From: Volutella citrinella
Lineage: Eukaryota; Ascomycota; Sordariomycetes; Hypocreales; Nectriaceae
Direction: 5' to 3'
DNA length: 64,000 bases
NCBI GenBank assembly: GCA_034401135.1
Contig: JAWZSP010000001.1
Coordinates: 1,984,001 to 2,048,000, forward strand
Part shown: positions 1 to 64,000 of the stretch, piece by piece
Layout of the letters: the number at the start of each line of letters is the position of its first letter
Numbering within the stretch: the first letter of the stretch is position 1
Notes under the pieces: generated by a model
Told to the model about the DNA's origin: nothing
What the model saw: the letters and a program-made list of their open reading frames with translations, nothing else
The model's database searches: none
Translations under genes and position numbers: made by a program

Positions 1-2946
1 TGAGGTCCCTGAAGCCAATCCTTCGATAATGTGGAAAGAGGCAGGGAACGAAGACTCGAAGAACTGCTCAAGCAGTTCGTCCGCCAGAACCACCATCCTA
101 AACGTTGGCAAGGTGAGCTGGAGGGGGTGCGCCGGGTCGAGAGCTGCATTTGCCGCTTCCGACTTCGCTTTCGAGACGCGACGCCGTGATGCTATGTCAT
201 GAGGCACATTGCTATCAAGGGAAGACTCAGGCGAGAGGCTAGGCTTCGCCTTTGCCATTTTCGGGGTTCCCGTGGGCGACTCGAGACCAAGAAGATCCTC
301 CTCTTCGTCCTCATCATCCCCAATGGCGAATGCATCATCGCCCGGGGTATCTAGCCGAGCGTCCCCGCTGCTAGAATCGTCAACAGCCTGGTTGTTCATT
401 GGATCTGCGTATTCAAAGCACCGTCGAATGAACGCGCTAACGCTGCCCAGGAATCGCTCATTATTCGATATACCGGCCGGCAGACTGTGCTGCGAATCGG
501 CAGCGGCTGGGACTTCGCTTTCCAATGCCAGACTCGAGGCGCCTGGGCTCAGCGAACCCTCGAGTCCACGGCGAGAAAGGAAGAGGAGAGCCTCCGATAT
601 TCGCAAGATCCCTTCACGATCCACCTTGCCATCGCTGTCGTCGTCATAGAGCTCAAAGAAATAGGTGATGGTCCCCATGATGTCTCGCTTGCCCTTGATG
701 TGAGCAAGCCCCGTGACCACATTTTGAAGAGTCAAGGCTCCATTGCCATCAACATCCCATTTCTTGAAAAGGCGTTGCAGAAATTCGTGCTCTGCAGGTT
801 CAGGTCCAGCCCCCCACGGGGAGAGCATGTCAGACGGCCGCCTCGCGCTGTGAAACATTTGCTCCCTCTTCTCGTGGAGAGAAGAGTGGTCCGAGATGGC
901 CCATTTGGACATGCTAGCCAAGAATTCTCGGAAGGCGTCGTAATCCATCTCACTGGTGCTCGGTCCGAGTCCGACTCGACCCTTCTCAACCTGGTTCTGG
1001 GGAGTTGCGAAAAGCTCGGACGCACGAGACCGAGCAGCGCGGGCTTGACGCCGCTTCTCTTCCTGAATCATCATATCCCGTTGTTGTCGCTCATAGAGGA
1101 TATTGTAGAACCTATCATACAATGACCCTAGTTCTTCGGTTCCGAGTAATTTGCTGTCAGGGCCCAGATTGCGGATTGCCGTCCGCTTGGCAAAGTTCTC
1201 AATGTTGTTCAAAACCGCATCTTTGTTCTTGAGGCGCAACTCCGTGATGCTACTGTGAGTGATACCCGAAAACTCCTTGAATGCCACGACCATGAGTTCT
1301 TGAAACCGAGTCACAGCGCGGAGCTTGGGGTTTTCTGACTTGGGGTGGGCGGATTCGTCAAGGCGCGCAAAATAAGACTTGAGAACGGAGATGAAGGCAC
1401 CGTCATCCGCAGCATCAAGTAACTCCTCCCCGTTGATTCGAAGGATGGCCAGCCCAACTTGAAACAGGACCTTGGGGCCTTCCACAAAGAAGACATCCAG
1501 AACACGGAACGCAAACACGAGCGGCATTGAGTTGATGTAGAGTGAGAGAAACCAGGGTAGTGAAACCACAGACAGCTGGACATCACTCTTGACCAAGTGC
1601 TCCCAGAGTATCGGCATCGTTCTCTCAACGAGAGACTCAAAGACCTTCTGATCAAGGAGCGTGCCGTACATGGTAGTCGAGTAGTATCCAGGAACTAGCC
1701 GGTCGCAGAGGGCAGTCAGAAGGAAGAAGGCCTGGGCTTCGGACATGTAGATGAGTAGGGCCGCGACCACGATGTTCATAGCCTGACAATATCCAACATC
1801 TGGGTTGACCCAACTGTAGGCGGTCAAGACGCGGCGCAACCGTCCGATGCCTTCCTCACTTTGAAATCCGGGATACTCGGGCAGGCTGCGATTGAGGTCC
1901 TTCTCGATTTCATCAATGGCGAGGGATTCTTGGCCCTCAAACTTGGTTAGCGTATTGGTGTATAACGCTGGGTCCTCCAGTCGGAGGTAGATGGATCCGG
2001 AAGTAAGCTCCCAGACTTCGCCCCTGAGCCTGTTTGGTAGGCCGACTCGAATAAGCTTGTGAAAGGTAGGCTGGCGAATCAAGGAGAAGTTTCGCCCATT
2101 GTCACGAAGATATTCGCCCCAAAGGCGCATCTTGGCCCGATCTCGTAGCTTCTTGGGGTCACCAGGGTACCTAAAGAGCATTCCAAGACCAGCGTCCGGT
2201 GGTGTGGCGTTCTTCTTATCCTCAGACCGTAGGAGATATTCCGAGTAGCACTCGGTCGCTACTCGTCGCAGCTTGGCCACATTTCCGACGCCTGCTCGCA
2301 GGCCCCGCTTCAAACCATCGCAGAATCGCTCGCAGGCTTGTCTGGTACCGGCCAGATGAATCGTGATCCGCTGCTCACGGATGTCCTTCTTGTCCTTGGT
2401 GTCCTTGTCCTTGGGGTTCTCCCCGAGGAGGCCGTTCCAGGTCGTGAGAGCTAGTGCGAACTTTGAAAGCAAACGTTAGTGACTAATTTGTCGCAAGGGC
2501 AAGTCGGGGCAGTGACGAACCTGGAAGTTCTGGCTATTCAGTCGCTCCACCCGACGGATGGCACAGAGAGGAAATGTGAAGCCGTTACCGCTGGGTCCAC
2601 CCCCTCCAGTCTGTCCAGTGAAGGCACTTGACGTGGATGTGCTGGCCGACTGCACGAAGCTGGTGGGTGTGGTGGAGAAGCACATAAAATGCTCGGAAAG
2701 GTGCAGCTTCCCAGCATAATGCCAGCCCCTCTCATGATCACGATCGCCTTGGGTGACGTTGGAGGGCGGGACGGTCAGCTCGGCATTGATCTCGTAGAGA
2801 GGAGTCTGGGAGGCGGGGAGGCGGAATTGGCTCTGGAAGAGGGACGACTTGGACGGATTTCGGTCGGAGCTGGACAGGTTGAGCCCCTGTGTCGGGTCGA
2901 TGAGCTGCTGGGCCTTTTGCACGATGCTCGTCAGGTTGGAGAACAT
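1..2946 (-). CDS. GRAM-TBC-EF-hand Rab GTPase-activating protein (3' end off window)
   Basis: Probable Rab GAP of the yeast Gyp2/Mdr1 type, acting on Rab GTPases in membrane traffic. Two exons are visible: 2946-2521 and 2460-1, joined over a 60-nt intron (GTTCGT..TTTCAAAG); the frame stays open to the left edge, so the C-terminus is missing. Seen in order: a GRAM-like region (about residues 55-200), a TBC domain (about 280-500) with the arginine-finger motif IEKDLNR and the glutamine-finger motif GYCQAMN, and an EF-hand pair (about 700-790) with a loop DDDSDGKVDREG. The start MFSNLTSIVQKAQQ was chosen because it suits the usual N-terminus of these proteins; an in-frame ATG at 3180 would add a low-complexity extension. 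Both catalytic fingers are intact, so an active GAP is expected (inference). Family assignment is firm; the exact Rab is not known. Confidence 0.9.
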
Positions 2947-4394
2947 GGCTTCGGTCAGCGGCGCATGACGATGGGGGAGAACGGAGAGGTTGGTGGCCGA
3001 CGAGGGGCGGGCGACGGCAAGGGAGGAGTGGCGGCTTATACGGTCGATGCGGTCGGCGAAGGAGCTATCCAGGGGAGATATCAGGAGGGGCGTCGGATTG
3101 AAGCCAGTTGAGTGATCGAAGATAACGGGATGGGATGAGATGGGTTGGAATGGTTTGGGACAGCTGCTAACTAAGCTCACGGAGGGCGAGGTGTGTGGAG
3201 GGCGAGCTGACAGGCTGGGGTGGAGGGGAGAGAGGAGCCCAGCCAGTCGTATTCCAGTGACGCCGACGCTGGAGCTCCAGCACAGGGCTGGTTAAGGTTA
3301 GGCAGACCTGGCGGCTGAAGCCACCAGAACGCTCAATGCCAAACCCGTGGTTGGAACTTGGACCCCGTTCACAGATGGGGCGTTGCGCTTCCCTGGCTTT
3401 AGTGGATTCTGTGTCACTAGGGCGGCAGGACCCAACAAAGGGTCACCAGTCACCACTGCAGCCTGGGCATAGACCGCCATAGAATCTCGGAGCACTTAGC
3501 GCCTCTCCTATAGGGCAGTCTTCCTTCTCCGTGAGTCCTAGATGCCGGCTGGGCAATGGAGGGCTTGGCATGGATGGCAATAATCGATTCGCAATGTGGA
3601 CGGTCACTTTGCTGGAGAGCCGCAGCCCACAGACTGAGATTCCGACTTGCCATCAGCCCTCCCACCGCGACCTGACACTGAATCCTCAACCTGCACTTAT
3701 TACCCACCTTGTCAGAGCGCCCGTGTTCTCCAAGAGAATGTCCCAGATGCAAGAGTATCTGATGACTTCCCTTTTGATCCTAGACTATCCCCTAGTTGGC
3801 CTGGTGACAATTCAGAGACAGAACAACTCAGCCCTGCGTGATGTGTTGAGCCCCGGAATGTTGCCAACAATCGATGCAGGCCAGGATGCGATTCGTCAAG
3901 AAAAAAAGAAGCAATGCCGTATTTAGTGTATCCCGGTATTTGTCTTTTCTCCAGTGGTGATCGCCAATGCGGATGAATGAACACATCCACAATGTGCGCG
4001 GGATGATTAGGTCGACGCTCTGGATGCTACCACGCGGTTTGAAAGATTGCTTCGTTTGCAATTGGCATTTATTGCATCTCTTATTATCAACCAGCACTGA
4101 CATAGGATTCCTGGCAAACCTTCACACTCCTCCCCATATTCCATCACCCCGACATGCGAGACCGACTTGACGCCCCCGAATAATCGCCCCTTATCCTTTA
4201 ATTCAAGCTTCCCATTTTTTCTCCATGTCCCTACAGTCACGTCCCAAAGCCCTTCATGACCCGTTGCCCTCGTCGGTATCATCGTCGTCGCTACTAACAC
4301 CGTTGACAGCCCTCGAATCGTACTGGACCTCTTGGTAGACCGCGTGTCAGATGATCGCATCGAAAATGGTGGGTAGGCGATGCCAGGATGTTAG
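2947..4394. other. Intergenic, no gene seen
   Basis: This is the upstream region of the Rab GAP gene. Short overlapping open frames on both strands have no recognisable composition or domain. I see no RNA gene or repeat. Confidence 0.5.
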
Positions 4395-4516
4395 CAACTG
4401 AACGTAGAAATAAGTTGATTCCGGGAAGGGGGCACTGACCTAGATTCGTTTCGGAACGGGACAGACTGTCCAAGAAGCGGAGAAGAACAGAAGAATAGGC
4501 CACTGGTATCGCCTTG

Positions 4517-4724
4517 GCAATGAGATGGCTAGTCTCAAACGCCGACACCCCAACCAGGTTGGGAACATCAATACTTCAAAGAAGCAGAGAGAAGAAGATA
4601 GAGAGGCCAATTGTATCTTAGCAATGAGATGGCTAGTCTCAAGAGCCGACACCCCACATAAATGGGAAATGATCAAACTTCGAAGAAGTGAAGAAGGCCC
4701 AAAAATTGGCACGCGTTCATGCTT
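4517..4724. repeat. Diverged 104-nt tandem duplication
   Basis: The 22-nt string beginning GCAATGAGATGGCTAGTC occurs at 4517 and again at 4621, exactly 104 nt apart, and the following bases (CGACACCCC, CTTC-AAGAAG-GAAG) remain alignable although diverged. Read on the minus strand, each copy ends with CTCATTGCYAAG, which resembles a 3' splice site, and the right-hand copy is preceded by GTAAGC. It may therefore be a duplicated intron or part of one. Confidence 0.7.
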
Positions 4725-4788
4725 ACCCAGAGGAACGGGCGTGATGCTGGGCCCGGGATGTCAAACCGGAGATGCCCAGAGGACCATG

Positions 4789-5049
4789 TTATGCCAGGGG
4801 GAACTGCACAAGGAACTCCCACACTGGTAAGGTGAGGCAGAACCAACAGACAGCCCAACCTGCGACGCGCTGCGGCATCGGAAGATCAGAGATCTTCTCC
4901 ACGCGGTAGTGCAATGCGAGGACGGTATGAACTTGTAGGCATAGCCACGGCATCAGAAACAGAGTGTATACCAGGACAAGCCCGGCGTGGAGGGGAGTCG
5001 GCATGAAAGTCATAATGATACGGGGGCTTCGGGATTTCTGTTTCAACAT
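4789..5049 (-). CDS. Possible small two-helix membrane protein
   Basis: An 86-codon frame begins at 5049 and contains two hydrophobic stretches, around LHAGLVLVYTLFLMPWLCL and VAGWAVCWFCLTLPVWEFLV, separated by a short polar linker. The ATG is immediately preceded (5050-5096) by a strong pyrimidine tract on the coding strand, as is common just upstream of fungal start codons. Further exons may follow, because GTAAGC near 4727 and AG sites in the tandem duplication at 4517-4724 could splice to more hydrophobic sequence. I do not recognise a family, and the frame could be fortuitous. Confidence 0.35.
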   Translation of the reverse strand: MLKQKSRSPRIIMTFMPTPLHAGLVLVYTLFLMPWLCLQVHTVLALHYRVEKISDLPMPQRVAGWAVCWFCLTLPVWEFLVQFPLA

Positions 5050-5096
5050 GGAGAGAAGAAAAGAAGAAGAGAAGAGAAGAGGAGAAGAAGAGAGAG
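5050..5096 (-). promoter_or_regulatory. Pyrimidine-rich tract upstream of a candidate start
   Basis: An almost uninterrupted purine run on the plus strand (GAAAAGAAGAAGAG and similar) gives a CT tract directly before the ATG at 5049 on the minus strand. Such tracts are typical of ascomycete core promoters and 5' leaders. It could also be simple-sequence DNA. Confidence 0.4.
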
Positions 5097-5099
5097 GGG

Positions 5100-6420
5100 G
5101 TGATAAAGGGCCCACGGCTGAGTTCCGTTCATTGACAGGAAGCCGCGCCCATGATGCAACGGCAGGTACCAAACCTAGAGACGCTATTCGCATTGGGAAG
5201 TCAACCGTGTCGGGGGGGAAGGAAGGCCTCAGTGCTCAACTACGGGCAGGGATGGTGCTTATTGCCGCGGAAAGCACGATTGATCCATGAATAGCGCTGT
5301 CAGTACCTGGGACGCAATCGAGACGGTTTGGGACCTGTTGTTGAAGGCGCAAAGCAATTGCGAGATGAGCAGGAAGAATGGGTGCCTTTTGTGCCCCCAA
5401 CTATTCACAAAACTCTGCTCGCCAGGTTGAGAAGGCATTATTCATGCGAGGGCCTTGCCCAGCTTTGCTTGCGATAAACTTATGTTACGCTGGCCCTGGT
5501 TAACGAACACAATATCGACTTCCGTCTGAATACGAGACCCGGGGATGCTAATACCACATCTGCCCTCCTGTCTGCTCGCCGCTTTCCCTTCAACTAATAC
5601 CTCCTGTGGACCAAAGAAGAAGAAAGGTAGGTCCACCATGGGTCGTACATCTTATGGGGAAGGAACTACTTATCTATAGTACAGTACTAGGTAGTAGGTA
5701 AGTAGACAACGGGAGTCCATGCCTCTTCTACTACTAGTAGTAGTAGTACCTACCTTGAGTAATGGTCTGACGCCAGCACGTGAAAAAAGCCCTCATGCGT
5801 TGGTTTTGCAGTTGTCATTCTCCTTTCTTCGATGTTATCGAACACTCTGACGAGTACAATGCTCGGTCTTTTCTTTGTCTCATATTCGAGCATTCCTCTC
5901 TCCTTGCGGATCACTCATTTACCCACGGCTCAGCAGCCAAAGGATGGAATTCCACCCCGTGATAGCTGTCATTGTTCCCAGCGCCTCCAGTCTGTACACA
6001 GCCTTTCCAGTGCCTATTCTGCCAGTACAATTCATGTCGGCAAGAAAAAGAGTACCATAATGCTAGAAGACACTGGCCCCATTTTTTCATGTATCCGTAC
6101 CTTTGTCTTTAAACCGCCTCCCAAGATGGGCGTTGTGCTGCATTCCGTCGATCTCTAACATGTACTTGGTATTGGAGATTTGGAATCGCTTATAGTGACC
6201 TAGTGGTCTTCCCATGATTAGCTCATCTACCCCTATAAAACAATCGTGAATGGCCACACTGTATGATTGTATTTGGCTCCGAGGAAGTTCATCGTCACGA
6301 ATATTTTAGATGGTTACTACTTAAAGTACCGATGTAAGCTGTGCCGACGAAAACTTGTTTCAAGTGATATCTACGATGGTACAAACGCTGCCCGGAGAAG
6401 GGATGGGAAGAAAGATGCAC
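5100..6420. other. Intergenic, with a 16-nt palindrome
   Basis: No convincing gene. At 5728-5743 there is a perfect 16-nt palindrome, CTACTACTAGTAGTAG, next to GTAGTAGGTAAGTAG-type repeats (about 5680-5760). Confidence 0.5.
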
Positions 6421-6943
6421 TTATGATCGTGAATTGAGGGCAAGGTAATGAGCCGTTTCAGGTACAAGTTGTGCTGGGTCTTCCTCGGTCATGCCAAAGC
6501 AGAGGTTGGCGGTTATGCTCAACTGTCCGGCAAACACTCGGATGAGGCGAAACATCGAACCTAACAAATATTACATCAGCATGTCAATCTCATTTTTTAC
6601 CCGTTGAAACATGGGATAGAAGACCTACACCAATCAACTCTATCCATATAATGACCGTGAGGCCGGCAGAAAACAGCCAGTGCCTGCGCCTCTCAATAGG
6701 TCCCGGCATCTTCCCATTTATCCAATTGCATTTGAAAGATGGATGCGCCAAGCTCCACAACCCATGAATGACAGTCAGACACACTAGTTCAACCAGCTGA
6801 CAGAACGGCTGATCTGGCGGACTGAAGAGGCCCACTGCATCTGGGATACCTAGCCTTGCTTGAATTGACCAAAGCAGAGTCGGAATGCGCAAGATCAGCT
6901 GGAGCAGAGGGCCCGGATTTTCGAGATTGCCCGTACAGGCCAT
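6421..6943 (-). CDS. Small multi-pass membrane protein, function unknown
   Basis: Two exons, 6943-6601 and 6560-6421, join over a 40-nt intron (GTAAAAAATGAG..TTTGTTAG) and give 160 residues. Without splicing the frame ends in the intron; with it, the second exon runs cleanly to TAA, which supports the model although the intron is short. Hydrophobic segments lie near residues 10-30, 48-66 and 88-108, with a basic RRRHW stretch between the last two, and the tail is acidic and polar. The overall look is of a small fungal DUF-type membrane protein. I do not recognise the family. It is divergently arranged with the SDR gene at 7482. Confidence 0.55.
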
Positions 6944-7481
6944 GGTGAAACGTGAAAGTATCGATGGGAGGCTGTCGAATGGTCAGATTGGGCTTGTAAA
7001 CTTTAGTTCTGAATCGATATACCAACTAATGTCTGAGTTGTGCGTGGGGGTAGGAGGATGTTTATATCAAGTGACCGAATTTGCTTAAGACGAAGCTGGC
7101 GAAAGCCATCATAATATAGCCCACTCGAGCCCGGCGTCAAAGTCATCCGGTGTTGATAACTCTTCCTGGCGCATATGCTCACAAGGTGGGAAACCCTGAT
7201 GTCCAGTCAATAGCACAAGGTTCTATCGAGCTGAAGGTTTCTCTACGCCACGGTCCAGAAAACAGGGCTCAACTATTAGGCCCGATATGAGGCCCACCAA
7301 CACCAACTCACCTCACGCAGTCGCGCTGTGATAGGGTTAGTCGACAGCTACCCCGCCATTACACTGATTACATCACCGACTCCCAGATTGCTGATGCGAC
7401 ATACACAACCCCTGACTGGTATTCGCTGAGGGATTCATTCAACAAGATACACTCGCCTGGAACAGCTTAGCCAACTCAATT
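6944..7481. other. Divergent promoter region
   Basis: 538 bp separate the divergent starts at 6943 (minus) and 7482 (plus), so both promoters must lie here. No clear binding site is recognised. Confidence 0.45.
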
Positions 7482-8419
7482 ATGAGCTCCGTACTTATTG
7501 TTGGGGCCACGCGTGGGCTGGGCGCGTGCCTAACCAAGAGCTATGCTGCAGCTGGGATACCAGTTTATGCAACCTCGAGATCAAGCACCGCTCCAGTGGG
7601 TTTTCCGCAGGGCGTGAAGTGGCTAACCAATGTCGACCTTGCCGAGAAAATGGTGGGAGAGAACCTTGTCGGTTCTTTGAAATGTGTCGAGCCGTTCGGC
7701 ACAGTGGTGAGCCCGATGCCCCTATGCGATTTACGCGATCAGGCCTCAATGCTCATACCCTGTAGATCATAACTGCAGGATACTTTGCGACGGAGGATTT
7801 CAGTGCAGAGAAAGGGCCAGGCTGGGAAGACCAGCAAAAAATGTACACAACCAGCTCCATTGCCCCGGTTTTCATTGTCCATCAGCTTGCGCATGCCGGT
7901 CTTCTAAAGGCTGGCACCAAATTGGTGTTGGTATCATCTGAAGCTGGCAGCATCGCGCTGCGTCATGAGAAGGAGGGCGGAGGCAACTACGCGCATCATG
8001 CAAGCAAGGCTGCTCTCAATATGGTGGGCAAGTTGCTCAGCCTAGACCTCAAGGAGCGGGAAGTCATCGTCAGCATTGTGCACCCAGGCTTCATGAGAAC
8101 CGAAATGACGGCGGGAGTAGGATACGACAAGTACTGGGACGCGGGTGGAGGTAGGCGGCCGTTGAAGATGCCTCGGAGACCACGTTCCGCTAACTTGATA
8201 CAGCTGTTGCACCTGAGGTGGCCGCGAAGAGCTTAATCGACTGGACTGATAGTTTGGACATGAGCAAGTCAGGCCAATACTGGGCTCCCCGCGGCGCAGG
8301 TAAACTGGACCCTCTTAGGATGCGACGGACAAATGCTGATACTTTTTTTAGGAGACATTGGAACCGCTGAGGCAGTTCTCGGGTCTAACCTGCCATCTCC
8401 TCTGGAGCTTCCCTGGTAG
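7482..8419 (+). CDS. Short-chain dehydrogenase/reductase
   Basis: Four exons (7482-7706, 7766-8150, 8204-8299, 8352-8419) give 257 residues with clean GT..AG introns. The N-terminal nucleotide-binding motif is GATRGLG and the beta-4 motif is VIITAGYF, which is formed across the first splice junction and so confirms it. The active-site region reads LVSSEAGS followed by NYAHHASKAALNMVGKLL. The lysine is in place, but the residue four before it is His; the nearest Tyr is six before it. The rest (PGFMRTEM, C-terminal QYWAPRGAG) suits the bacterial C-factor-like fungal SDR group. It is probably an NAD(P)-dependent oxidoreductase of unknown substrate. Confidence 0.85.
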
Positions 8420-10440
8420 AGGACACTCAATACTACATATGCTGAAGCCGCGATGTCGGCCTTTCTCCGTCAGCTAGGCGAGTGCCACACGAGCGTTGGG
8501 AAGCGGGGCAGGTAGCTGGCTGACCGACGGCCGCTGAAGCGGAAGGGCCCATGATACAATAGCTATATGCGTTTATTTACCAACCGGAGTGTCGTTCGGG
8601 TGGGCGGTGGAGATGTGACGACGTTCAAATCGTCGGCAATGGTCATGATGAAGAGGATCTTAATACATTCGCTTCCAGCGCTCTGTTTGATTCCGGAGGT
8701 TGCCCATGTCTGGTCCTCGGGACTCGAGAACAAGTACCCAGTGCTCTGAGCCAAGAGATTAACTCGATCAGCGATATGCACACTGATCGCCGCGTTTGGA
8801 TACTAGCCATGGCACTTTCGTGATGCTCGCTAACTAGTTAGACCGAGGGACCTGATGGGGATCGGCCGACTGCACATCATAGTGCCAGCCCAACCTCCCA
8901 AGCGGCTAGAGTACGAACACTGAGGATCTGGGACCCTGGCACGGCACAAGCAGTGATAAGAAATTACGAAAGCGTAGCATCCCGCCGCCCAATTGACGAC
9001 CCTGAGGATTTGGTTGCTCCAGCGCAGACCGTCGCCAAAAGTGCCAACAAGTCCCGTTGCCCGCTCTCGTGTCAGGATGAATATTAGATAAGTACATAAT
9101 TATAGGATCCCAGCAGTTATCTTGGACTGGGCTTTGGCCGAGGCCAGCCTGCGGCCCCGCGTGTGAGTGTGACGGGGAGCTCCTTGGCGCATAATGACAT
9201 GGATGGAACACGAGGTGGGTTTGGGACGACCAGCGACACGACGCTGATATCCAAACCACCATAACCGAAGCGAGCAATTATTGCGCTGGTACTGTATTGT
9301 GACTTTGCCTACGGGAACGCTTGCACTGATTACGCGCTGCCAGTCTCACTCGCCCGCTCTCGGGAAGTATGATGTTGCCGCAGCAAGGTAATGATGCCGA
9401 GACATTGTCGTGGAAGAATACCGGCTGGGCCAACTGCTCGTGTGCCTATTTGGCCTGCGTCGCTTCCGGGTGGTTTTGCCTTTGGGTTGTGGCATTGAGA
9501 TCCATCTGGCCTGAAGCAAAGTCAAGCAAACATGAGCAGCGACCACACAAGCGGCAAGGGTACGCCCCGGCAACCCTGAAGCTGCTCTCCTGCCAGTGCC
9601 CAATGTCAGAGCATCCGTCGACGGTGGAGCTCTAGCCAGGTCCCTGGCGTCAGGGGTCAGGCACTCCGGGGCATTTTGAGAGAGGGGAACCAAACACGCC
9701 AAGGCGACTGGCCGCTGGCTGGCTGAGGCTACGATGCCGCGGGGCCAAGTACCAAATGAAGAGCGCCCTGGCCTCCTTTTAGGACGCCCCCTGTCCCCTC
9801 AATCAGTGCATTGAGCCTAGCGCCCAGCTGGCCACATGTCGACGACGCTAACCCTGGGCCGTAGATTGGATGCATTTGCTGAATGATGAACGACATGACA
9901 TTGTGCCTGGAGGTTTGAGTGTCTCTCGGCGCTCTATCTTGTTGGACATCTGTGGCCAAAAGAAGTAGCCAAGGCGTGGGGCGTGGGGACCGATTCCATT
10001 TCATAAAATAGAAGCGTGATGCATCCCATGACAATAGCACTGTAGTATTGGATGGCCTCTGAACCGGATGCCACTTGGCTCAGCCCGGAACTGAACCGGC
10101 CCAGACCGCCAACAACGACGCTCGTTCCCCGCGTTCATCCAGTTGCACCGGCCCTCCTCGGCCTCTCTGGGTGGTCGGGGCTGGCGGTTATTGTGTGTGC
10201 TGGCGCGTGGCTTGATTTATTCTGCACAATCGTCCATATAGCCCGTTGGACATCGGAGATCTGCCTCGCCAAGAACTGCTATGGCGCTGGAGCTGAACAA
10301 CATGGCTGAGGCTGAGGGTGAGCCGAGGACGCTCGATGGAGCAGCCTGCATATAGATGGAGTGTGACTGGTGGCCCATGACCGCCTGCGCTCTTCCGCAC
10401 AGCAAGCTTCTTGTGCGCAGGTACACCGATGCTGTATGTA
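8420..10440. other. Gene-free stretch
   Basis: About 2 kb with only short overlapping frames on both strands, none with domain-like or conserved-looking composition. No RNA gene or transposon remnant seen. Confidence 0.5.
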
Positions 10441-12030
10441 GTCGTTGCGGCTGCCTTCTGCAGCTCAGTGTCCTCGAGGCACATGGGAAACATTACCGCC
10501 AGGCCTTACTAAGGTATTATTGTTCCTGAGTCGTTGCTTCCTTTTGCCGCCTTCCCGTCTAGGCCACCATTTCTTTCTGTCACTTTCCCAACTGTTCAAT
10601 TTGTACCTCCCCCCTCACCCCCCAGACATTCTTGTCCTCTACCCTGCCGACGACGTCCATCGCTGGACGTCTTTTATATTTCTCCGCCTTCAAACTTCCT
10701 TGGCCTTGACCGCAGCAGCAGCACCACTCCATTCGTCAAACTACGTGAATCGTATAGTCGAGTTACGACCTCGTCTGTCCTTTGCGCCTCTCTTCGAACG
10801 ACACTCGGCCCCCCCCCCCGCATACCTTCGCATTGATTGAGACCATCCGATTGCTCCAGGGTCGCTTCCTCGCTCGTACCTGTACTCCGTAGCCTCATAC
10901 ACACTCTACAAAACTCATCACCGAATTACGGCTTCATCTCGCTCTCACAGTATCGATCTGCGAACGATTCTTTGGCTCCTATCCACTTGGAAATTGGTCG
11001 ACCACACTCGCCCACATTGCGATCCACCAGCAGCCACGGACTTCGCTGTCGAAAGCAGGAGCCCAGCATCAATCTAGCAAACGCCCTGCGACGAAACTCC
11101 TTGGGCATACAGCCAATTATCGAGAGGACTTCTCTCTGGCAAGCGAGATCGCTACCCGTCCTCAAGCATTACAGCCAAACCATTTTGCCAAACCAACTGT
11201 TTGTTGGCTTCCCCCTGTCGAGCAGTGGTTGGCGCTGTAGCGGAACTCGGTCGGCTACCCATCCATCTGCGCAGCTGTGGTACCGTACTCCACCGGCAAC
11301 CCCAGGTCTGGCACTAGCCCCGTTGCTGAGTGTGGGTAACCGGTCATTCATCAATAGCCGTTGCCCATTGCCCCGCTGGTAATACAGGCCGCCGGAGTGC
11401 CGACACGAAATCACTGACCACAGGGCCTGATTTGGCCCTCGCTGATCAGTGACATCGTCCAGTTTCCCTTTCCGACCACATCATCACTGTTCTTGGCCCA
11501 CCAAACTGCCATTCCACCCAAGTTCGTTCGTGCAACGGCGCCGTGGCTAGCGACGCGTCACGACTCAGAAGCACCTCTGCCGCCCGCACTGGCGATCGCC
11601 TATTCCTCCTGACGCGAGCCCCTATTCGAGGCCCCAGGCTTGCTTGGGCGTGGACCTGCCCCCCCTCCCCCTCTTGCCTGCAACCGCTATACAAAGCCAA
11701 CAGGCCCGCCCGGCTCCATTGTTGCCCTGGCATACCTGGTTGATTGACGGGGATTCGACTGGACCTGGTTGGTGTACCGTGCTCATTTTCGTGACCTGGT
11801 ATGACGCTAGGACGGAACTCTCAAACCAGAGGAATTTAACCCTTTTGGAGCTACGTACTGCTAGAACACCTCGACCTGCTTGCCATTGCACTCGCCTGCT
11901 CTGCTTTGCATTAATCCTTTGCGCTGGCCATATTGCGTCGCATTGCTCACCTGATTCAACGGCCGCTGCTTCCTTTGCTGGGGAGCCTCCACGGACAGCA
12001 CAGGTGTGAAGCTCGAACTCAATCGCGATC
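10441..12030 (+). promoter_or_regulatory. Probable promoter and long 5' leader of the PAL1 gene
   Basis: A pyrimidine-rich tract (about 10525-10640, with runs such as CCCCCCTCACCCCCC) begins some 1.4 kb before the PAL1 ATG, and the following DNA stays pyrimidine-rich without a convincing coding frame. This suggests a distant transcription start and a long leader that may contain short upstream ORFs. One open frame at 10837-11382 encodes low-complexity, unlikely protein. No transcript evidence is available. Confidence 0.4.
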
Positions 12031-14171
12031 ATGTCGTCCGTACCGACGCTTCAGGCAGGTAAGCGCCCGTCCGCCCCCTTTGATGTCATTCACCTGCGAC
12101 AAACATTCACCCCCAAATGCACCCTTATCGACTCGCCACCAGGATTGCGCACCTCCTGTCTCCGCTCGGCGCTTGCTTGCGCGCGATATGCACCAGGTAC
12201 TGGATGGAGAGGGGAGCCCAAGGGGCGCGTGCAAAACTTGGCAGTTGGACAACACATCAGAACATTGCTGTTTGGTCCACTTAGCCGATGATCCTGTCGT
12301 GTCATGCTGAGGAGATTGATTGTTTCATATTGGCCATCCTTCGTCGTCATTTGCATGCATGGGCCTGACCCCCCATCTGTCTTGATCGCGCGTCGCTGAT
12401 TGATTCATGAATCCAGGATTTCCTGCCGAGAGCAGTCGTCAGTCCACTGCAGGTCTGACACTCAACTTATCCTCCAACAACCCATTTCGCAACCGCGCTG
12501 CGTCTCCCGCAAGCCTGGAGTCGCCATTTGGCAATAAGCCCGCCTCTCCCTTCGACGACCCTCCTGCGCGCCCAGTCTCACGAAATCCATTCTTGGACCA
12601 AGTTCCACCGCCCTTGAGGTCACCTGGAGTCATGTCCACCCAGTCAGACTCAAAATCCCTATCTGCGGAGGAGATTTTTGTACGTGCACCTCTGGCCCTC
12701 GCCCTGTCCCTACAGCTGGGGACGCTACCCTTCGGTCGCATGACCCCTCTACCCATCTTGCGAGACAGACTAGGCGACGCGCAATACTAAGAGCCTCCTT
12801 TCTGCAGGACTCCTTGACACTTGACGAGAAGACATCTGTCGATAAGAAGAAGCAGCCACCCCCGCCCCGGCGCCCCGGCGACCGACCGCCTCCGCCGCGA
12901 AAGATGCCACCACCACCCAACAGCAACCACCGCCCAACGCCTTCCCAAGAGGAAGCCCTTCGAGCCCGAAGGATGCAAGGCCCTGGCCCCCGACCAGACG
13001 CTAGCTCCCCTCATCGCAGGCCACCGCGAAGACCTCGACGTAACTCGGAGTCGTCCTTGATGGACTTTGATGCCAAGACGCTCACAGAAGACGAGAAGAG
13101 GATGATTGAGGCGAGGCGTCGCGAGAAGGCGCGCCGTGAGCGTGAGGCTCGCGAAGGTCGCCCGCCACGGGAGAACCGAGAAGGCCGTGAGGGCCGTGAG
13201 GGCCGCGAATCTAAGGAACGGAGCAAATCAGGACGACCAAACCGCCCGAGCCGTCGGATGGACATTATTGACCAGCTTGATGCGACAAGCATCTATGGTA
13301 CAGGCCGTATGTTTGCGCAACTCTGTCAAGACTAATGTTGAATTTGGAAGTGCTAAACCTGACGGCAGTGTTTCATCATGACGGGCCCTTCGACGCCTTG
13401 AACCCCCATCGCAACAGACAGAACAGTAGCCGCGCACCCATGCAAGCATTCCCCAAGGACTCACTTAACAACTCTCTTGGTGGATCTGGCCCGCTCAACA
13501 CTCAGCCCGACCACGCAACATTCCTGGGAACGGGCACGGAAGAGGCCTTCCGCGACTTTAGTGGAAAGCCTGGAACGAGCAGGCCTCGTAAGGATCTTGC
13601 CATCTTTGACTCGAGCGGCCGGGAGAGCATCGTCCATGGTGACGAAACTCATGGTCTTGGCACATCAACATTCCTGGAGGGCACTCCTGCGGCCAGGAGC
13701 GCCATTACTCGACGACAGGAAGAGCAAGCACAGGAGACTGTAGAAGGCGGTCTGCAACGGAAGAAGTCGCTTGCACAGCGCATCCGTTACGTTGGCAAAG
13801 GCCAACGAGAGAACCCTGGTCGGATGAATGCCGAAGGCAGCTATAGTAGGATCACGCCCGACGCTCCTTCCTCGGCGACCACCACCGGCTTAGAGAACAA
13901 CCCATTCTTCTCGGAATTCAGCAAGGGCGAGGATAACATCAACGTGCAGCCACGTTCCGGAGCCATGTCACCTTCGAGCCCACCAGCCGGTGGTCGGCGT
14001 CCTTCGGCAGGCCAACCCCTCGAGCGACGAGCGACGGCTGACGGTGCCACGACGCTGGAGGACGGCCCGGCGAAGCCGATGGGACTACTGGGCAGGATGA
14101 AGAGCTTGAAGGGTGGCAGGCGGCCTCGACCAGACGCCAACGTTTCCGCTGCGCCTGGGACGGCTGTCTAG
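12031..14171 (+). CDS. PAL1: Pal1 family cell-morphology/endocytic coat protein
   Basis: Four exons (12031-12058, 12417-12679, 12808-13306, 13369-14171) give 530 residues. The diagnostic Pal1 core, LDATSIYGTGLFHHDGPFDA, is assembled across the third splice junction. Pal1 in fission yeast supports cylindrical shape, and yeast Pal1 is an early endocytic coat factor that binds Ede1; it acts at the cell cortex. Three NPF tripeptides (about residues 32, 70 and 438) are suitable ligands for EH domains such as those of Ede1, in line with that role. The middle is proline-rich (PPPPRR, RPPPPRK) and then strongly charged with GREGREGRE repeats. The first intron (358 nt) follows only nine codons. Identification is confident. 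Confidence 0.93.
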
Positions 14172-14954
14172 AGGAGGATCAGTGCCTGGCGATTGCTCGA
14201 TACTGGCCGAGCTCGGATAGCTTGCAGGCGAGATGATGAAGACGAGGTGGGGGGCTTGAACCAAGGGGAGTCTGAGAAGGGCAAGCCGAGATGGAACTTG
14301 GCGAAGCAACGACACACGGGTGGTACCAACCAAGAAAATGATTTCTTTTTTTGCTCCATGCCTGTGGCACAGATGAGAGACTTGGACACGCTCAGCTGAT
14401 TGCGTTTGAGGGATGCCCCAAGAGGACAGTTGGGGGGAAGAAAGGCAGTTGAGGCCAGTGATTTTCTTTGTCAACTGATAGCACGAGCCCCGATGCTTGT
14501 TTGGAGACGATACCACTGATGATGCCCTGAGATACAGGCGGGGCAGCGAAACCGGGCATGGCGCGTGGGCATATGGATGGGCATGGCAGACTACCAGGAG
14601 GCTGCCACTAAGACTTTTTTTTCGCATTCCTTCATGCTGCATTCGATTTTTTTTTTCTTGTTTCAGAAACCGATAAAATCGCCTATACAGTCGTAACCAA
14701 AACATTTCCATACATTCACTGTCTGTTGGTGCGTGTGAAGTGGTGGTGGCAATATGCCAGCAAAGTCGTCGGGACCTGTGGTTGCCCGGTTTGTGGCAAG
14801 TACTAACATGGTATTTTAGGAAGCGCCTACCCCAGAATTCTGCATGTACTAAGGAGGCGCGGACTACTAGTAGGATGTGGCAGCTAACTACTAGAAGTAG
14901 TCATGTAGTAGTCAATTCGCTCCTCTACCACGCAAGGAGCTACCCTGAGCCAAC
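14172..14954. other. Intergenic with CTA/TAG-rich segment
   Basis: 3' region of PAL1 and promoter of the next gene. T runs occur near 14613 and 14647. At 14864-14873 lies the palindrome CTACTAGTAG, followed by further CTAGAAGTAGTC-like units up to 14915, just before the start codon at 14955. Confidence 0.5.
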
Positions 14955-16554
14955 ATGGAGCAAGCCGCTCCAGCATCGCAAACGAGTTCACACTTTCAAC
15001 TAGAGCCGGTGCCAGCCTCGACACTGGCCACCCGAGAAGCGCGGCGTCGTGACGAGGCCATAGCGCTGGGACGGTGCCGTACTGGTTGTCCATCGTTGGA
15101 CGACCATGTGCTGTTGGGTGGACTAGAGCGAGGGAGCGTGGTGGGTATCAGTGCCGAAGACGATGACCTGAGCCTGCATGTGCGTATTATTCCCTGGTCG
15201 GGCCTGGCGTTGCCGTTGCCGTTGCTGTTGCTGACTTGATCCGGACTCGCCGTTGCAGCTGGGCCTCCAGGTGTTGGTGCACGCGCTGTGCGACGAGGAA
15301 GCCAGCGTGAGCTATGGCTTGATCATCACCCCAAAGCCGGTGAATGTAGTCCTGGGGACCCTAAGGAGTGCGATGGCTGCGGAACTGGATGCGCGGATGG
15401 GGATAGACAAGAAGAATGGCGACACTGGTGCGGCACACAAGCTGAGGGAGGGTCTGGAACGAGTGATGCTGTCGTGCGTCTTCGACCTCGACGGCCTCTG
15501 GGAGGTGTTGGCGGAGCTGGATCGACCAGAATCTGCGGCAGAACCAGGAGAAAGACATGAGGACCATGTCAAGCAGGACACAGCCAAGGACGAGCAGCAG
15601 GAGGAAGGGCGAGGGCAGGAGGGTGAACAAGAAACGGGATACTCAGCGGTGGATGAGATCAGGGACAGTCAGGATGACGAAGATGAAGACCTCTTTCTCT
15701 CGCCAGAGGCAACACTTCAGCCTCAACAGCCCCAGGATGTGACTGAGGAGGAGAAGGAGAAGCAAAGCAGTCTTCGTTCCCCGCGACCCAAGCAGGCCGA
15801 GTCAACAGCACGATTGCCCGGCATCATTATCATCACCCACTTTTCCGCCCTCCTCACCAGCCTCTTCAACCACCGTGAGAGAACCGCCGCGCACGACGCC
15901 CTGCAACTCCTCGGCGGCAACCTGCGCGACCTGTCCCGGAACCTCTCCACGAGCCCGCTCATAGTGCTCCTTAATTCGACCACGCCGACAGCCCCGAACT
16001 TCTCAGCCGCAGCCCTGGGGGAGCACGGGGGATCTCGCGGTGGCACCTCCGCCAAGGCGCTGCTCGACCCTACACTGAACTCCATCTTCAACAGTCCGTC
16101 TCCGCAAGCCACAGGCCAGGTCGGTGCCACTGCTGCCAGTTCCGCTGCCCCGGACGCAACGCAGGTGCCGGGGCGCCAAAACAAACCCAGCTTCGGGCTC
16201 GTCTTCTCGCAGCTACTCGACATGCACCTCCTCGCCACACGGGTCCCGCGCACGCAGGGCGACGCAGAGGCGCTCGCGAGGTCCCTGAACCGGAACCATG
16301 CCGCCCAAGACGGAGGAGGCACGACGGCACCGCCACCGTCGGTGGGAATGACCTGGGCGGTGGAAGTGCTGCTGGATGACATCGGGGTGTGGCAGGGCCA
16401 GATGGGCGCCCGCCGAGACCGGGAGCAGCGCTGGACAGCCGTGGACGTCGACAAGGGGAGAATCGTCGAGGCTTTTCCAGGGACGGTGCTAGACAAGCCC
16501 CATAGGACGGAACGAGTGTTGACTGTGGGAGGATTCGGCGGCCCGAGAGTCTGA
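14955..16554 (+). CDS. RecA/Rad51-like fold protein lacking a Walker A motif
   Basis: Exons 14955-15179 and 15259-16554 (506 residues). The N-terminal part resembles Rad51/Rad55-type cores: GCPSLDDHVLLGGLERGSVV precedes the place where a P-loop should be, but the sequence there is GISAEDDDLSLHLGLQ, with no GxxxxGK[ST]. A hydrophobic beta strand GIIIITHFSALL at about residue 270 resembles the Walker B region. Between them lies an acidic, low-complexity insert (about residues 170-255) rich in Glu, Asp and Gln. Rad51 paralogues assist homologous recombination; this one probably cannot bind ATP in the usual way and may be a structural partner (inference). A degenerate unrelated P-loop protein cannot be excluded. 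Confidence 0.6.
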
Positions 16555-17337
16555 AGGGATCCCATGAGTCGCCATTGCCATCATGAGTGAGCTGTATGCA
16601 ACAAGCACGATGCAAGCACGTTGGCATGGGACACGGGCAGCGGAAATGTGAAGAAACGCTCTTATGTGGCCTGCGAATGGATTACGTGCACGATATCGAC
16701 ACCCACCCCATTAATTCACGACGCTCCATCACAAGCAAACAAGAAAACAATGCCCTCGCTCGTATGCCACATCGCTTATCCTTCCAGAGTACAAGCTTAG
16801 CTTGCTCGCGCTGACTCTCCTCTCCCCTCCACCGACAATGTATTATCCGTCCTCTGCTCCCTGCTCTCCCTGCTCTCCCTTGCTTCTCCGTCTTCACTCC
16901 AACCAGATTCAGACTTCACCTCCAACTTCCCCCTCCAACCTCCTGCTGCTCTCCTGAATTGCACGACAAACAAGATCCAAAAATAAAAAGACAAAGTTCA
17001 GAAACAATCAACCTCTTTGTAGTTCCAAATGAGGAAGACGCCGCCCTTGGGGGTGTCCTATCACTGCGCCCATCCCGTGCGCCACTTTTCACCTACCGTG
17101 GCCGAATAAAAACCGCCGCCGTAGGCCGAGAAGAAGGTCCGTAAATGAACAACAATACTGGCTAGAGAGATCTCGCTTTCCATCATGACTTGCTGTTGAT
17201 GCTGTCGTGGCAGCATTCCCTCGCCTCGCCTTGCCGTTGCCGCTGTCGCCAATTGGCATAAAGAGAAAGCAATTGCTGGAAGAGATTACAGAAGGAGGAG
17301 TCGGGCCATTCCCCTTTTTCAATCTGGGAACCCGCCG
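16555..17337. other. Convergent intergenic region with CT-rich repeat
   Basis: Lies between the 3' ends of the RecA-like gene and ROM2. It contains a CT-rich stretch near 16850-16890 with TGCTCTCCC repeated. No convincing gene on either strand. Confidence 0.5.
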
Positions 17338-20300
17338 CTATCGTTGTGACGCGTATTGGGGCGGTGGCGCGGACGGCGACCCTGGGGCCTCGGAACGTCT
17401 ATTAGACTTCCAGAAATCGATAGCCTCAAGGACGTCGTCTCCCTTTTCATCCTCATGGGCAAACAGAATCTGCGTGACGTTAGTTAGTACTCTGGCTAGC
17501 CCGGGCTCATTGGAGCCAAGAGCGGTGAAAGGGGTCTTACCTCGTGGGTACTACTGTGTAGCATCCTGATATTCTTACGTGGCACAATGTGAACTGCTCC
17601 ATTCTCCATGTTGCGCAGCTCGATGAAGTTGTTCTCAAAGGCCAAGATCCAGGGGTAGCTGAGCGCGAAGGCCTGAGGGGTGCCCTCCCAGTCGATTCGC
17701 CATTCCGGTCGTGCCCGCCAGCCGTTGCGATTGACAAAGAACGAAAACTCGGTGTAGTTGAGCAGGAACTCTCCGTTGAGACGCTCGATGTGGATTGGCT
17801 TGGCGGTCTCCTTGCGAGCCACGAAATCGAGCGACGTGTCAGCTTGGTCTAGCAGCGACTGGGTTTCCAGTGTCTCCAGCGACACGACCTCGAAGCCGCG
17901 TGCGCATGCAACGCACAGCTTCGACTTGAGGAAGTGGACGGAGGAGGATTCAGTGGGAATGTAGAACTCTTTGAACGGCTTGAGCTCGTCGTGTCCACTC
18001 GACATAAACTTGCCGAGGCCCTTCTGCTTCTTATTCTTGGTCATGGCATCGTTAGGCTCAAAGACCTTGATAGTAGACGAGAGGGCCGACGACTTGACGG
18101 CGCACACCAGATGCCTGCCCAGACAGATACCGGTCTTGAAGAAGGTGCAGTGATTCATAATCTTTTTAGGCTTTCTGGACATGGCCGGTTCGTCGGGGTT
18201 GAGTGCCGACACCGAGTACGACTGGAGTGTCTTGTTGGAAAGGACCAGAAGAAGCTGGTACTCCTCAAGGATATCGATCTGGGTGACGCTGGGTGTTTCA
18301 AGAACCCGTCTGGGAACCTGGTCCTTAACCTTGCGATCAGAGAGGTAGACACCATTGTCAGTACCAAAGAGCAGCTTCCTTCCACCATCTATGACAACGT
18401 TAGTTTATCACAGTCCTCGATTCATCAGTCAGCTGCGCGAAGCTTACCGAATGGCGTGACACAGGTGATTCTGTTGGCGCCGGCAAAGAAGTTGCTCGAA
18501 ATTACCGTCATGTTGAAGAAGTCTGCCCGTGCGCGGAGACGCTCCTGGGCCTTGTCGATGAACTCCAGCCACTTCTTACGTGCTGCCTGATTGGATGCAT
18601 ATAGCTGTAGCTCGTAACCGGCCTTACCAAGATGGCGGAATGTAATCGGCCAGCCCTCGCCCTTCCTGCTTTCGCCAGCAGGGGCGCGGATTGATGGTAT
18701 CAAGCTTGAGGAGGAGCGCTTCACCCCCGCGCCAGGGATAACTTCCTCCATTTCCCTGATCGACAAGAGTTCAAGCGGAATGGGCCGTCGGTAGGCCTTA
18801 ATTTCTTCATTCTTCCCAGTCTGCTTGATACGGACGAGGAGCACGGCGTGATCGAACAGGAAAGCCGTGATTTCGGCGGGATCAGTTGGCGACTTCTTCA
18901 ACTGGCTCTTGAAGACCATCTCACGACCATCCTCCGTGAGCTTCAAGTCGACTCTCTCACTGGGCTTGAAACGGAGCTGCTCGTGCAGTCTCCTGAGGTT
19001 GAACCGATTTTCAGCCTTTCCTGACTCGGCGTTGACTCTTCCAAGCAGGTCGCGGATGACCACAAGGACTTTGGGGATGTCCTCCTTATCGGGGTTTCCA
19101 TCCTCAGTGTACTTGAGCACGTTCTCAAGAAGTAGGGGATAACGGGCGAGACGAGTGGTGGGCTTGGTGAGGTAACCGTTCAATTCCAGTTTCCTCGACT
19201 CCTTCCGTCGTTCGATCTCGTCCACAAACTTGGAGAAATACGGATTGACGGACCTCTCATTCTCGAACTCGAACTTGGCCTCCAGCTGTTTCGAGCCATA
19301 CCAAATAAAGGGTTCGAATTGCGGCACGTAATCGAGGAATATGTCACCAATGTTATGGACGATGGGCTCCTTTTGTTGTCGCGTAGTTAGACCGTTGGCG
19401 AATCGAGAACTGACGGTGTGGATGCTAGGATGATCGATGATGTTGGTAAAGATGTTCTTGACCACTCGCTCGCGGCGCTGCACGGGAATAGGCGAAGCCT
19501 TCGAGCGCAAGGGTAGAATCCAGAAGTCGCGTAGGTATTCCAAATCCTTGACGAAGTCACGTTCAGTGTAGCAGATTTCGGAAATGACCTCCTGTCGTTT
19601 CTTCTCCCGCTCATCAACCTTGTCAGCAATCTCCTTGGGAACGGAGTTGATCCAAAGTTTCTGTTCGTCGGTCTGGTCAGCCTCATCGTCGTTGACATTG
19701 GCTGTCGTCTCTTTTCGAAGGCCTGGGTTGATCTTCAGGTTGAGCCTGGAGACCTGTTCCAAGCGTCGAGGACAGGCGATTGAGTAGCAGAGCTGATCCC
19801 TGGTACAAGTGGGCGAATAACATTCCGAAAGAAGGACAAAAACACCGTTGACAGCTGGCTTATCTTCCGGCTCGTCCATCAAGGTCTCACGGAACTGGTA
19901 CATTTCCGACTGAGAGTCTCGTAATCGGTGCTCGTATGTGACATCGTGGAAGTACTTCTGTGCGTCGAGGGCTCGTCCGAGAAGAAGGGCAAGGTTTCGG
20001 TCCGTGGTTCGGATGATGTAGGATAGCACATCGACGGCCTCGGAACCGCTGAAGGCGTTCTTGTACGTAAGCTCGTTCTTGGTTCGATCGCCGGTGATGA
20101 TCTTCCTGCGGAAACACTCGCCAACCCGAGAGAGAAGGGCCGGGTATACGAGGGGAGGTCGAATCTTCGTCGCGGTGGGCGGGCGCTCGCTGTCGATGGA
20201 CTTACTACGTCCTGGTCGCTGTTGGACTAGGGTGCCGGCGTCAGATTCGCTTGGGGCAATTGTTGGCGCGATGGTAGAGGCCATTGACATGGTTCTATTA

Positions 20301-21190
20301 TGATTGTCTCCGCCGTTGGACGAGGCCATGCTGGGAGTACGGGTTTGCGTGCCCGGTGCATTGGAGACCGAGTTCGCGTAGCCATTTATGGAGGACACGT
20401 CGGATGGTGTCCGTCGGTTTGGGATGACGCGGCCGCTCATTGTCTGGTGAGGATCCCGGTCTTGTGGGTGGTAGTTCCCTGTCAGAGACATGGCTCTATC
20501 TTCATGGCGTTCAGGGACTATTCTCCCCTGAGCGGTTTGCCTGGCCGAGTTCTGCTGGTGCTGCGCGTACGGGGGCTGGTAAGGAACGTGTCGGGACTGG
20601 CTTGCGGGCGATTGTTGATAAGTGTTTGGCGGAGGGTGATACATCTGTGGGCGGGGAGCGGAGGCAAGAGACTGCGAGCGGTACGGGTCATTGTTCATCG
20701 CAGGACCCGGCCCGCTTTGGTAAAAGCGCTGAGCTGGAGTTCTTGCTCCCACAGCTTGCGTTGGCGGGCCCCGTTGTTCCATACGTGGAGGAGCCGGCCC
20801 TCCGGGACCAGGATATGGACGTCTCGCCGCCTGCTGCTGCTGCATGTAATGTGGAGGCATCTGCTGGCCACTAGATGCCGAACGTTGGTTTGGATAGTAT
20901 CCGTTGCCCATACTCGAGTCCATTGTCCGCGTTCTCTCGCCATAATGGTGTGGGGCAGGCCGGGGAGGTGGCTGCCGTTGCATGCCAGCCGATGACATTG
21001 TCTGTGTGCGTCCCTGTTCCATCGGGGGTTGAGGTGGCATCGACGACGATGTCATGGTCTGGGATCTCCCCGGGGGCGGCGCGGCGCCGAAGATGTTGGA
21101 GAAGGCGGCGTCTCGCTGGTTGCCATCGCCATATCCTCGAGGGGGCGGCCTCTGGGGAGCTCCTCGGGGATCGTAGCCATAGTCGGCCAT
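17338..21190 (-). CDS. ROM2: Rho1 guanine-nucleotide exchange factor Rom2 (DEP-DH-PH-CNH)
   Basis: Three exons, 21190-18448, 18388-17541 and 17469-17338, give 1240 residues. Order: a Pro/Gln-rich disordered N-terminus (to about 340), a DEP domain (about 345-435), a DH/RhoGEF domain (about 540-735; QEVISEICYTERDFVKDLEY and TKPTTRLARYPLLLENVLKY), a PH domain (about 760-890) and a citron-homology CNH domain (about 915-1215), which spans the two introns. Rom1/Rom2 activate Rho1 at the plasma membrane, driving cell-wall integrity signalling and glucan synthesis. An in-frame upstream ATG at 21232 would add 14 residues; MADYGYDP was chosen as start because it gives a more typical N-terminus. Length and domain order match the family. 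Confidence 0.95.
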
Positions 21191-23153
21191 GATTAATGCT
21201 GTGCCTGACGACGTGAGAACTGTGTAAAGCACAAGGGATGAAGCAGCTAGGAAGCTAGCGGGAGGCAGCCTACCGGTTGAGGGAGCGTCACTGGCAACAG
21301 AACGGGGCAGTTGCCAGCGGGATCAGCAGCCGTCGTCGACGGATGCGCCGCCGTCAATCGACGCCAACACGGCGGCTTGGCTGGGATCCCGACGAGAATG
21401 TGCGGGTTCCTCTCCTATGCTGGCGTCGCGTAATGCTGTCACGGGGCAGGACCGTTCAGGAGCAGACGGCAAATCAAGGGAAACGCGGATTTGTGACGAG
21501 GCCGCTGGGATGGATCGTCGGGACGAGCTTCGAAGGGGGCTTCGGATTTTGTTGCGTGCTGCCGCGAAGGGGCCAGGCGAGGGTGAGCGAGGCAACGGAG
21601 CACGAAGGGGTGTTGGTCTGGGGCTCGTGGTCCAGGCGAAGACGTGGAGAGAGCGGAACGCTGGGCAATGGGCGGTCGCCTGCTCGATGTTTGGTGGCCC
21701 GTTGGTGGTGTCCGAGGGGGTTGCAGGTTCACGATCCACGTAGGACCAGACAATCCAGAGCACGGACAGGTCCACATCCACGTCCACGTCCCCGTCCACA
21801 AACGCACGAGCGAGCGTTGGGCCTACAGGCTGTGCGTACCTCCCTCCCAGACACGCGGTGGTCAGGTACAGTGGGTGCCAGGCTCGTGAAGGGTGGCCTC
21901 CCTCGTGTGGCACGCTATGGGCTTGTGGAGGTCCAGTGCCTTGCGGGCGTGATGGGGGATGTGTGCCAGCGCCTCCAGTGGAAGGGCCAGGCTGCCAGCT
22001 CTCCAGGTCCACTAAAACCCACCTGACAGCGGGCCTTGGGCGACTAGGTCCGCCCAGGTTGCTACCCGGCCTGGCTCGTCGGGGGCGCCAAGGAGCAACC
22101 TAAGTGTGTGGGCAACACCCAAATAAAATACGCAGGGCCTTCACATCCTTGGGCTGCGCGCGCGGTGATTAGGACCCCCAGGCCCAGGTCCGTATCTCCG
22201 TTCAAGGGATGAAGAAGACGGTGTCGGGGAGCGAGTCAGCCTGGCTACAACAGGAATCATCCGTCTTGTTGCGTTGAGAGCTCGATAGACCACCCAAGGC
22301 AGTAGTAGGCTTTGGGACTTTGGGTAGTACTGGATGCGACCAAACCTGGAACTTCAGGTTGGCTCACAGAGCCAAATCTTTTTTTGGATTTGGGCTGGAA
22401 CTGTCATTGCTCAAGCACAGTTGCCCCTTTGCCATTTGGTGCTGTGGCTGCCTCTCGCGGGGCACGTCCTGGGGTGGGGTTGACATTTCCTGTCCTGTTG
22501 TCTCCAGTACATGCGCTGAGGTGCATACCAGGTAGCAACAGGGCCTACTTGTTTCATACTAAAGAGTGCGATCCGTACGGGGCCATACCTACGCGTAGGC
22601 AATCCGTCCCTGCAGCCATTCTTGTCGGTAGCAATAATTGCCTCCTCCGTAATAACAAGTGCCTTGCCTTAGGTTGGTCGTTCTTCTTCCCACCCCAGCA
22701 TTCCTGGACTAGTGCGCATGCCGCTTTTGCTCAGGCTCGCTTCAGTCGCATCTACCCTCTCTCCCCTGCGCGTGCACCTGCATAAATTTGTGCATCGCCC
22801 GTCACGCCAATGCCAGTTCAAAACGGCAACCCGTCTGTTATGGACCTTACGGTTTTCAAACGGTAGCAGCTTGAAGCTGATTGATTGGGGGACGTATTCG
22901 TCTCCGAATTATGGGCGACGTTCCTGTCACCTCGCCTACCTTAATGTTTCGAACCGGATCGACATGGTAAAAAGGAACAACATAATTCCTTTATCCGATT
23001 CGGCGATACGTTCTTTCAGTCCGTACCCAAGTTCACCTGGATACTGTGTGCATTAGCTTAGGCTCTGATGGCACTATCCTGCCGACAAACACCGACTACC
23101 AACGATTGATGGTAATAGTACGTTTGGTTGAAAGACGTCTGCTAGTATGCAAA
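21191..23153. other. Divergent upstream region with hexamer repeat
   Basis: About 2 kb between the divergent ROM2 and APH-like starts. At 21770-21799 there are five tandem copies of GTCCAC with two single-base variants. The GC-rich part next to ROM2 (to about 22000) could be its 5' leader. No gene accepted. Confidence 0.5.
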
Positions 23154-23963
23154 ATGGCTTCACAACAACATTGTGATGGACTGCCAGATCTCGTTACCGG
23201 CGACATGCTTTTGCAACGTAAACGACTCGGTGACCCTGTCCTTTCTCATGTCTGGAAATGGGACGCCAACACTGTGGTCAAACAGATTGAAGCCGACACT
23301 ACCAGTGAAGTCGCAGCCATGCGACTTGTATTTGAGAAGACCAATATTCCAGTCCCGAGAGTCCTCAAGTCATTTGTGCAAACCGGCACCAATGCAGCCA
23401 TCTTCTTTATGGAGTATATCGATGGAGAGCCGCTGGATCAGTTGTGGGGAACTTATACCATCACCCAGAAGGAACACGTCATTGCTCAGCTGAAGGGATA
23501 TATCGGTGAACTACGCCAAATAACGTCAAAGTCCATCGGTTCGGTAGACGGTTCAGGGTGCAATGACCAGATTTTTGACAACATGCCGGATTACGGGCCT
23601 TATACAAGCGAGGATGGATTTCGGAAGGGCATTGTGCAGTCGCTGCAGGAAAACTGTTCGGAGAACGCTTGGACAGACATGGTTATCCACTTTATCGAGG
23701 CGATTCCCAATCATAATCGGAACGTCCTGACACATGGCGACCTGGTTCCACGGAATATATTAGTCAAAGACGGCAATATTGTGGGAATTATCGACTGGGA
23801 GATGGCAGGCTTCTATCCAGAGTACTGGGAGTATGCCAAAGGCCATCTCTACGCCAACTTCGACCATTTGTGGATGCGAGAGAGGGTCTTGGATCGGGTA
23901 CTGACCCCCTTCCCTCTAGAGTTGGGAATGTTGTTTCACGCGTCTAAAATATTAACCCTTTGA
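23154..23963 (+). CDS. Aminoglycoside-phosphotransferase-like kinase
   Basis: A single exon of 269 residues. It carries the APH/choline-kinase catalytic signature: LTHGDLVPRNILV (catalytic Asp and Asn) followed by GIIDWEMAGFYPEYWEYAK (metal-binding Asp). The N-lobe has VVKQIEADTTSEVAAMRLV (candidate ATP-binding Lys) and the hinge-like FFMEYIDGEPLDQLW. This family is expanded in filamentous fungi and phosphorylates small molecules that are mostly unknown; antibiotic resistance should not be assumed. The frame is open upstream to an ATG at 23046, but MASQQHCDGLPDL is the more normal start for these proteins. The C-terminus is a little short after the DWE motif. Confidence 0.85.
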   Translation: MASQQHCDGLPDLVTGDMLLQRKRLGDPVLSHVWKWDANTVVKQIEADTTSEVAAMRLVFEKTNIPVPRVLKSFVQTGTNAAIFFMEYIDGEPLDQLWGTYTITQKEHVIAQLKGYIGELRQITSKSIGSVDGSGCNDQIFDNMPDYGPYTSEDGFRKGIVQSLQENCSENAWTDMVIHFIEAIPNHNRNVLTHGDLVPRNILVKDGNIVGIIDWEMAGFYPEYWEYAKGHLYANFDHLWMRERVLDRVLTPFPLELGMLFHASKILTL

Positions 23964-24573
23964 GTGTTGGGCAGCATTGAGAGATAGTTCCACGTATTTT
24001 ATATATACATTCGTCCCCTTCAGACCCAACATCAACCAAGCGCCAAGAGGGAGGGCTCCCAAGACTAGCACTCCGGACGACTAACCGACCATTAAGTCCC
24101 TGTCGGTTCCCTCTCAGAATGTCCCAGATATACAGAGTACTGTCAACTAATTAATCCACACTCTGAGAATGTCGCTATTTGCGAAGTTCTTGACTAATCT
24201 GCCCCCCTCGCCTTGCTACTTGGGCTTCTCTACGAGCCGGGATTGGGGCCAGCGCGTCCTACCTGGCATCGTCTAACCTAGAAGCCAAGTACTGGAGAGA
24301 ACAAAGCCGCTAAACTCGTCAACACAGACACGGTGTTGGGCATCCACAATAGGGAGCCAATGAGCAGACCCGTGGCAACTCTCGTCACGTGAGAACTTTC
24401 CAGGCTTCCAAGCTTCTGATTGGCTAGCCCGCTACAGCTCCTATTCGCTGCCAGCTTGCTCAATTTGGTAGCCTAGCCGGGGCTACATCATCTCTCACCA
24501 AGCTTCAGCATCAACCTTCAACACTCAGCATCGCCGACGCCTCCGCCGTCCTGCTGACGGCCACTCCTTCATC
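23964..24573. other. Intergenic, no gene seen
   Basis: 3' region of the APH-like gene and promoter of VMA11. No RNA gene or repeat recognised. Confidence 0.45.
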
Positions 24574-25356
24574 ATGGCTGAGATCTCTGAGTTGTCCCCC
24601 AAGTTTGCTCCCTTTATTGGGATGGTAAGTGTCCCCCGAATGGCTCGCGCAGCAGGGAGAAGACGCGATGCTAATGCGATGGATAACAGGCCGGCATTGC
24701 TGCCGCGATGACGTTCGGCTGTACGATCCATCCCCATATCGAATCTTCCCCATACCAACAAATGTACTAAACAACTGTTAGGCATTGGCGCTGCCTACGG
24801 AACGGCCAAGTCTGGCATTGGTATTGCCGGTGTCGGAACCTTCCGCCCTGACCTCATCATGAAGGTACAGACATCTCGAACAATAACGACATGAACCTTC
24901 TACTGACGCCAGGTCCAGTGCCTGATCCCCGTTGTTATGTCTGGTATCATTGCAGTGTACTCTTTGGTTATCTCTGTCCTCATTGCCGAAGACTTGAAGC
25001 CACCCTCGGAGCAAAGTTACAGTCTTTTCGCGTACGTTCTCCCCACGCGAGCTAGACTTCGTCAAGCGCTTACTGATGCCAAATAGGGCGTTTAACCACC
25101 TGGCGTGTGGTATCGCTGTCGGACTGACGGGCCTGGCCGCCGGCTACTGCATCGGCATCGTCGGGGACGCCGGTGTTCGCGCATACATGGAGCAGTCAAG
25201 GATCTTCGTTGGCATGGTCCTGATTCTTATTTTTGGCGAGGTTCTCGGTCTGTACGGGTATGTTGAGCATTCTGTTTTGGTCCTACGGCGTGATTGCTAA
25301 CATGTCTCCAAAGACTCATCGTCGCCCTCATCCTCAACACCAAGACCAAGGGTTAA
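24574..25356 (+). CDS. VMA11: V-type ATPase proteolipid subunit c'
   Basis: Six exons (24574-24624, 24690-24720, 24782-24864, 24919-25031, 25087-25257, 25314-25356) give 163 residues, the usual length. Four transmembrane helices are visible, with the family strings [32 protein letters not shown] and [19 protein letters not shown]; Glu144 is the proton-carrying residue of helix 4. [12 protein letters not shown] and VVMSGI match the c' (Vma11) type rather than c (Vma3), which normally has VLRPDL and VIMAGI. The subunit sits in the rotating membrane ring of the vacuolar proton pump, and c' is specific to fungi. Five introns in under 800 bp is dense for this window; all junctions keep frame and restore conserved residues. 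Confidence 0.95.
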
Positions 25357-25960
25357 ATACAGACCTCACCGAAATCTTCACTACATTATCTGAACGAACT
25401 CCCCATCAAGGGGACACAGGTTTAACAGAGGTGCCGTCGGGCTGCAGGACATGTTTCAAGAGCTGCATCAGGCATGGCGTTATTGGAACGTGTAATTTTA
25501 ACGTGACAGGTAGAGGAAGAGGCGGCGAATATGACAATATTGAACGGCTACTTTTCGTGCTACTTGCGTTTAGTCACACGCACGGGTTCTGTTCTTGGAT
25601 TCAAGGAAATCATGATAAGCCTTTCATTGAGGAGCGGGCCAGCCATGTTCCGGCTGCCAGCAGAGTGAAGCCCTACGTATGTAAGTGAGTGACGAGAAAG
25701 CTAAGGAACCGCGATGACTGGATCATCGCTGCCATGAAGCCGATCGATCAAGGCGATCGTAGCCGACCATGAGATGAGATGGTAAGAAAATATGCAGAAT
25801 GCGCAATAACCAAACAGAAGCCCCAGCTGGCCAGGATGATGCCGAATCCAATACTCTAGATCATCAACGCCGAGGAAATGCGGCAATGTCGACCAGATGC
25901 AATCGACGACCCAAGAAACGTCAAACCGACGGAGCAACGGCGTACCAGCGCTCAAACTCG
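25357..25960. other. Convergent intergenic region
   Basis: 3' flanks of VMA11 (plus) and the unknown gene at 25961 (minus). Open frames here lack any recognisable domain. Confidence 0.45.
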
Positions 25961-26882
25961 TCAACTCATCATCAGGCGCCGGCCTCCAATGCGGCGCAAG
26001 AGCTTCTTGCGCGATCCAGCCTCTACGTCGCGGCGGAACCTGGTCCAGCTGCGGTCACGCTCATCCCAGTCTTTCATCTGCGCTACAAAGACAGTTAGCT
26101 TTTTGTCCCGACCTCGTATAATAAGTAAGTCACTTGGCGGGGACTGACCAAGAAACCAGTCCCACTGGCGGTCCTCACGCAATAGAATATCGTCGCCCGA
26201 CTCACGGGCAAGCCTCTCACGGCGGGCACTCGCCGCCGCGGTTTCACCAACCAAGTATGGATCCTCCAGAGGTCTAGAAACGGGAGGGGTTCGCTTTGGG
26301 GCCTCTTCAGGGCGCTCGTTGACGGCCCGGCGGATGACATCTGCCGTCTCCCTCTGCGCGCTTACACGACGCTGGGCCACATTCTGGTAGTGGCGTGCCG
26401 TTGGGTTGCTGGAAACCGAAGACCAGGTGGCAATGCGGAAGTTATCCAGGTTCGGGACGCTCCGCAGCGGTGCGCTTGGGACGGGGGGTAGACCGATGGT
26501 CTGTTGACGCGGCGTCGAGGTGCCGCTGCTGTTGGGCAGCATAGAACTGCCAGAGACGGGGGCCCGGGAAGCGGGCGGCGAGTACGCAGGGACGGCTTCG
26601 GGAAACGGAGCCGCCGAGTGGTAGGAGGGCACGTCCGAGACTGAGGTCGCAGAGCAAACTGGTCAGCGGCTTTGGTCTCGTGCTGAAGACGATGGGTCTC
26701 CAAATGCATATATCACAGCTCTGCGGGGGGGCGAATCCAGCGATGGGATATCCGCAGAGCAGGGCGAGGCTAGGGACACCGACACAAAGGAACAACTTAC
26801 CATACGAAGGAGCAGCAGAACGAATGGAGGCTGTCTCAAAGTCCTCAGCGCTGTAGCGCGGCGTGGCAATGGCTCCGGTCAT
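25961..26882 (-). CDS. Unknown Ser/Pro-rich protein with charged C-terminus
   Basis: Three exons, 26882-26801, 26640-26149 and 26082-25961, give 231 residues. The N-terminus is MTGAIATPRYSAEDFETAS, followed by a Ser/Pro-rich stretch, then an Arg/Glu-rich half (REDRQWDWFLG, MKDWDERDRSWTRFRRDVE) that ends in a basic KKLLRRIGGRR motif. No transmembrane segment or known domain. The last intron (26148-26083) is 66 nt, a multiple of three, and has no stop in frame, so unspliced mRNA would encode 22 extra residues; whether it is spliced is not decided by the sequence, though GTCAGT..TTTGTAG is plausible. I do not recognise the family. Confidence 0.65.
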
Positions 26883-29847
26883 CGTGGGAAAGGCCGTGGG
26901 AGGGAACAGTGATAGAGAGGGCGAAGAAGAGGGGCAGTGCAAGCCAGCTCGAGCATCTGTCCAAACCAGTCGATGTCAAGGGGAGGGAGGTTTCAAGTAC
27001 ACGACGAGGGGGGATGGAGAATACGCAGGGAGAGGTTGAGAGCAGCTGGGGAGCGGCGCACGATGGTTACCAGACAGATCGGCCGAAGGGTGAGTAAGAC
27101 GTCCAGTGGTGTGGAAGCCAGCAGCGGCGCTTTCACTTGTTCATGCGGGCGAGCGAGTGAGACAGGAGGGTCAGGTTGCCCAGCCCGTCAACGGACAGCC
27201 GCGGATAACACGCACGCATGCAAGCAAGGAGGCAGCGCTGTCTCTGGGGCAGCTTGCGTCGAACTACTGTACAAGACGGCGTACTTCGGGACCAGTCCAA
27301 GAGGAGCCAAGGCCTGGTCGGCCTGGGCTTCCGTATCTCAAGCGTGGCGTGGAGGTTGGGGAGGGGGGGACGGGGAGGGAGGGCTGCGGGGACACGTGAG
27401 GCACGTAGCCAAGGCGGGCGACTAGATGAATGATGCTGTGGATGGGCAAACGACAACACCATGACGCGCACTGGCAGGCCTTTGCGAGAAACTTTGGGCC
27501 TTGTCTCGTGGCACATCGCTACCTTGGTCTGATTCACCCAGCACGGGCAGTAGTACCAGCCGCGCATGAAAGTAAGTGTTGCACAACCACAGAGGCGTTG
27601 CCGCTTGTTTGGCCGTGGTTGCCCGAGCATGTTGCGCCAGCAGGAGCTCGATAAACCGGTGCAAACAGCTAGCTAGTACGTGGTAGTAGCCTCCATTGCT
27701 GCTCATGCGCTGGTGAATCACCGCTAATGTACCACTCCGTTCCAGCGGAGCTACCCGGTTCCCCTTGCCCTGCCCCCTCCTTGGGCCGATACGTCCGGCT
27801 TCCTGCCAGAACGGGCTATCACAGGCTTCCACGACAGCTTCGATGCGGTGATAGCGGGGTATTGCGGCCTCATCCCATCGCCCAAGAGCAGCACCTCCCA
27901 GCGCTGTTAGCGGGGGGTCTCGGCGCCCCGGACCACTGGCCGACCAGTGCGCGCAGCTTATGTGGTCATACAGGGGTTGGGAGGCCCTGAGGGGCCCGGG
28001 CTAGTTGTAGAGGGGTTGATGGGCCGGCCCATCAGGCCCACCCGGTTGTAAGCCAATCGATAAGGCCTTGGAAGCTCCTCTGGTGCCCCGAAACGGACAC
28101 TATCCGGTTTGTTTCTTGCTGGCGTGGCGGACCAGTGGCATAGTGGGCCTCGATGATGTCTTGCAGTCCAGCCCAAGCGTGGAGTCAAGCATAAGGCATT
28201 GCGTATTCATGGCATAGCCACAATACAAAGCTTAGCGTTCCTGGCTTGCCTGGATGATTGGGGAGGGCGCATTGTCTGGTGGCACCTAGAAAGAGTGCGT
28301 GTGCGCGTGCGCGTGGCGTATGATGCACTGTCGCAGACGGGGACCTGTTGCTGTACACCACCACTGTGTCCAGCTGAGGAGAGCCAAAACCCTCCCGTCG
28401 AGTCTGGCTGCCGCCACACACACCTCATCCCGTGCCAAGGCGATCTCTGGGTAGTTCTGGCCGAAGCAGCAAGGTTCGACACTAGCCCGAGGTACGCTGT
28501 CTGGCGCTGTCAAACTGTCGGGTGAGCGCACAAGCGTTGAGTGCGCCAGTCTCCCGGGACGTGATTCGCCACGGGACGTAATAATGCAGGAACCATATCC
28601 TCGCTGTTGCACAGGGCGCGCGTTCATTATGTGAGAGGGGCACGCTTCCAGGTCCCAGACGGTCATGAGAGTCTCGGTTTCGAAATCCCGCTCGCTCTCA
28701 CCATGTCATGGCCGGAAAGGTGACGGAACCTGTCCCCTGGTTGAGCCGGACGGAGACTGAAGCTACCACGCCGTAGGACTAGTGATGCCGGGGGGGAAAG
28801 TGCCCGCCCCCAAACCGACGCCCTCCCCATATCTCCGGACGAACTGCCTGCTAACAAGAGTTCCCGGACCTGCCCATCTGGGTTGAAGTCAGCACAACCG
28901 TGGTGGCATGTCTAACCAACAGCACGGCGTAGGAGATGCAACAAAGTCCTAATAAAGCCGCCTTGCGGCTGCTTTGGACAAGGGACCATGCCGGGATCCA
29001 TTGGTGATGGACCCTCAGTCTCGCGGTTCGCGCGTATCGAGGACAAAGATGACGGTAGAGCGGGGGTCGCGAGTGATCACACTCGTAGCCTTATCAAACC
29101 AGACAAAAGTCATTATGGTCGTCTATGAGTAGACAGCTGTCGCCAGATCCGGCTGCTGTATTACTTGATGAGCTCCCAAACCTCTTGCTGAACTCTAGTC
29201 TGGGTTTTTGTGGCTGATCGTAATGGTGAGCACCGCATGCATGGAAGACATCCGAAGTTACCCGATGCCTCAAAGCAATAGCTTCTTCAACGGCTTGGCA
29301 TGCCGCTTCTGCCATCCCCGATGCCATGGAACCATTTGCAAAGTCTCTTGGATGGGTCAATTTGGGATCGCTGCATTGCCCTCCTCCCATGCACACCCGG
29401 CTCCCATCTTCAAGGAGTCTTCTTGGTACTGGCTGCTATCTGGAAATTAGTGCTAATACTTATCTATTACTACGTGAAGTAGTCTTTCTACTCCTCATTG
29501 CTTAGGTTGTGCGTCGCAGTCGTAATGGTTCGCCCGTAGTTGTACGAAGTGGGATGGACTGGAGTGGGTTAAAGTGCTGAAGGAGTGCCCCGCACTCCGG
29601 TGCGCATCCCCTTTCCTTTAATGGAGGTACGTACCTTATCACGCGTTTGGACGCGCCTGGACGTGACCCTCTCCCGATGACAAGGAATCAAACGCTAAGG
29701 GTACCAACCTTGAGTACGGATCAATGATACAGTCGTAACGTGATGCCAATTCCTTCTACAACGGTATCCGGGCAGCCAAATAACTTGACGACGTCAACGG
29801 CAATACCTCCTTGATTGAGCCTCTGTGGCAACCCATCCTTAATTGCC
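26883..29847. other. 3-kb gene-free stretch
   Basis: GC-rich DNA with many short overlapping frames on both strands, typical of non-coding GC-rich sequence. A short GTGCGC-type simple repeat lies near 28300. No gene, tRNA or transposon remnant was recognised. Confidence 0.5.
29625..29636. promoter_or_regulatory. 12-bp palindrome AGGTACGTACCT
   Basis: A perfect palindrome 212 bp upstream of the NSE4 start codon. The identical 12-mer recurs at 59684-59695, upstream of another gene. It could be a binding site for a dimeric factor; no factor is known to me. Confidence 0.3.
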
Positions 29848-31240
29848 ATGCCCACCCGCGTCGCAGACTCCTCTGGCGATGAATCGCAGCCGGATCAAGC
29901 TCCGCCATCGCGAGCTACACCTTCCCAGCGCAACCTAGCAGTGAGGGAGAGGGATGGAACCCGCAGTGTATCTGGATCTAAACGAAAGCGCGCCGACACT
30001 CGACCGACAGATTCCTCGGGCCAGCGCCGGCGAACAACAGAACCTGCAGAAGACAGTGACGACAACGGCGACGATGTCTACGACCCGGATCAGCCTCTGA
30101 ACGAACGTCGGAAGGTCCAACAGGGCTTCCGAGACCTGCTTCGCGATGTCACAGAAAACACAGAAGAATATCTGCAGGCCGATTCTCGAGGACTGCACGA
30201 TGCCATCTTGAAGGCGGACGCGTTGACCAAAAAGGTACGACAGACGACAGAGGCTACGATCGATTCGCGACTCCTCGTCAGCACCACCGATTTGTCATAT
30301 AGAAAAACGTTGCGCTTGACTCAAGGAAGCTTATCACAAGGCATTGATGTTGACGAATTCGTGTCAAAATGTATTACATACATGCGCCAAGGTCGAGGCA
30401 TCATGGACGATGAAGCACCCGAGCTCTCCAGCACCCAGCGACACAGGCGGAGGACGACGGGCGCAGGCGACGACGAGGACGATGATGACGTCGGGGACGA
30501 GGGTGATATGATGAACTGGCCTCACCTAGGACGCTTTGCCTGTCTACCGCATATTCGGCGGCCTGCCCTCCCCGGATTCCTCCTGGGCCCGTTATCAGTG
30601 GAGAAGAAGGCCCGCAAGATCACAAAACGAAGCGCACCATTTAGACCTAATACCCTGACGGAAACAAGGCCAGAGGTGCTCAATGTGGAAGACCTTGCCA
30701 AGAAGGAAAACGACCTGACTGCGATTTGCGGGAAAATTCTGCTGCAACTGCAGACACTTCAAGAAGATATCCAACGCAGGGTCGAAAATCTGCTTGACGA
30801 CGACATGGATGATGACGAGAGTACAAGAATAATGCACGAGCACGGGCTCAGGAGCACCGGGGGCATCGATCTCATGCGCTTCGTGGTCAACCCCAAGTCT
30901 TTTGGCCAGACTGTTGAAAACATGTTCTACGTCAGTTTCCTGATCCGAGATGGCCGGGTGGAGATTGCATTCGACGAATCTGGCATCCCTGCACTTGGTA
31001 AGAGCTGATCTTCCTGTTCCTTGACTCCAAATGCTGATTCATGATGTAGCGCCTGTGGATAGGGAAACCGAGGACGACGGTAAAGTCCGTCACGGCGCTG
31101 CGAAACACCAAGCAATTCTTTCCATGGATATGGAAACATGGCAGGACATTATCGACACTTTCAATCTCAAGGAGCCCATGATCCAACATCGACATGAGGC
31201 AACAATGTCAGGACCCGGAGCACGAGGGTGGTACAGCTAA
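29848..31240 (+). CDS. NSE4: Nse4, kleisin subunit of the Smc5/6 complex
   Basis: Exons 29848-30997 and 31050-31240 give 446 residues. Nse4 bridges the Smc5 and Smc6 heads and with Nse1/Nse3 supports DNA repair and replication-fork stability in the nucleus. The family signature is clear: RRKVQQGFRDLLRDVTENT, then the helical kleisin N-terminal part with ATIDSRLLVSTTDLSYRKT, and a C-terminal winged-helix region with GGIDLMRFVVNPKSFGQTVEN followed by MFYVSFLIRDGRVEI. The N-terminal 90 residues are acidic and disordered, and an Asp/Glu-rich loop (DDEDDDDVGDEGD) interrupts the middle. The 52-nt intron falls within the C-terminal domain. Start at MPTRVADSSGDES. Identification is confident. Confidence 0.95.
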
Positions 31241-31651
31241 AGTCACCTCCACGTTGTGCCTTTAGCCATTCGTCCTGCATGGGGAGAAAGGGTGTGCAGG
31301 CGCATAGATGACGGGTTCATTGTTTGGACACCGTGACTGTCAGAGCCGGCTAAGCAATAGCATAAGACTACCACCGGGGGCTATCAGGACGCTTTGCCTA
31401 TTCTTGATTGTCGCATTTGCTGTAGTATTATTGACTGAAGAACAAAGGAAATGCATTGATGTGCTGGGGCTGTGAATAGCGGCGCTATTTTGGAACGATG
31501 CACGGCTCTAGGCTGGTGAATGGCAAATGTGGATCATTTAATGAACAAAGAATTTGTTGAAAGGACGGTGCAGAGCACGTGCACAATATCATGATACTCT
31601 GGGATATACATACGGAGCTTGAGGGGTGGATGAGAGATCATTCAAAGGCTG
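31241..31651. other. Short intergenic region
   Basis: NSE4 3' flank and promoter of the next gene. No gene or RNA seen. Confidence 0.4.
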
Positions 31652-31684
31652 ATGACCCCCACCCCGAAGGGACTGCGTTGCAGA

Positions 31685-31816
31685 CGAGAATTCCTCCGTA
31701 CTTTGAAACCAACCCGCGAATATCACAGAAACCGTTGGCAATCTCATTTACGAGAATTCTTCCGTACTTTGAAACCGACCCACGAACATCACAGAAACCG
31801 TTGTCAATCTCATTTG
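31685..31816 (+). repeat. 66-bp tandem duplication at the start of a gene
   Basis: Two adjacent 66-nt units (31685-31750 and 31751-31816) differ at six positions, five of them transitions. They lie just before the preferred start codon at 31832, but the frame of that gene is open through them. In that frame each unit encodes 22 residues beginning REF[LF]RTLKPT and ending QSHL, with four amino-acid differences. The repeat is either a 5' leader duplication or an N-terminal protein repeat. Confidence 0.9.
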
Positions 31817-31831
31817 TCCCATCTTTATGCC

Positions 31832-33766
31832 ATGGCAGAACTTGGTGGCTCGGACCCAACAGGTGCTACGGCCCAATATCCGGGTAGCCAGAGCGCATCG
31901 CATCCAGCAAGCGAACATACCCGATCTTCAATCTACAGTCATGGCGCGAGTCAATTCAACACATTGGCTGACGAAGCTGTGCAAGGGGTGATGACCTGGA
32001 TAGCTGGAGAAGCGACAAGGCGTCTCAGGCTGCAGGATCAGGTTGTCGGACCTTTGCAGACATTTTCTTCCTCGCATAAGCAGGAGCTGCCAGAGAATAC
32101 CAGGGTTGATCTTGAGAATATGGAGAAAGCCATCGAAGCGACTGTACTAGATTTCGCCAAACAATTCCATGCAGCGCAAGATTCTCAAGTCCGCCTTCTA
32201 GAAAGCAACCAACAGCGCATGAAAGAATGCTTTCATTCAGTCATCAAAGACATGGAAGAAAACTGCGAACAGGAAATACTGAAATTGAAGGAAACTACCG
32301 TCGCACCTTCGAGGGATTATGGCTCCGACAGAGGCACATGTCCTGTGAGCCCCAGCCGAGATGGAGTCGAGGCTGAAGCCCAAAACGGACTGGAGTACCA
32401 CAAGGCTCTCAATAACGAAAAACCGGACACGACTCGGGGTCGTAAAAAGCCACAATCTATTCGTCGGAGACCGGCTTTGACTGCGGAATCCCCAGCCTTC
32501 GTCATGAGAGGCCGTCCCCCACCACTGGCCACACCGAAGGCAGGACGCGCGTTTGTCCGGAACGACGATCCAACGAACGATGACGATAATTCCGCACTGA
32601 ACTTTCACAAAATGCTTCCCCGTGCTGGTACAAGCATTCTCGACGACGAGGAAGGGATTCTGAAAATGCCTTTTCGGGGCATTCAGAAGGACGCGCGAGA
32701 AGAAGAGAGGACAGAACTGATCAAGGAAATGGATGAAATTCTAGCCGAGAAGGATGAGGAAATAACCAAGCTTCGGTTTGAGTGTGATCTTCTCAGGCGA
32801 CAGAACGATGGGCCAAGGGATCTCGGCAACGGGACGCCAGGTCTGCCACCCACTCGGATATCGACTGCAGGCCCTTTGCCGACTGGGATGTCGATTGGAA
32901 TGGCCCCCCCAAGCACAGCACCCAGCCTTCGTGATCTTTTTGGGCTGATGGGTGACGGGTTCCGTGATCTTACCTATGCGGTTGCTTCATCAATTAATAC
33001 GCCAACCACTTACAATCCTCTGGCAACGGATCAGGAACGACCACACACCGCTCTCGACAAGATTTGGGAGGAGACCCCCGGCGGGTCGGTTGGTGGCGCC
33101 AAGAGGGAAAGAAAGGCAGATGAGGAGCCTGTTGTCGATGATGCACCCGAAGACGGCCCCAAGACTGCCACACTCGTGTCGGAGAAGCATGACGACGATG
33201 GCTTTGCGTTCAGCTTCGGTTTCTTCAAGAGCTGCGCTCTCTGGCTGGCTTGGTCACAATTTGAACCGTGGGTGCAGGCCTGGTCCGTCCTTGTGTGGGC
33301 CATTGCTGTCATTGCAATGTACTTCAGGATCGTCGGAGCCAGGATCAAGCAAGACGGTTTCCAGGCCTTGTCTCGAGGCTTCGCGATACCTCCCGAAGAC
33401 TACAAGGCTCTCCGATCCCCTTCACTGAGCGTGCAGTCCCTGGCTGTCATCTTCTATCAGATCCTCTTTGTGTTAACTATGCAGACCTACCAGGCTTGTC
33501 AGGAGGAGCGACAGATATGGCTCGATGCGAATGGCTTGACTAGGCAGTATATGCTCAACCTGGCTCGCGGCCGGCAGCCTTCGCTACTCCTCCCCGATTT
33601 CACCCAAATTTCGCCCACGGAGCTGATTCTCGGGGTCATCTGCTTCCCCTACAATGCGATGTGTCGTGTAGAGGCCTGGCTCTCCCAAACAGGCGAGTGG
33701 TGCGAGCAGAAGGCTATATTCTTGGGAACCGTGGTGTATAATGCATCTCAGCCTTGGAAGGACTGA
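31832..33766 (+). CDS. Coiled-coil, C-terminally membrane-anchored protein of unknown function
   Basis: A single exon of 644 residues from the preferred start MAELGGSDPTG, which has a good context (GCCATGG). An in-frame ATG at 31652 would give 704 residues and include the 66-bp repeat. The N-terminal 150 residues and a segment near 300-330 (EMDEILAEKDEEITKLRFEC) look like coiled coil; the middle is basic and disordered. The C-terminal third has at least two hydrophobic helices (around WSVLVWAIAVIAMYFRIVGA and SLAVIFYQILFVLTMQTY) and a possible third (ELILGVICFPYNAM). It may tether a cytosolic coiled coil to an internal membrane (inference). I do not recognise the family. Confidence 0.8.
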   Translation: MAELGGSDPTGATAQYPGSQSASHPASEHTRSSIYSHGASQFNTLADEAVQGVMTWIAGEATRRLRLQDQVVGPLQTFSSSHKQELPENTRVDLENMEKAIEATVLDFAKQFHAAQDSQVRLLESNQQRMKECFHSVIKDMEENCEQEILKLKETTVAPSRDYGSDRGTCPVSPSRDGVEAEAQNGLEYHKALNNEKPDTTRGRKKPQSIRRRPALTAESPAFVMRGRPPPLATPKAGRAFVRNDDPTNDDDNSALNFHKMLPRAGTSILDDEEGILKMPFRGIQKDAREEERTELIKEMDEILAEKDEEITKLRFECDLLRRQNDGPRDLGNGTPGLPPTRISTAGPLPTGMSIGMAPPSTAPSLRDLFGLMGDGFRDLTYAVASSINTPTTYNPLATDQERPHTALDKIWEETPGGSVGGAKRERKADEEPVVDDAPEDGPKTATLVSEKHDDDGFAFSFGFFKSCALWLAWSQFEPWVQAWSVLVWAIAVIAMYFRIVGARIKQDGFQALSRGFAIPPEDYKALRSPSLSVQSLAVIFYQILFVLTMQTYQACQEERQIWLDANGLTRQYMLNLARGRQPSLLLPDFTQISPTELILGVICFPYNAMCRVEAWLSQTGEWCEQKAIFLGTVVYNASQPWKD

Positions 33767-35176
33767 AGTCATTGAACTGTTTTGTATTACGGTATGCATT
33801 TCTGTTAGAGGCGTAAATTAGCTTTCATTTGCACATGGTCTGGACCAATGTCTGAATTCATCATGGGGTTTTCTGAATCTGCTTATCCATGTGCCTTGTC
33901 ATATATTCCTTGTGGTGGTGGTGGTTGGCTGTGCCACGTGGTGGGTAGTATCAACTTGCGCAGCGTGTCATGGCGTTAATGCGAAAACCACTATGATTTG
34001 GAATTAGAGCATCATAAGCTCCCAGCCCCCTCGCCATATCCAGTTACGCCGTGGTTATTGTGTCATATTGGCGCTACTCGAGGTTGTGATGTATACATAG
34101 ATCGCATGTGGCGATTAATCATCGGCCCTCGCTTGGGCTGCGGGAGGGTTACAGTGTGGGCCCCTACTGCATGCCTCGGTTACCGATGCAACAAGACGAT
34201 TTGGCCAAGAGCCAGTGAATCGAGTCCATGGCTGCCGGGGGGTAGCTAATCTTGGTCACGTCGGCGAGGAGCATTTTCAGCTCTTATCAGAGACTAATCA
34301 ATTCCGCGGGGAGCGTCTCTATTTTGGATCCGGAATCAGCCTCAGTTGGTATTTGGAATACCACCTTGCAGACGGAGTCAGACGGAGTATTTGGAATGCT
34401 TGGCCACCAAGTACTGGTCTGGATGCTGGAGTTACCAGGCAATTACCTACACTCTACCTATACGGAACAATGCGCTACCTACCACCGGGGCTGTTGTGTA
34501 ATTGCCCGGATTAAGGATTTGTGTCGAGAAGGTTCAAATTGTCACAAGGCCTGCGCAGGACGGATTGATGCATCGGCCGACCCCGATTAAGGCGGTCGTC
34601 GGGGCCGTGGGTCGGATTTGAGAATTGACCCGGGTGCATTAGCGGGCAGGTACGGACGTACCGAGCTGGCACCCTGAGTGGCCTGAACTCTGGCGGGCGC
34701 GTTGATGTCATCACTACTAATCCAAACTAACCAGGCCCGGGAGTGGCCTCATCCTGCTGAGATTACCAACCACGCAGTGTCCACTGCCAACGGGGAAGGT
34801 TTGTGCCCTCGCATTGACCGGACCAGGGATGATGTCGATGGTCTGGATTGCTCGCCGAGGTACCGGTATGGCGGGCTTCCCTCTGTCGGAATTGATAAAT
34901 ACCATGAGTCGCCCCAGATTGACAGACTTTGTTCCCAAAAAAGTCGCCATCATCATTGCATCCTCACCCAACAACACCTTTCAGCGATTCCACACACGAT
35001 ACTGCACTCGATTAGCGTCATCGCGCAAGCTTGAAACTCTTCGCCAAATCGAACATCCTACCTCACATTTTCCTTTCGCCTCTTTGCGCTGCAATCGCCA
35101 ACGTAGACACCCCATCACGTCGCCAATCGCGCATTCGCCTCGTACTTTCAGCGTCCAGCTTCGCCGCCAAGCAGCC
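33767..35176. other. Intergenic, no gene seen
   Basis: 1.4 kb of 3' flank and promoter DNA. A GGTGGTGGTGG run lies near 33915. No RNA gene or transposon recognised. Confidence 0.45.
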
Positions 35177-36065
35177 ATGTCGTCCAAGCTCATCCCGTCC
35201 AACCCGGACGAAGTCATGGTGATCCGCAACGTCACACCCAAGATTGCCACTCTCTCGGTCCCCTTTGCTCGCTTCGGCAAGGTCAAGATTGGTGGGCGCG
35301 GCACTCTCGGTAGGCATTTCCCCCCTCGGGTCAATATTCCCAGCCGAGTTCTGCGCTAACCTCGAAACAATAGTGAAACTCAGTTCGGGTGATCTGGCAG
35401 TCTTCTCGCCTGTTGCGCTGACCGAGGGTGCCAAGGCAAAGGTTGGCGAGATGGGCGGCCAAGTCAAGTACATCGTCGCCCTTGACTACGAGCACCACAT
35501 CTTCATTAGCGAATGGGCCAAGGAGTACCCCTCGGCCATCATCATAGGCCCTGAGGGTTTGCCTGAGAAGCGAGCCACCCAGCAGTCCGACCCCAAGATT
35601 GGCGACGAGAAATTTGCCGTGGTTTTTACCAAAGAAAAGAAGCAGGATATCCACATCAGCGAGGAGTTCGACGCCGATTTCGACTACGAGTACGTTGATG
35701 GCCATGCCAACAAGGAGATTGTCTTCTTGTACAAGCCGGAGAAGGTTGTGATCCAGGCCGACCTCCTGTTCAACCTGCCTGCCACCGAGCAGTACAGCAA
35801 AGTCCCAGCCGCCGAGCAGCCCGCAGATGGCATCGTGAACAAACTGTTTTCTGGAATTCAGAGCACGGAGGGCGAGGCAACGTGGCTGAAGCGATTCAAC
35901 TGGTATGCAGCTGCGAAGGACCGCGCCAGCTTCAACGAGAGCGTCAAGCGGATCGCTGCCTGGGACTTCGTCACCATGATCCCCTGCCACGGCGACGTGA
36001 TGGAGGGCAATGCCAAGGAGAAGTTCACCAAGGTGTTTGAATGGCACATCCAGAACCACAAATAG
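35177..36065 (+). CDS. DUF4336 (metallo-beta-lactamase-like fold) protein
   Basis: Exons 35177-35309 and 35374-36065 give 274 residues. The protein shows the DUF4336 pattern: an N-terminal strand ARFGKVKIGGRGTLVKLSSG that spans the intron, VKYIVALDYEHHIFISEWAK in the position of the metal-binding loop, IIIGPEGLPEKR, and a late IPCHGDVMEGN containing the final histidine. These are relatives of metallo-beta-lactamase-fold hydrolases that keep part of the histidine set; the reaction is not known. The 64-nt intron is clean and restores the frame. No targeting signal or membrane segment is evident, so it is probably cytosolic. It converges with the NADAR gene. Confidence 0.85.
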
Positions 36066-36508
36066 ACGACGGTATACGACACTGCGGCAGCTTGAGGATG
36101 CAGTAATGTATAGGAAAAGGGATTGGTTTGGCCGAGGAGTTGGATGTCTGAAGTTTTATGTGGTTATGAGATACCCAACTACGCGAGTATGCAAGTAATG
36201 TGAGAAGTTGTAAATAAATTCGGACTAAACGGTGGACGAGTGTCTAATAAAAGCAAATGCGACTGAAACAAGCCTCTTTCATTCTTCGCAGTTCGTTGTG
36301 AGTGCGTGTTCCCAAGCTGGAGACAGCCAGCCTTGGCGACAGAGAGCTGCACGATAACCTAGCCCACCCCCGCCCCTGTGACCTAACCAGGAAGGGGACA
36401 AGCATGCCGCTTTCGTCGTCAAGAACAATTGCATTCTTATAGTCCGGTCAAACATGGCACTAGTTCCCTATGTGCGTAGGCTGTCTATGGCGAGGGAATC
36501 CATATATC
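36066..36508. other. Convergent intergenic region
   Basis: 3' flanks of the DUF4336 gene and the NADAR gene. No feature recognised. Confidence 0.4.
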
Positions 36509-37171
36509 TCAGACAATATCGATGTCGTCCGGCTCCCCCTCTCTCAAAGCCTCTCTCACCTTCATCAATGCCTCGCCTAGTTTATTCTCTCCCCAAGCAT
36601 CTGGGTTATTAATTGCCAACGCCGCTGCTTGTGTGAGTCCAATGCCCCACACGGAATCCTCTGATGCTGCTTCAGCCAAAACTCGATTGCCGGTGCCCAG
36701 GAGAATCTTCTTCAAAGCTTTATTCTGACCGAATTTTGCCAGGTTTCCGGTGACTACAACCTGAAGCTTTATCTCGTCCCAGCTAGCAGACTCGAACCCC
36801 TTGGTCAGTCTGGCCAGCCGCTTTTGCTCCTTTGGATCTCGGGTCTCTAGCACGAGTTTCTGTGTCTTGGAATCCCCGAACCGCCCGGCTTTGCAGTACA
36901 TCATGAATTGTTCCGCACAGTAAAAATATATTGTCTGCTAACCATCGGGGTCATTTTCATCGATAGGATATCCAACGAGTCTGGACATTTCGGTTTTGCT
37001 GACAGTGAAACTGGCCGGGTACCATTGACAGAATTCGCCGTAAGGTTCCGTTGCCTTGAAGAAGAAAAGCGGTTCATCCAGATTCGGCTGTAGAGGCGCA
37101 TTTCCTTTTGTCATTTTTGTGGAATTACCAGATGCGTTGCCTGGATCGCTGTGGTGTTTTGCCCCCTTCAT
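36509..37171 (-). CDS. NADAR-domain protein with an in-frame TAG (intron or nonsense codon)
   Basis: The N-terminal half has EPLFFFKATEPYGEFCQWYPA and the C-terminal half CAEQFMMYCKAGRFGD, then the usual NADAR helices to a C-terminal GEPDDIDIV. NADAR (YbiA-like) proteins hydrolyse N-glycosidic bonds, including ADP-ribose on guanine. The two halves are in the same frame but are separated by GAT GGT TAG CAG at about 36922-36933 (TAG at 36925-36927). Either this is a nonsense mutation, or a 69-nt intron beginning GTCAGC after FT and ending TTAGCAG removes it; that intron preserves frame and yields 197 residues with a compact NADAR spacing (SFT joined to TIYFYCAEQF). The donor is non-consensus. 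Divergent from VPS34. Confidence 0.7.
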
Positions 37172-37929
37172 TTTGGTCGCGGCCCGTTCAGCAGTGGTTA
37201 GCAGTCGAGTTGCAAAGGTGCAGGGTCGTTGAAAGGATCCCAGTTTATAGGTCTTCCATTGGTCTTAAGTACTGAGAATCTCAAAAAACTCTTTTCATTC
37301 CCATCTTCACAGAGACGCCCCAGCCGTGTTAGCCTAGGAAGCGCCGAACAATAGGCTTGACGCCCAACAAGGGAAGAGCAGCAAGGTTCTGCGAGTAAGG
37401 AGGTTAAGCCGCTGGGAGATGCTGGGCTAAGCCCAATTATCTTGCACAATTCTTGAACTCACTTTCAAGGTATGCATTTCATTATTTCTATACTTGACTT
37501 TGGTGGTGTGTCACATTGCTGGCTCCTACTCCAGTCGCCAGCTAGTCCAATATACGGTGTGCCATGGGCCACCGTTTTGTTGATCTCAGCCATTTGTTAT
37601 GACGCTGCTGTAACGGTGTCGGACATTTGGAACCGTAAAGGACCATCGCCGTTTTGAACCAGATATCCTTGATGGTGCGTAAAAGTCGTCCATGGAAATT
37701 GCCTGTTCAGGCCAGGAACAGATGCATCTGAGGCTGGGCGAGGGTGGTGGGGCAGCCGCTTATCTTATCTACCAGGCAGGTGACGCCAGTGCCTGCGACA
37801 GAAGCATCCGTAGCTCCTCTCAAGCCATCATCGTTTCCCTTGCCTCATTAAACTACAGCTCTGCATTCGACGCGCCTTTGTCGCCACAACCCGCAAACGA
37901 TTCTTGACCATTATGACTTGAAAGAAAAA
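37172..37929. other. Divergent promoter region
   Basis: 758 bp between the NADAR gene (minus) and VPS34 (plus) starts. No recognisable site or gene. Confidence 0.45.
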
Positions 37930-40842
37930 ATGACAGAGTACGGGCGCATGGACCCGTTCTCCTTTGCGGGCTCCAAGGATGTCAAGCATCCGGTGAGCAT
38001 TCGCATGTAAGGACCCCGCGCAATGCTACAACACTGAGGTCGGAACTGACGTATCGCAGCATGAATTTGGAGGGCGAGGAGCCTCCTATGAAGCATTCCA
38101 CTCTCCTGGAGAAGCCTCATCTCCGCCATATCGGCTCAAACACGAGGTAAGGTGCCTGGCCTTCCTGCCTGACAATGCTGACCCAACCAACCGCTAGCTC
38201 CCATTCCGACCTCTACGTTACAGTGCAAGTTTGGGCAGGCTCGAAGCCCTTAACCGTACCGGTTCAAACCGCATATAAACCTTTCCGAACTGACCGAAAG
38301 TATGGTATCCTACACTTCATGTCAAGCGAGGCGGAACTGGCTAACCCGTCTCTCCGCTAGATGGAATGAATGGCTCCAGCTCCCAATTGCTTACGACGCG
38401 CTACCGCCGAACTCACACCTTGCCATTACAATTTGGGATCTTTCACCAACCGGCGGGAAAGGAGCTGTCGGCCATGCTATCCCATTCGGAGGCACTACGT
38501 TGCCCATGTTCGACGACGATAACCAGGTACAAAAGGGTCGCCAAAAGTGCCTTGTCCACCGCCATAAACATGCTGATGGGACGGATAATACAACCACACC
38601 TGCGTTGGTATCAGCCAAGAAGAGGGAATCCTCAAGACAGGACGACCTTCCGCCTCTGGATAGGGACGCTGAGGAATTGGATCGGATGGAGAAACTCTTC
38701 AAGAAGCATGAGATGGCAGAGATTCCCCGAGTGGATTGGCTGGACCAGATGGTCTTTCGGAGCTTTGAGAAGCGAGGCCTACAAGCAGCGAAATCATCGA
38801 TGAAGATGCTGCAGCGCCAGAGAGCCGTAAATGGCGAGTCGAACGGCCCAAACATGTCGGAGAATGACGACGAAGCAGGCGATGAACGCCCAGGCATGTC
38901 GACTTTTCTTCTCAACGTTGAGCTACCGAGGTTCGACTTCCCAGTTGTTTTCGCCGATCATGAGTATGACCCGCCTCCGATCTCGTCATATCAGAATCTC
39001 TCGGTTTCGCAGGCCAGCGTCGCTCAACGACAGCCCCAGGTTCACTACGGACCTGGCATCAGCGAGGGGTCGGCCGGTGGTCGTCTGGTCAAGGTCTATG
39101 ACCCAGAAGCCGGGCATAGAGACAATCCAGCCGAGGCCAAACATCGACGTCTGTTCCGAAGCTCTCACCGTCACGGTATTCTGGATAAAGACCTGAAGCC
39201 AAATGCCAAGGTTCGAGATGAACTGAACCTCATCATGTTATACCCGCCCACGCATGTTCTATCCGCGGAGGAGACGGATTTGGTTTGGAAGTTCCGTTAT
39301 CATCTGACCAGAGACAAGAGAGCGTTGACAAAATTTGTTAAATCTGTGAATTGGAGTGATCAGACAGAAGCGAAGCAAGCCATTCAGGTCCTTGGACGTT
39401 GGACAGAGGTCGAGATTGACGATGCTCTAGAACTTCTCGGCCCCTCGTTTGACAACTCTGCAGTTCGCTCGTATGCTGTGGAGCGACTCCGCAAGGCAGA
39501 CGATCAGGAGCTGCTTCTCTACCTTCTGCAACTTGTCCAGGCCCTGAAGTATGAACACATCTCTACAGACGCGGCTGCTGAAAGCACAAACGACTCTTCG
39601 CTGGTCCGTTTCCTCATCCAGCGAGCAGCATCAAACTTCATGCTGGGAAATTATTTCCACTGGTATCTCATGGTGGAATGCGATGACCGAAGTCTCGACC
39701 AGGGAGCGGAAAATCAGAGCATCTATCGCAAGGTGGCATTTGAATTCATGTCCGAGTTGGTCAAGCAGCCGAATGGAGTCGAGAATCGCAAGACACTCCT
39801 TCGCCAAGCCGAACTTGTCGCCATCTTGTCAAGAATAGCGATGGAAGTGAAATCCTCCAGCGAATCCAACCCCAAGAAGGCTGAAAGGGTGAAGAGTTTC
39901 CTAGCCGATCCCAAGAACGAGTTGCAGGTCATCGACCCGCCTCTTGCAATGCCACTCGATCCTTCAGTCATGATCACCGGCGTGCTACCGGAACAGACCA
40001 CTGTCTTCAAGTCCTCGTTGAACCCGTTCAAGTGCACATTCAAGACGACGACTGGAAGCACGTATCCAATAATTTTCAAGCTGGGCGACGATCTGAGACA
40101 AGATCAGCTGGTCATTCAGATCATCACGCTCATGGAGCAGCTACTGCAAAAAGAAAATCTTGATCTAAAGCTGTCGCCGTACAAGATTTTGGCGACTAGC
40201 ACATCGGCAGGCGCCTCACAGTTTGTGCAATCCTCCAGCTTGTCTAGCATTGCCGCCAAGTACAAAACGAATCCGGCGCTGAGCTATCTTAAATACCATA
40301 ACCCGGATGATCGTCAACCGCTGGGTGTGCGACAGGAAACGCTCGATACCTATGTAAGGTCATGCGCCGGCTACTGTGTTATTACATACATTCTCGGCGT
40401 TGGTGACCGACATAACGAGAATCTTCTCCTGGCGCCCGACGGCCACTTCTTTCACGCTGATTTCGGCTTCATCCTCGGCCGTGACCCGAAGCCGTTTGCT
40501 CCGCTGATGAAGCTTTCCAAGGAAATGATCGACTGCATGGGCGGTGTGCAATCAGAGCGGTACCAGCAGTTTAAACAATATTGCTTCATGGCGTTCACGG
40601 CCCTCAGAAAGTCATCTAACCTGATTCTGAACCTCTTTAGCCTCATGGTGGACGCGAATATCCCAGATATCCGTCTCGACCCAGACAAGGCCGTCCCCAA
40701 GGTTCGAGAGCGTTTTCACCTGGATCTCTCTGAGGAGGACGCGCTTCGATATTTCGAAAGGGTCATTGAGAATGCCCAAACAGCATTTGCCCCTGTCATG
40801 CTTGACAAGTTTCATGAATGGGCACAGGCGCTTCGAGCATGA
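37930..40842 (+). CDS. VPS34: Class III phosphatidylinositol 3-kinase Vps34
   Basis: Four exons (37930-38006, 38060-38146, 38198-38299, 38361-40842) give 915 residues. Vps34 makes PI3P on endosomes and autophagosomal membranes with Vps15 and Vps30. Visible in order: an N-terminal C2 domain (WAGSKPLTVPVQTAYK, LAITIWDLSP), a helical PIK domain (about residues 330-520), and the lipid-kinase domain with the ATP-site lysine in YPIIFKLGDDLRQDQL, the catalytic loop GVGDRHNENLLL and the metal-binding HADFGFILGRDPKPF. All catalytic residues are present. The three small 5' introns each restore conserved N-terminal sequence (IMNLEGEEP, HIGSNTSSHSDLYV, DRKWNEWL). Translation could instead start at the second Met (MDPFSFAG). 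Confidence 0.97.
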
Positions 40843-41204
40843 GTTGGTGGGGTGGTGGGGAACGCTGCAGGCGTTGACGGGATTGGGAATGGGCTGTTTC
40901 ACTGCCTGCAGAGCCTCGATAGACGAAGCAATAATGTTACATTAGCAGCATGCTGAATTCTGTGAAAGTCGTCTGCGGTACCCCGTCCCAAGGACCTGGC
41001 CGTCTGGATAGTAGAGTGAAGTGCCCAAAACACATACTGCATAGATCTCCCGGCGGTGATGAGGCCGGGTCAGCCCCAGAGCACTGTGAGATGTCATCGA
41101 AACGATAGAAACGTGTCTCTTACATCTCATTTCTTTCGTTTCATTATAGACAACGACGTGTATAGTCATAGCCTGTCCTAAGGAGCTGCCCAACGCCCCA
41201 ACCC
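40843..41204. other. VPS34 3' flank and tRNA upstream region
   Basis: 362 bp with no gene. Pol III genes need little upstream sequence; no TATA-like element is obvious immediately before the tRNA. Confidence 0.4.
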
Positions 41205-41335
41205 GGATTGATAGCTCAGCGGTAGAGGTATGAGATGACTCGGAACCCTTGAACCATGTGAGACATCCGATCTAACAAATCGTCAGCGAGAGATTGCAGA
41301 TCTCTAGGTCGCGTGTTCGATCCACGCTCGGTCCT
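41205..41335 (+). tRNA. tRNA-Cys (anticodon GCA), interrupted by a 59-nt insert
   Basis: With 41228-41286 removed, the two parts (41205-41227 and 41287-41335) form a perfect 72-nt cloverleaf. The acceptor stem GGATTGA pairs with TCGGTCC (two G-U pairs), and the discriminator base is U, as expected for tRNA-Cys. The D stem GCTC/GAGC is completed only by the first base after the insert. The anticodon stem AGAGA/TCTCT carries the loop TTGCAGA (GCA at 41296-41298), and the T arm is GCGTG-TTCGATC-CACGC. The internal promoter elements survive: A box TAGCTCAGCGG (41212-41222) and B box GTTCGATCC (41315-41323). A T9 run follows. CCA is not encoded, as normal for nuclear genes. With the insert kept, the D stem loses one pair and the anticodon arm moves 59 nt away. 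Confidence 0.9.
41228..41286 (+). other. Intron-like insert with spliceosomal signals inside the tRNA
   Basis: The 59-nt insert lies between tRNA positions 24 and 25, not at the canonical 37/38 site of nuclear tRNA introns. It begins GTATGA, contains CTAAC at 41272-41276 and ends TCAG, with the branch-like A about 11 nt from the end; these match the introns of protein genes in this window. A hairpin with one mismatch is possible within it (41234-41241 with 41260-41267). Whether it is spliced, and by which machinery, cannot be told from sequence. Confidence 0.7.
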
Positions 41336-41337
41336 GA

Positions 41338-41346
41338 TTTTTTTTT
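41338..41346 (+). terminator. Pol III terminator (T9)
   Basis: Nine consecutive T residues start three bases after the tRNA discriminator base, a strong RNA polymerase III terminator. Confidence 0.85.
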
Positions 41347-41744
41347 GCAACTTTCGAATTGTAAGGATCTTTGGTTCTATGGCCGCCCGCCGACCCTCGA
41401 GCTGCCTCGTCGGACTGGTCTGTGTATGCCTCGCCACCAGCCGGAGGGCGGGCAGAATGCTATCCCAGGTAACAAGAATTTAATGGCCCAAACCTTTCTT
41501 ATTGCTAGGCAATTGCGTCGAAGCATCTTTGAGTCGAGGAACTTCCAAGTCCGTTGTGAGGTGTTATAGGGCTCACTCTCGCTGCCGAGAGACCCCCCGG
41601 ATTGATGACTGGTCGCAGACGATTTCCATGTTCTTCTGAATGTTTTGGAAAATACCCCAAGCAAGAAGCTGGAGGAATAAAATACGGCTTTGGATAGTAT
41701 ACATGGACCCTGATGTCGATAATCTGTGCCGACACCTAGAGCGC
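41347..41744. other. Intergenic, no gene seen
   Basis: 398 bp between the tRNA and the 3' end of ETR1. No further RNA gene recognised. Confidence 0.4.
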
Positions 41745-43060
41745 TTAGGTCTCACCAAAGACAAACACACCCTTGCCCTTGCGGAATCCTTGCAGGCCCT
41801 GCTGCACTGCACTGCGCAAAGTCTCCTCCTCGGTCTCCCAGTCCCACTTCACCTCCTCCACGGGCACATCACTGAACTTGCCAGCGCGGATGACGTCGAG
41901 GATATCGTTGATGGTGTGTTTGCGGCCTTCAGGGTCACGCTCGTTCCACCGGCTGAGCCAGAAGCCGACGAACCTAATGTCCTTGAAGATGAGAAGGCCT
42001 ACGGGCAGGGCAACGGGTTGTCGAGCCATGCCGCCGTAGGTAACCACCGTGCCGTCGTCGCCGAGTGACCGGGCAATGGCGGTCGCGGACTTGCCCCCGA
42101 CGCAGTTGAGGCCGAGGCCAATTTCCTCCCGGCCCTGACGAGTGATCTCGGCGAGCTGGTCCCTCCACCCCCGTGACAGGAACTGCGACTCGGTAACCAC
42201 AACGTCGGCGCCCAGGTCGTGCAGCTCCTTCTTGAGCGCCTCTGTGGCCTCGGGCGACTCTCGCTCACGAACGACGTTGATGCTTCTCAGCCCCCAGAGC
42301 TTGCCGAACTGGATTGCCGCGCGGCCAACTCCCGAGTTGGCGCCGTTCTGGATAAACCACTGGCCGCTGCCAACCTCGAGGGGGCGCATGCCCAGGCCTG
42401 CCTTGGGGCCGGCATTGGGGCCGTACGATCGCAAGATACGGTAGGCGGTGCAAGGGTTGACGCTGACGGTGGCGGCCTGCGTGGCCGTCAGGCCCTCCTT
42501 TTCAATCTTGATAAACTTGCTCGCATCGTCGACGGCGTGAGTCCTCCAAGTGCCGAACTGGCCGACGGCGGGGAGCACCCAGTCGCCCTTCTGCAGCCCC
42601 GAGGAGGAGCTGCCAACCGAGACGACCTCGAAGACACCTTCATTCCCAGGGACTACAGAAGGCTCGGGGGTACCAATGAGCGACGTGAACGGCGGCTTGG
42701 AACCGTATGTGCCCTGGATGGTGTTGATATCGGCGGGGTTGATGGGAGCAGCGAGGGATCGAACAAGGACAGACGAAGAGGGGATTGAGGGGGAGATAGA
42801 GTGGGTGTGGACACTGCAAACTGTCAGGAAGGGTTCGAGGATAAGGATACTGAGGCAGGAGAAACATACTTGAGGACATCGGAAGGCTCGCCGTACTTGG
42901 AGAAGTACAGAGCCTTGGACTGGGTGTATCCGTATGGACCCGACTTGCGCCGGACCGAGGTCGCAGGCAGTCGGCTAAGGGCCTGGGCGCGGAGCTTCTG
43001 CGAGGAAGAAACGAGCCCTGAGGAGAGAGGGCGAACCCTTAGGCACTGGGTACTCGCCAT
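41745..43060 (-). CDS. ETR1: Mitochondrial trans-2-enoyl-thioester reductase
   Basis: Exons 43060-42870 and 42813-41745 give 419 residues. Etr1/MECR is the NADPH-dependent last step of mitochondrial fatty-acid synthesis, which supplies octanoate for lipoic acid and supports respiration. The N-terminus is rich in Arg and Ser without acidic residues over about 38 residues, as for a matrix-targeting signal. The family fingerprint is clear: RSLAAPINPADINTIQGTYG contains the catalytic Tyr, then VPGNEGVFEVVSVG, WFIQNGANSGVGRAAIQFGK as the cofactor site, and GLNCVGGKSA. The 56-nt intron follows FSKYGEPSDVL. All key residues are in place and the length is normal. Confidence 0.95.
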
Positions 43061-45173
43061 TGTGAGAGGGATTGGGTGCTGTGCGAATGGTGGGGGAGGT
43101 CTTTCGCAGGCCTGAACTTGGAGCTTCCAGGTTAAGCTCGGCCTCCAGTGTCAGTCTCGGTCCATGACGTGAGGCGGCGGACGAGCCCACCAATCAGGGT
43201 GTGAGATACGCCGGGGGTTCGTTGGCCCGGAATGTGGGGATGTAAGTCGTCTGTAACAGCGACAGTTCTTGATCACTCAGTCATTGACTGAAGGATATAT
43301 TTAGGTGATTGGTTTGAAGACTCCTAGCAGAATGCATTGTTTTGAGGTTGACTACCATAATGCCCTCGCCCACGCATCTAGCAGCATCGAAGGCAAGTAA
43401 CAACGTTGGCTGATGAAGGGCATGAACTGGGAATTTTCATCTGCTTTTCTGGGAGTACGAAGAAGAAAACTGTTCTTGAAACGTTGGTGCCGAGCCATAG
43501 ATGGCGAAAATGGCAGTAATGTGATGACGATTGCGTGGCAGCATGAACACGCACCGCCCAGCTGAGGAAAACACATGCAGGTTTCACCCTGTGAGCCAGC
43601 AAACCCCCAGGTTTCAGGCGGATACGAGAAAATGGCGGTAGGAATCTGGGCCTAGGGCATGGTCTCCCATCTGAGACATATTTGGCGGTCTGTGGAGGGG
43701 CTTGAGGGGCAAGTTTCCTTGGGAATGGGAACTGCGTGACAACCATGGATTTGCCCTGGCAACGGCTGGCGGGACATTTACGCATGTTGGCGTTGCGCGG
43801 CGGGGTTTCGCGATTTCGAGCCTACAATGGGTCCCGTTTTCATCTTCCCTCCTCTCTTGTTGGGTTGAAAACGGTGCGGCAAGTCGCAAAGTGCCAACGG
43901 GAACGGAGGTTGAGCCAATGTGGAAACACAAGGCCAAAGCTAGAAAAAAAAGGAAAAACTCAAGTCGCTGCAGGTCCAAAGTACGGTGAGCTACAGACGC
44001 CGACTCACTTGGTTATCATGTATTAGACAGAATTGATGAATATGCTTGCTCCTCAACCAAACTGTCAGTCGTGAGAAAGGTTTCCTTCCTTCTCATCCAT
44101 TTCAAGTATTGCTCCGTACCTGAGTTGGTACTGGATGGACCAGGGCCGCTGCACTACGGGAAAGGGAAAACAAACGGGAGCTGCCGCTGAATCCGGCGGG
44201 AACCAGCTCTGGCGTCGGAAACAGTGGCTCACACGCCGATGCAGGGCCCTGAGTCCACAGCCTTGGGCGGTCTCCAGTGGACTGTGGCTAGTGGGTGGTT
44301 GGCTTTCCATTGGCCTGCTGCCGCGGGCTGCGCGGGTGGGGTGCCGGTTCTAGCGGATCATGGGGGGGGCCAGTGGCGAACCATGTGGTAGAGCCCACTT
44401 CCAGCGACCAGTAGGATGGCCTTGGGCCTTCAGGAGCCACACAGGGCCGCAAGAGGACCAGAGAGAAGGATCCGAGCCACACCCAGCCTCCTAAAAGAGC
44501 TAAAAGGGTGGGTCCCCACCTGCCTTTACTGGACGGACTTGTCCCTTAGCTACCTTGCCCGCTGCCTCCTCAACCGGAGCATCTTTGTCTTCCACCTTCA
44601 TAAACACTTCTGCCATCGAGAAACACAGGCTTGACCAGCGCCTCTCCCTAGCTTTTACAGCTCTCGCCAGTTGCTTCCGCAAGTTCCCACGGTGGCCTCG
44701 CACATTATTCTTCTCCCGATATTTTCAATTGAGCTGGGCTTCTCTGTGCAACACCGCCGCCACTGCCTCCTTCGCCGGCTACAGAAGCACGCCACGCTCG
44801 CTCGCCAGACCCTGGCACCCTTGCAACCACGACCACAAACCCACCTCCCCCCTGCTCAGTTTTTCCCTTCTGGGTGGTCGTACGGAGTCTGTACCTGACA
44901 GACCACCGACCTTGAACCGCCTCGCTCTCCTTTCCCCGTACCGCTGTCGCGTTTCTGCGGGGACTCAAACGAAACTCTGCCTCGTCATCTCATCCCGCCT
45001 GCTTTGGTTGTCCAGGATCGACTCCAGCTTTGAAAGACCTGCACACGAGCTTCTCCGAGCTTGCCGCCATCGCCATTCCTCGCCCAACCTTCGCTCATCG
45101 CGTCGTCCGCTTCTGGCTGGCCATAATTATCCGTCCTTCCCGGCCCCTGTTTTCGACTGTCCAAACCGACACC
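43061..45173. other. Intergenic; right part probably 5' leader
   Basis: About 2.1 kb between divergent ETR1 and the gene at 45174. The right 600 bp are pyrimidine-rich on the plus strand and lead into the start codon at 45174, as expected of a promoter and 5' leader. No gene accepted. Confidence 0.45.
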
Positions 45174-45800
45174 ATGTCGGCCACTCTCAGTAACGGTGCC
45201 AAGGCCTCGCGCTTTGAGCTGCCTGCCCTCAACCTCAACTTCGGAAGCATCACTGACGGGACCAACATCCCGCCGCCTCCTGACTCTCCAGTCCAGCCGA
45301 CGCCTCCCCAGACGCCGCCCGCCAAGGACCAGGCGAAGAAGCTTGGAGATGGATCCGAAGGAACAAAGATTGCATCCAACCCCAATGGTAATATTGCCGG
45401 AACCAAGCGCACCGCGGATGATGATGCTCCCCTAAGCCCAGCTGCCTCAAGCCGCCAGGGTAGCATCCGTCGCCTCTTCAGCAGAAACAAACTGAATAAC
45501 ATGTATGCAGAGGGCCAATCAGCACCAAACGGGAGCATCTCAACCGCCAACGGAATTCGGCCTGCTAGCAGTGGAACAAGCTTCATGGACGAGCGCAAGT
45601 CGAAGCGTAGCAGTGGGTGGTTCAGGCGGATAACTGGCGACAACAGGCGTGCCAGCACCGTGATTGAGCAGCCCCCAGCCCCGAGTACACCCACGTTCAA
45701 GAAGCCAGCCGGCCCGCCGCCGCCAATGATTCCCGAGCTTGCCGACCTTGAAAAGGACGATGGGATCCTGGGATCCGACCTTTTCAAAAACATCAAATAA
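45174..45800 (+). CDS. Ser/Pro-rich basic protein, function unknown
   Basis: A single exon of 208 residues starting MSATLSNGAKASRFELPALN in a good context (ACCATGTC). Most of it is predicted disordered: a proline-rich segment (PPPPDSPVQPTPPQTPP), then Ser-rich basic motifs SRQGSIRRLFSRNKL and KRSSGWFRRITGDNRR, which resemble short amphipathic or phosphorylation motifs, and an acidic C-terminus ELADLEKDDGILGSDLF. No transmembrane segment or enzyme motif. The well-defined ends and intervening SLiM-like basic patches suggest a real conserved regulatory protein rather than a chance frame. I do not recognise a named family. Confidence 0.75.
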   Translation: MSATLSNGAKASRFELPALNLNFGSITDGTNIPPPPDSPVQPTPPQTPPAKDQAKKLGDGSEGTKIASNPNGNIAGTKRTADDDAPLSPAASSRQGSIRRLFSRNKLNNMYAEGQSAPNGSISTANGIRPASSGTSFMDERKSKRSSGWFRRITGDNRRASTVIEQPPAPSTPTFKKPAGPPPPMIPELADLEKDDGILGSDLFKNIK

Positions 45801-47346
45801 GTGACCGAAGCAATACCTAAAACGGAGTCATGCAAAACAAAACCTCTTTCTTGAAACAGCCTGCACGGCATCACACGCAATTTGCACTTTTCTCAGGACC
45901 AACACCACCTTCAGCAAACGCGCATTCCTTTTTTCCCTTTGGACGAGCGACGACGCATCCGAGCCAACCGTTATTGTCAATGTTTCCCCCTACTTCTGAT
46001 TTCGCCTCTTTTCCCTCCCAATAAGGGCCTTTTGTCCGAGTATCAACTGAGCTGGGTTTCATCAATCTACGTTTAGGAGGAGGATGACGACACCAACACG
46101 GCAGAAGTGGACAAGATGCAGAGCAGTCTGAGCAATGCTCATCATGATACCCAGCTCGTCTCTCGAGCTCATATATCTGGCATTCGATTTGTGTTTTTTT
46201 TTGAATATTTTATCCCCAACTTACTTCCCTTGCCTTTTCGATCTTACTTTTTACCCCCGCACACGCAAAGTTTGGCCACGCATTCTCCCTCTGGTCAACA
46301 TGGCCGCCGCATCACTGCCAGTTTCAACCTCTCAACCTGAGAAAATTCCCCACTACGGGACTGGATATTCGGGGTCCACTGCTTGGTTTTACGGGCTGTC
46401 ATTAAATGGCTGGCAACCTGTGTGTATATCTATCAACGTGAAAAGAGCTGGACAGATAGCAGCCACGGGAACCAAAGACCCGTGGAATTGGGATATGGTA
46501 ATTGAGTCTTGGATACGAGATACTGCCTATTTAGAACAAGACCGGAGGGGTGTTCCTTCGCCCAGCATCCTTTTCCCTCATTTCTAATCCCAGTGAACCA
46601 ACCGATGAGAACTTTTGCCAGCGCCAGGATGCCAACATGACTAGTCAGTCATGGCGCAAGCAAGTTGCTCAATACGCGCCCTGTATTGCCAGGCGGGAGC
46701 ACCACTCGCTCCATACCCCCCTGTCTTGGGCTCGGATGCTCGCTTCGCCTCAACAAGGCCTGGCCGAGTTCATGTTTTGTTTGGCCTTCCGTATTCCAGC
46801 CACTGGCAACATCCGTGCCACTGCTCGCTATGAGGCAGATACGGTGAACCAACGTCCACCGCAACCCCCCACACCATCATCTGCTATAGCCAGCGCTTCT
46901 ATTAACTCTTTAGCTGTCAATTTCCGAGATTCTATCGCTTAGAGAAGAGACCGCGAATTGCCCGGCCCCCAACGGCCGTGTTACTGGTCGTGGGGTATTA
47001 GTCCGTCGCATGTTTCGTTCGGGATCCCATACCCCCGCAAGAGTTATGAGGACTAGTACAGGGGTGCCCCCACCACTCACACATTGTTTGTTTCCAGCTC
47101 TGCGTTTCGTTTCATGAACTTCCGCAAGGATACTCATCGAGTGGAATCTGGATGGCGGGCCGGCCGGGGCGGCTGAATAGCTGCATCATGGGAAAACGAC
47201 AACTTCAGCCTCTGCAGTCCATCAGTCGCATCGTGAAGCATGAAACGAGTCAAACAGAGCATACGGCCAAGGTGTTGGTGTGTTTTGTTCATTTATTCAT
47301 CTAGAGCCCGGATCCGTAGGGGTCGCACGCACTGCACTGTTGCAAC
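45801..47346. other. Convergent intergenic region
   Basis: 1.5 kb between the 3' ends of the genes at 45174 and 47347. AT/T-rich around 46190. A 96-codon frame from 46300 was considered and rejected. Confidence 0.45.
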
Positions 47347-48413
47347 CTATGCCTTGAGACCGTCCTCCTGGAGGCTCTTCCAGATTCTCTCCTGCGACGC
47401 AAAGTATCCAGGGATGACGGTGCCGGGGCCGCTGGGCGGAACCGAGTTGAGCATGGGAACAACACGCGACGCACCCTTCTGCACTTCCAGCACCGTGCCG
47501 TCGCCGAGATCTTCGTCGACCACGAGCCGCCACATGCCCTCGGCGATCTCCTCGGGCGCAATGAGCTCCGTATCCTTGTCCAGCATGATGGACTTGGTGG
47601 GGTCGTCGTGGATCATGGGTGTCTGCGAAGCATGACGGTCAGCAAGGATGCGGCACAAGGGTGATGGGGTTTATTAGTATGGACGGGACAACGAGAGCAC
47701 AGACTTACATCAACCGGCCCGGGGGCAACGCAGCCAACGCGGATCCCAAGCTTGTCGCGCAGGCTCGCAAGAGAGTAGACGAAGCCATGGAGCCCATGCT
47801 TACTGGCAAAGTACAGAGGGGTAGGGATTGCAGCCATGTAGCCGGCCATGCTGCCGATGTGCACCAGGGTGCCCTTCTGCTTGTTCTGCGTCCAATGCGA
47901 GATGGCAAGCTGGCTGAGGCGGATCGGGTGGGTGAGGTTCACGTCCAGGACAGCGTAGTGGCCGGGGCTGCCATCGGCCACGTCTCGCGAGACGCTGTCC
48001 GGGTTGGTCTCGGACTTGGGCGGCTCCCAGAAGGACGACCACTTGGGCTCGAAAAGGCCGGCGCCGGGGACCACGATGTCGACGGTGGAATACCTGCCCA
48101 AGGCCGCTTTCCAGAGACTCTCGAGCTCAGGCCATGATGTGACATCAGTCTTGTGGAAGAACGCCGACGGCTTGCCGGGGGCCGTCTCCGAGAGGTACGG
48201 CTTGAGCGTGTCCTCGGCCTTGGGGGACAGTCTGATGTCTCCGACGGCGACGGAGCAGCCCTCTTCGAGAAGCCTTTTGGCAAATGTGAGGTTGATGCCT
48301 GGTCGATCCGATTAGATCCAGCGTTACATCAGCCTCGGGAACGCAGAGATCGTCGTCTTACCGGAGCCACCACCAGTGATGACGGCGACCTTGCCCACTA
48401 CAGAGATGGGCAT
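47347..48413 (-). CDS. Classical short-chain dehydrogenase
   Basis: Three exons, 48413-48362, 48298-47709 and 47622-47347, give 305 residues. The Rossmann motif VAVITGGGSGINL is formed across the first splice junction. Then come a cofactor region AVGDIRLS, a modified NNAG region VVPGAGLF, the catalytic serine in VHIGSMAGYMAAI, and the catalytic YFASK. VAPGPVDTPMIHDD, a typical SDR post-catalytic segment, forms across the second junction. Overall it resembles the 15-hydroxyprostaglandin dehydrogenase-like fungal SDRs, with Asp at the end of beta-2 suggesting NAD rather than NADP (inference). Substrate unknown. No membrane segment is seen. Confidence 0.9.
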
Positions 48414-48850
48414 GATGTGTAGATGGTTCTCTGACTGGGCTTCAATTTGATGATCGAATCTGGATAGCAGCCTTGAGACAGAAAGGACTCTGTGGGGGAG
48501 GGGGGAGCGGGTTGTTTTAAACCTGGGGAATCTGCGGAGTGTCATGAAACTGGGACCATGCTCAAGCCAACGCTGCGACTGGGCGCTTGCAAGGGGAGTT
48601 TGAGCCCATTATCCATAAGGTGAGGAACCAAGGATCTTGGCGTGATCCTGTTCCACATGGGCGGGGGCACGTTGCTTTAGTATTATGCGCCGCCAAGCGG
48701 CATCTACCTGGGTATCTCCGGGGACCTGTCCGACTCACAAGTATCCAAAAGTCAGATCATTCGATTAAAAACACCAAAAAAAATCATCCACACGTCGTGG
48801 TGTCTACTGCCCAACACAATGGTGCAACCGTGGCCCTCTGTACCGTTCCG
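48414..48850. other. Intergenic, no gene seen
   Basis: 437 bp between the SDR start and the BOR1 3' end; both genes are on the minus strand, so the SDR promoter lies here. Confidence 0.4.
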
Positions 48851-50839
48851 TTAGACATCGACGCGAGCCTTTTCCTCGTCATCGGGAATCTGCACCTCGG
48901 CCCCTGCGTTGGTCGCATCTGCATCGTCCTCTGGTTTCCCCTCCCGACAAGCCCACCCGTCGACCAGTCTGAGCGTCTCGCGTCCCCACAGCCGACTCAT
49001 GAGCGTCAGCCGCACCGGAACAAGCGCAATGATGATCAGGGGGAACGCGGGGGCCGCCACGGTTAGTGTGATGCCAAAAACAATGCCCGTCATGATGATT
49101 TGGGTCACCGTGAACATGTGAATCCCCAGCCAAGTGACGCCGGTCGGTAGAGGAGGTAGCTCTGATGTAGGAGTGACGAGTTGCGCCACCCGCTCGAGGA
49201 TAGGATTGACCGAGAGTGATTGGTAGCCCATGAACATGAACAAGCCAGCCAGCACAGACGTTTGGGTTAGGCCAAGGAGCTTCTGGAGCGGCGGGGAGAC
49301 AAAGATCAAGATCAAAGCGGCCTGGATGAAGGGTGAATACCGTTGCTCATACGTTCGTGCGACTGGCCGAGGTTCTGGGGCCTCTCCGTGTTCAAGTCGC
49401 TCGTCTGGAGTTTCAAGCTCATAGTGGATCAGTGATTCCGAGTGCAAGGGCGCCTGCGGGAGCAATCCGTTTGCCGGAGGAATCCCCAGGATGCCGCAGA
49501 TGATGGTGGTTGTTCCCAGTAGCGCGATATCCCACGCATAGCCACCGGGCTTCTTCGTTCCATATCTCTCCACGGTGCAGATAATGCTGCTAATCTCATG
49601 GTCGAAGTAGAACAGCACAGTGACGATGGCGCCTGGTATCATCGACAAGAACACCCACTCCACCGGCAGCTCCCAGAAACGCACGAAAAAAAATGAACGG
49701 TCAGGACTGGTTGGCCGGAAGCTGCTGCTCTGCACGTCAAGGCGCACGTGGTCCAGCTCTTTGAGCTCCCCGATGTAAGGGATACCGATCCAGATGATGA
49801 TTGAAATGGCAGCGGCATACTCCGTCAGGCCCAGCCGGACGTATCTGTGGAAAAGAGGCTTCCACGAGTTGGCGGTTGACAGAGCGATGGCGAAAAGGCA
49901 GGTGCCAACGGCGCCGATGATGGCATACAAGAAGGCAGCAAGGGAAACCTTTGCATGAGTTCGCTTCAGCTCCATTGCAGCCTTGTGGAAGTAGATGACG
50001 CTGTTGAGCAACGAGAAGATGTCGGCGCTGAAGTGGGTAACATATTGCATCGTCCAGTCATGCGCGTTGAAGATAGCCAGGACGTAGTGCATCCAGCCGG
50101 CATGAATCAAGGTCCAGGCCATGACGGGGAGGAATTTCACCTGGAGCGTGTTGTTAGAAGCCTGCTACAAATGCGACTTCGAGGGTCTGGACAAGCTTAC
50201 ATGGAAGTGCACCTCGGCCAACTCGTAAATATTCTCCGCCAGGACCGTGAAAGGGCCAGTGACACCCAAGATTGTAAGTGGCTGGCCAGAGAACCTACAC
50301 ACAAGGATTGATTAGCCGCAGCTCATTGGACCCTTCGATTCTTCATGTTCCACATACAGGGCAAATATGATGCCACAAAGACCAGTGCTGAAAACTATTT
50401 CGATTGTGCCCCATGACTTGCCAGTCAGGGTGTACAGATCACTAGCAAAGGTGATACCGGGGAGAATGTTGGTGAAGAAGATGTAAACCGCACTGGCGAT
50501 AATTTGCTGGTTGAAGAGTTGCCAGTCCGAAATCCACCGGCCGCGAATATTCGAGATATCCTGTCTCAGCAGTCTAAAGGGACGTAGCTTTCCTCCACGG
50601 CTGAAGTAGCGGGCGAGCCTGCCGGGTCGGTGTTGGCCGTCATGATCTTCTCCGTCGACAACTTCATTTTGCTCCTCCTCTCGAGGGCCAGGCGCGAGAG
50701 TTGCCTGGTCATCTGATCGCCGCCTGATTTCATCCCCGCCGTGGCGATGTGTGGGAGGTTGTCTCGCATCTGCATCCGTTGCTGTTGCAGATACGGCATG
50801 GGAGGGGGGGTCTCTCCCAGTTGATCCCGGTCCGCTCAT
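48851..50839 (-). CDS. BOR1: Bor1-type anion/borate transporter (SLC4 family)
   Basis: Three exons, 50839-50358, 50294-50201 and 50140-48851, give 621 residues. SLC4-like Bor1 exports borate or other anions at the plasma or vacuolar membrane. The N-terminal 85 residues are polar; membrane segments begin at QQIIASAVYIFFTNILPGIT. Family strings include FSGQPLTILGVTGPFTVLAEN, which straddles the first junction, FDHEISSIICTVERYGTKKP and LLGTTTIICGILGIPPANGLLPQAP. VFLSMIPGAIVTVLFYFDHEIS and a C-terminal helix-rich part complete a roughly 12-14-helix core. Splice junctions join transmembrane helices smoothly. The start MSGPGSTGRDP is opposite MTG1, with a 618-bp shared promoter region. Confidence 0.93.
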
Positions 50840-51457
50840 CTTGGCTTGGTTAAAGGTGGGCAGTCAAGGGGCATCTCAGATCGTTGCTGTCGCTTCAGGA
50901 TTTCGCGAGCCTGCGCAATCGCAGAAAATTGCTGGTGGTCTCAAGCCAGTCTGTCGAAACTGGCCCATCGTGGGGAGCCTCACATGCTATATTGATGTTT
51001 TCGCAGGCGCCGCGAGTCTTGGCATTCGCTCTCTGCTTGAGCCATCCTGCTTGTGGCCTCGGTCTGGCTCTGGGCTTGGGCCTCTAAGGGACTTTTCGCC
51101 TCCCACCTTTTTATTCGCCGCTGGGCACTACCCGCGTGTACCTTCCTGCATTACTTATTGGTGCAGCAAGATCTGGAGCCCCCCATGACGTCAGCTATTC
51201 TTATCTATCAGTGCCAGCCGTATCAGCACGTGCCCCCAGATCCAGAGGAGAGGGGCAAGGCTGCGGATGCCAAGACTTTCGCAACTGCAAGGCTGCGGTG
51301 ATCTTTTTCTGTCCATCAGCCAGGCCCTTGAATAGCAAACTTGTGACTATTATTCGCTGCAACGCCAAACAGTTCCTTTCAGGACCTGCAATCAAATCGG
51401 GCCAGTCAATATGACAGTGAACAGTGAAACGAAAACACCACCCTGATTCTTGCAACC
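50840..51457. other. Divergent promoter region BOR1/MTG1
   Basis: 618 bp between divergent starts. No specific site recognised. Confidence 0.45.
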
Positions 51458-52480
51458 ATGGAGCGCGCGCTTTCCTTCATCCCGCGCGCAAGCTACGCGT
51501 TCCCCAACTCCATCCCCAAGACCTACTACCTTGGCCACCATGCCGCCGGCCAGGCCGAGATCGTCAAGAGACTTTCAAACATCAACCTCGTCATAGAATG
51601 TCGCGACCACCGCCTGCCGCTATCTACGCACAATCCACAGCTCGAGCGTGCTCTTGCCGGCCGAGAGCGAATGATCGTCTACACCAAATCCGACCTCACC
51701 ACAGACGCATCCGGTAGTCGAGACGCTCTTCGTAAGCTCTATGGGCAGCGGCTTGTATTCTGGGGTAAAACCAAAGATTCGACCACGAGGCGGTTGTTGG
51801 AGAAGATTGCGGACACCGCACGACAGGTGGACTCCTTGACTGGCATGCGGGCTCTCATTGTGGGCATGCCCAACGTCGGCAAGAGTTCGCTGCTCAATGC
51901 CCTCCGCCGGGTAGGCACACCCGAAAGGACGGCCAAGGTGGCCAGAATTGGCGGCCAAGCCGGCGTGACGCGCAAGATTAGCACCCCCGTGCGCATCCTG
52001 GAGTCGGCAGAGAATGGCGGCGTGGGGGACGGCGTTTACGTGATGGACACACCAGGCATCTTCCAGCCCTATGTTGAGGATCCCGAGACAATGGTCAAAA
52101 TTGCCCTCGTGCAAGGTATCAAGGACGGCCTCATCTCCGACGACCTCCTGACCGACTACCTCCTTTACCGACTCAACTTGGTGGATCCGTCGCTCTACAA
52201 GCGCTTCTCCGAACCTACAAATGACTGCACGGAATTTCTCACATCCGTGGCCAAGAAGCGTGGTAAGCTGCGCCGCTCAGGCGAGCCGGACTGGCATTCG
52301 GCCGCCAATATTGTCCTGACAGAGTGGCGGAACGGCGGGCTGGGCAAGTTCATTCTGGACGATCTTTCTGATGACTCCATCGAGACATATCAACGATGGC
52401 TGGCCGAGCCGAGAATGAGCCTGAATCAGGCGAGGAAGATGCAAAAGGTCGCCCGCGCGCAACTAAGGGCCGGTGCCTGA
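51458..52480 (+). CDS. MTG1: Mitochondrial ribosome-biogenesis GTPase Mtg1
   Basis: A single exon of 340 residues. Mtg1 is a circularly permuted GTPase (YlqF type) needed for assembly of the mitochondrial large ribosomal subunit. The permuted order is visible: G4-like YTKSDL (about residue 75) precedes G1 GMPNVGKSSLLNAL (about 136-149), then the G2 region GVTRKIS and G3 MDTPGIFQP. The N-terminal FPNSIPKTYYLGHHAAGQAE and VIECRDHRLPLSTHNP are also family-typical. Targeting is presumably N-terminal, with several Arg and Ser residues and no acidic residue after MERA. Length and motifs are normal, so function is likely conserved. Confidence 0.95.
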   Translation: MERALSFIPRASYAFPNSIPKTYYLGHHAAGQAEIVKRLSNINLVIECRDHRLPLSTHNPQLERALAGRERMIVYTKSDLTTDASGSRDALRKLYGQRLVFWGKTKDSTTRRLLEKIADTARQVDSLTGMRALIVGMPNVGKSSLLNALRRVGTPERTAKVARIGGQAGVTRKISTPVRILESAENGGVGDGVYVMDTPGIFQPYVEDPETMVKIALVQGIKDGLISDDLLTDYLLYRLNLVDPSLYKRFSEPTNDCTEFLTSVAKKRGKLRRSGEPDWHSAANIVLTEWRNGGLGKFILDDLSDDSIETYQRWLAEPRMSLNQARKMQKVARAQLRAGA

Positions 52481-53018
52481 TGCGAATGCTGCATCTACCT
52501 ATGTATCAAACATTGTACTTTACTGTATGACTAGAGCGCGCACGTTTGGACTTGAATCTTCAATTGGCTACAGCGGGCCATACGTTATTTATCTACCCAC
52601 TTCGAAAACTGAAGCTATGGAAAACAGAAGGAACCCAATCTACCTCGTAAACATGAATCTGGTGGTGCCATTTAACCCAGTCTAGGAGCGCCGGTAGGTG
52701 CCCTCACAAACGGGTTAAGTAGGGTATATAAGAAGGAAACCCCCGAGGGTAGAAACGAAGCCCTGAGGAGTAGACGGACGTCTGCCAGCCTTCCCGTCGG
52801 GAATCGCGCAAGCATAACAAGACCGCCATAAACGTAAAACACAAAAGGAGGGAGGCCAGTGGCAATGAAGCTCTCCCATGCCGATCCTTGATGCCAAAAT
52901 TGCGCCCAAAATGCATGCATACTGCCTCCAAACTCCGAACCCTCACACAAAATACTCATAGTTGCCTGCGCCGTCATTGGGGAATCACGCAAATCCATTA
53001 GTTCCGAGCTGTATGCAG
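52481..53018. other. Convergent intergenic region
   Basis: 538 bp of 3' flanks of MTG1 and CTI6. No feature recognised. Confidence 0.4.
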
Positions 53019-55071
53019 TCACGCATACTGGTTCTGCCACTTGACCATATCTCGTGTCAGGACGTCCATCATTTCCATACAGCTCAATTCTTTGAAATCC
53101 CTGTTTTGTGAGGCCAAAACGCCATTCTCACTCTCCATGTTGTTTGCAGAGCCCCCAGAACCGCCATTGACTTGCGGCGCTGGTGTGTTCCTCGAGGAGT
53201 CGGATTGAGGGGTTGGCATCTCTTCCGCGGCAAGGTCCACTTGCGTCCGAGAAATGAAGTCCATGATGGCTCCGACTCGCCGCTTCATATCAGTCATGTT
53301 GAGCTTACTCGGCATGGCCGACTTTGGTTTGGAAGAGCTTAGTTTATGGTCGCTGACTGGTTTTGATTGGGTCGCCGGGCCAGCCTCGTCGCCATTCTTC
53401 TGTATGTCACGAGACATGGACCTTGCGGGAGATTCGCCGGTATCCGCATCACGATCACGGGTATACTGGTTCCTTCCCTTCCCTTTTTTATGATTGCTTC
53501 GGGCTCCACGCTTATGCGAGCTTCCGGCCGGTGGATGGCTCATTGGAGGAGTATCAGGTGTGGGCTCTTCGATCGCGGGGGGCTCAATCGTGGCGGGAGG
53601 TTCGACGCTGTTGGCGGATGGTGGTTCGTTCACAGCACTGGCGAGAGGAGTTTCCTCTGAAGGGTCCGAATCTGCAAGGGGAAACAAGTTAGACCCAGAT
53701 ACAACTGACACGCATGTGGCGACTCACCCTCTCCCCTTCGGCGTTCTGCCCGCCCTTTGCGTTTATTGGCAGCCTCTAGGCGTTGTCGCTCTTTTTCTTC
53801 TTTTTCAGTAGGCTCCCTTTGGGGCTTCCCATTCCGAACTTTCTTCGCTCCGTTTCGACCATTTTTCTCGTCGTCCGACTCCTCTACACTGGGAGCGGCG
53901 ATGGCTTCGGCTGGGGGTGACACCGATCGGGAACTTGTTCGCTGCCTTTTCACATTCAAAGCGTTCCTGCTGCGGTGTCAGTGCCTGAAATGACTACAAG
54001 AATTTCCATCTAGCCACATACTCTTCGCTTTCACTGCGACCACGTTTTGTTCGTCGAGAGGCGCTGTCTGAAGCATCGTGGGGTGCATCCTCTTTGCTGG
54101 CCTCAATGGCACGAAGGAGCTGTTCATCCTCGTAAGCCCGATCACGGCTGTTCATAGTGGACCTTCGCTTGGATGATTGTGTCGCTGTGGTCGGTCGGGA
54201 AGTCTTCTCCTTGCTTCCGCCTCGAGGAGATCGGGTGCCATCCTTGGTGATCGAGGTTGCCCGCGAGGTAGCGCGAGACGGTCGGTGGAGGGGAACGTAT
54301 TTGGAATATTTTTGCCTATTTCAATAAAAGTTAGTGGCAATCAACAAAGGATGATCGGATTTGCCACAAAGCGACCCAGAAGATGTCAATTGGGAGTCAA
54401 CAGAAAGGAAGGAGGGCTAAGGTGAAGGCGTTGAGCCAACACACCCAAGGAAAATTGCGTTACCACTGGCAATATCCATTTACGTGGACGCAGAGAAGTT
54501 GGAAAGCTATCACGTACCCATTGCTTGCGGTATGGATCTTGTGCAGGTCCTTGCGACACTGCTCGCAAAAATATTCATCGGGCGAGCTCTCGGCGCTGAA
54601 GATCCCGACACAAGCACCGTGTTGCCAGACCTTGCAAATGTCGCATTGAACGAAGAAGCCAGTAACGTCTTCAGTGAGCTCAATGGCGCCGAAAAAATCG
54701 GCGTCGGGTCCTTCGACGGGAGGCCGGCCTGGGTAGTCCTCAGAGCCACACAAGCACCGAACAGCTTCGTCCTCCTCCTCTTGGAGGTCATCGCTGCCGT
54801 TCACCATATCGTATACGTCGGTTCGAGAGGTCTTATCCGTGTCGTCGTCTTGGCCGCGCTTCCGTCGCCGACCAAGGAGTGTGTCGTCGTCGTCGAGAGG
54901 TTCCGACGACAGCGAGGCGCTGGGGGTGGTGGACTTGTTGGAGGAGGGTTTGGCGACAGATCTGGTGCTCCGCTCAACGCGCCCTGACGAGCTTGAAGAG
55001 CCGGAGGACTGCTGGGACTGGGGATTGGTAGCGCGAGCTCTTGATGACCGTCGGGGTGAAGGCGGTGCCAT
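53019..55071 (-). CDS. CTI6: PHD-finger protein, Cti6-like (Rpd3L histone deacetylase component)
   Basis: Four exons, 55071-54518, 54315-54022, 53966-53728 and 53671-53019, give 579 residues. A single PHD finger (about residues 106-172) has the C4HC3 pattern: RCLCGSEDYPG, a long loop with an acidic segment, FVQCDICKVWQHGACVGIF and EYFCEQCRKDLHK. Yeast and fission-yeast Cti6 belong to the Rpd3L complex and read H3K4me3 in the nucleus. The remainder is basic and disordered (KGRAERRRGEG, SHKRGARSNHKKGKG), and a C-terminal helix-rich block MKRRVGAIMDFISRTQVDLA precedes MDVLTRDMVKWQNQYA, which is the conserved C-terminal region. All three introns keep phase. A different PHD co-repressor subunit is possible but less likely. 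Confidence 0.85.
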
Positions 55072-56887
55072 TGAAAGCGGGAGGGGAGGCGACGTGAGAA
55101 GCAACGAGTGTGAGGGTGCTGGGGAAGAGACCAAGGGTCGATGGCTAGGCAAGTAGTGTCAAAGAGCAGCCGGATCGTAGACCAGTGAGCATGTCGCGCG
55201 GTGTAGTCATGACACGGGGGACACGAGGGACGGCAAAAGAAGTCGGGGGAGAACCAGGGAGGGGAGGATGGGTAGGTGGATGTGGGAGAGGAGGGTAGAC
55301 CGGAGAGGCGTCGATCTGAAGAGCAATGTGGGAAGACCAACCAGGCGAGGAACGGCGGGCGCGGTCGCTGTGCAGCATCAGTGGCAGCAGCGAGCGACAC
55401 CACCAAGCGCACAGTGGTAAGTGGGCCCGGCGCAGCGTGCACAGGGCAATGGCAGGGGAGTGGATCAGCGCAGACCCAGTGCTCATGGATACTGTGCCTA
55501 CTGTGCCATTGGTGCCGACAGTGTCCCGTCACCCTATCTCAACACAGCTCCGGTGGCTACAGCAGTACCCTAGGGCCCCTAGGCCCACACATTTGCAGCG
55601 GATAAAATGCGGCTATGGCGAGCAGCGTCGCAGCGCCGCAGCGCGTGCCCTGTGAAGGGCGGGGAGGCGCTTAATAGTCACGAAGTGGCCCGGTGCCACT
55701 TCCAGATCGAACAAACAAGAAGCCCTCTTTAGCCATCTCCGGCCAGCAACTGACTCGACTCACTAATAAAGGTAAGGCAGGTTCGTAAGTGTCACAAGCG
55801 TAAAAACATTTCCCCCCTTTTGCTTTTACCTACCGTAGGCATGAGGCTGCTGTAGCAGACACTGCGCGGGCCCTTGACTTAACATGGTTGCTTTGCCGCG
55901 AAGAGCTGCGCCTTCGGAATGTTCCCCCCCACAAATGGCAACGCTGCGATACTCCGTAGCAGACGACTGCACAGTGTTACTGCCTGACCTACTCCGTTGG
56001 AAAAAAAGCCCATGTCCATTGGCCAGAGAGCATATGGATTTTGGTCCTCCGCCCTCCACCCTCCCTCCACCTTCTGCACAATCATACGTAGATGAGCCCT
56101 TGTACTGCCTGCCCTGCTTACTAAGGCAATCTGCCACCTCCCACCTCCTAAACGTAGCCACCATATCAAATGTCATTAACAATCAAATGTGTTGACTGCC
56201 TGGACTTGACGGCCAGCCCTACGAAGCCCTCGCACTAGTTTCATCATCACCAAGATAGAGGCTTCTGCGTCCCCTCGCCCCCCTTCGACCCCCAGTCGAC
56301 TACCCAGAGGTCCCCTCCAAGCCTCGAGGGCCAAGGCCGCGGCTCGTCATTCACATTAGGTGGTACGGTCTATGCCCGGCCAGCAAGCCTTGGAACTAGC
56401 TGACAGTGACAGAGTGCAAGCTGTTGCAGCTCCGGAGCTTTCTTATCCTTGAATCCAGGCTTCCCTGAGGCGCCTTCCCGCACTCGGGGCTGGTACCCAG
56501 GCTGCGTCGGCCATGTATGCACGACCCTCTGACTGAAGATAGAAGACTCGAGAGACCGATCGAACCCAGCACATTTTCCGTCTTCACTGTTAAGCAAGCC
56601 ACGATTACCCATGCCACGAGCTCTTCGACCGATCCCTCCTCCCCCCCGATAGCTTTTTTGCCGAACCCACCCCGTCGTTTGCTTTGCTGCGTTCTGTTGA
56701 GCTAGATTTGTCGCCGAACTGCTCTTTGCTCTTTTTGCGATACCCGACTTCTTGGACGATGTGTGATGGGTACGCATTCCCCTACATACTGCAAATTATA
56801 ATCACCGACGATCAGCATCAATCCACTTCATCACACACAGCCAGATGAGGGCGGACTTCCGCCTGTCGTACTTATTCTGCCTTTCCC
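55072..56887. other. Divergent promoter region, 1.8 kb
   Basis: Lies between CTI6 (minus) and the gene at 56888 (plus). Next to CTI6 the minus strand is strongly pyrimidine-rich (about 55070-55320), fitting a promoter and 5' leader. No gene accepted. Confidence 0.45.
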
Positions 56888-58792
56888 ATGCCTCCGTTCC
56901 CAGTCATTGCAACAGGCGTTGCCGGCATCGTAGCGTTCTATTTGCTAACGCGGCTCAACCGGTTTCCCTCAACAGATACTAGTCCAAGAATGTCACCAGA
57001 TACAGTATCATCGCTGTTCCCAGACCGCCCTATTCGGCCGTTGCCGAAACGTCGACTCCGCGAGAGACTGTCCCCCGAAGTCGCAGACTCGATCAAATAC
57101 CCCACGCCCACTCACGAGAACACGCCTCTCTTCTACTATCCTCCATACACTCCGAAGGAGGAGGGCACCCCACCCAGAGCAGGGTCCTCGAGCCCGGCTG
57201 GGCCAGGCCACCGTATTGAGCCAAGCCGCAACTATACCCCGCGGCGGAACGGCGTGGGCGCTTTGGATGGGGATGACGACCAAACTGCGCTACGAAGCAC
57301 TCTGGTTACCAGATCTCCGCCGGAGATATTAACCCGGGCAGCTCGTCGCTCGTCCAAACCGGAATCGGGTCGAGATTCAAAGCCGCAGCCTCCGCCTTCC
57401 ACAGCCTCGTCTGTTGATGGCTACGATTCCTTTGAGAATACGAACAATAAGAAGAAGCGAAAAATCCCATCGGCGAGCGACCCCTCGCTAAATAGCACGC
57501 ATGCTCTGAATAGCGAGATTAGCGCTCTAGCGCTATCATCAGGTGCACATTCTCCGGGCAGCGATCTCAACGGCGAACGATCATACCCCAGCTCCACAAC
57601 CGTTCCTGGTTCGGGCACTTTCATGTCGAATAACCAGGGGATCTCAGGTCCGGGACGAGGAAGGCTTGGACGTTCAAGAAATGGCAGGAGTCCACTTCGA
57701 GCTCTATCGGATGGCAACAACACATGGGCAGGACGGCCCAAACCCACCCCACCCCAGTGGGCGTCCTCTGGTAAGTCCCCTGAAGGCCCCAGCTCTACAT
57801 CACAGGCGGTAGGCCTTTCACACACATGATCCCCATCATATCATGCTTCTTTCCTTCACGCCTCGTCATGAATATGAACTTTGGTCTCAATCAAGATCAT
57901 TATTTACTGACCATTGTTGTAGAACACGAAAGCACAGGCATTATCTCAAATGCTATAGCAAACGCTGAAAAGCTCCGTCCGCAAGGTCAAGAGAACGTCA
58001 GCCTCCTTCAGCAACATTCGAGTACAGGCAAGCCAACACCTGCATCAACACAGTTCACATTCACCTGCGATTCTCAGGTTCCGGGAACTGTGCAGTGGCC
58101 AGGTAAGCATTCCATACATGAGACTGGACAACCACCAGCCTTTCGCTAAGAAGACAAAAGGCCATCCGAGTAAACACAATATGGGCCATCAAGCAAGCAG
58201 TATCACCACCGGAGTCAATGCAGTAAATGGTACACACCATGATGCTTCATCAAAAGCCGCCAGTGGCGGATCTGGGACCTCCCGCCGACAGAGCCGTCGT
58301 CAATTGGAAAAGGAGCTCAATTTGGCAGCGCGACATCGCCGTCGGGCCGCAACTGAAGCAAATTATCACAACCCCCCAAAGCTGTCAGATATCTGGATCT
58401 GCGAGTTTTGCGAGTACGAGCGTATATTTGGGGAACCCCCCAGGGCTCTGATCCGCGAGTATGAGATCAAAGACCGTCGACATCGACAAGAAGAGGCCGA
58501 CCGAAAACGCCTGCTAGAGAAGGCCAAGGCAAAAAGCCGGAAGGGCAGGAAGAATGGCAAAGCTCCCACTAGGGGCCATGTTTCGACCCAGACTTCTCCT
58601 CAGGGCCAACCGGACTCACTCGAGGATCATACCGCACCGCCATTGGATGTTGGACACAGCCATTCCACGCAATCAGAAGATGACTACGTGGATGATTATG
58701 ACGATGACTCTGCGAACTCGCTGCCGGACTTATTGCCCAGCATAGAGGACAGTGGTGGCGGGCGGCCTCTACCGGCTGGGGTACGAGCCTAG
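56888..58792 (+). CDS. N-terminally anchored disordered protein with a conserved C-terminal WICEFCEYE motif; intron boundaries uncertain
   Basis: The first exon (from 56888) starts MPPFPVIATGVAGIVAFYLLTR, a single membrane anchor, followed by about 270 disordered Ser/Pro/Arg-rich residues. The last part, to 58792, has SDIWICEFCEYERIFGEPPR, then IREYEIKDRRHRQEEADRKR and a Lys/Arg-rich helix, ending in an acidic tail. My preferred model joins 56888-57808 to 57959-58792 (584 residues): the second part is one open frame with sensible content (LKSSVRKVKRTSASFSNIR). A stronger donor at 57771 and acceptor at 57922 exist, but joining them gives either a different frame that needs a further intron at 58103, or, in this frame with donor 57809, a TAG at 57956. 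The function is unknown; the Cys pair suggests a small metal site (inference). Confidence 0.6.
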
Positions 58793-60079
58793 CCCCTTGG
58801 CCCTTGCAGCGCAAACTGTCTGGAGCAACCAACACCCTGGACAGGGGCTATTCCAGAAGCCATGTCCATGGATTCCTTGGGATGATTAACCCATTGCCAG
58901 TTGTATTGAACAGTGTTGTTGCGCGGAGCAAAGGCCAGCAAATCATGGGGACAGAATCGGTGGGGAGGACGTCCCTAGGGGGAGGAGCTGTGAGACATTG
59001 TAGTCCATCAGAGCCAGTGTAGTTGGTGTAAACAATAGGGTATGGATAGTCACATGTCCAGAGAAGACGCATGGCAGTGTATTCTCGCGAGAGTATTAAT
59101 TCAATGGCATCCTCTCACCTCATATCATGGGTCTTCTCACGAACAAGAGGGAGCAGGTTAGAGGGGCCAAGCTGCGAGTGGCTCCGAGTACAAGCAGTGG
59201 TAGAAGGAAACATGAGAGGCGCCTGGCAGAGTGTCGGGCTTGGCTTGATTGGCACGACTGAGCGCCCTTGTCCGGGAGCCGGAGATTTATTATGCAGATC
59301 GACACAGCATGCGAATCGATGCCGTCGAAGATTTGTTAGTACCAACTGCAAGTAATTGAGGGGCTAGAGAGTCTTGTGGAGAGGGAGTACTCTGGGCGCA
59401 GGGCACCGGGAAATGAGGGCACCCACCAAACCTGACGTCAGGGCGGGCCAAGGGACAATGTTAGACCACACACGATGCGAGACATAGCGCGGCGAAATTC
59501 AGGTGAGACTGTAGACGCGGGGAGATGAAAACGCCCTTGCTAACGACGGATCAATGACGACATAGCATGTGAGGAGCTGAAGAACACCACGGTGACTATT
59601 TCTCTCGTAGGATGGGAAGCGAAGCCAACTAACAAGAAGCTGGCAGTCCCGGATCCGGCCTGAATGTCTCCTTTGGCTAAGGTAGGTACGTACCTTCGCA
59701 GCTAATTGGGACCCAAGAAGCGATCCATTCAAGGTACATGGCCCCCTGCGCCGCCTGTACCCAGACCATCACCTGGAAACCCTGGCGAACTCAGGTACCA
59801 GCAAAGTACCTCCCTTGAGGCGCCGACATGCAGTGGCAAAATGTGGGCCATTCTGCTAGCCTGCGTGGCTTGATGCCCTTTCGTCATCAATTCTATCGAC
59901 TCTACGACGTACCTACATTTCCTCGTCCTCAACCCGACGCGCCCCAGCCGCTCTTTCATGGGACACAAGCTTTACGGCAACTTATTCGCTTCAATCTGAT
60001 CACCGTTCCGCCTCTGAGCGCGCCCATGTCTATTACCTGTTGATCGCTGCTAGGCCTCGAGCCGCCTAATCCGTCCATC
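58793..60079. other. Intergenic, no gene seen
   Basis: 1.3 kb between co-directional genes. It contains the palindrome listed at 59684. Several short frames on both strands have no recognisable content. Confidence 0.45.
59684..59695. promoter_or_regulatory. 12-bp palindrome AGGTACGTACCT, second copy
   Basis: Identical to the palindrome at 29625-29636. It lies 385 bp upstream of the start codon at 60080 and is preceded by a partial repeat, AAGGTAGGTACGT. Confidence 0.3.
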
Positions 60080-63000
60080 ATGTTCGGGGGCTCGCGGAGG
60101 AATCGTCCTCCCGCACAGGTGAGCGAAACTCCAGTCATGCCTGCACTCTGCAGCCCGGAGCTTCGGGTCTGGCATTTGAGTTTGCTTGGGCCCTGCAGTT
60201 AGCCCAAGGACCACGGTCGCAGCTTCTCCCGGCCGAGTGGATGGTTCAAAGGCAGTTATGCCTGCTGCGCGCCCTCGATTCAAATTCATCTACGTCCCCC
60301 CCAAAAGTATTTTCGCTAATGATTCGCGCGCGCTCGCAACAGCCTCTGACCCGCGAGACGGCCAACCCCAATGCTGCGACGGCAGCGGCGTCGGCTTTCA
60401 TGCGACGCGAACAATCAACACCGTCATTGTCCTCCGCCGCCGCTGCCGCCGCATTGAAGGCTAGGCCGACAACTCCCACCAATGTCGCTGAAGTACAATC
60501 CAAACGCGCGCAGCGGCGCAGCGCATCTGTTTCTTCGACCGGTAGTCGAGATCGGAGCAGAGGGGAGCTTAGCAGATCCCCCAGCACGGGCTCCATGACC
60601 GATCGAACCTTCCGGTCGCCATCACCCGCCCGGAGTGCAGCTCCAAACACCGACGACATCCCACCACTCCCAACTATTCCCAAGAACCAGAAGCCCAACC
60701 TGGAGACCGAATCCCCGAGCGCTACGCATAGGAAGACGGCCAGTCTGCAAATCCAGCCCTTCCGCACGGCCAGTCAGAAGATGAAGGATGGACAAGGAAC
60801 TTGGTTCAGCGCCGCAACGACTGGTGACATATCTCATGTGCGCCATTCTAGCGACGTTCTTGCCGTCTCGCCTCCTGCCAGTCTGCGGCCGGGAAGCCCA
60901 AATTCGATCAACTTCTCATATCCTCGATCGAAGCTTGAGTCTCCCAACGGCGATCGGGTGACCTCGGCTTCGCCAGATCAAGCCATGGTGTACGATGCAA
61001 ACTCCAGGAGAATGGTTCCTCGTGCAGAGCTTCTTATGCGCGAGCAGATCATTAGAGAGGCTTCTCAAAAGAGCTCGAGGAGGAGGAAGCAAGAACCGTC
61101 AAAGAGTGGCTCTCACCTATCGAGAGGGACCGTGGGCAGACCAAAGGGTACCGCTGTCGAGGCTACATCAATATCGGCTGCAGCTGCCAAAACTGCCCAG
61201 CAGGCAGCTGTTGAACCTGCCATTACGGAGGAGGAAACTCAAGTCAAGGAACCCAAACCAACTCCCTTGCCGGAATCCGATACAAACAACGAACCTGAAG
61301 CGCAACATGACACCGAGGAGCTGGTAGAAACAATCCCAACCGTTCCACGGGAGTCTGGGGTGAAAAAAGGGCATATCATACAGGATGAAGATGAGGGAGG
61401 AAGAACCGATGTCCAGCGAACAGCGACAGAGCAGGAAGGCGATTTTCCCGACACAACTCCCTCCAAGGCTGCATTCCCCAGACAAGCTGAAGCTGAGTCT
61501 CCCGCCGAGGGCATTAGGGAACCCTCACCCCCGGCAACTGCTTTTCAGTCTCCGCAAAATGTCAATCGCACCAGATTACCCTCCGCAAGCCCAGTGCGGG
61601 CAACCCACTTCGCCCCAACAACAGATAAGCTCGCTGTACGTCACGAACCACCGCCGCGTTCGCTATCGCCACGAAAGTCCGCTCTAAAGCATGCCGCCAA
61701 CCCTTCCAGAGACGCGTCACCCTCCGAAGATGGCTCTGAGGCATCGAGCTCCTTGCTAGGAATCACCGCACAGGAGGATGCAATGATGGCAAGGAAGAAG
61801 AGTGTTCGTGTGAGTTTTGACGACCAGAACACCGTCGTTGTTGGGGAGGCTGCCGAGGTCCCAGAAGAGGGCCAAGAACCCGTAGTGCCCAGCCCCCAAG
61901 CAAAGAAAGGCTGGCAAAACCTCATCAGTCGAAACAAGAGGGATTCCGTCACCCTAGAAGACGACGAAAAGATGACTCCTCGACCAGCGTTGCCGTCCTT
62001 TGGCAGTATTAGAGAGAAGAAGATGAAGGAAGTTGAAGAGCGTCCCCTCGTGCGACCTGCGGAACACCTATGGTCGCCAACAGTTACATCGCCTTTGTCG
62101 CAGCCAAGCAATACCCGCCCAGCAGCTGTCGACCCTCATGCCTCGACCGATGCCGCCATTGGCTCCATATTTGCTCAGGAACAGTCTCGCAATGCAGCTA
62201 ACATTTCGAAATTCCGGGAACCATTGCCGCCTATCGTTACCTCGGTCGAGAATAGCGGGGACTTGAGCGACACCCCAATATCATCCAGCGATCAAAGTGA
62301 AACCATAGCACAAGAGGAGGCCGTTCCCTTGTCGGAGAAAACCCCGGAGACGGACGACGTGACTCATAAACCATCCGAGACAGAGGATCTAGGCGTCAAG
62401 CAAAGTGGTGCTCCCTTCGCCGAGAATACGCCTACGGAACCCGTACCGGCAATTTCGGTATCCCAGCCAAGTCCGCGGGTGGTAGAAGAGGAGAGGCCGG
62501 ATGACTCGCCGCAAGATTTTTTCGACCTGCCAGGAGGATTCCCTGTTCAAGCAAGTGAATCGATTGCCAATACAAATATCCCAGCAGGAGCAGGATCGGA
62601 ATATCCAGTGTTGCCTGTGGCGGCAGATGGTGTCATTGAGCCCATGACGACTGCAAGGAGTAGAATCCATGACATTCAGGAGGAGCCAGAGGAGTCCGAG
62701 GGAGAGAGCATTTACAGTGATGCATACGAAGATTTATCAGATCTCGAAGGCGATGGCTTTATGTCACTTGACGCCATCGTTGACAGTCCTGTCACTCCAC
62801 CCGCCTCGAAGAAGTTGCTTCCGAAAGCGGTTCCCAAGTCCGAAGCAATCGATCCGGCTTCAGAAGGCTCCGTGGTGCCCACTCCCCAGTTATCATTGAA
62901 AACGCCAAGCGACTGGGAAAACGCAAAGGCCTACTGGAGGGGCCTGAGCGTTGAAAAGCGCCGTCAGCTTGAGACAGAGGCTCTGGAGGAAGCTGGCGAG

Positions 63001-64000
63001 GATGGCGATCGAGAGGAAGTAGCGCAACCGACGCAGAGGACAAAGAAGCGACGGTCTATGGACAAGGCAACAAGGCCAGTGGAAGAAGCTAAAATCCAAG
63101 ATCCCAGTCGATTGTATCAAATTCCTCCTGGCACCGTCTGGCCAGATGATGACCGACATTCGGAAACCAAGGTCGGGGTGGTGCAGCATTCGGGCTCGAC
63201 GAAGTTGAATAAAACTCGACGTACCGAGGAGCAACCTGCAGTTCAAGCTGAACCGGCGCAAAATGGAAGCCTGCGGAAGACTATGAGATCGCGCACCGTT
63301 ACCAGTTCTCCGTCGGCGAACAGCAGGCTGCAGAAGACTCTACGCACAAGCACAAATGACATGGAGAGTCCAAGTCCTGGTATGCGCAAGTCGCTCAGAG
63401 GGAACGGTGCGGTCGAGGGCCTTGTGCAGTCTCGTCGTCCGGCGTCCTACCACCCTACTACTACGACCACAAGCGAACCACCCGCGAGCAGCAGACGGAT
63501 CCAGTCAGAAGACCGTGCAGGCGCGAGCGTTCACCTTGCTTCGACCATGAAGCCCACCCTCCGCCGCCGCGGTTCCGACTCGAGCGAGAGCAGTTTCCAG
63601 CGGTCACGAGCTAGCATGGGGGAGGGCTTCGGCTTCAGGAGTAGCATGAGGGGCAGCATGAGGGAGCCTGCGCGTCCTTCGTCCGACCATGGCAAGGCAA
63701 GCAGCCGGTTCAGTTTGCGATCGCTGTCCCCAGCCGGTTCGGGCTTTCGCCGCAATTCAGGCGCGAGCTCCCCGCCTCCCGTTGTAGCAGGTACCAGGAT
63801 ACGCACGTCGCTGCGAGCCGAATCCAGCGACGGAAGCACATCCCGTATGCGACTATCTGGATTCGGTCGCGGGAACAGCAAGAAGAAAGCCAAAAAGGCT
63901 AGCAAGGGCAGCCGGTTCGGGGCTTCAAGCGACGAGGAAGACTCTCCTCCTCGGACAACCAGTCGATTTGAAGACTCAAGTGACGATGAGAGCGTTGCCG
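60080..64000 (+). CDS. Large disordered Ser/Pro/Glu-rich protein, possibly eisosome-related (3' end off window)
   Basis: Exon 1 (60080-60118, MFGGSRRNRPPAQ) is joined over a 224-nt intron to an exon that is open from 60343 to the right edge, giving more than 1230 residues. The N-terminal region (ANPNAATAAASAFMRR, LSSAAAAAALKARPTTPT, VAEVQSKRAQRRSASVSS) looks like the conserved part of fungal Seg-type eisosome stabilisers, but I am not certain of this. The rest alternates acidic and basic low-complexity segments with SP/TP sites; SDWENAKAYWRGLSVEKRRQ near residue 890 may be a folded helix. No transmembrane segment or enzyme motif is seen. The C-terminal part is Ser/Arg-rich. Another disordered cortical or cytoskeletal protein is possible. 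Confidence 0.7.

What the first reader, a model, noticed from the sequence alone, without database searches (positions are those of the whole stretch)
41205..41335. tRNA-Cys gene interrupted in the D arm by a spliceosomal-type intron
Removing 59 nt (41228-41286) gives a flawless 72-nt tRNA-Cys(GCA) with U73, intact A and B boxes and a T9 terminator. The insert starts GTATGA, carries CTAAC 10-14 nt before its CAG end, and sits between positions 24 and 25. Nuclear tRNA introns are normally at 37/38 and are cut by the tRNA splicing endonuclease, not the spliceosome. The exact restoration of the GCTC/GAGC D stem by a GT-AG excision is hard to ascribe to chance. I know of no fungal nuclear tRNA with such an arrangement. 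If this copy is functional, either a Pol III transcript is handled by the spliceosome, the endonuclease accepts an ectopic site, or a Pol II transcript covers the gene.
Basis: partly seen in the sequence, partly recalled or inferred. Interest (0 to 1): 0.93.

Follow-up and report, generated by a model that had tools for sequence, protein, structure and literature searches.

The report
tRNA genes with spliceosomal-type D-arm introns
In a fungus of the Nectria/Fusarium group, genes for two kinds of transfer RNA are interrupted by what looks like an ordinary messenger-RNA intron in the D arm, a place where nuclear tRNA introns are not expected, which suggests that the mRNA splicing machine also finishes some tRNAs.

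Summary
Window 41205-41335 is a tRNA-Cys(GCA) gene with a 59-nt GT-AG insert (41228-41286) in the D stem; its removal restores every tRNA pair. It is not alone: the same genome has a second, diverged tRNA-Cys(GCA) with a 58-nt insert at the same nucleotide, and a tRNA-Thr(CGT) with a 51-nt insert there too. The three inserts have a fungal donor (GTATG/GTGAGT), a CTAAC followed by 9-10 nt ending in YAG, and no T4 run. Between the two Cys copies the exons differ at 2 of 72 sites and the insert at 14 of 57, so the exons stayed under selection with the insert present. No shared bulge-helix-bulge fits the junctions. Two intact tRNA-Cys genes exist; no close intact tRNA-Thr(CGT) was found. A canonical-looking U6 gene of the same genome carries two GT-AG inserts, a precedent for mRNA-type introns in a Pol III transcript. 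Best reading: functional Pol III tRNA genes whose D-arm introns the spliceosome removes (0.72). No RNA evidence was available. In the papers I could search, spliceosomal introns are described for fungal U6 and U3, and tRNA introns outside 37/38 for archaea, a red alga and algal nucleomorphs.

The parts
41205..41335 (+). tRNA-Cys(GCA) gene, 72-nt mature length, interrupted
41205..41227 (+). exon 1: acceptor 5' strand, D stem 5' strand, D loop, D stem nt 22-24
   Evidence: 21 of 23 identical to the C2 copy
41228..41286 (+). 59-nt D-arm intron between tRNA positions 24 and 25; no TTTT inside
41228..41233 (+). donor-like site GTATGA
   Evidence: GTATG kept in the C2 copy
41272..41276 (+). branch-site-like CTAAC (within ATCTAACAA, identical in the C2 copy and in the Thr gene), followed by 10 nt to the 3' end of the intron
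41284..41286 (+). acceptor-like CAG
41287..41335 (+). exon 2: D stem nt 25 to U73, 49 of 49 identical to the C2 copy
41212..41222 (+). A box TAGCTCAGCGG, whole in exon 1
   Evidence: sequence; box consensus recalled
41296..41298 (+). anticodon GCA
41315..41323 (+). B box GTTCGATCC, whole in exon 2
   Evidence: sequence; box consensus recalled
41338..41346 (+). T9, Pol III terminator
   Evidence: sequence

Best explanation
This is a working nuclear tRNA-Cys gene. RNA polymerase III transcribes it from its own A and B boxes to the T9 stop, and the 59-nt D-arm insert is a normal fungal spliceosomal intron that the spliceosome removes from the pre-tRNA, much as it does for U6 snRNA in fission yeast. 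Ligation of nt 24 to nt 25 rebuilds the D stem. A diverged second tRNA-Cys gene and the tRNA-Thr(CGT) gene of this genome work the same way. Shown here: the anatomy, the recurrence in three genes of two isoacceptors, the constraint on the exons, and the likeness to splice signals of actin and U6 inserts of the same genome. Inferred: transcription, removal, and the agent of removal.
For: Same insertion nucleotide in three genes, each giving a tRNA by a GT-AG cut. Exons of the two Cys copies differ at 2 of 72 sites (U4-G69 to C4-G69, pairing kept; one D-loop site), the intron at 14 of 57 ungapped sites plus 3 gap columns, Fisher p = 2.4e-4; 120-nt flanks differ at 32 of 100 and 31 of 104 ungapped sites with many gaps. 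A dead copy would have lost its exons as fast as its insert. The intron's GTATG, ATCTAACAA and TCAG are kept in 18 of 18 columns against 25 of 42 for the rest (p = 0.001; segments chosen after looking; with 14 columns taken by the usual consensus, 13 of 14 against 30 of 46, p = 0.05). Actin introns of this genome: donors GTGAGT and GTAAGT (third donor not determined), branch CTGAT, CTGAC, CTAAC followed by 11-13 nt, YAG ends. Published fungal consensus: donor GTRWGT, branch RCTRAY, branch-to-acceptor 6-36 nt (PMC5832005, section read). The canonical-looking U6 gene (C4, L070) carries two GT-AG inserts either side of ACAGAGAAGAT, the first holding a B-box-like GGTTCGAAAACC. Fission yeast U6 precursor splicing is impaired in pre-mRNA splicing mutants (title of a reference in PMC5832005). 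No T4 in any of the three tRNA introns.
Against: No RNA data. Two intact tRNA-Cys genes could carry the load. The branch motif is TCTAAC in all three tRNA introns, where fungi prefer RCTRAY; the core fits, the first base does not. The donor's sixth base is T only in Thr. The Thr copy has one unpaired acceptor position (U5-C68). A search for the full signal set over lengths 45-89 did not exceed its reversed control in the window (23 against 32), so the signals alone are weak evidence; it is their exact place that counts. An uncapped 23-nt first exon is short for a spliceosome.
Confidence: 0.72

Rival explanations
1. The tRNA splicing endonuclease (Sen complex) accepts a D-arm site and Trl1 joins the halves, as proposed for ectopic tRNA introns of the red alga Cyanidioschyzon.
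For: tRNA introns outside 37/38 with bulge-helix-bulge junctions exist in Crenarchaeota and C. merolae, and short ones of unknown mechanism in an algal nucleomorph (PMC4090602, PMC3978253, passages read). In the window copy a 4-bp central helix is possible in register -2.
Against: No register gives a bulge-helix-bulge in all three genes: central-helix pairs (of 4) in registers 0, -1, -2 are 2, 2, 4 (Cys window), 2, 3, 2 (Cys C2) and 3, 0, 3 (Thr), with at most 1 of 3 outer and 2 of 3 inner pairs. Thr does not allow register -2. The two Cys pre-tRNAs fold no better than shuffles and not alike (Thr not folded). The yeast-type enzyme is reported to contact the D arm to place its cuts (PMC4090602, PMC3978253, passages), and the insert splits that arm. 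GT, CTAAC and AG would be chance.
Confidence: 0.1
2. Dead copies: DNA was inserted into a tRNA-Cys gene, which was then duplicated; the GT-AG fit is chance.
For: Two intact tRNA-Cys genes exist.
Against: Exons conserved and insert diverged between the two Cys copies; an A29-U41 pair, against G-C in the intact genes, is kept in both; the same site is used in tRNA-Thr(CGT); T-run stops are in place.
Confidence: 0.08
3. A Pol II transcript covers these genes and is spliced co-transcriptionally; the tRNA, or an unknown tRNA-shaped RNA, is cut out afterwards.
For: Would explain the use of the spliceosome without new rules; not excluded by any search.
Against: A box, B box and a T-run stop just behind the gene are present at all three genes (T9, T5 after U73, T6) while the flanks diverge; no T4 in the introns. 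U6 suggests that Pol III origin need not exclude splicing.
Confidence: 0.07
4. The insert stays in and the RNA works as a tRNA with an enlarged D arm, or not as a tRNA at all.
For: None found.
Against: The predicted folds of the two unspliced Cys RNAs do not form the normal D stem, and the inserts differ in sequence, length and fold.
Confidence: 0.03

Closest known systems
Spliceosomal introns of fungal U6 snRNA (S. pombe and others; Tani and Ohshima 1989, Canzler et al. 2016: seen only as references in PMC5832005)
   Same: Short GT-AG introns in a small structured RNA made by Pol III (Pol III recalled); GT-AG inserts in a U6 gene of this very genome.
   Different: The host here is tRNA; A and B boxes lie in exons.
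Spliceosomal introns of fungal U3 snoRNA (PMC5832005)
   Same: Donor GTRWG(T), CTRAY branch core, YAG; recurrent insertion at few positions; paralogues with and without intron, also in Fusarium and Nectria (section read).
   Different: snoRNA, not tRNA.
Ectopic tRNA introns of Cyanidioschyzon, algal nucleomorphs and Crenarchaeota
   Same: tRNA intron outside position 37/38, the D arm or D loop included in Crenarchaeota and C. merolae.
   Different: Described there with bulge-helix-bulge junctions, or 3-24 nt long in a nucleomorph (passages); here no shared bulge-helix-bulge but mRNA splice signals.
Canonical eukaryotic tRNA introns (37/38, Sen endonuclease)
   Same: Pol III tRNA genes; several in this genome, for example Thr(AGT), Lys(TTT) and Arg(TCG) as called by ARAGORN.
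   Different: Position, length and signals.

Membership tests
Spliceosomal (U2-type) intron | GT...AG borders with a fungal donor and YAG acceptor | tested here: met
   Three of three tRNA inserts; GTRWG in all three, the donor's sixth base is A, G and T
Spliceosomal (U2-type) intron | Branch site RCTRAY 6-36 nt from the acceptor | tested here: inconclusive
   CTAAC followed by 9-10 nt in 3 of 3, but preceded by T, not R
Spliceosomal (U2-type) intron | Removal by the spliceosome (lariat, dependence on splicing factors) | not testable with these tools
   No RNA data held
Sen-type / BHB tRNA intron | Bulge-helix-bulge at both junctions | tested here: not met
   No register satisfies all three genes; folds of the two Cys precursors not alike. 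Relaxed forms of the motif were not tested.
Canonical eukaryotic tRNA intron | Position 37/38 | tested here: not met
   Position 24/25 in 3 of 3
Functional tRNA gene | Cloverleaf after joining, identity bases, A/B boxes, terminator | tested here: met
   Both Cys: all pairs, GCA, U73; Thr: CGT, A73, one acceptor mismatch
Functional tRNA gene | Exons under purifying selection while the intron drifts | tested here: met
   2 of 72 against 14 of 57 differences between the two Cys copies; not testable for Thr, a single copy
Functional tRNA gene | Expression as charged mature tRNA | not testable with these tools
   No RNA data held

The most novel reading that the evidence does not exclude
The spliceosome is a regular tRNA-maturing enzyme in this fungal lineage: Pol III precursors of two tRNA-Cys genes and of the only tRNA-Thr(CGT) gene carry mRNA-type D-arm introns, so normal decoding of ACG depends on spliceosomal splicing of a tRNA.
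Probability: 0.5. Interest if true: 0.95.

Novelty: new variant of a known kind. Interest (0 to 1): 0.86.

Why it matters
Nuclear tRNA introns are taught as the business of the tRNA splicing endonuclease. Spliceosomal tRNA introns would break that division, show that an uncapped pre-tRNA with a roughly 23-nt first exon can enter the spliceosome, and tie translation to mRNA splicing. They would also mean that tRNA finders miss genes: ARAGORN without its intron option and Rfam's cut-off both miss the window gene, and ARAGORN with it names the wrong amino acid. Intron-bearing and intact tRNA-Cys genes in one genome make gain, loss and function directly testable.

Tried and rejected
Considered and rejected: chance arrangement; assembly error (three loci on two contigs); an intron family copied widely (the window query matched only the four tRNA-Cys loci); a large segmental duplication (about 180 bp of the C2 neighbourhood matches the window); an Ire1-type cut site (the junctions do not fit the consensus as I recall it).

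Led nowhere: an excision control with ARAGORN was too lax to tell anything (337 of 765 excisions called as some tRNA); exact-pattern scans of viral and prokaryote contigs gave 0 matches, as expected for a fungus; folds of the introns; the window-wide count of intron-like patterns was below its reversed control (23 against 32).

Survey limits: the Rfam tRNA search scored 63 of 1061 candidates. The first D-arm motif search gave 89 hits against 303 for its reversed control; 30 hits were cut out as loci and read, 59 were not read. Three stricter whole-genome motif searches gave 6, 2 and 1 matches (controls 11, 4 and 9); 3 of those 9 are the tRNAs reported, 2 were fetched and show no tRNA, 4 I dropped by eye because the D stem cannot pair. 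A B-box scan had 240 hits against 239 for its control, 100 listed; 75 sites in the fetched part were classed by script as 38 tRNA, 13 T stem only and 24 neither; 35 of the 38 (my count) have a full T stem and a 5' partner at an ordinary distance. A script for D-arm GT-AG splits found none in those loci, but it could judge only the 12 3' halves with an unbroken anticodon arm. Introns at other tRNA positions, or with other donors, were not searched for.

Full report
What is there. The window lies in a 45.1-Mb, 26-contig genome. The best of the 120 listed relatives of its ETR1-like protein is from Ilyonectria destructans at 90% identity, with Fusarium and other Hypocreales next among the named ones, so a fungus of the Nectriaceae is likely (inference). 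In the interval between a VPS34-like and an ETR1-like gene (names from the finding; ETR1 agrees, VPS34 was not tested), 41205-41335 reads as a tRNA-Cys(GCA) split by 59 nt in the D stem. With 41228-41286 taken out, ARAGORN calls tRNA-Cys(GCA) with every stem paired; with it in, nothing is found without the intron option, and a wrong tRNA with it. Rfam's tRNA model reaches 18.9 bits, below its 29-bit cut-off. Of 71 possible 59-nt excisions three restore all pairs; they are three registers of one product, one of them GT...AG.

It is a class, not a single case. A DNA search of the genome finds a second tRNA-Cys(GCA) at C2:2603326-2603455 with a 58-nt insert at the same nucleotide, and two intact tRNA-Cys genes in tandem on C1. 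Reading loci from a D-arm-plus-donor motif search turned up a tRNA-Thr(CGT), C2:3333500-3333622 minus strand, with a 51-nt GT-AG insert after the same nucleotide, donor GTGAGT, branch string ATCTAACAA, acceptor TAG, and T6 three bases behind the gene. Joined, it folds as tRNA-Thr(CGT) with one acceptor mismatch. Neither the gene with its flanks nor the joined 72-mer matches anything but its own locus, so no close intact copy was found; a distant one is not excluded. Stricter motif searches of the whole genome gave 9 matches in all, these 3 tRNAs among them and no further member (four of the nine dropped by eye).

Evidence that the genes are alive. Between the two Cys copies exon 1 differs at 2 of 23 sites and exon 2 at 0 of 49, the intron at 14 of 57 with 3 gap columns, and the 120-nt flanks at 32 of 100 and 31 of 104 ungapped sites with 40 and 32 gap columns (Fisher p = 2.4e-4 for exons against intron). 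One exon change turns U4-G69 into C4-G69, which keeps the pair. Both copies have A29-U41 where the intact genes have G29-C41, a compensated pair, so the exons were not simply overwritten by conversion from the intact genes. A local match of the two loci begins 39 nt upstream of the gene, and a weaker likeness goes on downstream, so the two are old duplicates. Each gene has its A box in exon 1, its B box in exon 2 and a T-run behind it (T9; T5 after U73; T6), and no intron holds TTTT. For Thr, a single copy, no divergence test is possible.

Evidence on the agent. The inserts have the parts of a fungal spliceosomal intron. Actin introns of this genome, which I delimited by the conserved protein, have donors GTGAGT and GTAAGT, branches CTGAT, CTGAC and CTAAC followed by 11-13 nt, and CAG/TAG ends (the donor of the third was not determined). 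The published fungal pattern is GTRWGT, RCTRAY, YAG and 6-36 nt (PMC5832005, section read). The tRNA introns fit except for T before CTAAC in all three and the last donor base in the two Cys genes. The longer string ATCTAACAA shared by Cys and Thr may point to a common source; beyond the ends, Thr and Cys introns are not clearly alike. In a sample of nearly two million stretches of these lengths the signal set was met by 6 sequences other than the tRNA introns, though over all lengths 45-89 in the window it is no commoner than in reversed sequence. A strict bulge-helix-bulge, which an endonuclease of archaeal type would use, is absent in any shared register, and the predicted folds are unremarkable.

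A precedent in the same genome. The U6 search gives two U6-like genes without inserts but with unusual bases (L068, L069) and a third hit at C4:4224003, below the cut-off (L070), that proves to be a canonical-looking U6 with two GT-AG inserts of 50 and 56 nt on either side of ACAGAGAAGAT; the first holds GGTTCGAAAACC, a B-box-like string. [quoted passage not shown] It lists Fusarium and Nectria species whose U3 paralogues differ in having an intron, the same mixed state as tRNA-Cys here.

Literature. Ten searches of the held open-access library showed no report of a spliceosomal intron in a tRNA gene; I saw listings with the starts of abstracts, and passages of PMC4090602, PMC8450103, PMC13149111, PMC5832005, PMC6053246 and PMC3978253, of which one section of PMC5832005 was read. 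Two reviews describe tRNA introns outside 37/38 in Crenarchaeota, Cyanidioschyzon and algal nucleomorphs, tied to bulge-helix-bulge motifs or of unknown mechanism. tRNAscan-SE 2.0 is described as looking for noncanonical introns with its archaeal model (passages), so fungal cases may be missed. Subscription papers and preprints were not searchable; the U6 intron paper itself was not held.

Verdict. The anatomy and the constraint make functional tRNA genes likely (about 0.85); given that, the spliceosome is the best agent (about 0.85), for 0.72 in all. What is missing is RNA.

Noticed in passing
L070:1353-1560 (G000:C4:4223855-4224062): Canonical-looking U6 snRNA gene with two GT-AG inserts flanking the ACAGAGA box; the first contains a B-box-like GGTTCGAAAACC, the second a T5 run that could act as a weak Pol III stop.
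   Followed up: partly
L068 (G000:C2:4256403-4256508), L069 (G000:C3:5044332-5044432): Two U6-like genes without inserts and with GCATTTCCCC in place of GCATGGCCCC; pseudogenes or divergent U6 copies.
   Followed up: no
G000:C10:189-335, C16, C26: Mitochondrial-looking tRNAs occur on C16 (75,286 bases, the same tRNAs 37,643 bases apart), on C26 (37,643 bases) and at the very start of the 778-kb contig C10: C16 looks like a doubled mitochondrial contig, and C10 may carry a mitochondrial stretch or a misjoin.
   Followed up: no
L097, L105, L114, L143: tRNA-Gly(GCC)-like genes: in six seen here, four have an anticodon-arm insert of 7-8 nt and two have none, a very short intron of canonical kind.
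   Followed up: no
window 41105-41204; L055 and L014 upstream: TATA-like strings roughly 30-45 nt upstream of several of these Pol III genes, for example ATATAAAG before tRNA-Thr(CGT) and TTATAAGG before an intact tRNA-Cys.
   Followed up: no
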